In this document: positions 1 through 64,000 of the stretch, in pieces
Layout: each line of letters begins with the position of its first letter
Position numbering within the stretch: position 1 is the stretch's first letter
From: Chitinivorax sp. PXF-14
GTDB lineage: Bacteria > Pseudomonadota > Gammaproteobacteria > Burkholderiales > SCOH01
Length of the DNA stretch: 64,000 bases
Assembly (NCBI RefSeq): GCF_040812015.1
Contig: NZ_JBFNXJ010000018.1
Coordinates: forward strand, 1-64,000
Direction of reading: 5' to 3'
The notes under the pieces: generated by a model
Databases searched by the model: none
Told to the model about the DNA's origin: nothing
What the model saw: the letters and a program-made list of their open reading frames with translations, nothing else
Position numbers and translations under genes: made by a program

Positions 1-51
1 CGTGAGTGCATATTAAACGTAAAAGTTAGTTATTGCAACGAAAACGGTGAA

Positions 52-73
52 CGTAAAGGTTATTTCCTTTACG
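52..73. promoter_or_regulatory. Palindromic operator upstream of the phage-type repressor gene
   Basis: A perfect 8-bp inverted repeat, CGTAAAGG and CCTTTACG separated by 6 bp, lies about 90 bp upstream of the repressor gene. The half-site AACGTAAA also occurs at 16-23 and 50-57. Such spaced palindromes next to CI-like repressor genes are usually the repressor's own operators. The assignment to this repressor is inference. Confidence 0.5.
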
Positions 74-163
74 CATTGACCCGCTTAAGTTGATTTAACC
101 ATGTGTATCAACACGTTATATTAACTATTACGTTGTTGTTCTCACTTTTTCTAGGCGTATGAG

Positions 164-724
164 ATGAGTGAAAGAAACCTTTACGGTGGCTTCCCTGAGC
201 GAGTGGCCAAAGCAATTGACCTGATTGGTGGGCCTGCTGAAGTTATGAGAAAAACCGGGGTGACACTTACAACCCTTGCGCGCTGGAAGAAGGGTGAGGC
301 CGATCCGTCGAGAATGAACCTTATAAAGATGGCGGAAGCGGCGGAGGTAAATATCGCCTGGCTGGCAACCGGGGAGGGGCCAATGCGTACTGAGAGTGTT
401 GCCTCCGCAAACCACTCACCAGGCATTGCGGGCGGAGATCGGCAAGCGGATGAGGATAGGTCAAAGCAGGCTCCGGCCCAGGTCATTGATCTGGAGCAGC
501 ACCGGGAGGCCGTAGACGACCTGGACTATGTGCTGTTAACCAAGGTAGCCGATGCGTTTGACTACTTTTGGGAAGAGCGCGGCATGGAGCCACCGCCGGT
601 AGAGATTGAGTCAGCCATGGTCGAGCACGTCTACAAACACTTTGCAGACAAGAAGAACGTGACCGTCGACGGCATCCTGGGCCATCTGCGGCGGCTGAAA
701 AATATATTAATTAAATCCGCGTAA
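164..724 (+). CDS. CI-like helix-turn-helix transcriptional repressor (prophage type)
   Basis: The 186-residue product begins with a helix-turn-helix typical of phage CI-like repressors, around residues 10-65. It includes the segments VMRKTGVTLTTLARWKKGEA and VNIAWLATGEGP, the latter being the usual end of this domain. The family normally carries a C-terminal S24 self-cleaving peptidase domain. Here the remaining ~110 residues show no S24 signature (no Ser/Lys dyad context) and form a short acidic helical region ending in a basic tail, so SOS-type autocleavage is unlikely. It probably controls itself or a divergent operon to the left through the palindrome at 52-73. Base composition is clearly lower in GC than the glp genes. 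This fits a prophage or integrated-element edge extending leftward out of the window. The family call is firm; the target is unknown. Confidence 0.75.
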   Translation: MSERNLYGGFPERVAKAIDLIGGPAEVMRKTGVTLTTLARWKKGEADPSRMNLIKMAEAAEVNIAWLATGEGPMRTESVASANHSPGIAGGDRQADEDRSKQAPAQVIDLEQHREAVDDLDYVLLTKVADAFDYFWEERGMEPPPVEIESAMVEHVYKHFADKKNVTVDGILGHLRRLKNILIKSA

Positions 725-775
725 TCGAATATTAGGCTGGGCTATCCTTCAGGGTTTGCTTGTGAAGGAGGCCTT

Positions 776-1044
776 GTGCGAAGCCGAGTAACCAAGTTCA
801 TGGTAGAGCGGCGGCGTTTTAACCGACGGGCAACAGATAGTGCGATATGCCTAGATGGCTTGTGGGTGCGCGGCCTGGATCAGGAAATAGCACGGAGAAC
901 ATTGGCAGTTAACGATGACGCCTTCTATCCAGGTGGCCGCCTAGCCTTTCTTGCCGCCCAGATCATTCGATGTACAGTAAGTGTCAAAACCTGCGCAAAA
1001 CAGATCATTTCCCGCTCAAAAAGTAGCAATTCTGTGCAAAACAT
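776..1044 (+). pseudogene. GTG-started reading frame of uncertain status, possible phage-gene remnant
   Basis: A good Shine-Dalgarno sequence, AAGGAG at 765-770, precedes a GTG at 776. The frame begins VRSRVTKFMVERRRFN and has a plausible basic N-terminus. It does not stop before the strong terminator at 1045-1074. It stays open to 1513, running into the 3' end of the opposite-strand glpD gene. A normal gene would have ended before the terminator, so the 3' part is probably frameshifted or replaced. I recognise no family. The limits given are the start codon and the base before the terminator. It may be a decayed accessory gene co-transcribed with the upstream repressor. Confidence 0.3.
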
Positions 1045-1074
1045 AAAGGCTAGCCTGTTTAGCGCTAGCCTTTT
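1045..1074 (+). terminator. Rho-independent terminator
   Basis: A 10-bp stem, AAAGGCTAGC (1045-1054) with GCTAGCCTTT (1064-1073), is followed by TTTTG. It ends transcription rightward from the repressor region before the glp genes. The A/T symmetry could also let it work on the other strand. Confidence 0.7.
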
Positions 1075-1241
1075 GTTCCGTTTGGGGTTTTTCGCCTTTC
1101 TTGATCCTTTGTCACTATGCCAATTCGATCACCACCCCACACTGGCTGGCAAAGGGCTGCGGGCAAGAGGGCGCTGGCGGCCTTCTGCCCTCGGACGGGT
1201 GGTCTTTCACCGGCCGGCCTGCTGTGCAGTCCGACAGATAA

Positions 1242-1291
1242 GAACTCGACGGCTAAGCAGCCCGCAGGCGGGCTGCTTAGCTCGTCGGTTC
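1242..1291. repeat. Long perfect-core inverted repeat
   Basis: GCTAAGCAGCCCGC (1252-1265) is followed after 2 bp by its exact complement (1268-1281). Outside this, GAAC-CGAC and GTCG-GTTC continue the pairing with a bulge to 1242 and 1291. It lies between the phage-like segment and the glpD1 terminator. It has no T-run on the plus strand. It could be a terminator remnant or part of an element boundary; which one is not decidable from sequence alone. Confidence 0.55.
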
Positions 1292-1324
1292 AAAAAAAAT
1301 GGGCGACCGGTTGAATGGTCGCCC
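1292..1324 (-). terminator. Rho-independent terminator of glpD1
   Basis: Read on the minus strand, GGGCGACC (1324-1317) and GGTCGCCC (1308-1301) form an 8-bp stem. It is followed directly by an eight-T run (the A-tract at 1292-1299). It sits about 30 bp past the glpD1 stop codon. Confidence 0.85.
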
Positions 1325-1355
1325 CGAAGGATGGTTTTCAGAGATTGGGTAACAG

Positions 1356-2882
1356 CTAACTTGCAAGGCGTGCAGGCTTTTCCCCCTGCACATCGCCGAA
1401 TCGAACAGCGAGCTGTTGGCGCTGTTCGGACGAGAAATGGAGACCGAGCTTGGTACGGCGCCACAGCACGTCATCCGCGCTGCGAGCCCATTCCTGCTCG
1501 ATCAGGTAACTGACTTCACGTTCCGTCAGGCCGTGCCCGTAGTCCATGCCGAGATCGGCCATGGCCCTGGCGCCCTCAACAATGCGGTTGGCGCGGTCAC
1601 CGTAGCAGCGAGCGAGCCGGGTCGCGACACGGACAGGCAGCCACGGGTTGCGTGCGACGAAACTGGCGAGGAATACCGAGAAATCGCCGATATCACCACC
1701 CGCCAGTGGTGCTGGCGTATCGGGCAGCTTGCGGTAGCGGTAGAACGGCGCCAGTTCGCGCATCGCGTGCAGTGCGAGCTGGCGATAGGTGGTGATCTTG
1801 CCACCGAATACCGACAGCACCGGCGCCTGGCCGCCATCGGCCTTGAGCGACAGCACATAGTCGCGCGTCACGGCAGACGGGTTGTCGGACGCATCGTCGA
1901 ACAACGGCCGGACGCCCGAGTACTGCCAGACGATGTCCTTGGGCACGATCTGCGTCTTGAAGTATTCGGACACGATGCGGCACAGGTAGGCCGACTCGTC
2001 GGCATCGATCTCGACATGGGCCGGATCGGCCTCGTAAGGCACGTCGGTAGTGCCGATCAGCGAGAAATCCTGCTCGTAGGGGATCACGAACACGATGCGG
2101 CCGTCGTGATTCTGCAGGATATAGGCCTGCTCGCCCTCATAGAGCTTCCTGACCACGATGTGGCTACCCTTGACCAGGCGCACGCCCTTGCGCGTCTGCA
2201 CGCCGAGGCGTTCCTTGAGCACATCTTCCACCCAGGGGCCGGCCGCATTGATCAGGCCACGTGCGCTGACGGTCTGCACATTGCCGGTCGCCAGATCGCG
2301 GATACGGGCACGCCAGACGTTGCCGGACCGTTCGGCGGCCTCGACACGGGTACGCGTCAGCACGCGGGCGCCATACGCCACTGCCTGCAGGGCGTTGGCT
2401 ACCACGAGGCGGGCGTCGTCGACCCAGCAGTCGGAGTATTCGAAGCCTTTGACGAATTCGTTCTTGAGCGGCTGCCCTTGCGCCACGTGGCGCAGGCGCA
2501 GGCCCTTCGACGCGGGCAGCACCTTGCGACCACCCAGGTGGTCGTACAGGAACAGCCCGGCACGGATCATCCAGCCCGGACGCAGTGCTGCGTGGTGCGG
2601 CAGCACGAAGCGCATCGGCTTGATCAGATGAGGGGCCATCGCGAGCAGCACTTCACGCTCGGAGAGCGCCTCTCGCACGAGGCGGAATTCATAGTATTCG
2701 AGGTAGCGCAGGCCACCGTGGATCAGCTTGCTGGAACGGGACGAGGTGTGCGAGGCGAGGTCATCCTGCTCGCAGACGAGCACGGACAGGCCACGCTGCG
2801 CCGCTTCGTTGGCGATGCCGACACCGTTGATGCCGCCGCCAATCACCAGCAGGTCATACACGAGATTCGCTACCTCACCCAT
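1356..2882 (-). CDS. glpD: Aerobic glycerol-3-phosphate dehydrogenase (first copy)
   Basis: The 508-residue FAD enzyme oxidises sn-glycerol 3-phosphate to dihydroxyacetone phosphate at the inner membrane and passes electrons to ubiquinone. The N-terminus carries the dinucleotide-binding motif VIGGGINGVGIA and the family segment TSSRSSKLIHGGLRYLE. The middle has NAAGPWV, and the C-terminal region has FGGKITTYR and SVFGGK. Length matches the family (about 500). The start at 2882 is preferred over the upstream in-frame codon at 2951 because AAGGGA lies about 8 bp before it and the protein then begins close to the flavin motif. The gene stands alone with its own promoter (2960-2988), candidate GlpR sites and terminator (1292-1324). 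A second glpD (10197-11741) heads the transporter operon; this copy may give basal or differently tuned activity. Confidence 0.95.
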   Translation of the reverse strand: MGEVANLVYDLLVIGGGINGVGIANEAAQRGLSVLVCEQDDLASHTSSRSSKLIHGGLRYLEYYEFRLVREALSEREVLLAMAPHLIKPMRFVLPHHAALRPGWMIRAGLFLYDHLGGRKVLPASKGLRLRHVAQGQPLKNEFVKGFEYSDCWVDDARLVVANALQAVAYGARVLTRTRVEAAERSGNVWRARIRDLATGNVQTVSARGLINAAGPWVEDVLKERLGVQTRKGVRLVKGSHIVVRKLYEGEQAYILQNHDGRIVFVIPYEQDFSLIGTTDVPYEADPAHVEIDADESAYLCRIVSEYFKTQIVPKDIVWQYSGVRPLFDDASDNPSAVTRDYVLSLKADGGQAPVLSVFGGKITTYRQLALHAMRELAPFYRYRKLPDTPAPLAGGDIGDFSVFLASFVARNPWLPVRVATRLARCYGDRANRIVEGARAMADLGMDYGHGLTEREVSYLIEQEWARSADDVLWRRTKLGLHFSSEQRQQLAVRFGDVQGEKPARLAS

Positions 2883-2951
2883 GATTGCAGTCCCTTGATT
2901 GATCCGATGCGAACACAAATTCGCGCCAACTTGCTCATGCAAAACGAGCAA

Positions 2952-3022
2952 TTTCGAAAATATTAAAACTTATTTTCGAATCAATCAATATTTATTTTCG
3001 ATTTTGTTCGATTTAAATCGAA
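2952..3022 (-). promoter_or_regulatory. glpD1 promoter with phased candidate GlpR operators
   Basis: On the minus strand a -35 TTGATT (2988-2983) and a -10 TAATAT (2965-2960) are 17 bp apart. CG-centred TTTCGA-type elements occur at 2952-2959, 2973-2980 and 2995-3001. Their CG steps (2955, 2977, 2999) are exactly 22 bp apart, about two helical turns. A perfect 16-bp palindrome, TTCGATTTAAATCGAA, follows at 3007-3022. One element lies inside the -35/-10 spacer, as expected for a repressor site. GlpR as the ligand is inferred from the nearby glpR gene and a similar arrangement before glpD2. Confidence 0.6.
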
Positions 3023-3110
3023 GGCCATCACTCCCAATAACATTGGGCCTGCTTTCCACCATAGACCAAAAGCCGCACCGATGGTTGCGCCGTCCCGCGT
3101 CGGCTTGGCC

Positions 3111-3157
3111 TAAAAAGAAACGGCCCGTCCGGCAGCGCAAGGCAACCAGCGGGCCGT
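3111..3157 (-). terminator. Rho-independent terminator after tpiA (end of the glycerol operon)
   Basis: On the minus strand, ACGGCCCG (3157-3150) pairs with CGGGCCGT (3127-3120) across a loop, followed by TTCTTTTTA. It lies about 80 bp past the tpiA stop and isolates the operon from glpD1. The remaining sequence between it and the glpD1 promoter shows no gene. Confidence 0.8.
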
Positions 3158-3236
3158 CAACGCCTCGCGGCAGGGACAGGCGGATCGCCACGCGGCCAAC
3201 GCAAGCTCGTTGCCGCGAGGCAAAATCAGGTACGCA

Positions 3237-4007
3237 TCAGGCCGGGAGCGAGCGCCCCTCGCGCCGGGTGCAAAACCGTTGGCAGATCGCGGTGAATTCG
3301 TCGCCGCGCAGCGAGGCGCCACCGACCAGCAGGCCGTCGAGTCCGGCCAGTGCGGCGAAGTCGCCACAATTGGCAGCGCTGACGCTGCCGCCATAGAGCA
3401 GCCGAACACTGGCACCGGCCTCGCCGAACATGGCGCGCAGGGCGGTGATGACGTCGCCGACCATGGCCGGCGTGGCCGCCTGCCCTTGCCCGATCGCCCA
3501 GACGGGTTCGTAGGCGATGCTGAGGCGTGTCAGAGCCGTGCTGTCGAGCAGCGCCAGGGCACCATGTAGTTGCGCCTGCAGCACGGCATGGGTACTGCCG
3601 GCCTGGCGCTGCGCGAGCGTCTCGCCGATGCACAGGATCGGCTTGATGTCGAGACGGATGGCCTGCGCCAGCTTGCGGGCGATGCAGGCGTCGTCTTCCG
3701 ATGCTTCGCGGCGGCGCTCGGAGTGCCCCACGATCACGTAGCCGCAGCCGAATTCGGCCAGCATCGACGCAGCCACTTCGCCGGTATGGGCGCCCTCCTC
3801 CCATTCGGCAACGTTCTGCGCGCCCCAGGCAACCGCCGAGCCGCCCAGGACGGCCTGGGCAAGTTCAAGGTAGGGATAGGGCACACACACGGCGACTTCG
3901 CCCTGCGCGGGGCTCAGCGGCTTGAGCGCATCGAGCAGCGCACGGGCACGCGCACGGTCGCCATGCATTTTCCAATTGCCCGCGATCAGCGGGATGCGTT
4001 GTGTCAT
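3237..4007 (-). CDS. tpiA: Triosephosphate isomerase
   Basis: The 256-residue TIM-barrel enzyme interconverts dihydroxyacetone phosphate and glyceraldehyde 3-phosphate. The active-site residues are all visible: Asn11 and Lys13 in NWKMHG, electrophile His95 in VGHSERR, catalytic base Glu167 in AYEPVWAIGQG, then the phosphate-binding LLYGGSV and GLLVGGASL. The start at 4007 is chosen because AGGAAG lies just upstream and the NWKM motif then falls at the usual distance. It is the last gene of glpD2-glpSTPQUV-tpiA and is followed by a strong terminator. Its place here lets the cell move the DHAP made by GlpD straight into lower glycolysis when glycerol genes are induced. Another tpiA may exist elsewhere in the genome for general glycolysis (inference). 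Confidence 0.96.
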   Translation of the reverse strand: MTQRIPLIAGNWKMHGDRARARALLDALKPLSPAQGEVAVCVPYPYLELAQAVLGGSAVAWGAQNVAEWEEGAHTGEVAASMLAEFGCGYVIVGHSERRREASEDDACIARKLAQAIRLDIKPILCIGETLAQRQAGSTHAVLQAQLHGALALLDSTALTRLSIAYEPVWAIGQGQAATPAMVGDVITALRAMFGEAGASVRLLYGGSVSAANCGDFAALAGLDGLLVGGASLRGDEFTAICQRFCTRREGRSLPA

Positions 4008-4074
4008 CACGATTGCTTCCTGAAACCTCATGTCGCTCGCCCCACGCTGACGCCGGGCGAGCAAGATGAAGTCT

Positions 4075-4094
4075 CCGGCCGGTTGCCCGGCCGG
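4075..4094 (-). other. Hairpin between glpV and tpiA
   Basis: Two CCGGCCGG blocks (4075-4082 and 4087-4094) flank a 4-base loop and form an 8-bp GC-only stem straight after the glpV stop codon. There is no T-run. A stem of this kind after a binding-protein gene can protect the upstream mRNA from 3' decay and lower expression of the next gene (inference). Confidence 0.5.
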
Positions 4095-4104
4095 TCGACT
4101 ATGA

Positions 4105-5826
<1,722 letters not shown>

Positions 5827-5978
5827 CACGGTTGTCTCCTTGCTTCTTGTTGGAATCGCCTTCTGCACTTGCCTGATTCATGCCCGCGGCCGAAGGCGCG
5901 AAACCGGGGGAGGGACCAGCTAGGGTTATAGTTCATAACAATTAGCAATACAGAATTTACTGATTTCCTGTATCGCCA

Positions 5979-5998
5979 CGCTGGGGCTAGCCCCAGCG
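5979..5998 (-). other. Hairpin overlapping the glpU stop codon
   Basis: CGCTGGGG and CCCCAGCG form a perfect 8-bp stem around a CTAG loop that contains the end of glpU. It is followed on the minus strand by an AT-rich 150-bp leader before glpV. It may act as an mRNA end-protecting or processing element, separating glpU and glpV transcript levels (inference). Confidence 0.5.
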
Positions 5999-6259
5999 CA
6001 TGACGATCAATAGCACCACGAAGGAAATGCCGGCGCCGATCCACTGTGCCGCGTCGGTCACGCCGGCCCAGGCCAGATTGACGTAGGCCGCGCCGAGCAG
6101 GCCGAGAAACAGCCGGTCGCCGCGCGTCGTGACCATCGGCAGGAAACCACGCCGCGCCACGGTCGGGCTGACGACCTCCCAGATGGTCATGCCGATCAGC
6201 ATCAGCACCACGCAGATGAAGAACACCTCCACGACGGGGGTCCAGGCCATCCATTCCAT
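5987..6259 (-). CDS. glpU: Small membrane protein of the glycerol transporter (DUF2160)
   Basis: The 90-residue protein has about three hydrophobic segments, near residues 8-28, 48-65 and 70-88, and little soluble sequence. It fits the DUF2160 family, which is found in glycerol-type ABC operons between the permeases and the binding protein. Its exact role is not known; a transport-complex accessory subunit is the natural guess. It starts 27 bp after glpQ ends and precedes glpV. The family call rests on size, topology and operon position together. Confidence 0.85.
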   Translation of the reverse strand: MEWMAWTPVVEVFFICVVLMLIGMTIWEVVSPTVARRGFLPMVTTRGDRLFLGLLGAAYVNLAWAGVTDAAQWIGAGISFVVLLIVMRWG

Positions 6260-6286
6260 ATTCTTGCTCCTCGATCGAATAGCGGC

Positions 6287-7080
<794 letters not shown>

Positions 7081-7084
<4 letters not shown>

Positions 7085-7965
7085 TGCGACACCTCCTGTT
7101 GTTGGGCCTGGCCGGCGTTCTGGATCAGGTTGTAGAACACGAAGCACAAGAGCAGGATGATCAGGAAGTACACCAGCGAGAAGGCAGCCGCCGGGCCCAG
7201 GTCGAACTGGCCGACCGCCTTCTGCGCCAGGTACTGCGACAGGAAGGTGGTGGCGTTGCCAGGCCCGCCGCCGGTCAGCACGAAGGGCTCGGTGTAGATC
7301 ATGAAGCTATCCATGAAGCGCAGCAGCAGGCCGATCAGCAGCACGCCACGCATCTTGGGCAGCTGGATGAAGCGGAACACCGCGAGCCGCGAGGCGCCGT
7401 CGATCTTGGCGGCCTGGTAATAGGCCTCGGGGATGGCGCGCAGGCCGGCATAGCAGAGCAGCGCGACGAGCGGCGTCCAGTGCCAGACATCCATGATCAG
7501 CACGGTCAACCAGGCATCGGACGAATGGCCGGTGTAGTTGTAGTCGATGCCGAGCCGGGTCAGCAGCACACCGGCCAGGCCGATGTCGGTACGCCCGAAA
7601 ATCTGCCAGATCGTGCCGACCACGTTCCATGGGATCAACAGTGGCATCGCCAGCAGCACGAGGCTCAGCGACGCGCGCCAGCCGGCGGCCGGCAGGGCCA
7701 GCGCGAGCAGGATGCCGAGCGGGATCTCGAGCAGCAGCACCGCGCCCGAGAACACGATCTGCCGGTACAGCGCGCCATGCAGCTCGGGATCGCGCATCAC
7801 CGCCTTGAACCATTCGGTGCCGACGAACACCTTCTGTTCCGGGCTCAGGATGTCCTGCACCGAATAGTTGACCACCGTCATCAGCGGAATCACCGCCGAA
7901 AATGCCACGCACAGGATCACCGGCAGGATCAGGAACCAGGCCTTGTTGTTGAGTGTCTTGTTCAT
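7081..7965 (-). CDS. glpP: Glycerol ABC transporter permease (first subunit)
   Basis: The 294-residue MalF-like inner-membrane protein has six predicted helices. Its EAA-type coupling loop, RAIPEAYYQAAKIDGASRLA, lies near residues 195-215. It begins 12 bp after the glpT stop and overlaps glpQ by four bases. With GlpQ it forms the membrane pore, energised by GlpS and GlpT. The family and role follow from sequence and the conserved gene order. Confidence 0.93.
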
Positions 7966-7977
7966 TCGATCTCTCCC

Positions 7978-9029
<1,052 letters not shown>

Positions 9030-9048
<19 letters not shown>

Positions 9049-10178
9049 GCGGCCTCCTGGGCGGATGCGGTTGCCGCGAGCGCAGCCGGACGCTGGCGCT
9101 CGGGGGAACACAAGAGCTGGCCCGAAGGTTCGAATGCGAACACCTCGGCCGGATCAATGAACAGCGGCACGCGCGAGCCGGGCTCCAGCAGCTGCACGCC
9201 GGACAGCTGGGCAACCAGGGTGAAGTCGCCATGGTGGGCGTGCAGATAGGTATCCGAGCCGCTGATTTCGGCCAGGTCCACCTCGCAGTGCACCACACAG
9301 TCGCGTGGTGAATTGGGCCGCAGCCTGACGTGGCAGGGGCGCACGCCGAGCGTCAGCGGGCCAGGCCTGAGCGATGCCAGATGCGCGTCGAGCGGGATGC
9401 GCACATCCTCGCCGAACCAGGCCTCACGGGTCGCGACATCGACGCCGGCGGCCAGCAGGTTCATCGGCGGATCGCTGAACACCTGCGCCACCCGCACCGA
9501 GGCGGGCTTGTGGAACACGTCGAGTGTCGGGCCGAACTGCAGCAGCCTGCCCTCGTCCATCACCACCGTGTGGCCACCCAGCAGCAGCGCCTCCTGCGGC
9601 TCGGTGGTGGCGTAGACCACGGTGGTCTCGCTGCTGGCGAACAGGTCCTTGAGGTCGGCACGCAGCTCTTCACGCAGCTTGTAGTCGAGGTTGACCAGGG
9701 GTTCGTCCAGCAGTAGCAGCGGAGCGCGCTTCACCAGTGCCCGCGCCATCGCCGTACGCTGTTGCTGGCCGCCGGACAGGGCGCCCGGCAGGCGATCGAG
9801 CAGGTGGGCGATGTGCAGCCTCTCGGCCACCGCCGTGACACGCGCCTTGATCTCGCCGTCGCCGAGCTTGCCCTGCAGCCGCAGCGGCGAGGCGATATTC
9901 TCGAACACGCTGAACGATGGATAGTTGACGAACTGCTGGTACACCATCGCCAGGTTGCGCTTGCGCACCGACCAACCGGTCACGTCCACGCCGCTATCCA
10001 GCACGCGCCCGCTGCTGACCGCCTCCAGCCCCGCCATCAGCCGCATCAGCGTGGTCTTGCCGGCACGGGTGGGGCCGAGCAGCACATTGATTTGTCCCGG
10101 CGCCAGATCGAGATTGAGCGGATAGATGTGGGTTTCCACCCCCACCCGCTTGCTGACGCCACTCAGTTTCAACTGCAT
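9030..10178 (-). CDS. glpS: Glycerol ABC transporter ATP-binding protein GlpS-type (missing switch histidine)
   Basis: The 382-residue MalK-like ATPase has Walker A GPTRAGKT (35-42), a perfect signature LSGGQQQR (134-141), Walker B LLLLDEP (154-160) and a TOBE-like C-terminal half. At the H-loop, where importers have VTHDQ, the sequence is YATTEPQEA, so Thr192 replaces the switch histidine. This complements GlpT, which has the histidine but a broken signature. The gene follows glpD2 after an 18-bp gap containing AAGGAG and runs into glpT. The role in glycerol import is inferred from the operon. Confidence 0.92.
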
Positions 10179-10196
10179 GTGTGTCTCCTTGGCTGT

Positions 10197-11741
10197 TCAG
10201 GCACCCAGGCGGGCCGCCATCAACGCGCCGTTATTCTCTTGCGTCGCACTTGCAAAATAGGCCTTGAGCCAACGCGTCAGGACGGCTTCACCGTCCGCCG
10301 GCACGGCCAGCCCGAGCTTGGAGCGGCGCCACAGGATGTCCTGCGCGCTACGCGCCCATTCCTCTTGAATAAGATAGTCCACTTCGGCCCGATACAGCCC
10401 TGGCAATATCTCCTCGCCGAGATCGTCGAGATGGCGCGCGCCGGCCAGGAAGTGCGCCATGCGCGTGCCGTAGGAGCGCGCATAACGCTCGGCCAGCCGA
10501 ACCGGCAGCCAGGGGTGCAAGGTCTTGATCAGTTTCAGGAAGGACTGAAAGTCCGCAGCCGGCATATCGCCGCCGGGCAGCGGCGCGGTGGCGGTCCACG
10601 GTGCGGCATCGTTGCCCAGCAGGGGCTGCAGCCGCGCCACAGCCTCTTCGGCCAGCTTGCGGAAGGTGGTGATCTTGCCGCCGAACACCGACAGCAGCGG
10701 CGCGCCGCATTCGTCGAGCTCGAGCGAGTAGTCGCGCGTGACGCTGGCTGCGTTGCTGGCTTCGTCGTCGAGCAGCGGGCGCACGCCGGAGTAGTGCCAC
10801 ACCACGTCGCCCGGTTTCACCTGCTTATGGAAATAGCGGCTCGCCATCTCGCACAGGTAGTCGATTTCGTCCTGCCCCGCACGCACCTGCGCCGGGTCGC
10901 CCTGATATTCGACATCGGTCGTGCCGATCAGCGTGAAATCCTGCTCGTACGGAATCGCGAAGATGATGCGCTTGTCGGGGTTCTGGAAGAGATAGGCATA
11001 GTGGTGGGCGAACAGCCTGGGCACCACGATATGGCTGCCCTTGACCAGCCGGATGCGGTGTTGCGAGCCGATGCCCGCCACCTGGTCAACGAATTCCGCC
11101 ACCCACGGGCCAGCGGCGTTGACCAGCGCCCGCGCGCTGACACGGCGCCGCGTCCCGTTCTCGGCCTGCAGCACGACATGCCATAGCGCGCCGTCGCGTG
11201 TCGCTTCGATGCAGCGGGTACGGGTGACGATCTCGGCGCCATGCTCGCGCGCATCCATCGCGCACAGCACCACCAGCCGCGCATCCTGCACCCAGCCGTC
11301 GGAATAGATAAAGCCCTTGTCGTAACCGGACTTGAGCGGCGCGCCGGCCGGGTGATGGCGCAGATCGACACCGCGCGAGCCGGGCAGGATTTCGCGCCGC
11401 GCCAGATGATCATAAAGGAACAGGCCGGCACGGATCAGCATTGCCGGGCGCATGCTGCGGTCGTGCGGCATGACGAAGCGCAGCGGCCACATGATGTGCG
11501 GCGCCGAGCGCAGCAGCACCTCGCGCTCCTGCAGCGCCTTGCGCACCAGGCCGAACTCGTAATACTCGAGATAGCGCAGGCCACCGTGTATCAGTTTGGT
11601 GCTGGCCGAAGAGGTGTGCCTGGCCAGGTCATCCTGCTCGCACAGCAGCACGGACAAACCCCGCCCGGCCGCATCGCGTGCGATGCCGACACCGTTGATG
11701 CCACCACCCACGACAAGAACGTCGTAAACCTGTTGTTGCAC
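10197..11741 (-). CDS. glpD: Aerobic glycerol-3-phosphate dehydrogenase (second copy, operon head)
   Basis: The 514-residue paralogue of the protein at 1356-2882 shares the FAD motif VVGGGINGVGIARDAAG, STKLIHGGLRYLEYYEFGL, NAAGPWV, IGTTDVEY and FGGKITTFRKLAEEA. It starts with GTG at 11741 behind CTGGAGGAG. It is the first gene of the operon continuing into glpSTPQUV and tpiA. Divergence from the first copy is spread through the protein, so this is an old duplication or separate acquisition, not a recent tandem copy. It oxidises glycerol 3-phosphate to DHAP when the transporter is induced. Confidence 0.95.
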   Translation of the reverse strand: MQQQVYDVLVVGGGINGVGIARDAAGRGLSVLLCEQDDLARHTSSASTKLIHGGLRYLEYYEFGLVRKALQEREVLLRSAPHIMWPLRFVMPHDRSMRPAMLIRAGLFLYDHLARREILPGSRGVDLRHHPAGAPLKSGYDKGFIYSDGWVQDARLVVLCAMDAREHGAEIVTRTRCIEATRDGALWHVVLQAENGTRRRVSARALVNAAGPWVAEFVDQVAGIGSQHRIRLVKGSHIVVPRLFAHHYAYLFQNPDKRIIFAIPYEQDFTLIGTTDVEYQGDPAQVRAGQDEIDYLCEMASRYFHKQVKPGDVVWHYSGVRPLLDDEASNAASVTRDYSLELDECGAPLLSVFGGKITTFRKLAEEAVARLQPLLGNDAAPWTATAPLPGGDMPAADFQSFLKLIKTLHPWLPVRLAERYARSYGTRMAHFLAGARHLDDLGEEILPGLYRAEVDYLIQEEWARSAQDILWRRSKLGLAVPADGEAVLTRWLKAYFASATQENNGALMAARLGA

Positions 11742-11824
11742 GCCCGTCTCCTCCAGTTGTGCATGACAGCTGCGCCGTGGCGAGTCGACATTGCCCGCGT
11801 CGGATCGGCGACTTGATGGAGAGC

Positions 11825-11864
11825 ACTATAGGCGTGAATTTTCGCTTTTTACAATTTTTTTTCG
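11825..11864 (-). promoter_or_regulatory. glpD2 operon promoter with candidate GlpR sites
   Basis: On the minus strand TTGTAA (11854-11849) and TATAGT (11830-11825) are 18 bp apart, a convincing sigma70 promoter. On the plus strand the element TTTTCG occurs at 11839-11844, inside the spacer, and again at 11859-11864, exactly 20 bp away. The same element, with one copy in the spacer, is found at glpD1. Repression by GlpR is inferred. The rest of 11865-12138 holds no convincing gene. Confidence 0.6.
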
Positions 11865-12138
11865 TATTGTTACTTTAACTTGCGCAACGCAACATTTTGG
11901 CAAAAACAGGCCAAGTCGCGCTGAATCAGGGAAAACCGCGGGAATCCACAAGTAAATATAATTTGGATGCTGCAGATGCAACATGGCGGAAAGTAGCGTT
12001 ACTACACCACTTTGGGAGGCAAACAACACGACGAGATTCGGAAAGGAACCGGCATGAATCGCCATTCAGCCGGTGTTCGAGCGCTCGCTCGTCAGACAAT
12101 CGTACTGAAGTTACCGGGCCTGAGCGGCCCGCGGCGAA

Positions 12139-12900
12139 TCATTCTGATGCAACGAACAATTTGGTGCCAGCCGCTTCCATCTGCTGGATCAAGGCGTCAT
12201 CGGGACGCTCGTCGGTGAACAGCGCCGATACCTGCCCGATATGGCCGAGCTTGACCATCGCGTTGCGGCCGAACTTGCCGTGGTCGGCCACCAGATAGAT
12301 CTGGCGCGAATGCTCGATGATCGCCTGGGCAACACGCACCTCGCGGTAGTCGAAGTCGAGCAGCGTGCCGTCGTTGTCGATGCCCGAGATGCCGATCACG
12401 GCGAAATCGACCTTGAACTGGCGGATGAAATCGATCGTCGCCTCGCCGATGATGCCACCGTCGCGCGGCCGCACGACGCCGCCGGCGATGATCACCTCGA
12501 AGTCCTGGCGCCCGCCGAAGATCGAGGCGATGTTGAGGTTGTTGGTGATGATGCGCAGGCCGCGGTGGTCGAGCAGCGCGCGGGCGACCGTCTCCACCGT
12601 GGTGCCAATGTTCATGAACAGGCTCGCGTTGTCGGGAATATGCTGGGCGACCAGCGTGGCGATGCGTTCCTTTTCACCCTGGTTCCACACCTGGCGCGCC
12701 GAGTAATCCTCGTTCTGCACGCTGGATCCGAGCCCCGCCCCGCCGTGGAAGCGCTTCAGCACATTGGATTCGGCCAGCATGTTGATGTCGCGACGGATCG
12801 TCTGAGGCGTGACATCGAGCTCCTTGGCCAAGGCCTCGATCGACATGAACCCCTGCTGTTTGACCAACTGCACGATGCGCTCATGACGCGGCTGTCGCAT
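12139..12900 (-). CDS. glpR: DeoR-family glycerol regulon repressor
   Basis: The 253-residue regulator has an N-terminal DeoR helix-turn-helix (residues 1-57, with MSIEALAKELDVTPQTIRRD). A DeoR sensor domain follows, with FMNIGTTVETVA near 95-106, IITNNLNIA near 118 and VADHGKFGRNAMVKLG near 205-220. GlpR proteins bind glycerol 3-phosphate and leave DNA when it accumulates. The start at 12900 follows AGGAGGAGC. It is divergent from glpK and lies upstream of glpD2 in the same direction with a 397-bp gap containing the glpD2 promoter. Its likely targets are glpD1, the glpD2 operon and glpK. Confidence 0.93.
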   Translation of the reverse strand: MRQPRHERIVQLVKQQGFMSIEALAKELDVTPQTIRRDINMLAESNVLKRFHGGAGLGSSVQNEDYSARQVWNQGEKERIATLVAQHIPDNASLFMNIGTTVETVARALLDHRGLRIITNNLNIASIFGGRQDFEVIIAGGVVRPRDGGIIGEATIDFIRQFKVDFAVIGISGIDNDGTLLDFDYREVRVAQAIIEHSRQIYLVADHGKFGRNAMVKLGHIGQVSALFTDERPDDALIQQMEAAGTKLFVASE

Positions 12901-13091
12901 GCTGCTCCTCCTGATTTATGTATGGGTGCGATGTGTCGTTGCATTAGGATTGTACTGATTGACGTGCACAATACAAATCAGGGCGCGGCCTCGCATGGTT
13001 TCGGAAAGATAAGCCAGCGTGCGGCATGAACAAATACCTGACAACATCCGCGCACAATACGCAAAATATGCCACAATAATGCGCGACTTTT

Positions 13092-13105
13092 TTCGATATA
13101 GAACA
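13092..13105 (+). promoter_or_regulatory. Candidate GlpR operator in the glpK leader
   Basis: TTCGATATAGAACA resembles the core of the known E. coli GlpR operator (TTCGATAACGAACA) at 12 of 14 positions. It sits just before the glpK ribosome-binding site GGAGGAG. Binding here would block transcription or initiation of glpK. Functional use is inferred. Confidence 0.45.
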
Positions 13106-13116
13106 CGGAGGAGACC

Positions 13117-14601
13117 ATGTCGGACCTGCTGTTAGCCATCGACCAAGGCACGACCAGTAGCCGCGCCATCGTATTCGACCGCGCCGGCCAGGCCGTGAGC
13201 CGGGCACAGGAAGAGCTGACCCAGCATTTCCCGAGCGAGGGCTGGGTCGAGCACGACCCCGAGGAGATCTGGGCCGACACGCTCGCCGTGTGCCGCGCGG
13301 CGCTCTCGCAACACGGCGTAACGCCGGCGCGCATCGCCGCCATCGGCATCACCAATCAGCGCGAGACCACGATCGTCTGGGACCGCGCCACCGGCAAGCC
13401 CATCCACCACGCCATCGTATGGCAGGACCGCCGCACCGCCCCCTTCTGCCAGGCGCATCACTCGAAGGAGCGCGAGACCTGGCTTGCCGGCAAGACCGGC
13501 CTGCTGCTCGACCCATATTTCTCGGCCACCAAGATCCGCTGGCTGCTCGACAATGTCGCCGGTGCGCGTGAACGCGCCGAGCGCGGCGAGTTGGCCTTCG
13601 GCACCGTTGACAGCTTCCTGCTGTGGCGTCTGACCGGCGGCCGCGTGCATGCCACCGACGCGACCAATGCCGCGCGCACGCTGCTCTTCAATATCCATAC
13701 CCAGCAATGGGACGAGGAGCTGCTCGACTTCTTCGGCGTGCCCAGATCGCTGCTGCCCGATGTGCGCGACTGCGCGGCCGATTTTGGCCATACCGACGAG
13801 GCGCTGTTCGGCACCCGCATCCCGATCCGCGGCATGGCTGGCGACCAGCAGGCCGCCACGGTCGGCCAGGCCTGCTTCGAGCCGGGCATGATCAAGAGCA
13901 CTTATGGCACAGGCTGCTTCATGGTGCTGAACACCGGCGACAAGGCCGTCGCATCGCAGAACCGGCTGTTGACCACGGTGGCCTACCGCCTCAACGGCAA
14001 GCCCACCTATGCGCTCGAAGGCAGCATCTTCATCGCCGGCGCCGCCGTGCAGTGGCTGCGCGACGCGCTGAAACTGGTCAAGCACGCGGGGGAGACCGAG
14101 GAACTGGCGCGGCAGGTGCAGACCACCGGCGGCGTCTACCTCGTGCCGGCCTTCACCGGCCTCGGCGCGCCCTACTGGGACCCGCTCGCGCGCGGCGCCA
14201 TCGTCGGCCTGACGCGCGATTCGGGCATCGCCCACATCGTGCGTGCTGCGCTCGAATCTGTGTGCTACCAGACGCGCGACCTGCTCGAGGCGATGCACGC
14301 CGACGGCGTGTCGCCGACGTCGCTGCGTGTCGATGGCGGCATGGTCGTCAACGAGCTGGTCATGCAGTTTCTTGCCGACATCCTCGCGGTGCCGGTGGAG
14401 CGCCCCAAGGTCACCGAGACCACGGCGCTCGGCGCGGCCTACCTGGCCGGGCTTGGCATTGGCATGTACCAGTCGCTCGACGAGTTGACGCACATGTGGC
14501 AGCTCGACCGTGCCTTCGCGCCGGAAGCCGAGGAGTCGCGCCGCGAAGCGCTGTACCGCGGCTGGCTCGACGCGGTGTCTCGCACCCGCAGCCGCAGCTG
14601 A
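13117..14601 (+). CDS. glpK: Glycerol kinase
   Basis: The 494-residue FGGY-family kinase phosphorylates glycerol with ATP to give sn-glycerol 3-phosphate, which traps it in the cell and is the GlpR inducer. Motifs are [13 protein letters not shown] (10-22), NQRETT and WQDRRT for substrate binding, GMAGDQQAA with the catalytic Asp, STYGTGCF, and the FGGY-C signatures GLGAPYWDP and LRVDGGMV. Length and ends match the family. GGAGGAG lies 4 bp before the ATG. It is transcribed away from glpR. A short GC hairpin (14620-14637) follows before the convergent ArsR gene. Confidence 0.97.
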
Positions 14602-14619
14602 GCCGCCGACTCACGCTGG

Positions 14620-14637
14620 CCGCGCCTGCTGGCGCGG
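14620..14637 (+). terminator. Hairpin after glpK
   Basis: CCGCGCC and GGCGCGG form a 7-bp stem with a TGCT loop, 19 bp past the glpK stop, between two convergent genes. There is no T-run, so it may act with Rho or only weakly. Confidence 0.35.
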
Positions 14638-14650
14638 CTGACCGGGCGAC

Positions 14651-15088
14651 TCAGCGCGAGGTGGCCCGCCCAGGCTCACCCGGGGCCACCACCGACAGCG
14701 CCGGCACGCCGGGCTCGACCATCGACAAACGCTCCGGCCGGCGCAGCACGCGGCTCTCCGGGCGATCGGCCATCGCGCTCAGGCGGATCATGTCGCTGTT
14801 GAGGCGCGTGGACAGCTCACTGCTCTGCACCATGACCTGCAGCAGATGGAAGGCCCAGGCCGGCAGCTGTGGCTGCAACCGGTAATATTTCCACACGCGA
14901 TCGCGCCGGACCTGGGTGATGCGCGCATCGCGCAGCTTGGCCAGGTGGCGGGAGGTCTTGGGCTGGCTGCAGTCAATGGCGTGGGCGATCTCGGCGACCG
15001 ACAGCTCCTCTTCCGCCAGCAATAGGGCAAGAATGCGACGGCGGGTGGCATCGGCCAATACATCGAAAAAATCGTTGGAACTGAGCAT
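14651..15088 (-). CDS. ArsR-family winged-helix regulator without metal-binding cysteines
   Basis: The 145-residue product has an ArsR/SmtB winged helix in residues 1-85, with FFDVLADATRRRILALLL, AHAIDCSQPKTSRHLAKLR and the wing VWKYYRL. The metal-sensing ELCVCDL motif of ArsR proper is absent; the only Cys is in IDCSQP on the recognition helix. About 50 extra residues at the C-terminus (RPESRVLRRPERLS onward) are Arg/Pro-rich and not typical. It therefore probably senses something other than arsenite, perhaps through Cys oxidation or a protein partner. It is divergent from the large regulator at 15272, with a palindrome at 15201-15231 between them. It may control itself and those genes (inference). 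Confidence 0.85.
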   Translation of the reverse strand: MLSSNDFFDVLADATRRRILALLLAEEELSVAEIAHAIDCSQPKTSRHLAKLRDARITQVRRDRVWKYYRLQPQLPAWAFHLLQVMVQSSELSTRLNSDMIRLSAMADRPESRVLRRPERLSMVEPGVPALSVVAPGEPGRATSR

Positions 15089-15200
15089 GGTGGACTCCTT
15101 GCGTCATGGAAGGGGTGTTTGTCCGGCCACTTTGCCCGCCCAGGACTAACGAATCACTTACGGATTCGCAAATTCGTCAGCTGCCGGCACCCTTTTCTAC

Positions 15201-15231
15201 ATATGAATGCACTCTTTTCGTGCATTCGCAT
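15201..15231. promoter_or_regulatory. Large palindrome between the ArsR and BTAD regulator genes
   Basis: GAATGCAC (15205-15212) and GTGCATTC (15220-15227) form a perfect inverted repeat with a 7-bp centre. The match extends imperfectly to 12-7-12 bp. It lies in the 180-bp divergent intergenic region and is a natural operator for the ArsR protein or the BTAD regulators. A second weaker symmetry, ACGAAT and ATTCGT (15150-15177), is nearby. Confidence 0.5.
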
Positions 15232-15271
15232 GCAGACGTATCAATTTTGCAGCGGCAGCCATCTCAGTACG

Positions 15272-18200
15272 ATGTCATTCGATCAGCCTATGCAACATAA
15301 TGTGCCACAAGCTCTAAAATGGAGCAGACACAACCATCCGGCTCTCAGCGTGTCCCCTGCAGAACATCATTCCTCATCCGAAACGGCGTTACCCAAGTTC
15401 CGCCCGCCCCGGCTCTACAACCCGCTGGACCGCCAGCGGCTGTACGCGCACCTCGATGCCACGGCCACGGCACCGGTAACCTGGATCTCGGGCCCGGGCG
15501 GCAGCGGCAAGACCACGCTGGCAGCCACCTATTTCACGGCGCGCGGGCTGACGGCCTGCTGGTACCGGCTCGACTGCACCGATCTCGACCCGGCCAGCTT
15601 CCTCACCCTGCTGAGGCAGGCGTTCACCAGCTGGTTCCCCGCCGACGAGCGAAGCCTGCCGCTGTTCTCGGCGGAACAGCTGATGCACCCCGAGCGCTAT
15701 CTATCCGCCCTGTGCCAGGCCGCGCTGCCGCTGCTGCCGGCCCGCGCCAGCCTGGTGTTTGACGATTTTCACGAAGCGGAGACCGGCAGCCTGGCCGACC
15801 GCCTGCTGCGCGACGCCCCGTGCTGGCTGCCGCCGGGCTGCCGCATCATCGTGCTGAGCCGCGACGTGCCGCCGGCCAGCCTGCATGCCGCGCTCGGCGA
15901 CGGCCTGGCGCAGATCACCTACCCGGCGCTGCGCCTCACCAGCGAAGAGAGCGATACGCTCGCCACCAGTTACGGCATAGCCGACCAGGCCAGCGCCCAC
16001 CAGCTGCTGACGCATACCGACGGCTGGCTGGCCGGCTTCGTGCTGCTGGCCCATACCCCCGCGCCGCGGCTGGCGGCGGACGAAGCGCTGCAGCCGAGCC
16101 AGGCGGTGTTCGACTACTTCGCAGACCAGTTGCTCGATCGCCTGCCGCAGGCGCTCAGGGCCCAGCTGCAGGCGCTGTCGCTGGCCGAGTACATCACGCC
16201 GGCACTGCTCAGCCGGCTCACCGACGCGTCGGACCTGCCGCTGCAGCTCGACGCCTGGGCAAAGCGCGACCACTTTGTCAGCCAGCTCGGCAACGGCTAC
16301 CTGTTGCACCCACTGCTGCGCCAGTCCTTGCAGCAGGAATTCAGCCAATGGCCAGCCGACGCCCGCCAGGCACAAACCCGGCGCATGGGCGCGCTGCTGG
16401 CCGAGACCGGCCAGCCGGAACTCGCCTTGCAGCTGCTGCTGGCCGGCGAGGCCCACACCCAGGCCGCCGCCATGCTGCACAGGCTGGCGCCGACGCTGTT
16501 CGAACAGGGGCGCTGGCCGCTGCTGGCGCAATACATCGGGCAGCTCCCGCCCGAGCGGGTGGCAAGCCACCCCTGGCTCGCCTACTGGCGCGCGATCACC
16601 GGCTATATGTTCGGCCCCGGCTTTGCGCGCGAAGCCATGCGGCCGGTCGTCGCCGAGTTCGCCGCAGGCGCGGACTGCATCGGCGAGACCGCGGCTCAGG
16701 CCGAGGTGGTGGCGAGCTATGTCTACGAATGGGAAAACAGCGTCGACAGCGAAGCCGACAGCGAGCGCCTGCTGGCGCTGCTTCACGAGCACTGGGCGCA
16801 TCTGCCGGTCGAGGTGGCGGCGCGCGCCAGCGCCTGCGCCATCGACCTGCTGTTCAACCGCGACCTCAACCACCCGGCGCTGCCGTTGCTGGTAGCGCGC
16901 TGTCAGCCGCTGCTGGCATCGACACTGGCCCCGCGCCTGCGGGTACAGCTCGGCTGCGCGCTGGCCTACTACTGGGGCTGGCAGGGCCTGGCCGCGCCGT
17001 ATCGCGAGGTATGCGACAGTGTGCGCGACATCGTCGCCACGACCGCGCTGCCGCCGTTCGAGAGCATCTGGTGGCAGATGGTACAGCTGTTCCACGCGCG
17101 CCTTACCCCCGGTTTCGACGGCCGCCAGGCCCACGAAGAGGCCCGCGCACTGATCGCGCGGCATGGCCTGGGCTTCCTGTCGCTGCCGCTCGCCACGGCG
17201 GCGCTGCACCTGTACACCCTGCCGCGCTGGCAAGCCGGCCTGCCCAGCCTGCTCGACGAGCTGGCCAGTCACTGCGACTCGTCCCGCCTGCTCGACATGC
17301 TGATACTCGACTGCATGCGCGGCTGGCATGCCCTCACACTCGACAAGGTCGAGCTGGCGGCAGGCCGGCTCGCGCAGGCCGAGGCCCGCCAGGCCGGCTG
17401 CCGCATCGCCATCAGCAACTGGCTCGCCAGCGAGCTCACGCTGCAGCTGGCGGCAGCCACCGGCGACCGCGCCCATGCCCGGCGCATCGTTGCCGCTGCG
17501 GCGGCACGCCCAGGCCATCGGGCCAACCCGTGGCTGGCCATGGCCGAAGACTGGCTGCTGGCATTGACCGACTGGCAGGCCGGCGACCACGCCGCGGCGC
17601 TGGCACGCCTGCGGCCGGCGATGGCCGTCGCGGCGCGCGAGAACTACCCACCGCCGCCACTCAGCCAACCCCGCCAGTTGGCACGCCTGTGCGCGATCTG
17701 CCTGGAACACGACATCGAGCCCGACTATGTGCGCCGGCTGATTCACGACGCGGCGATCGCCCCGCCCGACCCCGATACCGCAGCCTGGCCCTGGCCGGTG
17801 AAGATCGTCACGCTCGGCCGCTTCGCGCTGCAACTCGAAGGCAAACCGCCACGCCGCGGCAAGCCCGCCGCCAAGTCGCTCGAACTGCTGCAGGCCCTGC
17901 TGGCGACCGGCGGCCGGGGTGTGCACGTGCAGCATCTGGTGGACCACCTGTGGCCAGAGGCGGAGGGCGATGCCGGGGTCAAGGCCTTCCACACCACGCT
18001 GCACCGCCTGCGCAACCTGCTGCAGGACGAAACGGCGCTACAGCTCGAAGACAACAAGCTCACGCTGAACCGCGAGCGCTGCTGGGTCGATGCCTGGGCC
18101 TTCGAACGCAGCACCGACCGGCTGTTGGCCCCTGCCGGCGCCGTGCCGGCCGCGATGGTACTGCCGGGCTATCCGGGCGACTTCCTGCCGGAGCAGCGCG

Positions 18201-18526
18201 ACAAGCCGTGGAGCGTGGCCTTGCGCGACCGCCTGCGCAGCCGCTACCTACAGGCCGCGATCGGTCTCGGCGAGGCCTGCCTGGCTCAGCAGCGGCCCGA
18301 GCAGGCCGCCATCGCCTTTGCCCGCGCGCTCGACGGCGACAGCCTGTCCGAGCACGCCTACCTGGGACTGATCCGCGCGCAGCTGGCGCAGGGCCAGCGC
18401 GAGGCTGCGCTCGACGCTTACCGGCAGTGCCGCCAGCAGCTCTCGGTGCAATTGGGCATCACCCCGGGCGAGGAGATCCAGGCGCTGTACCAGCAGCTGC
18501 TCGATACCTTACCGCACGCCGAGTGA
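15272..18526 (+). CDS. Large STAND-ATPase transcriptional regulator with C-terminal BTAD (first of tandem pair)
   Basis: The ~1,084-residue protein has an N-terminal P-loop NTPase: Walker A GPGGSGKTT near residue 74, Walker B LVFDDFH near 162 and IIVLSRD after it, as in MalT/STAND activators. A long helical repeat (TPR-like) middle runs to about 830. From about 843 there is an OmpR-like winged helix (VKIVTLGRFALQLEG, KSLELLQALLATGG, LWPEAEGD) and then a bacterial transcriptional activation domain ending near ITPGEEIQALYQQLLD. In AfsR/SARP proteins the BTAD part is N-terminal; here it is last, as the LuxR domain is in MalT. Such proteins act as ligand-gated switches that oligomerise on ATP. 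The start is uncertain: 15272 and 15290 lie closest to the conserved sequence and neither has a strong ribosome-binding site. Inducer and targets are unknown. Confidence 0.85.
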   Translation: MSFDQPMQHNVPQALKWSRHNHPALSVSPAEHHSSSETALPKFRPPRLYNPLDRQRLYAHLDATATAPVTWISGPGGSGKTTLAATYFTARGLTACWYRLDCTDLDPASFLTLLRQAFTSWFPADERSLPLFSAEQLMHPERYLSALCQAALPLLPARASLVFDDFHEAETGSLADRLLRDAPCWLPPGCRIIVLSRDVPPASLHAALGDGLAQITYPALRLTSEESDTLATSYGIADQASAHQLLTHTDGWLAGFVLLAHTPAPRLAADEALQPSQAVFDYFADQLLDRLPQALRAQLQALSLAEYITPALLSRLTDASDLPLQLDAWAKRDHFVSQLGNGYLLHPLLRQSLQQEFSQWPADARQAQTRRMGALLAETGQPELALQLLLAGEAHTQAAAMLHRLAPTLFEQGRWPLLAQYIGQLPPERVASHPWLAYWRAITGYMFGPGFAREAMRPVVAEFAAGADCIGETAAQAEVVASYVYEWENSVDSEADSERLLALLHEHWAHLPVEVAARASACAIDLLFNRDLNHPALPLLVARCQPLLASTLAPRLRVQLGCALAYYWGWQGLAAPYREVCDSVRDIVATTALPPFESIWWQMVQLFHARLTPGFDGRQAHEEARALIARHGLGFLSLPLATAALHLYTLPRWQAGLPSLLDELASHCDSSRLLDMLILDCMRGWHALTLDKVELAAGRLAQAEARQAGCRIAISNWLASELTLQLAAATGDRAHARRIVAAAAARPGHRANPWLAMAEDWLLALTDWQAGDHAAALARLRPAMAVAARENYPPPPLSQPRQLARLCAICLEHDIEPDYVRRLIHDAAIAPPDPDTAAWPWPVKIVTLGRFALQLEGKPPRRGKPAAKSLELLQALLATGGRGVHVQHLVDHLWPEAEGDAGVKAFHTTLHRLRNLLQDETALQLEDNKLTLNRERCWVDAWAFERSTDRLLAPAGAVPAAMVLPGYPGDFLPEQRDKPWSVALRDRLRSRYLQAAIGLGEACLAQQRPEQAAIAFARALDGDSLSEHAYLGLIRAQLAQGQREAALDAYRQCRQQLSVQLGITPGEEIQALYQQLLDTLPHAE

Positions 18527-18682
18527 TGCCGACGGGCAGCGGCGAGCGCCTGCCCGACACCTCGCCATACCGCTGTAATCCGCGCCAGGCTTGAAACTGG
18601 GTGGGCAAACGCGAGCGAGTTTGCATACAATGAAGCAGGCGCCGCCCGGCGCCAGACCTCCCGCCAACCTGGCCTGCCCATC

Positions 18683-21600
18683 GTGGACCATCCCGCAACG
18701 CTCGATACCCCCTTGCCCGCCAAGCTCAGCCCGCCGCATCTGTACCATGCGGTGGAACGCCCGCGCCTGCGCGGCGAGCTCGACCGCTATGCCGGCCGGC
18801 CGCTGACCTGGGTGCAGGGGCCGGAAGGCTGCGGCAAGACCACGCTGGTCGCGAGCTATGCCGAGGGCCGGCCGGCCTTCTGGTTTCGGGTCGACCGCAG
18901 CGACGGCAGCAGCGACGGGCTCGCCGACAATCTGCAGCGCGCGGCGCACCACTGGGTCGGTGCTGCCGCCACGCATCTCGCCGCCTGGCGCACCGCCGCG
19001 CCGGCGGCACGTTTCCGTCTGCTGGCGCGCGCCTTGTTCGCGCTGCTGCCCGCCGGCGCCCTGCTGGTCTTCGACGAAGCGCAGGAGGCCCACGGCGAGC
19101 ACGCGCTCGAACAGCTGTTGCGCGATGGCATCGACGAGCTGCCCGAATCCTGCCGCATCATCGTCATCAGCCGCGATGCGCCACCGCCGATGCTGTCGCG
19201 CCTGCTGGCCAACCAGGGGCTGGGGGTGCTCGCCTACGATCGCCTGATGCTCGTGCAGCAGGAAAGCCAGGCCCTGCTCGCCAGCCGCGGCATCGTCGAC
19301 GCGGCGCTCGCAGCGCGGCTGCACGAGCAATCGGGCGGCTGGCTCGCCGGCCTGATGTTGCTCGTCGAACAGCAGCAACGGCCAGGGCTGCCAGCCGCTG
19401 GGCTGTTCGCACCCATGCTCGATGAGCTCGATGCCGTCGGGCGGGCCGACCTCATGCGGTTGGCCCTGCTGCCCGAGATCGACCCCGCGCTGCTGCCACA
19501 GTGGGGGATGGCCCCCCGGCTCGCCGCGCAGCTGGCCGACTGGGCCCGGCGCCAGCAATTCGTGTCGCGCCTGGCGGGCGACGCGCCGCGCTACCTGCTG
19601 CACCCGATGCTGCGCACCTATCTGTTGCAGCAGGCCAGCGCCGAGACACAAGCCTTTCGCGAGCAGGCCGTGCCCGCCCTGTACGCAACCGGCCACGCCG
19701 AAACCGCCCTCCGTCTGCTTGCCGACGGTGAATGCTGGGATGCGGCCGCACGCCTGCTGTGCGAGCTGGCACCCGGCTGGCACGCCGAGCCGGCACGCCA
19801 TCCGCTGCTGCGTCTGGCGCTGTCGCAGCTCCCCGAGGACGTGCTGCAGCGCTTTCCGTGGCTGCTGCTGTGGCGCGCCTTGTCACTCCCGCCGGCACAG
19901 CACGGCCAGGTCCCCGCCATGCTCGACGCGGCCTTCCAGGCATTTGCCGGGCAGCATGATCGCAACGGCCAACTGGCCTGCATGAGCGAGCGCCTGGCAT
20001 GGCAGCTAGCCGACGCCCGGTTCGATGGCGGATTCGATCAGGGGCTGGCCTGGCTGGTCGCGGCGCTCGATGCCACGGATCAGGCCGAGCCTGCGCTGCA
20101 GGGCCGAGCCCATGCCGTGCTGCTGCATGCCCTGCTGTACCACCAGCCCGGGCACACCTCAGTAGCCGTAGCCGCGCTGGCCGACCGTTGCACGCAGCTG
20201 CTGCGGCGCGATTTGCCGCCACGCATCCGGCTTGGCCTGGCCACCGCCCTTGCCCATTACATCGGCTGGCATGGCGGCCGCGAGCGCTATGCGCCGCTGC
20301 TGCGTACCGTCGCCATGCTACTCGGGCAGCACCCGCTGCCCGCAGGCGAGAAGGCGCTGTGGCTGGCCATGCGCCTGTTCGTCGAGGGTGGCGACAGCGC
20401 TGCGCCGCTCAAGGCCCTGCTGCGCGCGCTGCGCGGCACCCTCCATGAGATACCGTCGGCCGAGCGCTCCGCCTCGCTGTTCGCGCCGGCCTGCCTCGGG
20501 CTGGCCCGCCCGGCCACGCGCGGGTGCTGCCGTGGCGTGCTGCGCGCGATCCAGCGCCATGCGGCGCCGAGGCAGGCGGCAAGCGAGGCACTGGGCGAGC
20601 TCGTGGCAGGCTGGCTCGATAACCGCGTGCCGGCGGCCTCGGCCCTGGCCGGGCAGCTCGCGCTGTGGCATGCCTACCTGCACATGCAGCAACTAGCGGA
20701 GCACGCCCCGCTCGACGCCGTACTCGCGCATCGCGACGCCTGCGAGCGGCGATGGCGCATCGGCGAGCAGGCCGGCCTGGCCTTCTGCTTCGGCCTGGCG
20801 GAATGCTACGCAAGGCAACGCGCCAGCCAGCCCATCGACACCCTGCTGCGCGCACTGCTGGCACAGGGGCTGGCGCTGGGCCTGCCGCCACCGCCGCTGG
20901 CCCGGCCGCAGCAACTGGCAACGCTCTGCGCAATCGCGCTCGAGGCCGGCATCGAGCCCGACTACTGCTGCGACATGATCGCGCGCGGCGGCCTGTGCCC
21001 ACCGGCCGATGCCCCGGAGAGCTGGCCGTGGCCGGTACGCATCTACACCCTCGGCCGCTTCGATCTGGTGCTCGACGGCACGCCGCTGCACAAGCGCGGC
21101 AAGGCGCCGAGCAAGGCGCTCGAACTGCTGAAGACGCTGGTGGCGCTCGGCGGGCAGCAGGTATCGAGCGAACGGCTGACCCAGCTGCTGTGGCCCGACG
21201 CCTCGCCGACACAGGCCCAGGCAGCCTTCGGCATGGCGCTGCACCGGTTGCGCAAACTGATGCCGGTCGACGCCGCGCTACGCCTGGACGACACGCGCCT
21301 GTCGCTGAACCCGGATTACTGCTGGGTGGATGCCGCCCAGCTGGAACGCAGCATCGACCGCCTGCTGGCCGATATCCACGAGTACCCGCCGAGCGCCGAA
21401 TGGCTGGTCGAGCTGGGCCGCTACCGGGCACCGTTCCTGAGCCTCGATGGTGCTTTCCACTGGGCCGCGGAGCGGCGCGACCGCCTGCACGCCAAATTCC
21501 TCAGCATGATCGAAAAGCTGGCCCAGGCCTTCATCGAGCGCCAGGCCTGGCCACACGCGGCCGCCACCTACTGCCTCGGGCTGGCGCGCGACCCCGGCGC

Positions 21601-21778
21601 GGAGCGCTGCTACCGCGGCCTGATGAACTGCCACCTGGCGCAAGGCCAGGCCGCCGACGCACTGACAGTATTCCGCCGCTGCCGTGAACTGCTCGCCACG
21701 CGCGGCCGGCAGCCTTCGGCAGAGACCGAGAGCCTCTACCGCCAGGCGCTGCAGAGCCGGCCCGCGCGCCCCGGCTGA
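18683..21778 (+). CDS. Large STAND-ATPase transcriptional regulator with C-terminal BTAD (second of tandem pair)
   Basis: The 1,031-residue paralogue of the upstream protein has the same layout. Walker A GPEGCGKTT lies near residue 46, LLVFDEAQEAH is the Walker B-like strand, IIVISRDAPP follows, and a helical-repeat middle comes next. The C-terminal DNA-binding segment VRIYTLGRFDLVLDG is near residue 785, followed by a BTAD. Both copies share the linker WPWPV before the winged helix, clear evidence of duplication. The N-terminal extension is shorter. It starts with GTG at 18683, 156 bp after the first gene, with only weak ribosome-binding signals. It converges on the AraC gene with an 11-bp gap. 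Overall divergence suggests the two respond to different signals or form a mixed complex (inference). Confidence 0.85.
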   Translation: MDHPATLDTPLPAKLSPPHLYHAVERPRLRGELDRYAGRPLTWVQGPEGCGKTTLVASYAEGRPAFWFRVDRSDGSSDGLADNLQRAAHHWVGAAATHLAAWRTAAPAARFRLLARALFALLPAGALLVFDEAQEAHGEHALEQLLRDGIDELPESCRIIVISRDAPPPMLSRLLANQGLGVLAYDRLMLVQQESQALLASRGIVDAALAARLHEQSGGWLAGLMLLVEQQQRPGLPAAGLFAPMLDELDAVGRADLMRLALLPEIDPALLPQWGMAPRLAAQLADWARRQQFVSRLAGDAPRYLLHPMLRTYLLQQASAETQAFREQAVPALYATGHAETALRLLADGECWDAAARLLCELAPGWHAEPARHPLLRLALSQLPEDVLQRFPWLLLWRALSLPPAQHGQVPAMLDAAFQAFAGQHDRNGQLACMSERLAWQLADARFDGGFDQGLAWLVAALDATDQAEPALQGRAHAVLLHALLYHQPGHTSVAVAALADRCTQLLRRDLPPRIRLGLATALAHYIGWHGGRERYAPLLRTVAMLLGQHPLPAGEKALWLAMRLFVEGGDSAAPLKALLRALRGTLHEIPSAERSASLFAPACLGLARPATRGCCRGVLRAIQRHAAPRQAASEALGELVAGWLDNRVPAASALAGQLALWHAYLHMQQLAEHAPLDAVLAHRDACERRWRIGEQAGLAFCFGLAECYARQRASQPIDTLLRALLAQGLALGLPPPPLARPQQLATLCAIALEAGIEPDYCCDMIARGGLCPPADAPESWPWPVRIYTLGRFDLVLDGTPLHKRGKAPSKALELLKTLVALGGQQVSSERLTQLLWPDASPTQAQAAFGMALHRLRKLMPVDAALRLDDTRLSLNPDYCWVDAAQLERSIDRLLADIHEYPPSAEWLVELGRYRAPFLSLDGAFHWAAERRDRLHAKFLSMIEKLAQAFIERQAWPHAAATYCLGLARDPGAERCYRGLMNCHLAQGQAADALTVFRRCRELLATRGRQPSAETESLYRQALQSRPARPG

Positions 21779-21789
21779 AGCGACATCGC

Positions 21790-22770
21790 CTACATCGGCT
21801 TGATCGGGATACAAAGCTCGCAGCGCAGCTGGCGTGGCACGGTGCCCGACGCCGCATTCGGCCCGTAGCGTTCGAAGCACGGCCGGGCGTCGCATTGCAG
21901 GCCGCTGGCGGGCAGCCAGTCACGGAACAGCTCGGCCCAGGCATCGGCCATCTGCGCGCCCGATCCCGCGAACGACGCCACCGCATGGCGCCCGCCGGGG
22001 ATCACCATCACCGACGCCTTGCCGCTCGGAACATAGTCGTCGGCGACCTCGACGCATGCATCGTAGCGGCACTTGTCCGGCGGCGTGATGCTCGGGTTGT
22101 CGAGGCCGACGCCATAGTAGGTGCGGTTTTCCAGACCATTCGAAATCATCCACGGGTCGAATTCATTGACCCAGAAATGGCCGATGCCGATGCCGTACGG
22201 GCCGGTGTAGCGCAGATAGGCCACCCGTACCGGCGGCAGGTCGATGATTTTCACGTCCATGATGGTTTCCGTTTGCTGTGGATAGGCGTCGCCATCATCC
22301 GCGAAAGCCGCGCCGCCGGCCTGATCGTGCTTGCTCAGCACCTGATCGGGATTGCGTTCCGGCAGCCGGCGCCGCGTGCCGATCGCCGCGAAATAGCTGG
22401 CGCGCCGAGCTGCCTCGCCAGCACGCCAAGCCGTCGGGGTAGCGCCGAAATGGCTCTTGAAGGCGCGCGCAAAGGCCTCGCCAGAGCCAAAACCCACCGT
22501 CAGCGCGATCGTCGTCACTGCCAGCCGGGGCTGCATCACCAGCTGCAGCGCGCCCCACTCGAGCCGGCGGCGGCGCAGGTAGTCACCGAGCGTCTCGCCC
22601 GTCCAGGCCGCGAACAGCCGGTGGAAATGGTAGGCGGAAAAATGTGCGACCCCGGCCAACGTCGCCAGGTCGAGCGGCTGGTCGAGATGGCGGTCGATAT
22701 GATCGAGTACGGCATTCATCCGCCGCGCGTATTCGATGTCGTGCATGGGTGATCGTCTTTGCATCGTCAA
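21790..22770 (-). CDS. AraC-family regulator with GyrI-like effector domain
   Basis: The 326-residue protein has an N-terminal pair of AraC helix-turn-helices (residues ~15-115), with LATLAGVAHFSAYHFHRLFA and TVGFGSGEAFARAFKSHFGATP. A C-terminal GyrI-like small-molecule-binding domain (residues ~170-325) contains VRVAYLRYTGPYG and a PDKCRYDACVEV strand. This is the Rob/SbmC-type arrangement, often linked to drug or lipophilic ligand response. Start codons at 22770, 22764 and 22746 are all possible; none has a clear Shine-Dalgarno. It is divergent from the leucine dehydrogenase gene. The ligand is unknown. Confidence 0.88.
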   Translation of the reverse strand: MTMQRRSPMHDIEYARRMNAVLDHIDRHLDQPLDLATLAGVAHFSAYHFHRLFAAWTGETLGDYLRRRRLEWGALQLVMQPRLAVTTIALTVGFGSGEAFARAFKSHFGATPTAWRAGEAARRASYFAAIGTRRRLPERNPDQVLSKHDQAGGAAFADDGDAYPQQTETIMDVKIIDLPPVRVAYLRYTGPYGIGIGHFWVNEFDPWMISNGLENRTYYGVGLDNPSITPPDKCRYDACVEVADDYVPSGKASVMVIPGGRHAVASFAGSGAQMADAWAELFRDWLPASGLQCDARPCFERYGPNAASGTVPRQLRCELCIPIKPM

Positions 22771-23141
22771 TGGGCATCCGCGGGTAGCTGGCCGATTGTA
22801 GTGGCGTCCGGCCCGGCCTGACAGCGCCGGGGCGGGCCCGGCAGCGCTGCCGGGCCGGGCATGCCGGTGCTTGGCGGGGTGCGCCCTTCATCGTATGATC
22901 AGCCTGCAGCGCGACACAATCGCGCCTGCAACGAGCGACCGGGGCGCCAGGCCCGGGTCGCCAACACCCAAAAACACGATTTTTGAGGACACCATCGCAT
23001 GACCGCAAGCCCTGCTACCGTTTTCCGGTACTAGCGGCCGGTTTCACCGGCTGCGCGTCTCCCCGTCATTCCCGCAGGCTGTGCCCGGCATGGGCAAGCC
23101 CGTCACGCAGCCGATCGCGATGGCCCCGACAGGAGCCTGAG
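22771..23141. other. Divergent intergenic region with a possible leader ORF
   Basis: This 371-bp stretch lies between the AraC gene and leucine dehydrogenase. It holds a short frame, ATG at 22999 to TAG at 23032-23034 (MTASPATVFRY), with GAGGAC about 10 bp before it. A GCCGG/CCGGC hairpin follows at about 23035-23055. It could be a leader peptide or the relic of a lost gene start. No other gene is supported here. Confidence 0.35.
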
Positions 23142-24173
23142 TTGAACGTCTTTACCCATATCGATTTTGACGGCCACGAACAAGTGGTGTTCGCCCACGA
23201 TGCGAAAACCGGCCTCAAGGCCATCATCGCCGTCCACAATACCGCGCTGGGCCCGGCCATGGGCGGCTGCCGCATGTGGCCCTACGCGAGCGAGGCCGAC
23301 GCGCTGACCGATGTGCTGCGCCTGTCACGCGGCATGACCTACAAGAACGCCATGGCCGGCCTGCCCATCGGCGGCGGCAAGAGCGTGGTGATCGGCAGCA
23401 GCAGGACAGACAAGTCGCCCGAGCTGATGCAGGCGCTGGGCGAGGCAATCGAGCGCCTGGGCGGCCGCTACATCACTGCCGAAGACGTGGGCACCTCGCC
23501 CGCCGACATGCGCGCCGTCAGCACCAGCACCCGCCACGTGCTCGGCACCTCGGCCGAGACCGGCGACCCGTCACCGTTCACCGCGCTCGGCTGCTTCGTC
23601 GGCGCGCGCGCGGCGATCCGCCACGGCCTTGGCCGCGACAGCTTCGACGGCCTGCGCGTGGCGCTGCAGGGGCTAGGCCATGTCGGCTGGCATTATGCCA
23701 AGCACCTGCACGAGGCCGGCGCCAAGCTGGTGGTCACCGACATCGACGAGGCCGCGATGGAACGCGCGCGGCGCGAACTCGGCGCCGAGGTGGTGGCGCC
23801 CGAGGCGATCTACGATGTCGAGGCCGACATCTACGCCCCCTGCGCGCTCGGCGCCACAGTCAACGCGGAGACGCTGACGCGCCTCAAGTGCAAGATCATC
23901 GCCGGCGCGGCCAACAACCAGCTGGCGCGCCCCGAGATCGGCGAGCTGCTGCGCGACAAGGGCATGCTCTACGCACCCGATTTCGTCATCAATGCGGGCG
24001 GCATCATCAAGGTGTGTTACGACTATCTCGGCAAACCGCTGGCCGAGGTCGACAGCCACGTGCGCCGCATCGAAGACACGCTGGACGAGGTCTTCCAGCG
24101 CGCCCGCCGTGATGGCCAGGCGACCAGCGCCGTGGCCGAGCACATCGCCGAAGCCCGCTTCAAGCGGCGTTGA
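23142..24173 (+). CDS. Leucine dehydrogenase (Glu/Leu/Phe/Val dehydrogenase family)
   Basis: The 343-residue NAD-dependent enzyme would deaminate leucine, valine or isoleucine to the 2-oxo acids. Conserved parts are GPAMGGCRMWPY near 40-51, the catalytic lysine region MTYKNAMAGLPIGGGKSVVIG (first 20 residues from about 67), TAEDVGTSPADM, the NAD fold GLGHVGWHYAKHL and AGAANNQL. The start is a TTG at 23142 with AGGAG six bases upstream (23131-23135). It gives the usual family N-terminus (about 15 residues before the conserved HEQVVF segment). Upstream ATGs in frame would add a poorly conserved, Arg-rich tail. Leu versus Phe preference cannot be fixed by eye. A 10-bp hairpin follows at 24180-24203. 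Confidence 0.92.
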   Translation: MNVFTHIDFDGHEQVVFAHDAKTGLKAIIAVHNTALGPAMGGCRMWPYASEADALTDVLRLSRGMTYKNAMAGLPIGGGKSVVIGSSRTDKSPELMQALGEAIERLGGRYITAEDVGTSPADMRAVSTSTRHVLGTSAETGDPSPFTALGCFVGARAAIRHGLGRDSFDGLRVALQGLGHVGWHYAKHLHEAGAKLVVTDIDEAAMERARRELGAEVVAPEAIYDVEADIYAPCALGATVNAETLTRLKCKIIAGAANNQLARPEIGELLRDKGMLYAPDFVINAGGIIKVCYDYLGKPLAEVDSHVRRIEDTLDEVFQRARRDGQATSAVAEHIAEARFKRR

Positions 24174-24179
24174 GCCAAA

Positions 24180-24203
24180 CGGACGAGGCAGCCGCCTCGT
24201 CCG
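24180..24203 (+). terminator. Hairpin after leucine dehydrogenase
   Basis: CGGACGAGGC and GCCTCGTCCG make a perfect 10-bp stem with a 4-base loop, starting 7 bp past the stop codon. It lacks a T-run but is placed as a terminator. Confidence 0.5.
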
Positions 24204-24319
24204 CCTCTCCCGTGGCATTCCGAATTCGCGCCAGCGTGCTGTCGCGATCGCGCATCGACACGCTCGCAGCCGCGATCTAGCATGCGGGGCAGAACGAAAA
24301 CACGAGGAGAAACAACATC

Positions 24320-25177
24320 ATGCAATTCGACCCCGGCCTGCTCCTGCTGTCGCTCGCGCCGATCTTCGTGCTCACCGTGGCATGGGAAGCCTGGTACTGG
24401 CACGGCAAGCGCCCAATGTACAGCTGGCGCGACACGCTCTCCAACGCCAGCCTGGCGCTCATGCACCAGGGCGCCGACGCGCTCGTGCTATGGCTGTTCG
24501 TCAAGACCGTCTACACCTGGTGCTACCAGCATGGGCTCAAGGCCATTCCCGATGCGTGGTGGAGTGTGCCGCTGCTGTTCCTGCTACAGGATTTCCTCTA
24601 TTACTGGTTCCACCGCGCCAGCCACCGCATCCGCTGGATGTGGGCATCGCACGTGGTACACCACTCGTCCGAGCGCCTGAATTTCTCGACCGCCTTCCGC
24701 CAGAGCCTCACCTACCCGATCTCGGGCATGTGGGTGTTCTGGATCCCGCTCGCCTGGATCGGTTTCACGCCGGACTGGGTGATCCTGTGCGTCGGCCTGT
24801 CGCTCGCCTACCAGTTCTTCGTGCATACCCAGGCGGTCGGCAAGCTGGGCTGGGTCGAAAAACTCTTCAACACACCCTCGCACCATCGCGTGCATCACGC
24901 CAGAAATCCGCAATACATCGACCGCAACTACGCCGGCATCCTGATCATCTGGGACAAGCTGTTCGGCAGCTTCGTCGAGGAAACCGAGGCGCCCGTCTAC
25001 GGCATCGTGCGCCAGATCGACAGCCACAACCCACTGCGCCTGACCTTCCACGAATGGGGCGACATGCTGCGCGACACCGTGCACGACCGCGATCCGCGCC
25101 ATCTGTGGATGCCGCCGGAATGGCGGGAGAGTCCGACACCGGGCCCGCAAGCCCGTTCCGGCGCGGCCTCTGGCTAG
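24320..25177 (+). CDS. Sterol desaturase / fatty acid hydroxylase family membrane protein
   Basis: The 285-residue protein has four or so membrane helices and the diiron histidine clusters of this superfamily: HRASH (near 99-103), HVVHH (near 112-116) and HHRVHH (near 194-199), with further His at HTQ and HEW. The natural substrates of bacterial members are mostly unknown; lipid or carotenoid hydroxylation is typical. GAGGAG lies 10 bp before the ATG at 24320. It stands alone between a leucine dehydrogenase and the zap genes. No adjacent gene points to a substrate. Confidence 0.88.
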   Translation: MQFDPGLLLLSLAPIFVLTVAWEAWYWHGKRPMYSWRDTLSNASLALMHQGADALVLWLFVKTVYTWCYQHGLKAIPDAWWSVPLLFLLQDFLYYWFHRASHRIRWMWASHVVHHSSERLNFSTAFRQSLTYPISGMWVFWIPLAWIGFTPDWVILCVGLSLAYQFFVHTQAVGKLGWVEKLFNTPSHHRVHHARNPQYIDRNYAGILIIWDKLFGSFVEETEAPVYGIVRQIDSHNPLRLTFHEWGDMLRDTVHDRDPRHLWMPPEWRESPTPGPQARSGAASG

Positions 25178-25288
25178 GCTACGACGGCCACCCCTGGCCG
25201 GCCCGCAGCCACCGGCTGCCGACCGGCCCGGTGGCCGGGCAGGCGGGCCAGGTTGACGATAGGTCCGGTCGAATCTAGACTTCCGCGC

Positions 25289-25492
25289 ATGAAAACCGAA
25301 CTCAACGAGCTCGAGGGCAAGATCGCCCAGTTGGCCGAGCTGTGCCAGCGGCTCCGGCAAGACAACAACGAAATCCGCCAGGCGCTGGTCATGTCGCAAG
25401 ACGAGAACCGCCGCCTGCAGGACAAGGTGGACGGCGCCAAGGCCCGCATCCAGACCCTGCTGCAATCGATACCTGAAGGCACGGCCGAATGA
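25289..25492 (+). CDS. ZapB-like short coiled-coil protein
   Basis: The 67-residue product is almost entirely heptad coiled coil, with ELNELEGKIAQLAELCQRL followed by NRRLQDKVDGAKARIQTLL. It precedes zapA with an ATGA overlap, the usual place for this TIGR02449/ZapB-like family in beta- and gammaproteobacteria. It probably helps stabilise the division ring through ZapA. The start at 25289 is chosen because coiled-coil sequence begins there; an upstream in-frame codon adds 12 unrelated residues. Confidence 0.8.
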   Translation: MKTELNELEGKIAQLAELCQRLRQDNNEIRQALVMSQDENRRLQDKVDGAKARIQTLLQSIPEGTAE

Positions 25493-25791
25493 AGAATCTC
25501 GACGTCACCATCATGGGCCGCGAGTTCCGTATCGCCTGCCCGGAAGAAGATGAGCCCGTGCTGATGCAGGCGGTCGACATGCTCGACGGCAAGATGCAGG
25601 AGATCAAGGACGCCGGCAAGATCATCGGCGTCGACAAGATCGCCATCATGGCCGCGCTCAACCTGACCCACGAGCTGCTGAGCACGCGCGTGTCGGGCGG
25701 CGACGTCGATCTCGGCGAGTTCAAGCGCAAGGTCGCGCACATGAACGAGATGATCGACACCGCGATGCTCGAGCAAAACCGTCTGTTCTAA
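25489..25791 (+). CDS. zapA: Cell division protein ZapA
   Basis: The 100-residue FtsZ-ring cross-linker starts MKNLDVTIMGREFRIACPEE, the typical ZapA opening. It continues with LMQAVDMLDGKMQEI and a C-terminal coiled coil (KIAIMAALNLTHELL). It promotes FtsZ protofilament bundling at mid-cell. It is translationally coupled to the preceding zapB-like gene and is followed by a terminator and 6S RNA, the standard proteobacterial order. Confidence 0.93.
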   Translation: MKNLDVTIMGREFRIACPEEDEPVLMQAVDMLDGKMQEIKDAGKIIGVDKIAIMAALNLTHELLSTRVSGGDVDLGEFKRKVAHMNEMIDTAMLEQNRLF

Positions 25792-25811
25792 GCCGCCAGA
25801 TGGCGAATGGC

Positions 25812-25840
25812 AAGGCCACCCGCGGGTGGCCTTTGTTGTT
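25812..25840 (+). terminator. Rho-independent terminator of zapA
   Basis: AAGGCCAC and GTGGCCTT pair around CCCGCGG-type loop sequence, followed by a T-rich TTTGTTGTT, 20 bp past zapA. Confidence 0.75.
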
Positions 25841-25883
25841 GCGGCCCCCGGCAGGCGCCATGAGGGCGCGCGCGGCGAAAGAT

Positions 25884-25913
25884 TTTCACGCGCCAGACTT
25901 CCGGTGTTAGAAT
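25884..25913 (+). promoter_or_regulatory. Likely promoter of 6S RNA
   Basis: TTTCAC (25884-25889) and TAGAAT (25908-25913) are 18 bp apart and end about 6 bp before the expected 6S RNA 5' end. Confidence 0.5.
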
Positions 25914-25918
25914 CGAGC

Positions 25919-26101
25919 CAAGCTCCCTGCGGTGTTCGCCTAGGCCCTATATTCTTTGAACCAATATAGCTTTGCTGAGGTGGCATATCCCTTGAGCCCT
26001 GTTGTGAGCGTCCTCGACGACGCACCTGATGGGCTCGGTTGGTCACCCACTTGAACCTCACGGTTCAAGATGCCGGGTCTGACGGCACAGGCGGGGAGCC
26101 T
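25919..26101 (+). ncRNA. ssrS: 6S RNA
   Basis: A ~183-nt RNA is placed between zapA and the 5-formyl-THF cyclo-ligase gene, the classic ssrS locus. The ends pair as in known 6S RNAs: GCTCCCTGC (25922-25930) with GCGGGGAGC (26091-26099). Conserved 5' sequence CTGCGGTGTTCGCC is present, and a TTGAACC/GGTTCAA hairpin lies in the 3' half (26051-26068). 6S RNA mimics an open promoter and sequesters sigma70 RNA polymerase in stationary phase. Exact ends are estimated to within a few bases. Confidence 0.88.
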
Positions 26102-26120
26102 CTTCCATTCTTTTCCGCGC

Positions 26121-26729
26121 ATGGCACCGACGCCTCCCGCCATTCAAAAAGCCCAGCTGCGCAAACAATTGCGCCAGGCCCGCGCCAGCCTCTCCCAGCA
26201 ATACCGCCGCCATGCCGCCGACCGGCTGGTTCGCCACGCCCTGCGTAGCCGCTTGCTCAAGCGTGGCTCGCGCATTGCCTTCTATGTGCCGATGCCGTCG
26301 GAAATCGACCTGCTGCCGTTGATCAACCAGGCACTGTGGATGGGCTGCGAGTGCTACCTGCCGGTCGTGCCCAAGGGCCAGGGCCGGCGCATGCGTTTCA
26401 CGCGTATTCATGACAACCACCGCTGGACGCTCAACCGCTACCGCATTCCGGAAGTGGCGGCGCCGACCTCACTGCCGGCACAGCGGCTGGACTTGGTGTT
26501 CGTCCCTCTGGTCGGCGTCGACCAGCACGGCTACCGGCTCGGCATGGGCGGCGGCTATTACGACACGACGCTGGCCTTCCTGCGCCAGCGCAAGGTGTGG
26601 CGCCAGCCGCGGCTGATCGGCGCGGCCTATGATTGCCAGCGCGTCGAGCACGTCCCGCGCGAGCCGTGGGACATGCCGCTCGACGCCCTGCTGAGCGAGA
26701 GCGGGCTGCTGCGCTTCGGGCACCGCTGA
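26121..26729 (+). CDS. 5-formyltetrahydrofolate cyclo-ligase
   Basis: The 202-residue enzyme converts 5-formyl-THF to 5,10-methenyl-THF with ATP. Motifs include the N-terminal LRKQLRQARASLS, FYVPMPSEIDLLPLI near 60-75, and the C-terminal signature LVFVPLVGVDQHGYRLGMGGG (split here: LVGVDQHGYRLGMGGGYYD). The gene lies 20 bp after 6S RNA and is probably on the same transcript, as ygfA is in E. coli, where processing releases 6S. The start at 26121 lacks a clear Shine-Dalgarno; it is chosen because the conserved Arg-rich helix begins shortly after it. Confidence 0.92.
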   Translation: MAPTPPAIQKAQLRKQLRQARASLSQQYRRHAADRLVRHALRSRLLKRGSRIAFYVPMPSEIDLLPLINQALWMGCECYLPVVPKGQGRRMRFTRIHDNHRWTLNRYRIPEVAAPTSLPAQRLDLVFVPLVGVDQHGYRLGMGGGYYDTTLAFLRQRKVWRQPRLIGAAYDCQRVEHVPREPWDMPLDALLSESGLLRFGHR

Positions 26730-26876
26730 GCGTCCACGCGGGCCAGCGACGGGCTCGCGGCCAGCCGTGCGCCGCCACCCATCGCATAGCGCCGATTGAA
26801 ATAAAAGCTCTACATTTGCCAGCAACATTAGTATTTCATCATGCGCGCATAATTATTTTCCCCAGGGAAGACCGCC

Positions 26877-27992
26877 ATGCGCTTCGCCATCCCCCTGTTC
26901 GCCCTGCTGGCCAGCATGCTGCCGGCCCAGCCGGCCCAGGCCGACTCCGGCATCATCACCATCGCCCAGGTTGTGGACCTGTCCGGCCCCAATGGCGACA
27001 CGGGCAAGGACTTCTGGACCGGCGCCAAGGTCTACTTCGACTCGGTCAACGCCAAGGGTGGCATCAACGGCCGCCGCATCAACCACGTCTTCCGCGATGA
27101 CCAGGGTCAGCCGGCGCAGACACTGGCGCTGACCCGGCAGCTGGTGCAGGAATACAGGCCGGCCGTGCTATTTGGCTACATGGGCGCGGAAGGCATCGAG
27201 GCGGTCGCCAAGGATGGCCTGCTGGCACGCGACAATCTGGCGCTGGTCGGCCCCTATGCCGGCGTGGACAGCCAGGCGGACAGCAATGTCGTGTACCTGC
27301 GCGCGAGCCAGGCCGACGAGGCGCGCAAGATCGTGCGCCAGACCCGCGGCCTCGGCCTGGACCGGCTCGCCATCTACCACGGCAGCGACGACCTCGGCCG
27401 CAGCGGCGGGCAGTCGCTCGCAGCCGCGCTGGCCGAAGCCGGGCTCAGGCCGGTGGCCAATGTGGCCGACATCCGCAGCAACAGCGCCGCCGTCGCACAG
27501 CAGATCTTCAAGACACAACCGCAGGCGGTGGTCCTCGCCGCACCGACGATCGCCAGCGCCAACTTCATCCGCGAATACCGCAAGCTGTCGCCCGGCACAC
27601 AATTCTTCGCGCTGTCGTCGATCAACCATCAGACGCTGCTCGAATTCCTCGGCAGCCCGAAGGCCGCGCAGGGTGTCGCGGTGACGACACTCGCCCCATC
27701 ACCATTCAACCCGGTGTCGCCGATCGCACGCGAACACGTGCGCGCCATGAAGACCTATCGCGACGAAGCACCGTCGTATGCCTCGCTCGAAGGCTATATC
27801 GCGGCCAAATACCTGGTCGATGCGCTGAAGAACAGCAAGAGCTCCGACCCTGCCACGGTGAGCCACGCCATCGCCGCGACGCGCAAGCTCGATCTCGGCG
27901 GCTATCTCGTCGAATTCAACGGCAACAGCCGCCGTGGTTCGCGCTACATCGACCTGGCCGTGTTCACCGGCAGCGGCACGCTGACCAACTAA
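26877..27992 (+). CDS. Branched-chain amino acid-type periplasmic binding protein (orphan)
   Basis: The 371-residue product has a signal peptide (MRFAIPLFALLASMLPAQPAQA|DS) and a LivJ-like type I binding fold, with GPNGDTGKDFWTGAKVYFD, AKGGINGR and RDDQGQP in the first lobe. No permease or ATPase gene is adjacent, so it may supply a transporter encoded elsewhere or act as a chemosensory or sensor-kinase input. GGGAAG precedes the ATG. The ligand cannot be assigned by eye. Confidence 0.87.
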   Translation: MRFAIPLFALLASMLPAQPAQADSGIITIAQVVDLSGPNGDTGKDFWTGAKVYFDSVNAKGGINGRRINHVFRDDQGQPAQTLALTRQLVQEYRPAVLFGYMGAEGIEAVAKDGLLARDNLALVGPYAGVDSQADSNVVYLRASQADEARKIVRQTRGLGLDRLAIYHGSDDLGRSGGQSLAAALAEAGLRPVANVADIRSNSAAVAQQIFKTQPQAVVLAAPTIASANFIREYRKLSPGTQFFALSSINHQTLLEFLGSPKAAQGVAVTTLAPSPFNPVSPIAREHVRAMKTYRDEAPSYASLEGYIAAKYLVDALKNSKSSDPATVSHAIAATRKLDLGGYLVEFNGNSRRGSRYIDLAVFTGSGTLTN

Positions 27993-28089
27993 GCGTCACA
28001 GATAGGCTGCGCTACAGCACCTGCGTGTCACTGGCAGCAGGCCTGCGTTTGCGGCAAACTCCGGGCATTCGCATCCGCCTGCCTGCTCC

Positions 28090-28908
28090 GTGACCCGCCT
28101 ACACCTTCTGCCCCTCCTCTGCCTGGCCGCCCCCGGCCTGGCGCTGGCCGACCAGCTCCCGCTGTGGGAGGCCGGCGTCGGCGCCGCGCTGTTGACGCTG
28201 CCCGACTACCGTGGCGCGGACCAGCAGCGTGGCTACCTGCTGCCGATTCCCTATTTCGTCTACCGCGGCGAGCGCCTCAAGGTCGACCGCGAGGCGCTGC
28301 GCGGCCTGCTCGCGCGCAGCGAGCGCTGGGAGCTCGAGCTCAGCGCCAACGGCACGCCGCCCGTCGACAGCAGCCACAATCACGCACGCGAGGGCATGCC
28401 GGACCTGCGCCCCACGGTCGAGCTCGGCGGCTCGCTCAAGCTCAAACTGTCGCAAGATAAATGGCTCGGCGCCGAGCCGACGCTGACCGTACCGCTGCGC
28501 AGCGTATTCACGGTGGAACGCCAGCCACGCGACATCGGCGCGACCGCCGCGCTGCGCCTGAATCTCGACTGGGACGCCAGCAACGGCTGGAAACGCGCGC
28601 TGCAACTGGGCCCGAGCTTTGCCACGCAGCGCTACCACGACTATTTCTACTCGGTGGCCGACAGTTACGCCACCACCGCACGCCCGGCCTACCACGCCGC
28701 AGGCGGCTACGACGGCATGCAGCTCACGCTGTCGACCTCGAAACGCAGCGGCAAATGGTGGTTCGGTGCCTTTGCGCGAGCCGACGACCTGCACGGCACG
28801 CCATTCGCCGACAGCCCGCTGGTGCGGCGCAAGACCACGCCCAGCGCCGGCTTTGCCATCTCATGGCTGCTCGCCGAGTCGGGCGAGCGGGTGGAAGCGG
28901 ACGATTAG
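28090..28908 (+). CDS. MipA/OmpV family outer membrane protein
   Basis: The 272-residue product begins with a GTG and a signal peptide (to LALA|DQ). It then shows the MipA/OmpV pattern: EAGVGAALLTLPDYRGADQQ, LLPIPYFVYRGERLKVDRE and repeated amphipathic beta strands ending at AGFAISWLLAES. In E. coli MipA scaffolds murein synthesis enzymes; other members are simple barrels. The gene is followed 11 bp later by the EVE-domain gene. No Shine-Dalgarno is clear before the GTG. Confidence 0.85.
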   Translation: MTRLHLLPLLCLAAPGLALADQLPLWEAGVGAALLTLPDYRGADQQRGYLLPIPYFVYRGERLKVDREALRGLLARSERWELELSANGTPPVDSSHNHAREGMPDLRPTVELGGSLKLKLSQDKWLGAEPTLTVPLRSVFTVERQPRDIGATAALRLNLDWDASNGWKRALQLGPSFATQRYHDYFYSVADSYATTARPAYHAAGGYDGMQLTLSTSKRSGKWWFGAFARADDLHGTPFADSPLVRRKTTPSAGFAISWLLAESGERVEADD

Positions 28909-28919
28909 GAGAAGCAAGC

Positions 28920-29375
28920 ATGCGCTACTGGCTGATGAAATCCGAACCCGATGATGTGTCGATCGACGATCTCGCCGCGATGCCGAACCAGACGGTGGCC
29001 TGGTACGGCGTGCGCAATTACCAGGCGCGCAATTTCATGCGCGACCAGATGGAGGTCGGCGATCTCGTGCTGTTCTACCATTCGAGCTGCCGCGAGCCGG
29101 GCATCGTCGGCATCGCACGCGTGAGCCGGAAAGCCTATCCGGACGAGACGCAGTTCGAGGTCGGCGGCCACTACCACGACCCGAAGTCGAGCCGCGACAA
29201 GCCGCGCTGGTTCAACGTCGATGTGCAGCTCACCAGGAAGACCCGGCTCATGCCGCTGGCCGAGATGCGCCACATCCCGGGGCTCGAGACCATGATGGTA
29301 TTGCAGCGCGGCAACCGCCTGTCGATCACGCCGGTCGACCCAAAGCATTGGGCGTTGATCGAGAAACTGCTGTGA
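28920..29375 (+). CDS. EVE domain-containing protein
   Basis: The 151-residue single-domain protein is of the PUA-like EVE family (MRYWLMKSEPDDVSIDDLA, WYGVRNYQARNFMRDQM, GDLVLFYHSSCREPGIVGIA). EVE domains hold a pocket for modified nucleobases and are linked to DNA or RNA base modification. This stand-alone type is common in proteobacteria and its target is unknown. It starts behind GGAGAAG and overlaps the downstream GNAT gene at GTGA. Confidence 0.93.
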   Translation: MRYWLMKSEPDDVSIDDLAAMPNQTVAWYGVRNYQARNFMRDQMEVGDLVLFYHSSCREPGIVGIARVSRKAYPDETQFEVGGHYHDPKSSRDKPRWFNVDVQLTRKTRLMPLAEMRHIPGLETMMVLQRGNRLSITPVDPKHWALIEKLL

Positions 29376-29893
29376 GCCGGCTGGCGATCGACCTGCCCGG
29401 CTTTGGCTGCCGGCGCCTCGGCAAGCCCGACCTGGCCACGCTGCAGGCCTTCTACGAGGCCAATCCCGACCATTTCGAACTGTGCGACGACGCGCCGCCC
29501 GGCCCGGACTGCGCATGGGAGATTTTTGCGGCCAGCGCGCCAGGCCACACCGCCGACGAGAAAGCGCTGATCGGGATCTTCGCCGACGCCGCGCTGATCG
29601 GCGCCGCCGGGCTGCAGCAGGACTACCCGGTGGAAGGCGTGTGGATGCTCGCCTGGTTCATCGTCGACCAGGCCTGGCGTGGACGCGGCCTCGGCCGCAG
29701 GCTCGAACGCGCGGTCGGCGAGGCGGTACGGCGCCAGGGCGGCCGCACGCTGCGCATCGCCGTGGTCGACAACAATCGGCCGGCGCTCGCGTTCTGGCCC
29801 CGCCTCGGCTACCGCACGATCGGCCACAAGCCCTGGCTGCGCGGGGCGATCGAGGACAGCGTCCACATCATGATCAGGGAGTTGCACGAGTGA
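29372..29893 (+). CDS. GNAT family N-acetyltransferase
   Basis: The 173-residue acetyltransferase has the acetyl-CoA loop in WRGRGLGRRLERAVGE (near residues 103-118) preceded by strand WMLAWFIVDQ. A C-terminal FWPRLGYRTIGHKPW segment is typical of GNAT motif B. The start is a GTG at 29372 overlapping the EVE stop codon by two bases. Its stop overlaps the TauE start (TGATG), so the three genes are coupled. The substrate is unknown. Confidence 0.85.
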   Translation: MSRLAIDLPGFGCRRLGKPDLATLQAFYEANPDHFELCDDAPPGPDCAWEIFAASAPGHTADEKALIGIFADAALIGAAGLQQDYPVEGVWMLAWFIVDQAWRGRGLGRRLERAVGEAVRRQGGRTLRIAVVDNNRPALAFWPRLGYRTIGHKPWLRGAIEDSVHIMIRELHE

Positions 29894-30684
29894 TGACGTA
29901 TTTTCCGCTCTACCTTGCCGTCGGCGCCGGTGCCGGCTTTCTCGCCGGCCTGCTGGGCGTGGGCGGCGGCCTGGTCATCGTGCCTGCGCTGGTGTTCGCC
30001 TTCGAGGCTCAGCATCTGCCGCATGTGCTGCACCTGGCGCTCGGCACCTCGCTCGCGAGCATCCTGTTCACCTCGCTGTCGAGCATACGCGGCCACCATG
30101 CGCGCGGCGCGGTGAACTGGCGCATCGTCAGGGATGTCACGCCGGGCATCCTGCTCGGCACCCTAGTCGGCGCCACCATCGTCAGCCAGTTACCGACACG
30201 GCCGCTGAAGATATTCTTTACCGCCTTCGTGTTCTACGTCGGCATCCAGATGCTGGCCAACGTCAAACCGAAGCCATCCCGCGAGCTGCCCGGCAAGGGC
30301 GGCATGTTCGCAGCCGGCAATGTGATCGGCGGGGTGTCGAGTTTTGTCGGTATCGGCGGCGGCTCGCTGTCGGTGCCGTTCATGAGCTGGTGCAATGTGA
30401 AGATCCATGAAGCCATCGGCACCTCGGCCGCGATCGGCTTTCCAATCGCGCTGGCGGGCGCCGCCGGCTATGTCGTCAACGGCCTCGCCGTGGGGCGCGA
30501 TCTGCCAGAATGGACACTCGGCTTCGTCTACCTGCCCGCGCTGGCCGGTATCGCGGCGATGAGCGTGCTGACCGCCGGCCTCGGCGCCAGGGCGGCGCAC
30601 CGGTTGCCGGTGGCGGCGCTGAAGAAGACCTTTGCCGTGCTGCTGCTCGGGATAGGCGCGAAGATGCTGTGGAGCCTGTTCTGA
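29893..30684 (+). CDS. TauE/SafE family sulfite/anion exporter-like permease
   Basis: The 263-residue protein of about eight helices has the TauE/SafE repeat: GAGAGFLAGLLGVGGGLVIVP (first half, trimmed to GLLGVGGGLVIVP) and VGIGGGSLSVPFMSW in the second half. These permeases move sulfite, sulfoacetate or other organic anions; no sulfur genes lie nearby to define the substrate. The start overlaps the GNAT stop by one base. Confidence 0.9.
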   Translation: MTYFPLYLAVGAGAGFLAGLLGVGGGLVIVPALVFAFEAQHLPHVLHLALGTSLASILFTSLSSIRGHHARGAVNWRIVRDVTPGILLGTLVGATIVSQLPTRPLKIFFTAFVFYVGIQMLANVKPKPSRELPGKGGMFAAGNVIGGVSSFVGIGGGSLSVPFMSWCNVKIHEAIGTSAAIGFPIALAGAAGYVVNGLAVGRDLPEWTLGFVYLPALAGIAAMSVLTAGLGARAAHRLPVAALKKTFAVLLLGIGAKMLWSLF

Positions 30685-31229
30685 GCCGCTGGCACATCCG
30701 GCCCGCCGCACTCGATGATGCGGCCGCCATTGCCGCGGTGCACGCGCAGAGCTGGCGCGAGACCTACCCGGGCATCGTGCCTGACGCTTATCTGGCGTCG
30801 CTCGACGCGGCCCGGCTGCTGCCCGACCGGTGCGAAGTCCTGAAACGCGGCGAGACGCTGTGTTTCGTGGCGGTGGTCGAAGGGCGGGTGGTCGGTTTCG
30901 CCGATGGCGGCGCGAGCCGCGATGCGGCGCCAGTACACGATGGCGAGCTGCATGCGCTCTACCTGCTTGCCGCCTGCCACGGCGCGGGCATCGGCCGCGC
31001 GCTGCTGCTGACGATGGCCGAGGCGCTGCGGCGGCAAGGCTATCGCGCGATGCATGCCTGGGCGATCCGCGAGAATCTGCCGGCCCGCCAATTCTACGCA
31101 GCGATGGGTGCCACCGCCGGTGCCGAGCAGGCCTTCGAGCTCGGCGGCACCCTGCTGCACGAAATCCACTACGGCTGGCCGGCGCTTGCGCGGCTGCCAG
31201 CCCCCATCCAGACAGGAAACCCGTCATGA
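30669..31229 (+). CDS. GNAT family N-acetyltransferase (second)
   Basis: The product has about 186 residues. The fold is clear from WHIRPAALDDAAAIAAVHAQ, DGELHALYLLAACHGAGIGR with the CoA-binding GAGIGR, and NLPARQFYAAMGA near the end. The start is set to a GTG at 30669, inside the TauE gene, because no start codon lies at its stop; translation is probably coupled. Its stop overlaps the following SDR start by three bases (ATGA). The substrate is unknown. Confidence 0.83.
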   Translation: MEPVLSRWHIRPAALDDAAAIAAVHAQSWRETYPGIVPDAYLASLDAARLLPDRCEVLKRGETLCFVAVVEGRVVGFADGGASRDAAPVHDGELHALYLLAACHGAGIGRALLLTMAEALRRQGYRAMHAWAIRENLPARQFYAAMGATAGAEQAFELGGTLLHEIHYGWPALARLPAPIQTGNPS

Positions 31230-31927
31230 CACAGAAAACCGCTCTGATCACCGCCGCCGGCTCCGGCATGGGCGCGGCCATCGCCCGCAAACTCGCCGCC
31301 GACGGCTATCGTGTCGCGGTGATGTCGTCGTCGGGCCGAGGCGAGGCGCTGGGGCGCGAGCTCGGCGGCATCGGCTTCACCGGCTCGGTGACGAATCCCG
31401 ACGAGCTGGCGCGCTTCGTCGAGCTCGCGCACACCGAGTTCGGCCGTATCGACGCCGTCGTCAACAGCGCCGGCCACCCGCCCAAGGGCGATCTGCTCGC
31501 GCTGAGCGACGAGCAGTGGCATGCCGGCCTCGACATCGCGCTGCTCAACGTGGTGCGCATCACCCGTCTGGTCACGCCGATCATGGCGGCCCAGGGCGGC
31601 GGCGCGATCGTCAACATCTCGACCTTTGCCGCGTTCGAGCCCGATCTGCAGTTCCCGATCTCGGGCTGCATGCGTTCAGCGCTCGGCAGCTACGTCAAGC
31701 TGTTCGCCGACCGCTACGCCAAGGCCGGCATCCGTATCAACAATGTGCTGCCGGGCTATATCGACAGCCTGCCGGAAAAACCCGAGCGGGTGGCGGCCAT
31801 CCCGCTGGGGCGCTATGGGCGCAGCGACGAGATCGCGGCGACGGTTGCCTTCCTGCTGTCGGACGCAGCGAGCTACATCACCGGGCAGAACCTGCGCGTG
31901 GACGGCGGCCTCACCCGCAGCGTCTAA
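31226..31927 (+). CDS. SDR-fold protein lacking the catalytic Tyr and Lys
   Basis: The 233-residue Rossmann-fold protein has a dinucleotide loop TAAGSGMG (9-16), NSAGHPP (80-86) and Ser132 in VNISTF, like short-chain dehydrogenases. The YxxxK active site is missing. At the expected distance of 13 residues from the Ser, the sequence is ISGCM (145-149), so Ile and Met stand where Tyr and Lys should be. The C-terminus GQNLRVDGGLTRSV is normal for the family. It may be a non-catalytic binding protein or use another residue. It is coupled to the GNAT gene upstream. Confidence 0.88.
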   Translation: MTQKTALITAAGSGMGAAIARKLAADGYRVAVMSSSGRGEALGRELGGIGFTGSVTNPDELARFVELAHTEFGRIDAVVNSAGHPPKGDLLALSDEQWHAGLDIALLNVVRITRLVTPIMAAQGGGAIVNISTFAAFEPDLQFPISGCMRSALGSYVKLFADRYAKAGIRINNVLPGYIDSLPEKPERVAAIPLGRYGRSDEIAATVAFLLSDAASYITGQNLRVDGGLTRSV

Positions 31928-31969
31928 CCAGGGCTACCTGACAGCCGCGCCGCGCCGTACAATCAGGGC

Positions 31970-32779
31970 ATGCCCGTATCCTACCTGCGCAGCCTGACCG
32001 GCCTGGAACGCAACCAGCGAGCCAACCGCCATCTCGGCTACGCGCTCGCCTTCAACGCCGGTGCGGTCAATGCCGGCGGCTTCCTGGCCGTCGGCCAGTA
32101 CACCTCGCACATGACCGGCATCGTCTCGCTGATGGCCGATAACCTGGCGCTCGGCCACATCGCGGCAGTGATCTCGGCGCTCGTCGCGCTGCTCACCTTC
32201 ATCGTCGGCGCCATGCTGTCGACCCTGCTCATCAACTGGGCGCGCCGCCAGCGCCTGCACAGCACCTACGCGCTGGCGCTGGGTTTCGAGGCCTTGCTGT
32301 TGCTGCTGTTCGGCGTGATGGGCGCGCGGCTGATGGACGACGCGCCATTTTACATCCCGCTCACGGTGACGCTGCTGTGCCTGATCATGGGCTGCCAGAA
32401 CGCGATGATCACCAAAGTGTCGCAAGCAGTGATCCGCACCACGCACGTCACCGGCATCGTCACCGATATCGGCATCGAGCTCGGCAAGCTGATTTACTGG
32501 AACCGCTCGGCCGGGCCCGACGAAGACATGGTCCACGCCAACCGCGACAAGCTGCGGCTGCACATCACGCTGCTGGTGCTATTCTTTTCGGGAGGCGTGG
32601 TGGGCGCGCTGGCCTTCCAGCACTTCGGCTTCACCACCACGATCCCGCTCGCGCTGTGGCTGCTGGTGCTTGCGGCCGTGCCCATCTGGGACGACGCGCG
32701 CCGGGCCTGGTTGACGAAGCGCCTGCAGGGCGAAGGCGGGCACGCCGTCGCCGAATCACGGACCAACACACCAAAATAA
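31970..32779 (+). CDS. DUF1275 (YoaK-type) membrane protein
   Basis: The 269-residue protein has about six hydrophobic segments and the family features NAGAVNAGGFLAVGQYTSHM and MGCQNAMITKVSQAVIRTTH, with THVTGIVTDIGIELG. The family is widespread and of unknown function, possibly a transporter. It is co-directional with the preceding genes (42-bp gap) and precedes prolyl aminopeptidase by 16 bp. Confidence 0.9.
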   Translation: MPVSYLRSLTGLERNQRANRHLGYALAFNAGAVNAGGFLAVGQYTSHMTGIVSLMADNLALGHIAAVISALVALLTFIVGAMLSTLLINWARRQRLHSTYALALGFEALLLLLFGVMGARLMDDAPFYIPLTVTLLCLIMGCQNAMITKVSQAVIRTTHVTGIVTDIGIELGKLIYWNRSAGPDEDMVHANRDKLRLHITLLVLFFSGGVVGALAFQHFGFTTTIPLALWLLVLAAVPIWDDARRAWLTKRLQGEGGHAVAESRTNTPK

Positions 32780-32795
32780 CCAAGATCGAGATCGC

Positions 32796-33761
32796 ATGCG
32801 CACCCAACTCTTTCCACCGCTTGAAGCCAACCGCCACGGCAGACTGGCCGTCGATGCCACCCACACGCTGTATTTCGAGGAGGCCGGCAACCCCGACGGC
32901 ATGCCGGTGATCTTTCTGCACGGCGGCCCCGGCGCGGGCGCGAGCCCCAAGCACCGGCAGTTCTTCGACCCCGACTTCTACCGCATCGTGATCTTCGACC
33001 AGCGCGGTGCCGGCCGCTCGACGCCGCTCGGCGAGCTCAAGGACAACACCACGCCCCACCTGATCGCCGACATCGAGCGGCTGCGCCAACATCTCGGCAT
33101 CGAACGCTGGCTGGTGTTCGGCGGCTCCTGGGGTTCGACCTTGTCCCTCGCCTACGCCGAGGCACACCCCGAACATTGCCTGGGGCTGGTGCTGCGCGGC
33201 ATCTTCCTGTGCCGCGACAGCGAGATCGCCTGGTTCATGCACGGCATCCGCCAATTCTTCCCGGAACAGTGGCAGCAGTTCAGCAGCTATCTGCCCGAGG
33301 CCGAGCGCGGCGATCTGCTCGGCAACTACTACCGCCGCCTGACCGACCCCGACCCGGCCGTGCACATGCCGGCCGCCCATGTCTGGAGCCATTACGAGGG
33401 TGCCTGCTCGACGCTGCTGCCGGACGAGGCCCTGCTGCACGGCCACTTCGACGACGACACCGTGGCGCTGGGACTGGCGCGCATCGAGGCTCACTACTTC
33501 GTCAACAAGATCTTCCTGCCCGACAACAGCCTGCTCGCCAATATCGACCGCATCCGCCACCTACCGGCCGTGATCGTACAAGGCCGCTACGACGGCGTGT
33601 GCCCGCCCGTATCGGCCTGGGACCTGCACCAGGCCTGGCCCGAAGCGGAATTCATCGTGGTGCCGGATGCCGGCCACGCCGCCTGGGAGCCCGGCATCTG
33701 CGCCGAGCTGGTCAAGGCATGCGAGCGCTTCCGCCTCACCGGCACGCTCAAGGCGGGCTGA
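32796..33761 (+). CDS. pip: Prolyl aminopeptidase
   Basis: The 321-residue alpha/beta hydrolase removes N-terminal proline from peptides. The oxyanion motif FLHGGPGAG is near residue 40, the nucleophile is in FGGSWGSTLSLAYAEAHPE (near 108-126), Asp is in QGRYDGVCPP and His in DAGHAAWEP. FDQRGAGRS is a family hallmark. Length is normal and it starts 16 bp after the DUF1275 stop. The 240 bp after it hold no gene that I can support. Confidence 0.94.
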   Translation: MRTQLFPPLEANRHGRLAVDATHTLYFEEAGNPDGMPVIFLHGGPGAGASPKHRQFFDPDFYRIVIFDQRGAGRSTPLGELKDNTTPHLIADIERLRQHLGIERWLVFGGSWGSTLSLAYAEAHPEHCLGLVLRGIFLCRDSEIAWFMHGIRQFFPEQWQQFSSYLPEAERGDLLGNYYRRLTDPDPAVHMPAAHVWSHYEGACSTLLPDEALLHGHFDDDTVALGLARIEAHYFVNKIFLPDNSLLANIDRIRHLPAVIVQGRYDGVCPPVSAWDLHQAWPEAEFIVVPDAGHAAWEPGICAELVKACERFRLTGTLKAG

Positions 33762-34002
33762 CGAACCGATAAGCGCAAGGCATCACGCGGCCAAGCATGT
33801 GCACCTTGCAGCCTGGCCACACTTAGCATAGCCCGCCAGCTCGCGCCGACCGCGCCCGCACGCCTTGTGCTACAGCGCGTGTTGCGGCGCCTGATCGGGC
33901 GCTGGACTGTGTCGGTGGCGGCGATACCGCTTTGTTCCTTGTCGGCGGGGGCCGCATGGACCATGCTGAATGGTTCGCAACCCCGCTACCCAAGGAGCCC
34001 GC

Positions 34003-34599
34003 ATGTACCACGCTTACGGTGTCTCGCCGTCCGGCAACTGCTACAAGGTCAAACTCGCCCTGAGCCAACTCGGCCTGCCGTTCGAGTGGCATGAGGTCGA
34101 CATGATGCACGGCGAACATCTGCAGCCGGCCTTCCTGCGCATGAACCCGAACGCCAAGGTGCCGGTACTGGCGATCGACGACGACACCTTCCTGCCGGAA
34201 TCGAACGCCATCCTCTATTACCTGGCGCAAGGCACCGAGCTGATGCCGGCCAGCCGCCTGGAGCAGGCCCAGGTCATGCAGTGGCTGTTCTTCGAACAAT
34301 ACAGCCACGAGCCCCATATCGCCGTGGCGCGTTTCATCCATGTCTTCCTCGGCCGCCCGGCGAGCCGCGAGGCCGAGCTCGCCAGCAAGATGAAGGGCGG
34401 CTACAAGGCGCTCGACGTGATGGAGCAGCACCTGGGCAAGCAGGTCTATTTCGTCGGCAACCGCTACTCGATCGCCGACATCGCGCTCTATGCCTATACC
34501 CACAAGGCACACGAAGGCGGTTTCTGTCTCGACGCCTACCCGGCGATCCGCAGCTGGCTGGCGCGGGTGGCCGCACAACCGGGCCATGTCGCGATGTGA
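34003..34599 (+). CDS. Glutathione S-transferase family protein
   Basis: The 198-residue product has an N-terminal thioredoxin-like GST domain (SPSGNCYKVKLALSQLGLPF, NPNAKVPVL, LPESNAILYYLA) and a helical C-terminal domain with VGNRYSIADIALYAY. It conjugates glutathione to electrophiles or works as a reductase; the catalytic Ser is probably in SPSGN. AAGGAG precedes the ATG at 34003 by 6 bp, which rules out the upstream start. Confidence 0.93.
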   Translation: MYHAYGVSPSGNCYKVKLALSQLGLPFEWHEVDMMHGEHLQPAFLRMNPNAKVPVLAIDDDTFLPESNAILYYLAQGTELMPASRLEQAQVMQWLFFEQYSHEPHIAVARFIHVFLGRPASREAELASKMKGGYKALDVMEQHLGKQVYFVGNRYSIADIALYAYTHKAHEGGFCLDAYPAIRSWLARVAAQPGHVAM

Positions 34600-34687
34600 T
34601 ATATATGCGCCGGCCGTTCATCAAAGGTTAACTGCCTTCGTGGCAACAATAGCGCCAGGCAATATCCCGACAACACAAGGAGTCACC

Positions 34688-35266
34688 ATGAAAATCAAAC
34701 TGATGCTTGCCGCATTGCTCGTTTCCGCCACGAGTTTTGCATTTGCCGACGCCACGGCCGACTACAGCGCGGCCAAGCAGGATATCGACGCCAAGTACAA
34801 GGACGCGGTCAAGGCCTGTGCGACCGAGGCGAAATCGGCCCAGGCCAAGTGCAAATCGGCCGCCAAGAAGGATATGCAGGCGCAGCTCGCCGAGGCCCGC
34901 CAGCAGCGCGATGCGGCGGCCAAGTGCGCGGACTGCGGCGTGGTCACGGCGGTGACACCGTATGAAGTCAAGGGCGAAGGCTCGGCAGTCGGCGCGGTAG
35001 CCGGCGGGCTGGTCGGCGGCCTGCTCGGCAAGCAAGTGGGCAAGGGCGACGGCAACAAGGTCGCCACCGTCGCGGGTGCCGCGGCAGGCGCCTATGGCGG
35101 CTACAAGGCCGAAGAAGCGCTGAAGACCAAGCAGTACTTCGAATACACGGTGAAGCTCAACAACGGCAAGGTGCAGAAGGTCAAACTCAACAAGCCGGAA
35201 GAGAAGGCCGAGTTCAAGGTCGGCGACAAGATCAAGCTGAGCGGGGATGGCATGGTCAGCAACTGA
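34688..35266 (+). CDS. Secreted glycine-zipper (2TM) protein
   Basis: The 192-residue product has a signal peptide ending SFAFA|DA, followed by an Ala/Lys-rich helical stretch with four cysteines (VKACATEA, QAKCKSA, AKCADCG). It then has the glycine-zipper segment AVGAVAGGLVGGLLGKQVG with VAGAAAGAYGGYKAEE after it. A C-terminal beta region resembles SlyB/PcP-type envelope proteins. Unlike SlyB it has no lipobox. It probably sits in the outer membrane or periplasm. AAGGAG precedes the start and a strong terminator follows. Confidence 0.85.
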   Translation: MKIKLMLAALLVSATSFAFADATADYSAAKQDIDAKYKDAVKACATEAKSAQAKCKSAAKKDMQAQLAEARQQRDAAAKCADCGVVTAVTPYEVKGEGSAVGAVAGGLVGGLLGKQVGKGDGNKVATVAGAAAGAYGGYKAEEALKTKQYFEYTVKLNNGKVQKVKLNKPEEKAEFKVGDKIKLSGDGMVSN

Positions 35267-35287
35267 GTATTGCGCTACCTCATCGAC

Positions 35288-35313
35288 AGGCCCGTCCAGC
35301 GGGCCTTTTTCTT
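35288..35313 (+). terminator. Rho-independent terminator of the glycine-zipper gene
   Basis: AGGCCCG and CGGGCCT form a 7-bp stem with a TCCAG loop, followed by TTTTTCTTT, 20 bp past the stop codon. Confidence 0.85.
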
Positions 35314-35332
35314 TATGGGCATCCGGATTACG

Positions 35333-35358
35333 GTGTGTTTGCCCACAACGAAATCCGG
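35333..35358. repeat. Left copy of imperfect direct repeat flanking a small gene
   Basis: GTGTG..GCCCACA..AAATCCGG here matches 35673-35699 with few differences and one indel. The two copies bracket the small secreted-protein gene at 35396-35662. Confidence 0.5.
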
Positions 35359-35395
35359 CTTTAAGGTGCCTTGTTAACCGATTGAGGGGGCAAAC

Positions 35396-35662
35396 ATGAG
35401 TAATCACAGAAAAGTCGCAGCAATGGTTGTCGTTGCCTCCCTAACGGCGGCAGCGCTGGCGATGTCTCCGACCCCTGTACCGTGGGGCTACCCAGCGCTG
35501 GATGCGCTTTGCCTCCTACAGGAAGCAGCGGCTGTTGACGGTGTTTCGGGTGCCTACCCGATCGGGGCGACCGCCGAAACCAAGTTTGGCAAGTGGACCT
35601 GCACGAGGGTTGTTGTGAGCCAGTCTCCCGTGAAAACTGGCGGTGTTTGGGTGCAGAAGTAG
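35396..35662 (+). CDS. Small secreted protein of unknown function
   Basis: The 88-residue product has an N-terminal hydrophobic signal (MSNHRKVAAMVVVASLTAAA to about residue 23). The mature part of ~65 residues contains two cysteines (ALCLL and WTCTR), which could form a disulfide. GAGGGGG lies just upstream of the ATG. I recognise no family. The gene is of slightly lower GC than its neighbours and is bracketed by short direct repeats, so it may have been inserted as a unit. Confidence 0.6.
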   Translation: MSNHRKVAAMVVVASLTAAALAMSPTPVPWGYPALDALCLLQEAAAVDGVSGAYPIGATAETKFGKWTCTRVVVSQSPVKTGGVWVQK

Positions 35663-35672
35663 CAAGGAAGGC

Positions 35673-35699
35673 GTGTGGGTCGCCCACAGCCAAATCCGG
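35673..35699. repeat. Right copy of imperfect direct repeat, with internal hairpin
   Basis: This copy pairs with 35333-35358 as an imperfect repeat. It also folds on itself (TGTGGG with CCCACA, 35674-35688), so it may serve as the gene's terminator. Confidence 0.5.
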
Positions 35700-35784
35700 A
35701 TAGCCTTCCCTATTCCGGCCAATACAACATTATTTCATTGAATGCTAATATTTAGCTGTCCGCCGCCAGACAGGAAACATTGGC

Positions 35785-37170
35785 ATGCCCTCCCCCACCA
35801 CCCGATCACGCCTTGTCCGGCAAGGCCTGCTGGCCGCCCTGCTGCTGGGCAGCGGGCCGACACTGCCGGCCCAGGCCGATGAGCTCAGCTCGCTGCGGCA
35901 ACGCGATTACACGCAGATCGACCGGCATGCGCTGGCGGCAGGCGATCAAGCTACCCGGACGCTCGGCGGGCTGGTGGCCTATCTGGTCGAAACGGCCAGG
36001 GACGACGCAGACAAGGCGCGGGCGATCTTCCGCTGGATCACCGAGAATATCGAGTACGACGCCGCCGGCTTTTTCTCCGGCCAATATGGCGACCTGAGCG
36101 CCGAGGGCGTGCTCAAGCGGCGCAAGGCCGTCTGCAGCGGCTATGCCGAGTTGTTCTCGCGCATGGCGAAGCTCGCCGGACTCGAAGTCATCTCGATACG
36201 CGGCTATGTAAAGGACGTGCTGCACCAGAACGGCGAGCCGTTCGCCGACACCAATCACGACTGGTCCGCGGTCCGGCTCGCTGGGCAATGGTATCTGCTC
36301 GAACCGACCTGGGGCGCAGGCGGGCTGGACGACACAGGGCAGTTCAAGAAGCACTTCTCCGAGCGCCACTTTCTGGTCGACCCGGGCCAGCTCGCCTATA
36401 CCCATTTCGCGGCCGACCCGCGCTGGCATGTAGCGGATACGCCATCGCTGGCGGCATTCAACGCACAGATCCGGCCCTACGAGGCCTATCACCGCTATGG
36501 CGTCGAGGCACGCGAGACACGCCAGCAGCTGACGGCCCAGTGCGCATCGCAGACGCTCACCTTCAACACGCCCGGCAACGTCTATCTGCGTGCATCGCTG
36601 GAACGCGATGGCCATGTGCTGAGCCAGCAGACCCTGCTGCAACGCCATGGTAACGACAACCAGTTGCTGGTTGCCGCACCTGCGGCCGGTAATTACACGC
36701 TACGGCTGTACGCCAAAGAAGCCAACGCGCCCGGCCACGTGTTCGAACAGGTGGTGCACTACACGCTGCAGTTTCCGGCAGGCTCTGCGTTCCAGTTCCC
36801 GGTCGATTACGTCACCTTCCGCGAGCATGGCGGCACGCTGCAGACGCTGCTGGCCGGCACGCTGAGCCTCGGCGCGCTCACCCACTTCTCGCTCGATCTG
36901 CCGGGCGCGGTCGAGATCGCGGTGGCCCGCGATGCGGAGCACTGGATCAAGCTCGACAAGCGGGGTGACCATTTCGAAGGGGATGTCGAGATCGCCGGGG
37001 CCACGACGGTCTACGCAAAATTCGACGACACGGCACCGGACCACCTCGCCGTGCTGAGCTACAGCGCGGTGACGGAGCCCGTCACGCAGGCGTTCACCCC
37101 GTGCCAGGCGCTGCCCGCAGGCGTGCAACTGGCCAGCAACGAGGGCCAGGCGCCGGCCGCCCCGCGCTGA
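35785..37170 (+). CDS. Secreted transglutaminase-like cysteine peptidase family protein
   Basis: The 461-residue product has a signal peptide ending at AQA|DE. Its transglutaminase-like core (residues ~60-190) has the triad visible: Cys in RRKAVCSGYAELF, His in DTNHDWSAVRL and Asp-equivalent in LLEPTWGAGGLD. The ARAIFRWITENIEYD segment is typical of the bacterial members related to kyphoscoliosis peptidase. About 250 C-terminal residues form beta-rich modules of no clear family. Such enzymes act as proteases or protein cross-linkers; the target here is unknown. AGGAAA precedes the ATG. It converges on the glycan cluster with a 9-bp gap. Confidence 0.85.
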   Translation: MPSPTTRSRLVRQGLLAALLLGSGPTLPAQADELSSLRQRDYTQIDRHALAAGDQATRTLGGLVAYLVETARDDADKARAIFRWITENIEYDAAGFFSGQYGDLSAEGVLKRRKAVCSGYAELFSRMAKLAGLEVISIRGYVKDVLHQNGEPFADTNHDWSAVRLAGQWYLLEPTWGAGGLDDTGQFKKHFSERHFLVDPGQLAYTHFAADPRWHVADTPSLAAFNAQIRPYEAYHRYGVEARETRQQLTAQCASQTLTFNTPGNVYLRASLERDGHVLSQQTLLQRHGNDNQLLVAAPAAGNYTLRLYAKEANAPGHVFEQVVHYTLQFPAGSAFQFPVDYVTFREHGGTLQTLLAGTLSLGALTHFSLDLPGAVEIAVARDAEHWIKLDKRGDHFEGDVEIAGATTVYAKFDDTAPDHLAVLSYSAVTEPVTQAFTPCQALPAGVQLASNEGQAPAAPR

Positions 37171-37179
37171 ACGGAATGT

Positions 37180-38232
37180 TCAGGCACTCACGAGGCGCTG
37201 CAAGGCCGCCTCGGCGTCCTCCACGCTGATGTCGCCGACATCCAGCGTGTCTTTCTGCAGCAGCTGATAGGGCACACCCCACGGGTGCCAGATGCGTGCA
37301 TCCGACTTGCCGAAGAAGCATACGATGGGCTTGCCCAGCCCCGCGGCAACATGCATCGCGCCGCCATCGGAACAGACGACCGTGTCGGGCAGCGACAGGC
37401 CCGCGATCAACTGCTCGAGCCGCTGCGTAGGATAGGGCAAGAGCGGGACATCACGCAGCGCCGCCATGATCTGGGCAGCCTTGCGGTCGTCGCCGGGATG
37501 CAGCGGATTGTCTTCATCGCCCGGTGACCAGAACAGCATGAAGCCGTAACCGCCGCCCTGGTGCAGGCGACGTGCGAGCTCGACGAAGCGCTCCGCCGGC
37601 CAGCGCTGGCTGGGCTTGCGCGCGCTGATGTGCAACCCGACGATCTTCATGCCCGGTTTGTACCATGCCTGCGCCTCCAGCTCGTGTCCTGCAGCGGCGG
37701 CTTGCGCCGGATCAGGCGCAAGGGCCAGGGTGGGTGGCACCTCCTCGATGCCGAGCGGATGCAGCAGCGGCGCCATGATCTCGGCGCTGTGGATGCCCGG
37801 TGGCGGCGGGGCAAGCGCCCGGTCGATGCCATCGCGCGGCTTGCCGTCAGGCGTAAAACCGACGATATGACGCGGCGCCAGCCGGCGCGCCATGCCGGCG
37901 GCACGCCCGGTATAGCCATTGCCGGCCAGGATGATGTAGTCGTAGCGCTGCCGGCGCAATTGCCAGAATAGCCTCAACCGTGCCAGCAGATTGCCGAACG
38001 CCGACTCGCCGTGCTCGAGATGTTTGCCCTTGGTGTAGGCGTAAACATGGTCGAGGTGTGGATTGTGGGCGAGCACCGCAACGTTGTAGCTGTTCACCAG
38101 CGCGTCGATACGTGCATTCGGATAGTGGCGGCGCAGGCTCGCAATCAGCGGCGTGGTACAGACCAGGTCGCCGATATTGTCGCGGCGGATGACCAGCAGC
38201 TTGATCGGGGCGGTGAAATCGGGTGGCGTCAT
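37180..38232 (-). CDS. Glycosyltransferase family 9 (heptosyltransferase-like)
   Basis: The 350-residue ADP-heptose-dependent transferase family member has VIRRDNIGDLVCTTPLIASL at the N-terminus. The C-terminal half contains GLHISARKPSQRWPAERFVEL and VVCSDGGAMHVAAGLGKPIVCFFG. It is probably involved in LPS inner-core or related surface-sugar assembly. It overlaps the upstream glycosyltransferase gene by four bases and is the last gene of the long glycan operon. The exact sugar and acceptor are not predictable from this. Confidence 0.88.
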   Translation of the reverse strand: MTPPDFTAPIKLLVIRRDNIGDLVCTTPLIASLRRHYPNARIDALVNSYNVAVLAHNPHLDHVYAYTKGKHLEHGESAFGNLLARLRLFWQLRRQRYDYIILAGNGYTGRAAGMARRLAPRHIVGFTPDGKPRDGIDRALAPPPPGIHSAEIMAPLLHPLGIEEVPPTLALAPDPAQAAAAGHELEAQAWYKPGMKIVGLHISARKPSQRWPAERFVELARRLHQGGGYGFMLFWSPGDEDNPLHPGDDRKAAQIMAALRDVPLLPYPTQRLEQLIAGLSLPDTVVCSDGGAMHVAAGLGKPIVCFFGKSDARIWHPWGVPYQLLQKDTLDVGDISVEDAEAALQRLVSA

Positions 38233-39368
38233 GCGGCACTCTGTCGAATGAAATCCAGCACGTGGCCGGTGCGTTGCACAAAGGCTTCAAAGGAAAAACG
38301 TGCGAGACGCTCGGGATGGTTGAGCGGCTTCGGCCGTGCGTCACCGGCGGTGAGTGCGGCCAACAGCTGGCGCAGTTCCTGGCCCTGATCCTCGCGCGGG
38401 TCGCGGTAGAGCAGGCCGGTTTGGCCATGCGCCACGGTTTCGGTGAAAGGAGGGGCGTTGACCGCGAGCACCGGCGTGTTGCACGCCTGCGCCTCGATGA
38501 TGTTGAGGCCGAGCGCCTCTTTTTCCGGCAGGCCGGACAGCACGAAATCGAGCTGGCGGTAAATACTGCCGACGTCGTGCTGATGGCCCCAGAAGCGCGT
38601 CTGCGACTTGATGGGCGGCAGCGCCGCACGCAAGTCGCGCACCGAGGCGTAGCCCCCGGCGCCAAAGATGTCGAGCGTGATGGCGGGGAACTCGGCCAGC
38701 AGCGGCGCAATATGCTTGAACAGCAGCGGAAACTGCTTGATCGGTGTGATGCGCGATACGATGCCAAGCGCCAGTCCGGGCCGCCGCTCGAACACCGGGC
38801 GCCGCCGCAGTGGCTCGACCAGCGGCTCGAGCCATGACAACAGGCGATCGCGCCCCTTGCGCATGTCCCACTCGTACTCGGAAGTCTGCACGATGCGGCC
38901 GATATCCGCACTGGCAAACCGGGCGAGATCGGCCACGCCATACAATGGCTCGGGACAAGGGTTGGGTACGCCCGCATCGCGCAAGCTGGCCAGCACGTAA
39001 GCGGACACCGCGAACACACCCGAATAGCCATCGAACACGCGCGGATTGCGCCCAAACAGCGGCATGTGGGCAATCCCGAATACCGGGTGCACGCGCCGCC
39101 AGGCCGCCAGCGATTCACCGTCGACCGGTCCGTGGGTGATGATGGGTGTGGCAACGCCAGGCAGTTGCGCGGCCACCTCGCGCAGGCTGGCAACCGGCAG
39201 CAGCGTGGTATTGGGCAGATCGAGCTGACGCCAGAACGGCGCATCGTCCGCAACGACCAGCAGGGTGCGGCAGCCATGGTGCGCCAGGGCTGAGGTCAGA
39301 AAGCGGGTGTAGACCTCGCCGCCGCCGAAATGTCGCTGCAGGTTGATCTGGATCACCGTCTGGCTCAT
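38229..39368 (-). CDS. Glycosyltransferase family 4 protein
   Basis: The 379-residue GT-B transferase opens with QINLQRHFGGGEVYTRFL, and the donor-binding C-terminal lobe contains LGIVSRITPIKQFPLLFKHI and EKEALGLNIIEAQACNTPVL, the E-x7-E region. It has ATGA overlaps with both neighbours. It adds a sugar to the LPS or polysaccharide built by this operon; linkage unknown. Confidence 0.88.
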   Translation of the reverse strand: MSQTVIQINLQRHFGGGEVYTRFLTSALAHHGCRTLLVVADDAPFWRQLDLPNTTLLPVASLREVAAQLPGVATPIITHGPVDGESLAAWRRVHPVFGIAHMPLFGRNPRVFDGYSGVFAVSAYVLASLRDAGVPNPCPEPLYGVADLARFASADIGRIVQTSEYEWDMRKGRDRLLSWLEPLVEPLRRRPVFERRPGLALGIVSRITPIKQFPLLFKHIAPLLAEFPAITLDIFGAGGYASVRDLRAALPPIKSQTRFWGHQHDVGSIYRQLDFVLSGLPEKEALGLNIIEAQACNTPVLAVNAPPFTETVAHGQTGLLYRDPREDQGQELRQLLAALTAGDARPKPLNHPERLARFSFEAFVQRTGHVLDFIRQSAA

Positions 39369-40417
39369 GCCGCTTCCTCGCCGATGGTTGCCAGCATCCT
39401 GCGCATCTTGGCCTCGAACGACTCCAGCTTCAGCACGCGCTCGTGGCCCGCCCGGGCGATGGCTTCACGCGCGGCATCGTGGGCCAGGTAATAGCGCAGC
39501 TTGTCGGCCAGCTCTTCCGGCGTGCGCCAGGTCTCCACCTCTTTGCCAGGCTCGAAATACTCGGCCAGCTCGTCGCTGTAATCGGTAAGCAGGAAGGCCC
39601 CCGTGGCAGGCACATCGAATACGCGCATATTGAGCCCGGTCTTGTTCGCGGCGTTCCAGCCGGTGATGTTGAGCACGACTTTCGATTCGTTGTAGACGCG
39701 GTTGAGCGCCTCGCCCCAGATGCCGTCGGCCTTCACCCTGCGCCAGATGGCCGGCTCCCAGCCGTTGCGTGGCTTGCGCCAGCCCGGCCCGTAGATTTCC
39801 ACCGGCAGGCCGCGTAATGCGTGCATCGCCTCGCGCCGGCGCTCGTTGTAGCCGCCGACAAAGGTGGCGACATGGCGCTGCCGCGTGCCGGGCAGGGGAT
39901 GATAAAGATCGGTATCGACCCCGAGCGCCACCATATGGCGCGCGGTTTCGCTCTCCTGCCAGCCGAAGCGATGAATGCAGAAATACTCGTCATACAGCTG
40001 TATGTCGTTGAGCAGCTGGCTACAGTCGTCTCGCGGGTCCTTGACCCACCAGCCAATGATCTTGCGCACGCCGAAGTCGTGCTTGAGGCGCCGCAACACC
40101 CCAGGAGACACGCTATTGCCACGGATGACCAGCACGATCTCCGGGCGGAAGCGCTCAACATGCGCCAGCAGGGCCTTGTCGCGCATGCTGTCGTTGTCGT
40201 GACCGAGCCACAGCGCCACGTCGGCATCCTTCATGCCCAGCCGGCGCAGTAGGCGTGACACCCACTTGAGCAGGTGCAGATTGAGCGGGCTCTCGACCTG
40301 GGCGTGGAAGCCCTCCGCGTCCCACCCCAGGTGGCGCAAGGCACGCACGCAGGAGTCGCCGAGCGGAATCGCATCGGGTCCGAAGAAATAGCTGACGAGG
40401 ATGCGCGGCCTAGCCAT
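39365..40417 (-). CDS. CgeB-like glycosyltransferase family protein
   Basis: The 350-residue product resembles CgeB/DUF3880-type proteins, with a GT4-like C-terminal lobe. Key segments are ILVSYFFGPDAIPLGDSCVR, VIRGNSVSPGVLRRLKHDFG, WWVKDPRDDC, NITGWNAANKTGLNMRVFDV and PATGAFLLTDY. The start at 40417 overlaps the end of the O-antigen ligase gene by 8 bp, and an upstream extension is rejected. It probably modifies surface polysaccharide. Confidence 0.83.
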   Translation of the reverse strand: MARPRILVSYFFGPDAIPLGDSCVRALRHLGWDAEGFHAQVESPLNLHLLKWVSRLLRRLGMKDADVALWLGHDNDSMRDKALLAHVERFRPEIVLVIRGNSVSPGVLRRLKHDFGVRKIIGWWVKDPRDDCSQLLNDIQLYDEYFCIHRFGWQESETARHMVALGVDTDLYHPLPGTRQRHVATFVGGYNERRREAMHALRGLPVEIYGPGWRKPRNGWEPAIWRRVKADGIWGEALNRVYNESKVVLNITGWNAANKTGLNMRVFDVPATGAFLLTDYSDELAEYFEPGKEVETWRTPEELADKLRYYLAHDAAREAIARAGHERVLKLESFEAKMRRMLATIGEEAA

Positions 40418-41666
40418 GGTTATCCCGTCGCGCCGCTTGGCTGCCCACCAGCCCGGTGGCCAGCCCGGCCAGCAGCCAGAAATACCAGCCCACATCGCGG
40501 TTGAAGAAGTCGTCGGTCTGCACCTTGAGCAACAAGCCCGTCAGCGACATAATCAGTGCGATACGCCAGGCGTCGATCCCCGGCGAGGGGGGGCGCAGCA
40601 GGCCAAACAGTACGCTGCCTATCAACAGGACGAACAACGTGAGCCCCGGCGCGCCGAGTTGCACATATTTGTTCAACAGCAGATTGTGTGCGTGCGAATA
40701 AAGCTCGGTCTCCGGCGTATTCGACAGCTCGGGATACAGGTGCTTGAACGTCGTCAACCCGAAACCGCCACCTCGCCACCACGGCGCACGCGTGTTTTCC
40801 AGCGTGTGAGACCAGATCATCCAGCGTGGGTCGGCCTGGACCTGATAGACGATCGACGCATACCCCTTGTCGGCCGCCGCGTTACCGTAGTCAGACAGCG
40901 CTCGCTCGTGGAACTGCTGTGTCGCCACACCGGCCAACACGGCAAGCCAGGCCAAACCGGCTAGTACCAGCCGGATACGTTGCGGGCGTAACAAGCGTGG
41001 CCACCACAGTATGCTCCCCAAGGCCACCTGCGCCGTCACTACGAAAAACCCTATGCGGTTGCCGGATATGTAGATTGCCACGGCCGTGCCCGCCAGCAGG
41101 AACGCAGCCAGCCAGGCCAGCACGCCTCGCCGGGCCACCACCAGCAGCAGAAACGGCAGGGCCATCACCAGGTAGCTTGACAACTTGCCAACCCCTGCCA
41201 GCCAGCCCCCCGTGATCATCGGCCAGTCTCCCGTGCGGAGATAAGTAACGATCGCATAGGCAAAGAGATCGGCCAGCAACACCGCCGTCAACGCAACCAT
41301 GGCATGCGCGACGCGCATCAGCCTGGACGACCTGGCCAGCCAGTTTGCGCCGAGCAGGAAACACAGCAACGCATACAGCAGCTCCGACTTGAATTCGCCC
41401 AGGCTGGCCGCGCGGTCGACGCTCCATGCCAGCGAGGCCAGCGCAAACCCCGCATACGTCAGCCAAGGCGTGCGCAAGGGAAAGCGAAACGGCCAGCGCC
41501 GCACGACAACACCCCAGCCGCTGATGCCGATCAGCAACACGGCCAGCACATTGCGCAGGGCCGTTGTGTGCGACAAGGGCAGCACCAGCATCAGTGCGGC
41601 CATCAGCGCCAACCCCGGGCCTTCCCAGGCTCGTTCGGGGACGAGCCAAGACGTGAACGATTTCAT
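40410..41666 (-). CDS. O-antigen ligase family membrane protein
   Basis: The 418-residue polytopic protein has about ten to twelve helices. Its large periplasmic loop (near residues 255-345) includes WWRGGGFGLTTFKHLYPELS and YSHAHNLLLNKYVQLGAPGL. The HNLL segment is typical of Wzy_C/WaaL ligases. WaaL joins undecaprenyl-linked O-antigen to the lipid A core on the periplasmic face. No wzx/wzy flippase or polymerase genes lie in the window, so it could also polymerise or ligate other glycans. It is coupled to both neighbours. Confidence 0.87.
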   Translation of the reverse strand: MKSFTSWLVPERAWEGPGLALMAALMLVLPLSHTTALRNVLAVLLIGISGWGVVVRRWPFRFPLRTPWLTYAGFALASLAWSVDRAASLGEFKSELLYALLCFLLGANWLARSSRLMRVAHAMVALTAVLLADLFAYAIVTYLRTGDWPMITGGWLAGVGKLSSYLVMALPFLLLVVARRGVLAWLAAFLLAGTAVAIYISGNRIGFFVVTAQVALGSILWWPRLLRPQRIRLVLAGLAWLAVLAGVATQQFHERALSDYGNAAADKGYASIVYQVQADPRWMIWSHTLENTRAPWWRGGGFGLTTFKHLYPELSNTPETELYSHAHNLLLNKYVQLGAPGLTLFVLLIGSVLFGLLRPPSPGIDAWRIALIMSLTGLLLKVQTDDFFNRDVGWYFWLLAGLATGLVGSQAARRDNHG

Positions 41667-42769
41667 CGGTGCAACAACTCACTACATGTTTGCCATACGC
41701 GATCGAGGCTCAGCGCCAGCATGCAACGTGGCACCTGGCATTGTGCCGTGGTACGGCTGCAACGCCTGACCCAGGCAATATCGCGTTTGAATAGCTGACG
41801 TTGATCACGGCACTCGAACGGATCGACGGTCAAGGCGCGATAAGGCATGGCCGCCCAGAACTCGCCCGCACCGTAGAGCGATGCCGAGCCAGGGCCGAAC
41901 AAGGTCACGGTGGGGGTGCCGGTCAGTTTGCCGATGTGCGCCACGCCGGTATCGGGGCACACCAGCAGCCGGCTGCCGGCCAGCAGGTGCCACATCTGCG
42001 CCAAGTCGAGCTGGCCAGCAAAGCTGGGGTAAATGCCGCCGGGGTCGACCGCATCGACCAGCGCGGTCTCCTTGGGGCCGGCGCTCCACACTGGCTGGAT
42101 ACCGTGCCGTTCGAGACGCAGGGCCAGTTCGCGCCAGCGCTCTGCCGGCCACAGTTTGAGCGTGCTCGAGGCGCCCAGATGCAGCACGGCGTAATCGCCG
42201 GTCGGCCGAGCGAACGGCAGGCACGGCGGCACCGGCCACTCGTCTGTGCGGTACGGCGTTGGCGCAGGGCCAGGCACCAGGTCGCACACCATGTCGAACC
42301 ACGGTGCGGGCTCACTGCGATAGGCGACTTTCCGGTCCACCGGCCAGCTCTTGTAGGCCGGCCGATCGCCTGCGTGCGCGACGATGTAACGGGCGCCCAG
42401 GGCATAGGCGAGCCAGCTGTAGCGGTTGTCACCCGGAATCAGCGCCAGGTCGAAGCCGCGTTCAGCCGCGAGCGCATCGACGCTGCCCGGATCGCGCGGA
42501 TCATAGGGCAAGGCCCGCACACCGTAAGGCTGGCCGGCGAACAGCGGCACGGCCGCCTTGGGGGTGGCCATGACGATCTCGGCACGTGGATACAGCGTGC
42601 GCAGCTTCTTCAACAGCGGCGCCAGCATCAAAGTATCGCCCAACAGCAGGTGGTGGGCGATCAGGATGCGCTGCGGGTCGGCCGGAAAACGGCGCCGGAA
42701 GCGGCTTTCAAGCCAGCTGCGAGCCAAGCGGGGCGCGGCCTGCAGCCGTGCCCTGGCACGACTAGCCAT
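41663..42769 (-). CDS. Glycosyltransferase family 9 protein
   Basis: The 368-residue heptosyltransferase-like protein begins at 42769, overlapping the upstream GT4 gene by 8 bp. Motifs are IAHHLLLGDTLMLAPLLKKL (substrate lobe), GDYAVLHLGASSTLKLWPAERW and LVCPDTGVAHIGKLTGTPTVT. Six or so Cys in the last 70 residues (ECRDQ, RCSRT, QCQVP, RCMLA, TCSEL) are unusual for the family. An upstream in-frame extension within the neighbouring gene is rejected. Confidence 0.87.
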   Translation of the reverse strand: MASRARARLQAAPRLARSWLESRFRRRFPADPQRILIAHHLLLGDTLMLAPLLKKLRTLYPRAEIVMATPKAAVPLFAGQPYGVRALPYDPRDPGSVDALAAERGFDLALIPGDNRYSWLAYALGARYIVAHAGDRPAYKSWPVDRKVAYRSEPAPWFDMVCDLVPGPAPTPYRTDEWPVPPCLPFARPTGDYAVLHLGASSTLKLWPAERWRELALRLERHGIQPVWSAGPKETALVDAVDPGGIYPSFAGQLDLAQMWHLLAGSRLLVCPDTGVAHIGKLTGTPTVTLFGPGSASLYGAGEFWAAMPYRALTVDPFECRDQRQLFKRDIAWVRRCSRTTAQCQVPRCMLALSLDRVWQTCSELLHR

Positions 42770-43865
42770 GCGTGCTGACGCCCCTGAACACGCCTTCCAT
42801 CTTGTCGAGCATGACTTCGGTGCTGTAGCGCGCGAGCGCCGTGGTACGTGCCGCGGCGCCCAATGCCTCGGCATAGGCGCGGTCGCCCAGCAGCTTTTCC
42901 AGCGCGGCCTGTAGCGGCGCCACCTGCTGCGGCTCGACGATCAAGCCGTTCTGACCGCTGTCGATGGCCTCGGTGATCGAGCCGACCGGCGTCGTGACGA
43001 TGGGCAGGCCGACCAGCATGGCCTGTAGCATGGCCTGCGGCACGCCTTCGTTGGCGTAGGACGGCAGGGCGAACACGTCCATCGCCTGCAGCCAGGGCAC
43101 GACGTCATCCTGGTTGCCGGGCAGCGTGACACGGCCATCGAGGCCAAGCGCCTTGATCTGCTCGATGATCGCATCGTGACGCGGGCCATGGCCAACGATC
43201 AACAGCCGGGTACGCTTGTCCGCCAGGCCGGCAAACGCGTCGAGCAGGTACTGGTGGCCCTTCCAGCTGCGCAGCGTGGCGAGGATGCCGACGGTTGGCG
43301 CATCGGGGTCGAGCCCGAGCAACTCGCGTGCGGCGCGCTTGTCGCCGGGCACGAAACGGCGCGTGTCGATGCCGGTAGTGACGGACAGGATGCGCTTGCC
43401 ATCGTAGCCATTGTCACGGATCAGCGTTTCGCGCAGCCTCTCGCCGGTCGTGACGATGAAGCGGGTTGCAGTCTGGTAGAGCCAGCGCGTGGTCGCCTTG
43501 TTGTTGATCGGTGGCGAGATATGGCGCGTACGCACGATCGGCGGCGCGTTGCGGAGCGTCTTGCAGGCCAGCGCAGCAAGCCAGGAGTCGGTCGAGCTGT
43601 GGGTGTTGATGACATCGACCGGGTGTTTCTTCAGCCAGGCGCGCAACGCGCCGACGCCGTTCAGGCGCTTCCTGCCGATCGGCAGGGCGTGGACTTCCAG
43701 CCCGCGCGCCTTGCCCTCGCGATAGATATTCGCCTCGGGCGGGCACAGCAGGATCGTGCGGTGGCCGCGTGCATTCATGCCGGCCATCTCGGTCAGGATG
43801 CGGATCTCCTGTCCGCCCCAGCCGCAGGAGGCCTCGGTATGCAGGATCGTCAATGGTTTGCTCAT
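42762..43865 (-). CDS. Glycosyltransferase family 4 protein
   Basis: The 367-residue GT-B enzyme has an N-terminal lobe with TEASCGWGGQEIRIL, then VGILATLRSWKGHQYLLDAF and LPSYANEGVPQAMLQAMLVG (E-x7-E region). AAGGAAG lies before the ATG. It opens the sub-block of glycan genes that follows msbA after 48 bp. The acceptor is unknown. Confidence 0.9.
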   Translation of the reverse strand: MSKPLTILHTEASCGWGGQEIRILTEMAGMNARGHRTILLCPPEANIYREGKARGLEVHALPIGRKRLNGVGALRAWLKKHPVDVINTHSSTDSWLAALACKTLRNAPPIVRTRHISPPINNKATTRWLYQTATRFIVTTGERLRETLIRDNGYDGKRILSVTTGIDTRRFVPGDKRAARELLGLDPDAPTVGILATLRSWKGHQYLLDAFAGLADKRTRLLIVGHGPRHDAIIEQIKALGLDGRVTLPGNQDDVVPWLQAMDVFALPSYANEGVPQAMLQAMLVGLPIVTTPVGSITEAIDSGQNGLIVEPQQVAPLQAALEKLLGDRAYAEALGAAARTTALARYSTEVMLDKMEGVFRGVSTHG

Positions 43866-43913
43866 GTACAGCTTCCTTTTCAGAACGGGCCATGATCAAG
43901 GCCCGTTCGCGTT

Positions 43914-45683
43914 TCATTCGGCGGCGGCCTCGGCCTCGCGGAACTGCATCTTGTGCAGCATCGCGTAGTGCGCGCCCTTGGCCAGCAGCTCGTCGTGCGT
44001 ACCGACCTCGACGATCTCGCCGTGGCTCATCACGATGATGCGGTCGGCGTTTTCGATGGTGGACAGGCGGTGCGCGATGACGAAGGTCGTGCGGTTCTGC
44101 ATCAGGCGCTCGAGGGCGGCCTGCACCTGGCGCTCGGACTGGGTGTCGAGCGCCGAGGTGGCTTCGTCGAGGATCAGGATAGGCGCATCCTTGAGCAAGG
44201 CGCGCGCGATCGCCAGGCGCTGCCGCTGGCCACCCGACAAGCGCATGCCCTTCTCGCCGATCAGCGTCTCGAAGCCATCGGGCATCTGCTCGATGAACTC
44301 GCGCGCATAGGCCGCATCGGCTGCCGCGACGATCCTGTCGCGCGGCGTGTCGGCACGGCCGTAGGCGATATTCGCCGCCACCGTGTCGTTGAACAGCACC
44401 ACCTCCTGTGAAACCAGGCTCAGGTTGGCACGCAGGCTCTTGAGGTCGATCTTTTCCAGCGGCTGGCCATCGATACGGATCTCGCCGCCGCTGACGTGGT
44501 AGAACTTCGGCAACAGGTTGACGAGCGTGGTCTTGCCGCTGCCCGAGCTGCCCACCAGCGCGATCGTCTCGCCGGGCCTGACGCTGAAGCTGATGTGGCG
44601 CAGCGCCGGCCGATCCGGGTCCTGGTAATGGAAGCTGACATCGCGGAACTCCACCTGCCCACGAGCGCGCTCGATCACTTCGCTACCGCCATCGACCTCG
44701 GGCTTGGCGTCAAGCAGCTCGAACACCGACTCGGCCGCCGCCAGGCCGCGCTGCACCGCGTCGGATACGCTGGTGATGCGCTTGAACGGCGCAAACAGCG
44801 CCGCCATCGCGCCCATGAAGGCAACGAAGTCGCCCGCGCTGAAATGCTGGCTGGCGGCGCGGTTGCTGGCGAAATAGACGATGAAGGCCAGCGCCGTTGC
44901 GACCAGGAACTGGGTGACGCCGGTATTGAGCGACGAGGCCGCGGTCTGCTTGACGCCAAAACGGCGCAGCTTGTCGGCCACCTGCCGGAAGCGCGCGCTC
45001 TCGTAGCGCTGGCCGCCGAAGATCTTGACGATGCGCTGGCCGTCGATCGACTCCTGCAGCACCTGGGCAACCTCGCCGGTGGCCTTCTGCTGGCCGCTCG
45101 ACAAGCCGCGCAAGCGCTTGGCGGTCAGGCGGATACTGCCCGCCACCAGCGGCACGATGAGGAAGCACACCATGGTCAGCCGCCAGTCGAGCAGCAGCAT
45201 GGTGGCCAGCAGCCAGACGATCAGGCTGCCATCGCGCACGGTGACGGTCAGCACGTTGATGCCGGCCTGCGTCACGTTGTTGACATCGTTGGTGACGCGC
45301 GTCAGCAAACGGCCGGAAGCCTGCTCATCAAAATAGCGCACAGGCAGTGTGAGCATGTGATCGAACATCTTGAAACGCAGGTCGGTGACGATGCGGTTGG
45401 ACAGCCAGCTCGACGCATAGTCGTTGGCGAACGTCGCCATCGAGCGCAGCATGAACAGGCCGACGATGGCCAGCGGCAGCACGTAGGGGGCCATGGTCTT
45501 GCTCGAGTTGACGAAATTCTCGTCGACCAGCAACTTCATGAGCCAGGAAAACGCAGCCTCTGCCCCCGAGGCAATCAGCATCGCCACGAGCGATACCGCG
45601 AAGATACGCCAGTATGGTTTGGCGTAGCCCAGCAGGCGCAGATACAGCTCCTTGCTGGACACGTTGGTGTCAGTGGCGGACAT
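43914..45683 (-). CDS. msbA: Lipid A export ATP-binding/permease protein MsbA
   Basis: The 589-residue half-transporter flips lipid A-core across the inner membrane. Six membrane helices fill residues ~25-320. The ATPase half has Walker A VGSSGSGKTTLV, signature RLSGGQRQRLAIARALL, Walker B ILILDEATSALD and switch His in IAHRLSTI. The start at 45683 gives the usual MsbA length; a longer upstream frame is rejected. Its position inside a glycosyltransferase operon ties it to LPS core export, before WaaL acts. Confidence 0.94.
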   Translation of the reverse strand: MSATDTNVSSKELYLRLLGYAKPYWRIFAVSLVAMLIASGAEAAFSWLMKLLVDENFVNSSKTMAPYVLPLAIVGLFMLRSMATFANDYASSWLSNRIVTDLRFKMFDHMLTLPVRYFDEQASGRLLTRVTNDVNNVTQAGINVLTVTVRDGSLIVWLLATMLLLDWRLTMVCFLIVPLVAGSIRLTAKRLRGLSSGQQKATGEVAQVLQESIDGQRIVKIFGGQRYESARFRQVADKLRRFGVKQTAASSLNTGVTQFLVATALAFIVYFASNRAASQHFSAGDFVAFMGAMAALFAPFKRITSVSDAVQRGLAAAESVFELLDAKPEVDGGSEVIERARGQVEFRDVSFHYQDPDRPALRHISFSVRPGETIALVGSSGSGKTTLVNLLPKFYHVSGGEIRIDGQPLEKIDLKSLRANLSLVSQEVVLFNDTVAANIAYGRADTPRDRIVAAADAAYAREFIEQMPDGFETLIGEKGMRLSGGQRQRLAIARALLKDAPILILDEATSALDTQSERQVQAALERLMQNRTTFVIAHRLSTIENADRIIVMSHGEIVEVGTHDELLAKGAHYAMLHKMQFREAEAAAE

Positions 45684-45732
45684 GTGAAACCGGGCTAGGA
45701 ACAATCGCGGGATTATACCGGATGCGCCGTGC

Positions 45733-46866
45733 TCAGGTACCGAGCAATCGCCGGTACAGCGCAGCCATTTCGTCGGCCATGCGGGCCAGCGTATAGGGCT
45801 CGACCCGGGCACGCGCCGCCTCGCCGAGCCTGGCGCAATGCGCCACCGATTCGAGCCGGTCGATGGCGGCGGCAAAGCCGGCCACATCCCCCGCCTCGCA
45901 TACTTCGCCATTCTCGCCGGGGGTGATGAACTCGGCGCCGCCGGCCGCGCTCGAGGCGATCACCGGCAGGCCGATGGCCATGGCCTCAAGGTGCACATTG
46001 CCGAAGGGCTCGTAGATCGTCGGGAAAACGAAGGCATCGCCAGCCGCATAGTAAGGGCGTGCGTCACGCTGGGCGCCGAGAAAGTGCACCCGGTCAGCCA
46101 CGCCGAGCTGTTGCGCCAGGCGCCGGTAACGGGCCTCGTGCTTGTCCTTGCCCACCACCAGCGCGCGGACGGGCAACTTGGCGGCGTGCACGGCACGGAT
46201 CAGCGTCGCCAGCCCCTTGCGCTCGTAGCCCGCGCCGACGAACACCAGCACCAGCTCATCCTCGCCGATGCCGAGCGACTGCCGCACCGGCCCGCGATAC
46301 TCGGCTTTCAGGCGCGGGTGGTAGCGCTCGGTATCGATGCCGTTGTAGATCACGTGCAGCTTGGCCGGGTCGATACGGAAATGACGCAGGATGTCCTGCT
46401 TCACCATCTCGGAGATGCAGATCACCGCTTTCAGGCGCGCGCTTTCGAACATGCGCCGCTCGGCGGCCTGGTTGTAGGCATGGAACGGATTCAGCCGCAT
46501 CGACACGCGCGCGCGCCACCCAGCATGGCGGGCACGCTGTCGCAGCCATTCGCGGTGGACGCCGTCGCCGGCACGGTACAGGTCGCAGCAGTCGAGCCGC
46601 TCGTGCGACTGCACCAGGTCGAAGCGATGCTGCTCGAGGGTCTTCGCCACGGCACGGGCAAACCCCCAATCGCGCCATACATTGCCGATGTAAAACGGAT
46701 CGACCTTGATCGTGCGCATCCCCTCGATCGCCTCCCAGCGCCGCGTGAGCAAGGTCACCTCGGCGCCGTTGGCGGTCAGCGCCTGGATCGCGCGCGAGAC
46801 GAAACGCTCGGCGCCGCCGGCGGCATTGTATTTCTGCCGGATCAGCGCGATGTGCGGCCCGCTCAT
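45733..46866 (-). CDS. Glycosyltransferase family 4 (WaaG-like LPS core transferase)
   Basis: The 377-residue enzyme begins MSGPHIALIRQKYNAAGGAE, typical of LPS core glucosyltransferase I (WaaG) relatives. It continues with VQSHERLDCCDLYRAGDGVH, IYNGIDTERYHP, LVFVGAGYERKGL and PTIYEPFGNVHLEAMAIGLP (E-x7-E). The start at 46866 overlaps the upstream heptosyltransferase stop by four bases. It probably adds the first hexose to the heptose core. Confidence 0.9.
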   Translation of the reverse strand: MSGPHIALIRQKYNAAGGAERFVSRAIQALTANGAEVTLLTRRWEAIEGMRTIKVDPFYIGNVWRDWGFARAVAKTLEQHRFDLVQSHERLDCCDLYRAGDGVHREWLRQRARHAGWRARVSMRLNPFHAYNQAAERRMFESARLKAVICISEMVKQDILRHFRIDPAKLHVIYNGIDTERYHPRLKAEYRGPVRQSLGIGEDELVLVFVGAGYERKGLATLIRAVHAAKLPVRALVVGKDKHEARYRRLAQQLGVADRVHFLGAQRDARPYYAAGDAFVFPTIYEPFGNVHLEAMAIGLPVIASSAAGGAEFITPGENGEVCEAGDVAGFAAAIDRLESVAHCARLGEAARARVEPYTLARMADEMAALYRRLLGT

Positions 46867-47927
46867 CGGGCCTCGCCCAGCAAGCGGGTGGCGGCGTCGA
46901 ACACGCGGCCGACCTCGATCGCCTCCAGGCACTCGCTGCGCTTGCTGCCGCCGCAGCCATCCTTGCCGCAGGGGCGGCAGCTGTGGTCGGAGGTCAGCAC
47001 CTCGGCACGCACCTGCCAGGGCCCCCACTCGACATCCCCGCTGGGGCCGAACAGGGCCACGGCCGGCGTGCCGACGGCAGCGGCGATGTGCATCGGCACC
47101 GAATCCATGCCGACGAACAGCCTGGCGGATGCAGTCAGTGCCGCCAGCTCCTTGAGGCTGAGCGCCCCGACCAGGCCATGCACCGGCTGCGCGAGACGCG
47201 ACTCGATATCGGCGATGAGGCGCCGCTCCTTGTCGTCGGGCGCGCCGGTCAGCACCACGGTGTGGCCGGCCCCGGTCAGGCGGTCGACCAATGCCGCCAT
47301 GCGCTCGGCCGGCCAGCACTTGAACAGCCAGCGCGACGCAGGATGGATCTGGATGAACTGGCCCGCGGCAATCCCCTGCTCCGCCAGCCAGGACGCGACC
47401 TTGGCCTCGGCCGCGCGCCCCGGCACCAGCGTCATGCGGCGCTCGTCGAGGCCGGGGTAGATGCCGATGCGACGCAGCGCGTCGAGGTGCAGCTCGACCG
47501 TGTGGCGGCGGTTGCCGCCGACGATCGGGTAGAGATGGGTGAAGCTGCGCTTCCAGAACCCGGGCTTGCCATACTGGCCCGATACGGCCCAGCGCGGCTT
47601 GAGCAGACGGGCCAGCCAGGCGCCGCGGCTCGAATCGGTGAGATGGATGATCAGGTCGTAGCGCCGCGCGCGCAGCCGCCGAAACAGGCCAAGCTCGGCG
47701 CCGAACCCCGCCCCCTTGCGCTGCGTGGTGAACAGCTCGCCGAGCGCCGGGTGGCCGGCCAGCATTGGCGCGGTATCGGCATACACCAGCGCGTCGATCT
47801 CGGCATGGGGCACGTGCGCCTTGAGGACAGAGAACAGCGGCGAGGTCAGCAGCACGTCGCCGTGGTGGCGCAGCTTGATCACCAGCACGCGCCGGACCTG
47901 GTCGAGCGGGATTGCGTCAGGAACCAT
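46863..47927 (-). CDS. LPS heptosyltransferase (WaaQ-like, family 9)
   Basis: The 354-residue transferase has the N-terminal motif VIKLRHHGDVLLTSPLFSVL, close to WaaQ (heptosyltransferase III), then IHPASRWLFKCWPAERM and FVGMDSVPMHIAAAVGTPAV. It adds a branch heptose to the inner core. It follows ptsI by only 14 bp on the same strand, so the glycan operon may be read from the PTS promoter. A Cys-rich end (CRPCGKDGCGG) is normal for this subfamily. Confidence 0.9.
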   Translation of the reverse strand: MVPDAIPLDQVRRVLVIKLRHHGDVLLTSPLFSVLKAHVPHAEIDALVYADTAPMLAGHPALGELFTTQRKGAGFGAELGLFRRLRARRYDLIIHLTDSSRGAWLARLLKPRWAVSGQYGKPGFWKRSFTHLYPIVGGNRRHTVELHLDALRRIGIYPGLDERRMTLVPGRAAEAKVASWLAEQGIAAGQFIQIHPASRWLFKCWPAERMAALVDRLTGAGHTVVLTGAPDDKERRLIADIESRLAQPVHGLVGALSLKELAALTASARLFVGMDSVPMHIAAAVGTPAVALFGPSGDVEWGPWQVRAEVLTSDHSCRPCGKDGCGGSKRSECLEAIEVGRVFDAATRLLGEAR

Positions 47928-47941
47928 AAAGTTGCGCGAGA

Positions 47942-49672
47942 TTACAGCGCGTTGAGCTGTTCGAGGAGGTCGCGCATTTTATCGGAATCCTCGGCCTTGA
48001 GCATTTTGTTGATCAGCGGCTGGATCTGCACCAGATCGGTATTGAGCACGAGATTCTTCACGTCGAGCAGGTGCGCCGGGTGCATCGAGAACTTGCGCAG
48101 CCCCAGGCCCAGCAGCAACCGGGTCAAGGTCTTGTCGCCCGCCATTTCGCCACACACCGATACCGGCACACCGACGCGGTCGGCAGACTTGATCGTCTGG
48201 TGGATCAGGTGCAGCACGGCGGGGTGCAGCGGGTCGTACAGATGCGCCACCGTATCGTCGCCACGGTCGATCGCCAGCGTGTACTGGATCAGGTCATTGG
48301 TGCCGATCGACACGAAATCGACATGCTTGAGGAAGCTCGTCACCAGCACGGCGGCCGCTGGCGTCTCGATCATCGCGCCCACCTTGATGTCGCGGTTGAA
48401 CGGGATGCCCTCGTCGGCGAGGCTCTGCTTGGCAAGCTCGAGATGCATCAGCATCTGCGACAGCTCGGTCAGCGAGATCAGCATCGGCACCAGCAGCTGC
48501 AGATTGCCATAGTGCGAGGCCCGCAGCAGCGCCCGCAGCTGGGCGCGGAACATCTGCGGCTCGGACAGACACAGGCGGATGCCACACAGCCCCAGCGCCG
48601 GGTTCACGCTCTGGTCGTTATGCTGCCACTTGGGAATCTTGTCGGCACCGAGGTCGAGCGTGCGAATCACCACGGGCAGGTTGCCCATGCGCTCGACAGC
48701 CTGGCGGTAGCCTTCGAATTGTTCGTCCTCGTCGGGAATCTCGTCACGGCCGAGGAACAGGAACTCGGAGCGGAACAGCCCAACGCCCGTCGCGCCGTTG
48801 GCCTTCACCTGCTCGATGTCGGAAGGCAGCTCGATATTGGCCATCAGCTCGACAGCCACGCCATCGCGCGTGGTCGGCACCTTGCCCTTGAGGCCCTTGA
48901 GCCGCTTGCGCTCCTGGTTCCAGGCGGTCTGGCGCTTCTTGTACTCGGCGAGAATCTTCTCGTCCGGGTCGATGATCACCACACCCTGGATGCCATCGAC
49001 GATCAGCAGCTCGCCTTCCTGGATCAGCTGGTGTGCGTGGTGCAGCGCGAGCACCGCCGGCATATCGAGGCTGCGCGCGACGATGGCGGTGTGCGAGGTG
49101 GCCCCGCCGACGTCGGTAACGAAAGCTGCGAACTCGTTGTCCTTGAACAGCACCATGTCAGCCGGGCTCAGCTCGTGCGCGACAAGGATGCTGTTCTTGT
49201 TCGGCGGCGGCGCCAGATGCGGCGTGGCGGGCTGGCCGGCAAGCGCCTTGAACAACCGCTCGACCACCTGCATCACATCGGCACGGCGCTCGCGCAGGTA
49301 TTCTTCCTCGATCTCGTCGAATTGCGCGAGCAGGGTGTCGAGCTGCTGTTTCAGCGCCCATTCGGCATTGCAGTGCTGGCCCTCGATCATCTGCCGCGGC
49401 TCGCGCGACAGCGTGGCATCGTTGAGCAGCATGATGTGCAGGCTGAGGAAGGAGCCCAACTCGGCCGGGGCATTCTCGGGGATCGAGCCCCACAGCATTT
49501 CGAGCTCTTTGCGCGTGGTGCGCACGGCCTTGTCGAAACGCGCCTGCTCGGCGGGGACCTGTGCTTCGGAGATTTCGTAATGGGCGACGTCGATTTCTTC
49601 GTGCGACATCAAATGGGCGTGGCCGATGGCAATGCCACCCACCACCCCAATGCCATGTAACGTAATCCCCAT
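47942..49672 (-). CDS. ptsI: Phosphoenolpyruvate-protein phosphotransferase (PTS enzyme I)
   Basis: The 576-residue enzyme transfers phosphate from PEP to HPr. The phosphorylated His is in DVGGATSHTAIVARSL (near 195). The PEP-binding barrel has LFRSEFLFLGRDEIPDEDEQ, IRTLDLGADK, NPALGLCGIR and the Cys in VPVSVCGEMAGD. It begins 56 bp after ptsH. The operon encodes only EIIA(Man), HPr and EI, with no sugar permease, so it is likely regulatory. Confidence 0.96.
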   Translation of the reverse strand: MGITLHGIGVVGGIAIGHAHLMSHEEIDVAHYEISEAQVPAEQARFDKAVRTTRKELEMLWGSIPENAPAELGSFLSLHIMLLNDATLSREPRQMIEGQHCNAEWALKQQLDTLLAQFDEIEEEYLRERRADVMQVVERLFKALAGQPATPHLAPPPNKNSILVAHELSPADMVLFKDNEFAAFVTDVGGATSHTAIVARSLDMPAVLALHHAHQLIQEGELLIVDGIQGVVIIDPDEKILAEYKKRQTAWNQERKRLKGLKGKVPTTRDGVAVELMANIELPSDIEQVKANGATGVGLFRSEFLFLGRDEIPDEDEQFEGYRQAVERMGNLPVVIRTLDLGADKIPKWQHNDQSVNPALGLCGIRLCLSEPQMFRAQLRALLRASHYGNLQLLVPMLISLTELSQMLMHLELAKQSLADEGIPFNRDIKVGAMIETPAAAVLVTSFLKHVDFVSIGTNDLIQYTLAIDRGDDTVAHLYDPLHPAVLHLIHQTIKSADRVGVPVSVCGEMAGDKTLTRLLLGLGLRKFSMHPAHLLDVKNLVLNTDLVQIQPLINKMLKAEDSDKMRDLLEQLNAL

Positions 49673-49728
49673 TCAGCCCGCCATTTTTGATTGTTGTTTT
49701 TTGTTTCAGCTTTTCAGTCTAAGCGAAG

Positions 49729-49998
49729 TCATTCGCCTTCGCCGAACTTGTCATTGATCAGGTCAACGATCGCCTGCATCGCCTCTGCCTCGTCCTCGCC
49801 GCTGGCATCGAGCTGAACCGTGGAGCCCTTGGCGGCCGCCAGCATCATCACTCCCATGATGCTCTTGGCGTTGACGCGCCTGCCATTGCGCGCGATGAAC
49901 ACGTCGCTCTTGAAGCGAGCCGCGGTCTGCGTGAGCTTGCTCGAGGCACGCGCGTGCAGACCCAGTTTGTTGATGATCTCGATTTCACACTGCAGCAT
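49729..49998 (-). CDS. ptsH: PTS phosphocarrier protein HPr
   Basis: The 89-residue HPr has phosphorylated His in LGLHARASSKL and the regulatory Ser site in NAKSIMGVMML, which HPr kinase would recognise. The start at 49998 overlaps the EIIA gene by 14 bp; the upstream in-frame start lies deep in EIIA and is rejected. Confidence 0.95.
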   Translation of the reverse strand: MLQCEIEIINKLGLHARASSKLTQTAARFKSDVFIARNGRRVNAKSIMGVMMLAAAKGSTVQLDASGEDEAEAMQAIVDLINDKFGEGE

Positions 49999-50392
49999 TG
50001 CATTCCCCTGGCAGTACATAGCGCACGCCTTCAAGCCCGCCGGTGATGGCCTTGCTCACCACCACCTCGAGTGACTCGTTGCGATAGGTCAACGCCCGCA
50101 CCAGCATGGGCAGGCTCACCCCGGCAATCGCTTCGATACGGCCGGCCTCGATCAGGCGACAGGCGATGTTGCTGGGCGTACCGCCGAAAATATCGGACAG
50201 GATCAAGACACCCTGACCGTCGTCGAGTTCCGCGACCAGGCTGCGCGCTCGCGCCAGGCCATCGGCGGGATCGTCCTGCTTGTTGACCGGCATCGCGGCC
50301 AAGTGGGGCACGTCAGGCCCCAGGATGTGCTTGGCACAGGCAATCAGGCTCTGGCCGAGCTCGTCGTGCGTGATGAGAAGTAAACCAACCAT
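49985..50392 (-). CDS. PTS mannose/fructose-type EIIA component
   Basis: The 135-residue EIIA(Man) domain has its phospho-His at the N-terminus in LLLITHDELGQSL, and LSDIFGGTPSNIACRL in the middle. No EIIB, EIIC or EIID gene is present. In betaproteobacteria this protein with HPr and EI forms a regulatory phosphorelay acting on carbon/nitrogen control or surface polymers. Start at 50392; 71 bp separate it from apbE. Confidence 0.93.
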   Translation of the reverse strand: MVGLLLITHDELGQSLIACAKHILGPDVPHLAAMPVNKQDDPADGLARARSLVAELDDGQGVLILSDIFGGTPSNIACRLIEAGRIEAIAGVSLPMLVRALTYRNESLEVVVSKAITGGLEGVRYVLPGECNAAV

Positions 50393-50463
50393 TGCTGTTC
50401 CGAATATCGGCCTACCGGCGGCGTACCGCACCCATCGAGGCCCAAGCGTCTGATTTTACGCGT

Positions 50464-51495
50464 TTACGGTATGGCTTGCACCTCAGGCTTGTCCCCAACC
50501 CATGACAAGCGCTTGTTTATACCGGGGGTGGCATATACCTTGCCAGCCATGTCGATCATCAGCACATCGGCCACGTCGAAGCGCTTGGCATACTCCGCCG
50601 CCGTCTGCACACCGCCAAACAGCAGCGGTCGCGTCACCGCCTCGGCCAGCAGCCCGGCCTGTGACGCCCTCGGCACCACCACGGTCACCGCCTGCATGCC
50701 GCTCACCGGCCAACCGCTGCGCGGGTCGATCAGATCGCTATAGCGTTTTCCGTCGAGCTCGAAGTGGCGCTGGTAGTCGCCAACGGTGACGGCCGTCTCG
50801 CCATCCTTCAATTCCAGTGTAGCCATCGCGCCAGCCTTGCGCGGGTGCGGCAGGCTGACAGTCCAGTCGCTACGCCCGTTGCGCCCCAGCGCCAGGCTGT
50901 CGCCGCCGATGCTGATCAGCGCGTTGCCGATGTCCTGGCCATGCAGGGTCTGCGCCTCGCGCTCGAGCAGCCAGCCGCGTGCCACGCGGTTGAGGTCGAG
51001 CTTCAAGAAAGCATTGTTGCCGAACACCACCTTGTCGCCAATCGACAGCGCCTGCAGCGACGGTGCAGCGGTCAGCAGCCGCTTGATCTCGGCCTCCTCA
51101 GGGCGAGCCGCTGTCACCGGGTGTGCATGAAAGCCCCAGAGCTCGGTCAGCCGCCCCTGCGCCAGGTTGAACATGCCATCGGACCACGACTCGTATTTGC
51201 GGGCCTCCTTGAGCATCGCCAGCAGGGCCGGGTCGGCCGAGTGCGGTGTCGAGCCCTGCGCCAGGGCGGCATTGAGATCGGCCAGCTCGGATGGCTGCCA
51301 TGGGTCCCAGCGCTTGCTCAGCCCTTCCAGCTCGGTCAGCACGGCCATCGCAGCCTGCCTTGCGCGGGGTTCCTCCTCACCTGCAATGGCAACACTGACC
51401 GTCGTGCCGAAGGCCTGCCCCTGCTGCACCAGCGGCGGCTTCGTACAGGCCGATAAGACCAGCAGCAGCGCAGCCCCCACCCAGTCGCGAGTCAT
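50464..51495 (-). CDS. apbE: FAD:protein FMN transferase, lipoprotein
   Basis: The 343-residue ApbE family protein attaches FMN from FAD to a Thr of target respiratory proteins such as NqrB/NqrC or RnfG. It has a lipoprotein signal ending LLLVLSAC (Cys17), so it is anchored on the periplasmic side. Family segments include [40 protein letters not shown] and [20 protein letters not shown]. It overlaps gshB by four bases (ATGA). No target flavoprotein gene lies nearby. Confidence 0.93.
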
Positions 51496-52433
51496 GGCAT
51501 AGCCCGTTCGAGCGCATCGACGAACATGGCCGCGACGTTGAACCCCGTTTGGTCCATGATCTCGCGGAAACAGGTCGGACTGGTCACGTTGACCTCGGTC
51601 AGGTAATCGCCGATCACGTCGAGCCCCACCAGCAGCAGCCCTTCAGCCTTGAGCTGCGGCCCCAGCGCGCGCGCGATGGTCCAGTCACGCTCGGACAAGG
51701 GCTGTGCGACGCCCCGCCCACCGGCGGCCAGGTTGCCGCGTGTCTCGCCCTGTTTCGGGATGCGTGCGAGGCAATAAGGCGCCGCCTCGCCGTCGATGAT
51801 CAGGATGCGCTTGTCGCCATTGACGATATCGGGGATGTAGCGCTGCACCATCACCGTCTGCGCACCTTGCTGCATCTGTGTTTCAAGAATGCTGCCAAGG
51901 TTCGGGTCGTCGAGCTTCAGGCGGAAAATGCCCATGCCGCCCATGCCGTCGAGCGGCTTGAGGATCACGTCGCCATGCTCCGCCAGGAACTCGCGCACCT
52001 GCTCCGGCTCGCGCGTCACCAGCGTCGGCGTGATGTACTCTGCAAACCGCAGGATGGCCAGTTTCTCGTTGAAATCGCGCAAGGCCTGCGGGTGATTGAC
52101 GACGCGCGCGCCCTGGCGCTGTGCGGCATCGAGCAGATGCGTGGAATACAGGTACTCCATATCGAACGGCGGGTCCTTGCGCATCAGTACCGCATCGAAA
52201 TCCGCCAGCGCCCGGACCTCGGTCGCGTCGAGACGATACCAATGCGTGTGGTCGCCAGTCAGATGCAGACGCCGTATGGTCGCCAGCACGCCGCCATCGC
52301 GCACGAACAGCTCGTGCTGCTCGAACACATACAGCGCATGCCCACGCCTGGCCGCCTCCTCCATCATGGCAAAGGTGGAGTCCTTATAGATCTTCAGATG
52401 ATCGAGCGGGTCGAGCAGGATGGCGATGTTCAT
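51492..52433 (-). CDS. gshB: Glutathione synthetase
   Basis: The 313-residue ATP-grasp ligase joins glycine to gamma-glutamylcysteine. It starts [20 protein letters not shown], with [34 protein letters not shown] (glycine-rich loop), [19 protein letters not shown] and [13 protein letters not shown] at the end. The start at 52433 matches the family. It is the first gene of the block running to 37180. Its pathway partner gshA lies 4 kb upstream, across two unrelated genes. Confidence 0.95.
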
Positions 52434-52517
52434 GGTGAGTTCTCTAGAAAGCAGCGGAATTCGCGCCTTGGCCATCATTGTTTCCGACCAGTAGGGTTAA
52501 GGCAAGCAAGGGCGCGG

Positions 52518-53675
52518 CTACAGCCCCTTGCCTGCCGTATGCACGGCAAGCCCGAGGGCCGACGCGCGAGCCAGATTCAGGTCGCTGGCATAGAGCGACA
52601 AGCCCAGGCCGAGCCAGCTCATCTGCATCTGCCAGGCCTTGAAGCGCGTGTCATACGACAACCCCACGGTGGTTCGCTCGTTGACCACGTATGCGCCACC
52701 AATCTGAGGAATCCACAGGCCGTCGATATAGCTGAGCTCGGCCAGCGCCCGGTATGCGCCAAACGGTGCAGAGGCGTTGACCAGCCATTTCTCCTTGAGC
52801 CGCTGGGTGACCGCCACACGGCTATCCTGCTCGACCAGCGAGGCTGCACCATTTTCGGCACCGACCAGCTTGCCATTGTTATCGTAGGTCACAGCACCAG
52901 CCGTCACCGTCTGCGGAATATCTCGCCAGCGGATACGCGCACCGAGATCCGACACCACGGCGTTGATCTTCACGCCCTGCGGCAGCTCCCAACTGATGCC
53001 GACATCGGTAGAAAACCCGTCGCCACTGGGGTTACCCTCCCTCACGTAGGGGTTGAACTGATTCGGGTCGCCAGTATTCAGGCCGGAATCCAGCCGCTCC
53101 CGAATACCGTAGAAACTGAGTTTGTCAGCCGTTGCCACGTCGGCATGTCCGGCTCCGTGCTCCAGGCGTACCCGGGTTCCGCGCAGATAACTCAGGGCCA
53201 CGCCGGAGCGAAACTTGCCGAGCCCACCGGCATCGAATGCCATGGCACGCCCCAGACGGACGCCGTTTGCCGCGAAATACTCCATGCGATAGTCGACATC
53301 GTAAGTGCTGCCGGGAGTCAACACATCGCCGCGATCGAGCAAGGGTGCCAGCCGAATCACGTCGTCGTTGCCTTGTGCCAGCGCATCGCGCCGATGAAAG
53401 ACACCAAGGCGCCAGCCTTTTGCGTCACCCGCCAGCTCGAGCTTGGTCTGAAACAACGCGAAATTGTTTCCCTGGCAGCAGCGCACATGGTCGGACCAGC
53501 TCTTGCTGGCTTTCATGACATCGATCGGGTCGTTGGCACCGTAAAGCTCGAAATCGAGACGGCTCGTAGCAACCGTCGCAATCTCGGCAGGGTTGGAAAT
53601 GGCCAGTGGGCTGGCCATGGCGGCCGACTGGATGGCAAACATCACGGCGAGCACGAGGGAATGGCGGCGGGGCAT
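52518..53675 (-). CDS. Probable outer-membrane beta-barrel protein of unknown family
   Basis: The 385-residue product has a signal peptide to SAAMA|SP and many alternating beta strands. Phrases such as GDGFSTDVGISWELPQGVKI, YVVNERTTVGLSYDTRFKAW and LGLGLSLYASDLNLARA are typical of barrels. The closest-looking type is the MtrB/porin-like proteins of paired lipoprotein loci, but I do not claim a family. The start at 53675 follows GGAG. It lies directly after the terminator of the lipoprotein gene, so it may depend on read-through. With its partner it probably forms an envelope unit. Confidence 0.75.
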   Translation of the reverse strand: MPRRHSLVLAVMFAIQSAAMASPLAISNPAEIATVATSRLDFELYGANDPIDVMKASKSWSDHVRCCQGNNFALFQTKLELAGDAKGWRLGVFHRRDALAQGNDDVIRLAPLLDRGDVLTPGSTYDVDYRMEYFAANGVRLGRAMAFDAGGLGKFRSGVALSYLRGTRVRLEHGAGHADVATADKLSFYGIRERLDSGLNTGDPNQFNPYVREGNPSGDGFSTDVGISWELPQGVKINAVVSDLGARIRWRDIPQTVTAGAVTYDNNGKLVGAENGAASLVEQDSRVAVTQRLKEKWLVNASAPFGAYRALAELSYIDGLWIPQIGGAYVVNERTTVGLSYDTRFKAWQMQMSWLGLGLSLYASDLNLARASALGLAVHTAGKGL

Positions 53676-53685
53676 CGCATACTCC

Positions 53686-53716
53686 AAAAAAAGAAGCCGG
53701 CAAAGCCGGCTTCTTT
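53686..53716 (-). terminator. Rho-independent terminator after the lipoprotein gene
   Basis: On the minus strand AAAGAAGCCGGC pairs with GCCGGCTTCTTT around a 3-base loop (12-bp stem), followed by a run of seven T. The T-run passes straight into the GGAG ribosome-binding site of the next gene, so it may work as an attenuator between the two. Confidence 0.8.
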
Positions 53717-53737
53717 AACATCAAACAGCCTGTGGCA

Positions 53738-55864
53738 TCAACCCAGCGATTCGCTGCTGCCGTCGACGAAGTTCGCTCGACCGCCGATGATGGTACCAAC
53801 CGCGTTGTCACCAACCTTGACCGTGCCCTTGTACTGGCCAGTGGTCTTGTCGAACTCGACCGTCACCACGACACCGTCGGTATTCGACAGGTTTGCCACG
53901 CCGGCAAGCTCACCGGAGGTCGTCGCGGCATCGACCGTGATCGTGCGGCCATGGAAGGTATGCTTCAACGAGTAAGCCACGTTGGTCGGTGTAGCCGCAT
54001 CACGCTTCGCGCCGAGGATTACGGTGACATCGTTTTCTGCAAGCGCCCCATGTACGACTGCCTTCAGCGAAGCCGCGCCGAACGGGCCGTTGGCGTCTTC
54101 GCCGGCCATCGTCACGTTGGCGGTCACGTCCGCGACTGGACCCACAGCATTGGAGACCGAGCCGGTGAACTTGCCGGTGACAGGCATAACCGACAGATCA
54201 CCCACGTCGAGCGTGCCGGACACGGTGTAGGCGTTGCCACCAACCGCTGCCACCAGGTTCAGCGAGCCATACGGCGTGCCGTCATTGGCTGGGAAGTAGA
54301 CGACGCTGCCGTCACCAATCTGGAGCGAGCTCGCCACACCATTCAGCGTGGTTGTCGCGGTGCCTTTCAGTGTCAACGTTTCCCTGTTGGCATCGCTGCT
54401 CAGCGTGCCGGAGACATCGAGGCTGGTCTTGTTGTCGGTCGAACCGAAGCCGAACGGCATGTCGCCCTTGGCTACCACGCCGACAGCCCTGCCACTACCG
54501 TCATAGGTCACGGTCGCGGTGCCATCGATATCGGCCAGAAAGGTAACCTTGGTTGCAGTCGTCGCACTCGGGCTGGCAAACGTCTTCTTGAATGCATCCC
54601 ACTGATAGGCGCCGCTACCGGTTGCATGCAAGGTAAACGCAAAGGCGGAGTTGACGGTTGCGCCATCGACCTGGCGATCATTACGTCCGTAGGTACACGT
54701 TACATTACCCGCAGGGGTAGTTGCATCGGCAGTGCATTTACCCCCCACGCCACCCGCCGAGGTCTGCAACACATACTGGCCATTTACTGCAGCCGGCGCT
54801 CGGCCAGCCGCGATATCGGAGGCGAACTCGATGCCCTTGGCCAGCCACTGATAGTGTTCGGCAGCGAGCGAGCCGTTATTCGATGCGACAGTAACTGCCT
54901 CCTGCACACCGCGCGATACCCCCAGCAGACGATCCTGGGCAATCAGCGCCGATACGCGCACATCGCTCAGCATCTGCTTGGCCTTGGCCAGATCGCTGAC
55001 CTGGGTCGGCGTAACCGGTGTCGGCTTGACGATGATGACGTAGGTGTCGGCTTTCAGGCGTTCCTTGGTGGCATCATCGGCATATTTCTCGGCAGCCGCG
55101 ATCAGGGCGGTGTTGATATTGGCGACGAACGCCCCCGAATCGAATGCGGTGACGGCACTGCCATCCGTCCCCTTGCCATCGAGCACGCCGTCGGCCAGAT
55201 CCTTGGCCAGATCTTTGGCGATCTCGAACGCCTTCTTGCCGCTGTTGCCGTTGCCAGCCAGAGCTGCGAGCACCAGCGCATATTTGTCCTTGGGGTCGTC
55301 CTTGAGGTCCTTGACCGACGCATCCACCAGGCGCGGCGGCACCAGCACGTCAGCCACGCCGAACACCTGCGCGATCAGTGCGTTTGCTTCCTTGATCTTG
55401 GTCGCCACCTGATCGGCGGTCAGCGAGCCGAGCTGGCTACGGACGCGCTTGGCCGAGGCATCGGTAAGTGGCGTGACGGCAATCGATTTGCTCGTGGCAT
55501 CAGGCACCACGGCCTCGATCGATTCACCCGCGGGGAAATCGACGTCGGTGCCAGCGGCTTCGTCGTAGTATTTGACACCAGCCCCACCCACCACCTTGAC
55601 GATAAAGGCGCCGCTATAGCTGCCCAGGTCGACAGTGGCCGTGCCGTCGGCACCAATCGTGCCAGTACCGATCACCTTGTCGCTCATGTCGTGAATTTCG
55701 ATACGGGTGTTGGCTGAGAATTTGCCAAGGGACGGTGCGACCGTGACCTGATTGGTTTGTGCGGCCGGCGAATCACTACCGCCGCCACCGCCGCCACAGG
55801 CGGCAAGAGCAAGCAGGACCAGCGGGGCAAGTGCGCGCAGGCGGAAACTGGGAGAAGCAAACAT
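53738..55864 (-). CDS. Large surface or periplasmic lipoprotein of unknown function
   Basis: The 708-residue product has a lipoprotein signal ending LALAACGGGGGGS (Cys23 followed by six Gly), a common tether. The mature part mixes a helical domain (residues ~100-300, Ala/Lys-rich) with beta-rich sequence to the end, including ITVDAATTSGELAGV and VTVEFDKTTGQYKG. I recognise no family. GGAGG precedes the ATG. A 5' leader of about 140 bp is AT-rich and contains a GCCCGG/CCGGGC hairpin at 55898-55913. It is paired with the downstream barrel-like gene. Confidence 0.7.
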   Translation of the reverse strand: MFASPSFRLRALAPLVLLALAACGGGGGGSDSPAAQTNQVTVAPSLGKFSANTRIEIHDMSDKVIGTGTIGADGTATVDLGSYSGAFIVKVVGGAGVKYYDEAAGTDVDFPAGESIEAVVPDATSKSIAVTPLTDASAKRVRSQLGSLTADQVATKIKEANALIAQVFGVADVLVPPRLVDASVKDLKDDPKDKYALVLAALAGNGNSGKKAFEIAKDLAKDLADGVLDGKGTDGSAVTAFDSGAFVANINTALIAAAEKYADDATKERLKADTYVIIVKPTPVTPTQVSDLAKAKQMLSDVRVSALIAQDRLLGVSRGVQEAVTVASNNGSLAAEHYQWLAKGIEFASDIAAGRAPAAVNGQYVLQTSAGGVGGKCTADATTPAGNVTCTYGRNDRQVDGATVNSAFAFTLHATGSGAYQWDAFKKTFASPSATTATKVTFLADIDGTATVTYDGSGRAVGVVAKGDMPFGFGSTDNKTSLDVSGTLSSDANRETLTLKGTATTTLNGVASSLQIGDGSVVYFPANDGTPYGSLNLVAAVGGNAYTVSGTLDVGDLSVMPVTGKFTGSVSNAVGPVADVTANVTMAGEDANGPFGAASLKAVVHGALAENDVTVILGAKRDAATPTNVAYSLKHTFHGRTITVDAATTSGELAGVANLSNTDGVVVTVEFDKTTGQYKGTVKVGDNAVGTIIGGRANFVDGSSESLG

Positions 55865-55897
55865 TGAACCTCCGAACCTTGTTGTTGTGTGAGGGGT

Positions 55898-55913
55898 GCC
55901 CGGGAATCCGGGC
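55898..55913 (-). other. Hairpin in the leader of the lipoprotein gene
   Basis: GCCCGG and CCGGGC form a 6-bp stem with a GAAT loop, 34 bp before the start codon. It lies between the AT-rich upstream sequence (55935-56010, with three TTACA-type repeats) and the gene. A regulatory role is possible but unproven. Confidence 0.35.
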
Positions 55914-56157
55914 CGGATACGGCGAGCGTTACATCAGAATCAAGTATATAAGGTTTACATTATTTACAAATCTATATTTTCCTTACATCCGTTCGTGGAT
56001 CATTTAAAAAAAGTAACGGCAGAGGGAGAAAAGTGGCGCCTTGCTTGCCAGGGCGACAAGGGTTGACGGGCGCACAACGAGGCAGGCAGCCCCGTTCAGG
56101 CGAACTGGCGCGGCAACGGGCACCCAGGGCGGGCGGCCAATCGTCTCGATTGCAGCG

Positions 56158-56622
56158 CTATGGCTGGGTTGCCGGCAAAGATCGTTTGAGGACTTCGTAA
56201 CAATCATCGACATGGGCGTTGCCGATCATGCGCATGGCACCGAAGCTGATCGATGCCGCAACGGCCTGGCCGAGCAGCGGTACGAACTTCAGCGCTGACT
56301 TGCCGGCCAGGCGCACGCCCATGCGGCTCAGGGCGCGCATGATCAGCTGCCGCGTGACGACCTTGCCGATCATCTCGCTGCCGATGCTGGTGATGGCCAC
56401 CAGCATGATCTTCTTGAGTTGTGGATCGAGCGTGTCGATCTGCTCGGGGGTCAGGCCGAATTTGCGGTTGATGGCCGGGATCATTTCCAGCAGCAACGCG
56501 GCATCAGCGCCGATGTCGATGCCCAGCAAGGGGACGACCGCGGCGCCAGCCGACAGGCCGGCGCGCCGCGTGACCATAGCGCGGCACTCGGCACGCAGCG
56601 CTTCGAGCTGTTCGAGCGTCAT
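56158..56622 (-). CDS. DUF697-like small membrane-associated protein
   Basis: The 154-residue product has an amphipathic helical pattern with two hydrophobic segments. It includes AAVVPLLGIDIGADAALLLE and MIPAINRKFGLTPEQIDTL, then LKFVPLLGQAVAASISFGA near the C-terminus. These features suggest the DUF697 group of GTPase-associated or stand-alone proteins of unknown role. The start at 56622 follows AGGGT. It is co-transcribed with gshA (46-bp gap) but has no evident link to glutathione. Confidence 0.75.
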   Translation of the reverse strand: MTLEQLEALRAECRAMVTRRAGLSAGAAVVPLLGIDIGADAALLLEMIPAINRKFGLTPEQIDTLDPQLKKIMLVAITSIGSEMIGKVVTRQLIMRALSRMGVRLAGKSALKFVPLLGQAVAASISFGAMRMIGNAHVDDCYEVLKRSLPATQP

Positions 56623-56668
56623 TGGCCGCGACCCTGCGCTGTGCTGGTGGCCAGCTGGGGTGCCCGCG

Positions 56669-57973
56669 TCACACGGCCACCCGGTAGGCTTCTTCTTCGG
56701 CCGGAGCCGTCTGTTCGAGCTCGAGGCTCGCGGCGAGCAGCGCCAGACGGGCGACCACGCCATAGCTGTAGAAGCGGTTGGGCAGACAGTCCGGGTCGGC
56801 GCCACAGTCGGGCAGGCTGCAGGGGGCCTCGAACGACAGCGGTTCAAAATGCATGCCGGGCGCGTTGAGGTTCTCGTCGACGCCGCGGCCGGTGTGCACG
56901 CGGTAGAAGCCGCCAACGACAAAGCGGTCGACCATGTAGACCACCGGCTCGGCCACCGCGTCGTTGATGCTCTCGAAGGTGTGCACGCCTTCCTGCACGA
57001 TGACCTCGTGCACCTCCTGGCCCTCCTTGATCACGCTCATCTTGTTGCGCTGCTTGCGGTTGAGGCCGATCACCTCGTCCGGGCTCTTCACGCTCATCAC
57101 GCCCATGCCATAGGTGCCGGCGTTGGCCTTGACGATGACGTAGGGCTGTTCGGTGATGCCGTATTCCTTGTACTTCTCGGCGATGCGGTCGAGCAGCAGT
57201 TCCACCTTGGCGGCGAGGCATTCCTCGCCCTTGCGCTCATGGAAGTCGATGCCTTCGCAGCGGTCAAAGTAGGGGTTGATCAGCCATGGGTCGATGCCGA
57301 TCAGCTTGGCGAAGTCGTCGGCCACTTCGTCGTAGGCGGCGAAATGGTGGGTCTTCTTGCGCGTGGACCAGCCCGCATGCAGCGGCGGCAGCAGGTTCTG
57401 TTCGATGCCTTCGAGCAGCGGCGGGATGCCGGCCGACAGGTCATTGTTGAGCAGCACCACACAGGGATTGAAATCGGGCAGCGTGACGCGGTTGCCGCTG
57501 CGCTTCACCGGCTCCAGCAGCAGCGTGTCGCCATTGGCCGTGGTGACCTCGGTCGGCGCGGTGATCTCGGGCGAGATGCTGCCCAGGCGCACGTTGAGGC
57601 CGGCCTGCTTGAGGATGTACTGGATGGTCGCGACGTTTTGCAGGTAGAAGGTGTTGCGCGTGTGATTCTCGGGGATCAGCAACAGGCTGCGCGCATCGGG
57701 GCAGACCTTTTCCAGCGCCGACTGCACCGCCTGCACGCACAGCGGCATGAAATCGCGGTTGAGGTTGTTGAAGCCCCCCGGAAACAGATTCATATCCACC
57801 GGCGCCAGCTTGAAGCCGGCATTGCGCAGGTCCACCGAGCCATAGAACGGCGGCGAATGCTCCAGCCACTGGGTGCGGAACCAATGCTCGATCTGCGGCA
57901 TGGCACTGAGAATGCGGCGCTCGAGTTCGAGTATCGGGCCTTTTTGGGCGGTGGTCAGGTAGGGGACGTTCAT
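56669..57973 (-). CDS. gshA: Glutamate-cysteine ligase, proteobacterial GshA type
   Basis: The 434-residue enzyme makes gamma-glutamylcysteine with ATP. It matches the beta/alphaproteobacterial GshA family, distinct from the E. coli type. Segments are LERRILSAMPQIEHWFRTQW, FYGSVDLRNAGFKLAPVDMN, NLFPGGFNNL, LIPENHTRNTFYLQNVATIQ, VIVKANAGTYGMGVMSVKSP and GVHTFESINDAVAEPVVYMV. In many relatives gshB is adjacent; here it lies 4 kb downstream. Length and ends look complete. Confidence 0.95.
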   Translation of the reverse strand: MNVPYLTTAQKGPILELERRILSAMPQIEHWFRTQWLEHSPPFYGSVDLRNAGFKLAPVDMNLFPGGFNNLNRDFMPLCVQAVQSALEKVCPDARSLLLIPENHTRNTFYLQNVATIQYILKQAGLNVRLGSISPEITAPTEVTTANGDTLLLEPVKRSGNRVTLPDFNPCVVLLNNDLSAGIPPLLEGIEQNLLPPLHAGWSTRKKTHHFAAYDEVADDFAKLIGIDPWLINPYFDRCEGIDFHERKGEECLAAKVELLLDRIAEKYKEYGITEQPYVIVKANAGTYGMGVMSVKSPDEVIGLNRKQRNKMSVIKEGQEVHEVIVQEGVHTFESINDAVAEPVVYMVDRFVVGGFYRVHTGRGVDENLNAPGMHFEPLSFEAPCSLPDCGADPDCLPNRFYSYGVVARLALLAASLELEQTAPAEEEAYRVAV

Positions 57974-58684
57974 GGGGCAGCCTCATGGGTGAATGCGGTT
58001 GGGCTCATGGCCTGGCGCCGTCTGGGAAGGGTTTGATTGTAGCCAATCGGGATGAAGTGGGTATGGCACAGCCGAATTCAAGATGCAGCAGTACAGTTGC
58101 CCATCCCGGCGAGGCCCCGGCGCCGCATGGGGAAGCGAGACGCTCGTACCGGCAAGCCCGATCGAGCGGCATGACGATCTCCTCTTCCTGTAGCAGCCGC
58201 CGTGCCGTCAAAGCCGTCAGCCGGACCTCAGCACGGCCCGGCAGCCCGCGCCAGCCTTGCCACGCATGGCAGGTACCGCTAGCCGTTCAGTCCGCACAGT
58301 GTTGCAGACTCGCTTCGGCAAGACAACCGCATCCAGTCTGACAACCTGTGCCGCAGGAAGGTTTCTTGTTATGCATTGCATCAACGGCGGGCGGCGGGCC
58401 TGATCGAGGCGCGGCTACGCCTACAAGCGGTCCGCAGCGTGGTGATGCCGATCGGCGAGCGGCCGGGGCTGTCGTCGCGACCTGCGCTGGCAGCCACGCG
58501 TCGGCCGCAGCGATGCCGAGCGCAACGGGATCTCCAATATGCGCCCCGGTGGCCGGGGCTAGCGCGACGCCGAGCGCAAACCGTGCAGGCTGCCGCAAGC
58601 GGCGCGCGGCCTGACTGGCGTCAGGTTCAAGGATGAGAGCGACCGGCTGCCCGCGCCCGACGGCACGGCAGCCGGCCAGCCGCG
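57974..58684. other. 711-bp stretch without a convincing gene
   Basis: The first 90 bp act as the gshA leader. Open frames on both strands exist but lack start signals and family resemblance. One minus-strand frame (58287 to about 58680) is continuous, of protein-like composition and ends with a Cys-rich tail (CGTGCQTGCGC). It has no normal start and runs in from the end of the next gene. It may be a decayed gene. No RNA gene or repeat was seen. Confidence 0.4.
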
Positions 58685-59266
58685 TCAGCCGCCAAACAGC
58701 GAGGCATCGACGCCAAACAGCACCACCAGGCCAAGCAGCGCGAACAGCAGTGCCGCAATGCCGTGCACCAGTTTCAGCGGCAGCTTTTTCGACATGGCAT
58801 CACCGATGAATACGGCCGGCACGTCGGCAAGCAGCATGCCCAGCGTGGTGCCAGACACCACCGGGATCAGCGATTGGAACTTGGCCGCCAGCGCCACCGT
58901 GGCGATCTGCGTCTTGTCGCCCATTTCCGCGAGGAAGAAGGCCAGCACGGTCGCGCCGAACACGCCCAGGCTATCGTTGAACCTGGCCTCGTCGTCATCG
59001 AGCTTGTCCGGGACCATGATCCACGCGGCCATGGCGATGAACGACACGCCGAGCACCCAGCGCATGGCCTGCGGGCCGAGCCAGTGCGCGACCAGCGTGC
59101 CCGCCCAGCCGGCAAGGAAATGGTTGACGACGGTTGCGACGAAAATACCGGCGATGATCGGCACCGGCTTGCGGAAACGCGCCGCCAGCAGGAGTGCCAA
59201 CAGCTGGGTCTTGTCGCCGATTTCACCGAGCGCCACGACGCCGGTGGAGATCAGAAATGCTTCCAT
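58685..59266 (-). CDS. UPF0016 (TMEM165/GDT1) family manganese exporter
   Basis: The 193-residue protein has six helices in two repeats. Each repeat carries the hallmark ExGDKTQ: ALGEIGDKTQLLALLL near residues 12-27 and LAEMGDKTQIATVALA near 112-127. Bacterial members export Mn2+ and protect against excess. The start at 59266 is set by family length; the in-frame extension upstream is rejected. A yybP-ykoY manganese riboswitch precedes it, which supports the substrate. Confidence 0.92.
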   Translation of the reverse strand: MEAFLISTGVVALGEIGDKTQLLALLLAARFRKPVPIIAGIFVATVVNHFLAGWAGTLVAHWLGPQAMRWVLGVSFIAMAAWIMVPDKLDDDEARFNDSLGVFGATVLAFFLAEMGDKTQIATVALAAKFQSLIPVVSGTTLGMLLADVPAVFIGDAMSKKLPLKLVHGIAALLFALLGLVVLFGVDASLFGG

Positions 59267-59337
59267 GGGATTCCTTACGGGGCCGTACAAAACGCTTCAA
59301 CCCAATACCACCGCGGCCCCATGCCGGCGGGTATCGA

Positions 59338-59460
59338 GTCGAAGGTCTTGCCAGGTGCCGGCAGATGAAGGATCTGCTGGTCGCCGCCGGCGCCATGGTC
59401 AGGAGACCAAGTGTGTTGACGCGGGCTTCCGTCGCATTCGCGGAACGGCTACTCCCCTAG
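59338..59460 (-). promoter_or_regulatory. yybP-ykoY manganese riboswitch
   Basis: On the minus strand the leader of the UPF0016 gene begins AGGGGAGTAGCC (59459-59448). It contains GTCAACACACTTGG (59420-59407) and closes near AAGACCTTCGAC. These are the conserved pieces of the yybP-ykoY aptamer, which binds Mn2+ and typically turns on exporter expression. Ends are approximate; about 70 bp of expression-platform sequence follows before the start codon. Confidence 0.85.
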
Positions 59461-59496
59461 GACGGGGCGGACTGTATCACGGCAACGCGGCCACGA

Positions 59497-60045
59497 TCAA
59501 CCGCGTTCGAGCCGTCGAAGCAGGGCATCGGCCTGCTCCAGCTCGTCCTCGTTGAACACGGCCACACCATGCTCGGCCAGCAGCGCGGCGGTGACGCCCA
59601 TGCCGTCGATTCTGGTGGCGCTGAAGCTGCCGTCGTAGATCTGCGCATTGCCGCAGGACGGGCTGCGCGCCTTGAGCACGGCGATGCGGATGCCATGGCT
59701 GCGCACCAGCGCCAGCGCGGCTTGCGCGCCGGCCTGGAAGGCCCGGCTGACGTCGTCCCCGGCGGTGGTCATGACACGGGCCTGGCCAAGCCAGACACGA
59801 CGGCCATCGCCACCGCTGATCTCGGCCGCTGGGCGCGGCGTGGGCAGGCCGCCGGCGACCTCGGGGCACACCGGCACCACGCGGCCTTCGCCGAGCCATT
59901 GCGCCAGGATCGGCGCGACGGCGCCGCACGGAATCGCGTTGTAGCGCACATTGGCGCCGAGCAGGCAGGCGCTGACGAGTATCTTGCCGGGCGCGCCCAT
60001 GCCCGGTGCCGGGTTGCTGTCGGATGGATCCGTGCCAGCCATCAT
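59497..60045 (-). CDS. DUF523 domain protein
   Basis: The 182-residue protein is of the DUF523 family, with ILVSACLLGANVRYN at the N-terminal core, VPVCPEVAGGLPTPRPAAEI, and LKARSPSCGNAQIYDGSFSA. Conserved Cys in SACLLG, CPEV and SPSCG may bind a metal or cluster. The function is unknown. The start is uncertain: 60045/60042 (MM) or 60000 (MGAPGK). It is 20 bp after the metallophosphoesterase stop, probably one operon. Confidence 0.88.
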   Translation of the reverse strand: MMAGTDPSDSNPAPGMGAPGKILVSACLLGANVRYNAIPCGAVAPILAQWLGEGRVVPVCPEVAGGLPTPRPAAEISGGDGRRVWLGQARVMTTAGDDVSRAFQAGAQAALALVRSHGIRIAVLKARSPSCGNAQIYDGSFSATRIDGMGVTAALLAEHGVAVFNEDELEQADALLRRLERG

Positions 60046-60065
60046 CGCTGGCTCGCCCGGCCCGC

Positions 60066-61211
<1,146 letters not shown>

Positions 61212-61409
61212 GCTTCTCTCCGTGGGCGGGGGTGGCGACGCCTGTATGCGTCGGCGCAATCTGGCTGAGATGGGTTTTGTCGGACGCAATTCAAGCCCCA
61301 ACCCATTCGTTTGAGCAGGTCTGCGTGACAAAAAATCCGGGCTATGCTTCAGATAGATAATATATTTTTTGCTGATCATCCCATGCCGGCCGACAATGGC
61401 GGACATGGG

Positions 61410-62945
61410 ATGGCCGAAGCCGATTGGAAGCAGATGAACGAGGACCCGCGCCCCACCCTGCAGGCGGTGGCCGATGCCGCCCGCAGCTATCGACAAGGGC
61501 AGCTGAGCCGGCGCCGCTTCCTGCAGCTGTGTGCCGCCGCAGGCCTCGGGATGGGCGGCCTGCTCACGGCCTGCCGGCGAGAGGCCCCGGTGCTGAGCGG
61601 CAAGGCCATCGCGGCCACCGTCGGGCCGCAATCGGCAGTCACCTCGGGCAGCGACCAGAAAGCCTTCCTGCGCGATGTCGGGCGCAGCATGCAGGGCACC
61701 ACCCTGCACGTAGTGAGCGAGGACACTCCGCCGTGCAAGGTCATCAGGGGCTTGATGCTGCAGGAGTTCGAGCCGCTCACCGGCATCCACGTGGAATGGG
61801 AGCTGCATTCGCTGGGCGAGGTGCTGAGCCGCGTCACCACTGATGTCGCGCAAGGCAGCGGCCATTACGACATTTACTATTGCGACCACTCCTGGCTCGG
61901 GCTGCTGCATGGCGAGGCGGCCGACCCGCACGAGCTGCTGGGCCGGGCCGACCTCGCCTACCCCGACTACCGCTTCGACGACATCCTGGCGCCGCTGGTG
62001 GAGCATACGGCATCGTACCGCAAGCAGCTGGTGGGCATTCCGTTCGACATCCCGATCCTGATCATGATGTACCGCAAGGACGTGCTGCATGAGTTCGGGC
62101 TCAAACCGCCACGCACGCTGGCCGACTACCTCACGGCCATCCGCACCATTCATCGCGCCAAGGCTCCCGCGCTGTACGGCACTACCGGACAATGGAAATC
62201 AGGGCATTACGCGCTCGAATGCGAAATGACCGCCTGGCTGTGGGCGCATGGCGGCTCGCTGTTCGGCGCCGACAAGCAGCCCACGCTCGGCGACGAGCGC
62301 GCGGAAGCGGCGCTGGCCTATATGCTGGAGCTCGGCAACTACATGCCCAAGGCCGTGTCGCGCTGGGATTGGCAAGGTCAGGCGCAGAGTTTCCGCCAGG
62401 GGCTGGCCGGCCTGTACCTGGGCTGGAGCGAATACTTTCCGAGCTTCGATGACCCCAAGCTGTCGAAGATCGTCGGCCTGGCCGAGGCCGCCGCACCGCC
62501 GCGTGAGCTGTCGTTGCGGCAGCCGGATCAGTGCGGTTTTGACGAGGCACCCGGCATCAGCCACCAGGGCGGCAGCTGCATGATGCTGTCGCGCCGCAGC
62601 AGGCATGTCGATGCCGCCTGGATATTCCTGCAGTGGGCTACCAGCGCCGACGTCACCGCGCGCGCCAGCCTGCTCGGCGGCGGGGCCACGCCGACGCGGC
62701 GCAGCAGTTTCGACGACCCGCGCATCAGGCAGCTGGGCGACGGCCTGACCAACCCGCTTCGCCATTTCCCGGTCACGCTGGATGCCATCGAGCACCGCAT
62801 GGGCACTGAGCCGCATTTCGCCAACTGGCCGCAGCTGTCGCTCGAACTGGCGGTCGAGCTGGGACGCATGACCACCGGCCAGCAAACCCTCAGGCAGACC
62901 CTGCAAGGCATGGACGTGGCCGCCCGGCGGGCAGTCAAGGTCTGA
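61410..62945 (+). CDS. Sugar-type ABC substrate-binding lipoprotein exported by Tat (orphan)
   Basis: The ~511-residue type 1 extracellular binding protein has a twin-arginine signal, LSRRRFLQLCAAAGLG, and a lipobox LLTAC, so it should be Tat-exported and lipid-anchored. The mature part has the MBP-like pattern, with LHVVSEDTPP, EFEPLTGIHVEWE, YDIYYCDHSWLGLL, VGIPFDIPILIMMYRKDVL and ARASLLGGGATPTRRS. No permease gene is adjacent. The start is uncertain (61383, 61410 or 61434 are possible); 61344 is unlikely because a -10-like element lies after it. Confidence 0.82.
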   Translation: MAEADWKQMNEDPRPTLQAVADAARSYRQGQLSRRRFLQLCAAAGLGMGGLLTACRREAPVLSGKAIAATVGPQSAVTSGSDQKAFLRDVGRSMQGTTLHVVSEDTPPCKVIRGLMLQEFEPLTGIHVEWELHSLGEVLSRVTTDVAQGSGHYDIYYCDHSWLGLLHGEAADPHELLGRADLAYPDYRFDDILAPLVEHTASYRKQLVGIPFDIPILIMMYRKDVLHEFGLKPPRTLADYLTAIRTIHRAKAPALYGTTGQWKSGHYALECEMTAWLWAHGGSLFGADKQPTLGDERAEAALAYMLELGNYMPKAVSRWDWQGQAQSFRQGLAGLYLGWSEYFPSFDDPKLSKIVGLAEAAAPPRELSLRQPDQCGFDEAPGISHQGGSCMMLSRRSRHVDAAWIFLQWATSADVTARASLLGGGATPTRRSSFDDPRIRQLGDGLTNPLRHFPVTLDAIEHRMGTEPHFANWPQLSLELAVELGRMTTGQQTLRQTLQGMDVAARRAVKV

Positions 62946-62956
62946 CGGCCGCAGGC

Positions 62957-64000
62957 TCAGCCAGGCTTGAGAACCGCCGCGCCGCTGTCCAACCGGTCGG
63001 CCGACTGCAGCAACGATGCGATCGCGCGTTCGAACAGCGGCGCCGCCTCGAGAAAACGCGCGCGGCCGCTCGCCAGCAGGCGCTGGAACATGCGCACACT
63101 GACGACGGCAGGAGGGCTTTGGCTGTCGACGCTGAGCACCAGGTTCGAGGCATTCTGGCTGACCCAGTGAAGGCGAGCGATATTGGGGTTGCCATCGAGG
63201 TTGAGCTCGATCGCGATGCCGCTCTTGAGCCGCGCCAGCACCTCGTCATCGCGCTCTGGCGGCGCCTCGCCAGCGGCCAGCGCGGCCGGGCTGGCGGCAA
63301 CGGCAGGGGGCTCGTCGAGCAGCGCCTGAAACTTGCGGTCGATGACTTCGAGCTCGCCCTCGAGTTCGCCCAGCGCCTCGTCGAGCAGCTTGGGGTCGAC
63401 CTCGACCACCGCTTGCGGTGCATCCTCCTTGGCGTCGCCATCGACAAACCGTGCAAAGCGGGCATGGATATCGGCCAGCGAGGGCACGATGCCCGCTACC
63501 TGGGTGATGTGCAGCGCATGCTGGTGGCTCTCCACCAGCCAGTCCATCAGCGGCTTCTGCTGGGCCTCGCTCCAGCCGATGCGGGCCAGCCCCTCGCGCA
63601 GCCCGGTGAGCATCGGCAGCAGCAGCACGACCAGCTGCTTGCGGTCCTGCTCCGCCACCTTGGGGACGATGCTCCAAATCAGGTCCGGCACCAGCAGACG
63701 ATAGCGCCTGGCGCGCACGGCATCGTCGCGTTCGGCGAATTCGATCGCACGCGCCCAGGAGTTGACCAGGAAGCCATGCAGCTGGTCGTCGATGGTCAGG
63801 CCCGAGAGCGCCTCTGCCAGCATCGCCGTGATGCGCGCGAAGCGCAGCGTGCGGCTCTCGGCGTGGCTCATCGCCGTCACCGCGCGCCCTACGCGCTCGT
63901 CGCGCGCCAGCAGTTCGCTGGCGATGAAGGCATCGAGCTCATCCAGCATACGTTCGAACGGCGCCAGCCCCTCGCGCTCGTCGGCCAGCAGGGCCTCGAC
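62957..64000 (-). CDS. DUF1631 family protein, C-terminal part (runs off the window)
   Basis: The frame is open through the right edge, so only the last ~347 residues are seen. The sequence matches DUF1631-type proteins of betaproteobacteria, with FLVNSWARAIEF, LVPDLIWSIVPKVAEQDRKQ, LPMLTGLREGLARIGWS and a PilZ-like end, WVSQNASNLVLSVD. Members may bind cyclic di-GMP through that end (inference). It converges on the binding-protein gene with an 11-bp gap. Confidence 0.85.
   Translation of the reverse strand, partial: VEALLADEREGLAPFERMLDELDAFIASELLARDERVGRAVTAMSHAESRTLRFARITAMLAEALSGLTIDDQLHGFLVNSWARAIEFAERDDAVRARRYRLLVPDLIWSIVPKVAEQDRKQLVVLLLPMLTGLREGLARIGWSEAQQKPLMDWLVESHQHALHITQVAGIVPSLADIHARFARFVDGDAKEDAPQAVVEVDPKLLDEALGELEGELEVIDRKFQALLDEPPAVAASPAALAAGEAPPERDDEVLARLKSGIAIELNLDGNPNIARLHWVSQNASNLVLSVDSQSPPAVVSVRMFQRLLASGRARFLEAAPLFERAIASLLQSADRLDSGAAVLKPG

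Follow-up and report, generated by a model that had tools for sequence, protein, structure and literature searches.

MalT-like STAND proteins with a C-terminal SARP module next to a cysteine-poor ArsR regulator in Chitinivorax sp. PXF-14

Two large regulators of about 1,000 residues, called here STAND1 and STAND2, lie side by side in the genome of Chitinivorax sp. PXF-14 and face an ArsR-family gene on the opposite strand. Do these three genes work together? A sequence-only reading of the locus proposed that they form a signal-integration switch around an intergenic palindrome, possibly with a heteromeric STAND complex. This question was addressed in a DNA stretch of 64,000 nucleotides (the window) and in related genomes. 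The features of the window on which the analysis is centered are the following:

14651..15088, minus strand: ArsR-family regulator (P0003), 145 aa; it has a single cysteine, and its tail contains Arg and Pro
15187..15219, plus strand: putative direct repeat of the SARP type ahead of STAND1, GCACCCTTTTC-N11-GCACTCTTTTC, 22 bp start-to-start
15201..15231, strand not applicable: imperfect palindrome, 10/12 pairs with a 7-bp centre, at about chance level
15350..18526, plus strand: STAND1, likely GTG start, 1058 aa, with a MalT-like NOD, a helical-repeat sensor and a C-terminal wHTH/BTAD (SARP) part
18683..21778, plus strand: STAND2, 1031 aa, paralogue of STAND1 with an architecture identical in layout
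21790..22770, minus strand: AraC/GyrI-type regulator, convergent with STAND2 (Pfam HTH_18, HTH_AraC and GyrI-like)

Domain architecture and distribution of the STAND proteins

The open frame of STAND1 extends from 15119 to 18526, but its alignment to the relatives starts only at about residue 80-90 of that frame, and for this reason the GTG at 15350 is the most likely start. The frames of STAND1 and STAND2 are intact, as are their motifs. The Walker A motif is GPGGSGKTT in STAND1 and GPEGCGKTT in STAND2, the Walker B motif is LVFDDF and LVFDEA, respectively, and both proteins conserve the IIV(L/I)SR motif and GWLAG. Hence, the disruption of one copy, which the sequence-only reading had named as evidence against itself, is not the case.

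Regarding the domains, Pfam placed BTAD at the C-terminus (E 2.3e-15 in STAND1 and 1.1e-13 in STAND2) and gave a weak AAA_16 match at the N-terminus of both proteins, and the MalT profile of NCBIfam matched their first ~400 residues (E 1.2e-33 and 5e-26, respectively). The same reading had described two paralogous activators, side by side, with N-terminal P-loop and C-terminal OmpR-like/BTAD parts, and this description holds: there are two intact genes, each with a Walker A motif and with BTAD and MalT matches. Moreover, a family profile built from 37 relatives was compared with the PDB, and its matches were, in order, the MalT NOD (8bob, positions 8-415, E 1.6e-70), the MalT sensor (1hz4, positions 593-783) and the AfsR SARP (8jke, positions 823-1068, E 7.4e-23). 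The reversal of the domain order relative to AfsR is thus real. Among the 37 aligned relatives, BTAD is present in 36 and TPR_MalT in 13.

The structure prediction that had been suggested was run for STAND1, and AlphaFold2 gave a model (mean pLDDT 86.9, pTM 0.78) whose middle part is all-helical. Foldseek searches with this model retrieved MalT (8bob) as the top match and the STAND-TPR protein 6mfv as the second; EmbR and AfsR were significant matches too. STAND1 and STAND2 therefore carry an N-terminal NOD with Walker A/B and MalT-type motifs, followed by a helical-repeat (TPR/SUPR) sensor and by an OmpR-type winged helix and BTAD. No Pfam match to a LuxR-type HTH was found at their C-terminus, where the wHTH/BTAD is located instead, nor does either protein have the N-terminal SARP of the AfsR type, the module being C-terminal in both. 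Considering the order of the profile matches and the Foldseek results, STAND1 and STAND2 are MalT-like STAND proteins with a SARP module replacing the LuxR-type HTH.

The comparison with known systems points in the same direction. MalT of E. coli (8bob, 1hz4) is the best match by sequence and fold, sharing the N-terminal NOD with its arm, the helical-repeat sensor and the conserved motifs; however, the output of MalT is a LuxR-type HTH and not a winged helix with BTAD, and STAND1 and STAND2 are not linked to a maltose operon. AfsR, a large SARP from Streptomyces (8jke, 8k60), also combines SARP, NOD and TPR parts (PMC10936776), but its SARP is N-terminal, and the NOD of STAND1 and STAND2 is of the MalT type. 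Likewise, the Streptomyces SARP-LAL regulators of the PimR type join a SARP to a MalT/LAL-like half (PMC5930380), although with the SARP module at the N-terminus. Finally, the wHTH and BTAD fold of EmbR from M. tuberculosis (2fez, 2ff4) aligns to the C-terminus of STAND1 and STAND2, but EmbR lacks a STAND part and carries an FHA domain.

Proteins of this kind are not rare. STAND matches (E <= 1e-20) were found in 41 of the 300 genomes of the order, often several per genome, and 67 further loci appeared in genome contigs from Pseudomonadota, Nitrospirota, Myxococcota, Thermodesulfobacteriota and Deferribacterota. No full-length relative was found in plasmid records. STAND-BTAD proteins are a large and ordinary group, and STAND1 and STAND2 belong to a known kind. 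A third BTAD match in the genome (contig C5) was discarded, as it only reaches the cut-off score and corresponds, by eye, to a TPR protein whose end resembles a methyltransferase; it is a cross-match of TPR-like helices.

Recurrent neighbours were also considered as targets of the STAND-BTAD proteins, and this option was dropped because the clustering of 858 neighbouring frames from 76 loci revealed no dominant partner gene, the largest non-STAND cluster covering 8 of those loci. At five loci (L061, L085, L094, L135 and L157) the STAND-BTAD gene adjoins, by eye, a gene for a small predicted secreted protein or for a periplasmic substrate-binding protein, and these genes are possible targets.

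Duplication and the slot between ArsR and glutamate dehydrogenase

STAND1 and STAND2 share 34-36% identity and group as sisters on long branches in two trees (SH-aLRT 100), the next-nearest relatives having ~35% identity or less. They are products of a duplication, which is old judging from that identity and those branches.

The genes around them belong to a glp-GDH backbone. In G004 and G003, both from a sister genus, glpR, glpK, ArsR (minus strand), the glutamate dehydrogenase gene (GDH) and the following genes keep their order, and the ArsR has 68% identity to that of the window. The gap between ArsR and GDH measures 755 and 892 bp in these genomes and corresponds to the place of STAND1, STAND2 and the AraC gene in the window. 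No recognisable remnant of STAND or AraC genes was found in these gaps, and the sister genomes have no homologue of the AraC gene in that interval. In two other genomes, G001 and G002, a homologue of the frame at 24320 is located directly after glpK. Because the glpK-ArsR-GDH order stands in sister genomes without STAND genes, the ArsR is part of an older glp-GDH backbone, with STAND1, STAND2 and AraC as extra genes between ArsR and GDH. This segment could have been gained here or lost elsewhere, since both options fit the five family genomes.

The loss option implies a STAND pair that was ancestral in the family and disappeared from the sister genera. In fact, the duplication is deep relative to the divergence of the backbone (82-85% identity for GlpK), which speaks for such a pair. 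However, no STAND match (E <= 1e-20) was found in any of the four other family genomes, which cover two genera, the short gaps hold no recognisable remnants, and a gain from an unsampled donor fits the five genomes equally well. An ancestral pair can thus be held only tentatively, as a possible but somewhat unlikely origin.

It could also be argued that STAND1 and STAND2 work jointly, as a heteromeric complex or a dedicated pair, given that they are adjacent, co-oriented sister proteins which keep their motifs in spite of the deep divergence. Furthermore, close STAND pairs exist elsewhere, one divergent with 543 bp between the genes (L142) and one in tandem with 165 bp (L049). Nevertheless, the conservation of the pair as neighbours in relatives, on which the sequence-only reading had made its proposal depend, fails in the family, where 0/4 other genomes carry the pair. 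Outside it, STAND-BTAD relatives are mostly single at their locus, and the genomes G115 and G073 have their own sister copies (divergent neighbours in the former, 9 kb apart in the latter), as expected from independent duplications. Tandem duplication alone leaves adjacency, too. The absence from the four family genomes and the sister copies elsewhere indicate that the pair is no conserved module and that duplication recurs, and joint action of the two proteins seems improbable.

Other elements of this region deserve mention. At lower coordinates than the ArsR gene there is a glycerol cluster (7081-14601) with ABC transporter parts (7081-7965 and 9030-10178), glpD (10197-11741), glpR (12139-12900) and glpK (13117-14601). 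This cluster has a clear DeoR-type regulator in glpR, so it need not be controlled by the STAND genes. On the other side, the GDH gene (start ~23139) is preceded by a leader (22880-23139) which is conserved with the loci L129 and L130 and contains, in order, ATCGTATGAT, GACACAAT, CCCAAAAACAC(A/G)ATTTTTG and GGA..CCATC..ATG. The ATG opens a frame of 11 codons, at 22999-23034 in the window, whose sequence is unconserved across the three genomes; this could possibly be a leader peptide or an attenuator for GDH. No Rfam matches were found at 14000-24000.

The ArsR protein and the intergenic region

The ArsR protein has the winged-helix fold of its family (HTH_5, E 1.7e-11) and scores 79.3 bits against NF033788, whose cut-off is 55. 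It nests beside the ArsRs of Burkholderiales ars operons (47-55% identity), and some of its relatives in the order adjoin, by eye, arsC-like phosphatase and permease genes. Those ars-type relatives present ELCVCEL and a C-terminal cysteine pair. In contrast, the window protein has ELSVAEI, that is, SVA in place of CxC, and a longer tail in place of the C-terminal RCCA, and it is located at glpK-GDH and not in an ars operon. The absence of metal-binding cysteines and the Arg/Pro-rich tail, both pointed out from the sequence, are therefore correct, with a single cysteine in the protein; SVA and the lack of C-terminal cysteines are common to P0003 and two orthologues.

These features are not peculiar to this locus. 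The family has two derived ArsR copies that form one clade (support 100/99), one adjoining proB (glutamate 5-kinase) with ELSVCEL and the other adjoining glpK with ELSVAE(L/I), and in both the C-terminal cysteines are missing and replaced by a longer tail. Since both copies share the tail and the cysteine loss, these are family-level features. The window protein is a derived arsenic-type regulator that lost the CxC site and the C-terminal cysteines, and arsenic sensing is no longer expected of it, judging from the lost site. ArsR/SmtB members with other roles do exist, such as HlyU (PMC1665450). The ELSVCEL paralogue was located at L131, L132, L133 and L134 (G000:C1, G004:C7, G003:C8 and G002:C359, respectively), directly upstream of the proB-like glutamate 5-kinase gene in three family genomes, while in the fourth the contig ends. 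Both cysteine-poor copies thus adjoin genes of glutamate metabolism (proB and GDH).

Could this ArsR form one divergent switch with the two STAND activators by binding a shared palindrome? The divergent layout and the shared 261-bp intergenic region, with an imperfect palindrome inside it, invite this idea. However, the ArsR stays at glpK-GDH in the two sister genomes without STAND genes, and the STAND-BTAD relatives lack such a neighbour: in the search suggested for ArsR partners in other genomes, no ArsR of the window type (phmmer E <= 1e-5) was found near any of them, with 3 kb or more of flanking sequence on each side at 32 of the 74 loci. The STAND genes are independent of the ArsR. As for the palindrome, described beforehand as 12-7-12, the inverted repeat does exist, with a perfect 8-bp core on each side of the 7 bp, but only 10 of its 12 pairs match. 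About 200 palindromes of 10/12 or better (spacers 0-20) occur in the 64 kb, and ~0.8 would be expected in a region of 260 bp, so it is not above chance. Furthermore, it has no second copy in the genome, and the regions upstream of the ArsR orthologues lack it. The palindrome was consequently rejected as an ArsR operator and as a shared one, and a switch uniting the three genes is very unlikely.

The direct repeat at 15187-15219 overlaps this palindrome. A spacing of 11 or 22 bp is reported for SARP sites (PMC10936776), and a 10/11 match at either spacing was reached by 4 of 1000 dinucleotide shuffles, in a test devised after the repeat had been seen. No clear -10 element lies at 8 bp from the repeat, and a regulon search found no second copy across the genome. 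Across the upstream regions of 74 STAND-BTAD relatives there is no enrichment of direct repeats with spacings of 11/22 bp, which leaves a general autoregulation model without support. The repeat may be taken as a weak lead to a SARP site, and the proposal that STAND1 and STAND2 are kept adjacent as a heteromeric two-input activator regulating itself through this 22-bp-spaced repeat is hardly credible.

Proposed working and meaning of the locus

It is quite probable that STAND1 and STAND2 are stand-alone MalT-like activators with a C-terminal SARP output, derived from an old duplication and sharing a variable slot between ArsR and GDH with an AraC gene, with the ArsR separate. As the literature searched (open papers) yielded no characterised protein with precisely these domains in this order, the ADP/ATP switch, the oligomerisation and the mode of activation are carried over from MalT (PMC6468293, PMC4381067) and AfsR. 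In AfsR, the NOD and TPR parts inhibit the SARP part, ATP relieves this inhibition, and the SARP makes contact with the beta flap and with sigma region 4 (PMC10936776). By analogy, the NOD of STAND1 and STAND2 would be closed at rest with ADP, with the arm and the helical-repeat sensor restraining it. The trigger would be a ligand bound at the sensor, perhaps a small metabolite; then ATP would take the place of ADP and the protein would oligomerise. Direct repeats ahead of the -10 element would then be the binding sites of the C-terminal SARP modules, and RNA polymerase would be recruited through those two contacts, as in AfsR.

Neither the STAND architecture nor the loss of the ArsR metal site makes this locus exceptional, and it is largely ordinary. 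Even so, the series CVC (ars-operon relatives), SVC and SVA (family paralogues) is a clean case of metal-site loss, in which the loss in an arsenic sensor followed duplication within one bacterial family. Moreover, MalT-type switches that end in a SARP module occur widely across Pseudomonadota and neighbouring phyla, and a ligand or target for one MalT/SARP member would open the whole group.

Follow-up and report, generated by a model that had tools for sequence, protein, structure and literature searches.

A lipoprotein and a predicted FadL-like outer-membrane barrel form a two-gene module conserved across distant Pseudomonadota

Results

Gene order across 57 distinct loci, collected by searching from either gene, shows well that a large lipoprotein and a barrel protein encoded side by side in Chitinivorax sp. 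PXF-14 belong to a conserved module, kept together across distant Pseudomonadota while the surrounding neighbourhoods change. The conserved C-terminal tail of the lipoprotein accompanies the barrel, whose predicted structure is FadL-like, and where the intergenic gap is long enough it usually contains a terminator-like hairpin. The pair was located in the window, i.e., the whole 64,000-nucleotide stretch of DNA analysed, where the relevant features are as follows.

51492-52433, minus strand: gshB, with Pfam and NCBIfam matches far over the cut-off; a flanking gene judged functionally unrelated
52518-53675, minus strand: coding sequence of the predicted FadL-like outer-membrane barrel, 385 aa (open frame, model, and profile match to Pfam DUF5723 at the cut-off)
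53586-53594, minus strand: NPA motif, barrel residues 28-30, ahead of the first strand (in 6/6 subgroup barrels)
53686-53716, minus strand: intercistronic terminator-like hairpin, whose T-run directly adjoins the ribosome-binding site of the downstream barrel gene (folding, and recurrence in other loci)
53738-55864, minus strand: coding sequence of the lipoprotein, 708 aa (open frame)
53741-53770, minus strand: C-terminal tail of the lipoprotein, FVDGSSESLG, residues 699-708, an instance of the [Y/F]xDG[ST]xE[ST][LI] tag
55796-55807, minus strand: lipobox LAAC, residues 20-23, with Gly at +2; C23 is conserved in alignments
56158-56622, minus strand: a third frame of ~154 aa between gshA and the pair, DUF697-like below the cut-off
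56669-57973, minus strand: gshA, with Pfam and NCBIfam matches far over the cut-off; likewise a flank judged functionally unrelated

The gene pair and its setting

An earlier sequence-only reading had proposed a 708-residue Gly-tethered lipoprotein and a 385-residue barrel of no recognised family, inserted as a pair between gshA and gshB. The lipoprotein frame is open and has the lipobox LAAC with a Gly run after Cys23, just as described. The barrel frame (ATG start, with GGAG at 53682-53685) was also correctly called, but it is not without a family, as it just reaches Pfam DUF5723 (26.9 bits against a cut-off of 26.8). Both glutathione genes are present on either side, but three genes intervene rather than two, the third being the DUF697-like frame, which is outside the lipoprotein/barrel module.

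The position itself turned out to carry little meaning. We surveyed 60 genomes of relatives, the window's own included, and found gshA and gshB on one contig in 45 besides its own; the gap between them was ≤200 nt in 37 of these 45. Within the window's family the gap was 46 nt in one genome (G002), and two others (G001 and G003) held 8.8 and 3.5 kb of other genes at the same place, among which binding-protein-like and peptidase-like frames were named by eye. The gshA-gshB site is simply open to insertion, and a significance of the position finds no support. A functional link of the pair to the gsh genes was rejected after comparing synteny, the setting being judged incidental.

Linkage of the two genes across genomes

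The pair is not common to all relatives, which agrees with the earlier expectation. Full-length lipoprotein and barrel were each detected in 2/60 genomes, own included; for the lipoprotein the other genome is G025, and a third match, in G042, covers only about 71 residues. Neither gene was found in the four other members of the window's family (0/4), and a first contig scan with the window barrel returned no relative. A barrel profile gave 6 matches in 399 genomes of the order and 16 in 369 genomes of the class (own included), from which we compiled a barrel-selected set of 22 distinct loci, two of them contributed by one genome (G636). Directly upstream of the barrel, 19 of the 22 loci encode a large same-strand protein that ends in the tail or in a variant tail and is usually a lipoprotein as judged by its lipobox. 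Three loci of one genus (L066, L069 and L070) have a barrel with no adjacent partner; their upstream gene, judged by eye, is murein-ligase-like, and for the N-terminal domain of the lipoprotein their genomes returned weak matches only.

The reverse search used a single pattern derived from the tail against about 85,000 species genomes and yielded 82 stretches, of which 42 encode a relative of the lipoprotein. In these 42 loci, selected on tail and lipoprotein similarity, the 22-barrel profile found a barrel in 39: directly downstream within about 165 nt (n = 32), downstream at 467 nt (n = 1), behind a second tailed protein (n = 4), or divergent (n = 2). The remaining three genomes encode the barrel elsewhere. 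In Spongiibacter the barrel away from the locus again follows a tailed protein, and the barrels of L133 and L134 have no tailed lipoprotein adjoining within the short stretch read. Seven of the 42 records were also among the 22 loci behind the barrel profile, so that their matches hold by construction; independently of those loci, the barrel was found in 32/35. Host genera, by record title, include Photobacterium, Vibrio, Zhongshania, Leucothrix, Marinibactrum and Undibacterium, plus a Desulfobacteraceae assembly.

No other neighbour family recurs widely, the next-largest group being ABC-type and seen in 9 loci. The pairing is mostly 1:1, and three loci (L097, L109, which equals L074, and L110) have two lipoproteins with the same tail, in tandem or flanking, per barrel. 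In L036 and L037 the pair adjoins genes that look gsp-like from their translations; these do not recur in other loci, and a link to type II secretion was dropped. The L036 frame contains N and looks broken, and the upstream frame of L112 has no terminal tail.

That the two genes belong together, as first supposed, is thus borne out from both sides, with a partner in 19/22 barrel loci and a barrel in 39/42 lipoprotein loci. It is highly improbable that they are neighbours without joint function. Such a reading could appeal to the absence of the pair from the window's family relatives (0/4) and to the other genes that two of them hold at the site, but it is already contradicted by the reciprocal linkage across 57 loci, and the hairpin kept between the genes also speaks against it.

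The C-terminal tail of the lipoprotein

The tail follows a [Y/F]xDG[ST]xE[ST][LI]-like consensus (e.g., YSDGTFETL and FVDGSSESLG), with 15 strict matches and 4 variants among the 19 upstream proteins. We assessed its conservation in the barrel-selected alignment A6, which holds 16 of these 19 proteins (L036, L072 and L075, being broken or partial, were excluded); here the 8-residue windows at the extreme C-terminus rank 1, 2, 3 and 5 of 701. The corresponding alignment from the reverse search (A9), which drops 10/42 loci for partial, very long, redundant or irregular frames (L091, L092, L094, L101, L103, L105, L106, L112, L115 and L119), was set aside as evidence on this point because its loci were chosen by the tail. 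The tail is absent (0/8) from lipoproteins whose likeness is confined to the N-terminal domain and which lack a nearby barrel. Across the proteins compared, the conserved tail is shown to go with barrel presence.

The window's genome has a single C-terminal occurrence of the tail pattern; a second match is no C-terminus since it ends in TGG. The pairing there is accordingly 1:1, a ratio equally compatible with a shuttle and with a stable complex.

Predicted structures of the two proteins

The lipoprotein is composed of an N-terminal beta-sandwich with helices (modelled at about 38-272), a long helix (291-352), a beta-rich C-terminal half and the tail. Its model is weak overall (pLDDT 62), but both the N-terminal domain and the final 50 residues are modelled well. 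Over 162 residues the former aligned with the non-heme domain of PgcA (Z 10.6, rmsd 3.8, 16% identity), described as an extracellular cytochrome of Geobacter. Foldseek returned nothing under E 0.001 for the model; its best matches, not significant, were OspA (2.8e-3) and TbpB (8.9e-3), both surface lipoproteins. VIA-align gave only loose barrel-like alignments for the C-terminal half, with rmsd mostly above 14. No curated family in Pfam or NCBIfam fits the lipoprotein, a PHROGs search gave nothing useful, and sequence searches against solved structures gave chance matches only. The expectation that the pair lacks a described functional family was upheld, as the family and structure searches gave no match of established function.

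Outer-membrane lipoproteins have a lipobox Cys without Asp at +2. The window lipoprotein follows this rule (LAAC-GG), and the lipobox pattern was present in 14/16 rows of A6, none of the 14 with Asp at +2; in L073 no lipobox was found in the frame as called. Taken with the FadL-like model of the barrel and the conserved tail, this makes an outer-membrane complex of the two proteins, as suggested earlier, plausible.

The barrel model, built with 39 sequences, is of better quality (pLDDT 83.7, pTM 0.81) and places the fold in the FadL superfamily. TodX was matched with a Foldseek E of 1.9e-6 and Z 18.1 over 301 residues, and TodX, CymD, FadL and TbuX together with Z 16.4-18.1. Scores were Z 15.7-16.2 for the type IX chains 8gl6_F and 6h3i_F, which we take to be PorV, 14.9-16.3 for BAM-complex chains taken as BamG, and 14.9 for OmpG. 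At the sequence level, DUF5723 was matched by 8/22 barrels at E up to 0.01, and was the only one found, with no match to Toluene_X in the 22 barrels at the same threshold.

FadL has an N-terminal hatch threaded into the barrel. The first strand of the window barrel begins at residue 37, and 34/39 rows have 17-50 residues ahead of strand 1, signal peptide included, a stretch too short for a hatch of the FadL type, which is therefore missing from these barrels. An NPA motif, named in a description of FadL mutants, precedes strand 1 in 6/6 barrels of the window's subgroup and is absent in 38/39 rows of the wider set A8 (from which one of 39 barrels, L106, close to L104, was excluded). These features bear on whether the pair is a stable uptake complex of SusCD-like logic, in which a small substrate, hydrophobic or otherwise, would pass through the barrel and the lipoprotein would serve to capture it or as a lid. 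Such a complex would suit the mostly 1:1 pairing, the NPA of the subgroup and the top structural matches, TodX and FadL, which are channels for hydrocarbons and fatty acids; with the hatch gone and few residues before the first strand, the motif absent from nearly all of A8 and no recurrent catabolic neighbour, we regard it as rather unlikely.

The predicted outer loops of the barrel are conserved above its periplasmic turns (1.75 vs 1.38 bits in A5 and 1.71 vs 1.14 in A8), the outward side being assigned from what is generally known of such barrels. This speaks against a topology like that of LptE or RcsF, in which a lipoprotein facing the periplasm would plug or gate the barrel from inside with its tail in the lumen. 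That arrangement draws on the hatch-less lumen and on the periplasmic orientation that is the default for Lol-sorted lipoproteins, but with the better conservation lying outside we consider it quite unlikely.

The intercistronic hairpin

It had been proposed that a terminator T-run reaches into the ribosome-binding site of the barrel gene and attenuates its coupling to the lipoprotein gene. The element lies exactly at 53686-53716, with a 12-bp stem at 53690-53716 and a T-run at 53686-53692 that touches GGAG (MFE -23.7 kcal/mol, z -2.34 against shuffles). A generic terminator scan missed it.

A terminator-like hairpin with a T-run was found in 17/22 pair gaps of 51-162 nt from distant species, its end in most cases no more than about 30 nt from the barrel start; one gap whose hairpin is visible by eye and missed by the rule (L006) was scored as a miss. 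As a control we took gaps of 50-165 nt that separate other, mechanically called same-strand frames in the loci; a hairpin was present in 7/56 of these, and in 1.5% of mononucleotide-shuffled gaps (Fisher p 8e-8 for the enrichment; 1e-6 after dropping 3 near-duplicates). Five further gaps of at least 50 nt had it in 4/5, bringing the total to 21/27, or 19/25 within the size range of the control. Many other pairs cannot carry a hairpin because their genes overlap or lie a few nucleotides apart. The letters of the hairpin vary between species and its place is kept, which is most naturally explained by selection for lower expression of the second gene. This recurrence strengthens the case for attenuated coupling, as far as sequence can indicate it.

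The leader of the lipoprotein gene fared differently. It had been read as AT-rich with repeats and as pointing to separate control. Its G+C is indeed lower (0.51 at 55800-55999 vs about 0.61), but only short, chance-like repeats were found, and no sigma-70-like site. With nothing above chance, both were rejected as control elements, and separate control through the leader repeats finds no support.

Proposed mechanism and significance

We propose, at about even odds, that the pair is a self-contained outer-membrane module in which a FadL-superfamily barrel and its dedicated lipoprotein come together by docking of the tail. The lipoprotein would reach the outer membrane by the Lol route, and its tail would then dock on the barrel, either at the well-conserved outer loops or in the hatch-less lumen, so that the lipoprotein would be carried or held at the cell surface by the barrel. 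Owing to the hairpin, less barrel would be made than lipoprotein. Such a mode of action would resemble that of SprF/PorP or PorV, or of BamG with BamH, minus the rest of those machines. Tail docking and surface holding are proposed because gene order, barrel superfamily and a conserved C-terminus are the same as in the PorP/SprF systems. Surface display of the lipoprotein by the barrel is our guess, drawn from that analogy. Lipoproteins of Pseudomonadota usually face the periplasm, and if this one does, the display step is wrong.

A more specific form of the docking model would be a signal-and-shuttle route by which surface lipoproteins of Pseudomonadota are handled in the absence of a type IX translocon. 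The YxDG[ST]FES[LI] tail would be the signal and the hatch-less barrel the receiver and passage, kept scarce through the conserved attenuator, with one barrel handling several lipoprotein copies. We hold this extension to be unlikely.

No description of the pair was found in the open-access literature, taking the papers cited here and otherwise titles and the beginnings of abstracts, and no open-access paper on DUF5723 was found. Few systems are known for how lipoproteins of Pseudomonadota reach the outside. The module is of interest because its two parts are small, occur commonly in bacteria that can be cultured and lend themselves readily to experiment: the pair is widespread, also in named culturable genera (Photobacterium, Zhongshania and Leucothrix), the tail is short enough to be cut or swapped, the partner can be deleted, and the intergenic hairpin allows the relative amounts of the two proteins to be tested.

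Comparison with known systems

FadL and TodX of the Toluene_X family are the best structural matches of the barrel and share the NPA motif with the window's subgroup, but the hatch region is missing here and none of the 22 barrels matched Toluene_X. In the Slam system a barrel gene likewise adjoins the gene of a surface lipoprotein, and a periplasmic TPR domain precedes the Slam barrel; the window barrel has no such domain, its first strand starting at residue 37.

In the BAM complex of Bacteroidota, BamG is described as a FadL-family barrel that binds the surface lipoprotein BamH (PMC12611786, PMC12578637), an arrangement to which the present pair may be likened. BamG has an extended N-tail and contacts BamA, whereas the present barrels have a short N-terminus and no recurrent neighbour. 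The type IX shuttle PorV, reported to bind the C-terminal domains of its cargo (PMC12618676), shares the FadL fold; it serves many cargos, whereas the present barrel is linked in the genome to mostly one and sometimes two.

The type IX families were searched for directly. Up to E 0.1, none of the 22 barrels and none of the 16 lipoproteins matched an NCBIfam model of a type IX shuttle or cargo CTD, and a TIGR04183 match of the window lipoprotein at E 0.23 was rejected as noise. A search for SprA/Sov matched 0/6 genomes, with the controls giving no match either.

The closest likeness in gene order is to the PorP/SprF barrels of Flavobacterium johnsoniae and Porphyromonas gingivalis. As described for the systems covered, these are FadL-family barrels whose genes commonly lie directly downstream of their cargo genes. 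The cargo they bind has a conserved C-terminal region, and their presumed role is to anchor this cargo on the cell surface; the barrels tested are scarce, and some orphan cargo shares a barrel (PMC9143113, PMC12618676). The barrel gene directly follows the gene of its tagged cargo in 19/22 and 32/42 of our loci, as in type IX. Compared with SprB-SprF and PG1035-PorP (type B CTD cargo, Bacteroidota), the pair agrees in gene order, in barrel superfamily and in the conserved C-terminus of the cargo, but the present cargo usually has a lipid anchor of its own and the pair is found mostly in Pseudomonadota. By the tests made the pair stands outside the type IX families, but by analogy it possibly works like them.

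The gshA–gshB junction

In two relatives from the window's family, the gshB-gshA interval holds other cargo, differing by species (G001:C4, locus L122; G003:C2, locus L123) and including binding-protein-like frames, one peptidase-like frame and others; the junction looks like a variable site in this family. The interval in the window also has a third gene, absent from the sequence-only reading:

56158-56622, a frame resembling DUF697, flanked by gshA and the lipoprotein gene

Features of the lipoprotein

Cysteines at residues 377 and 390 of the window lipoprotein are invariant in all five subgroup lipoproteins aligned (A4) and possibly form a disulfide. Their equivalents were not seen in the remaining rows, outside the window's subgroup, of the alignment of 16 upstream proteins from barrel-selected loci (A6). 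Three more frames of the window's genome have a stretch resembling the lipoprotein N-terminal domain (C13:34175, C13:138692 and C12:96369; L139, L142 and L143), and the tail pattern search of this genome did not place the conserved C-terminal motif on them.

Genomic context of the pair and of solo barrels

In two genomes (L036, L037) the pair has neighbors that, judged by eye from their translations, resemble type II secretion genes. At L105 and L084, the tailed lipoprotein and barrel genes are divergent neighbors, not co-directional. No tailed lipoprotein was found for the barrels of L066, L069 and L070, all from a single genus, in which a murein-ligase-like gene adjoins the barrel gene. The solo barrel of this genus deserves attention.
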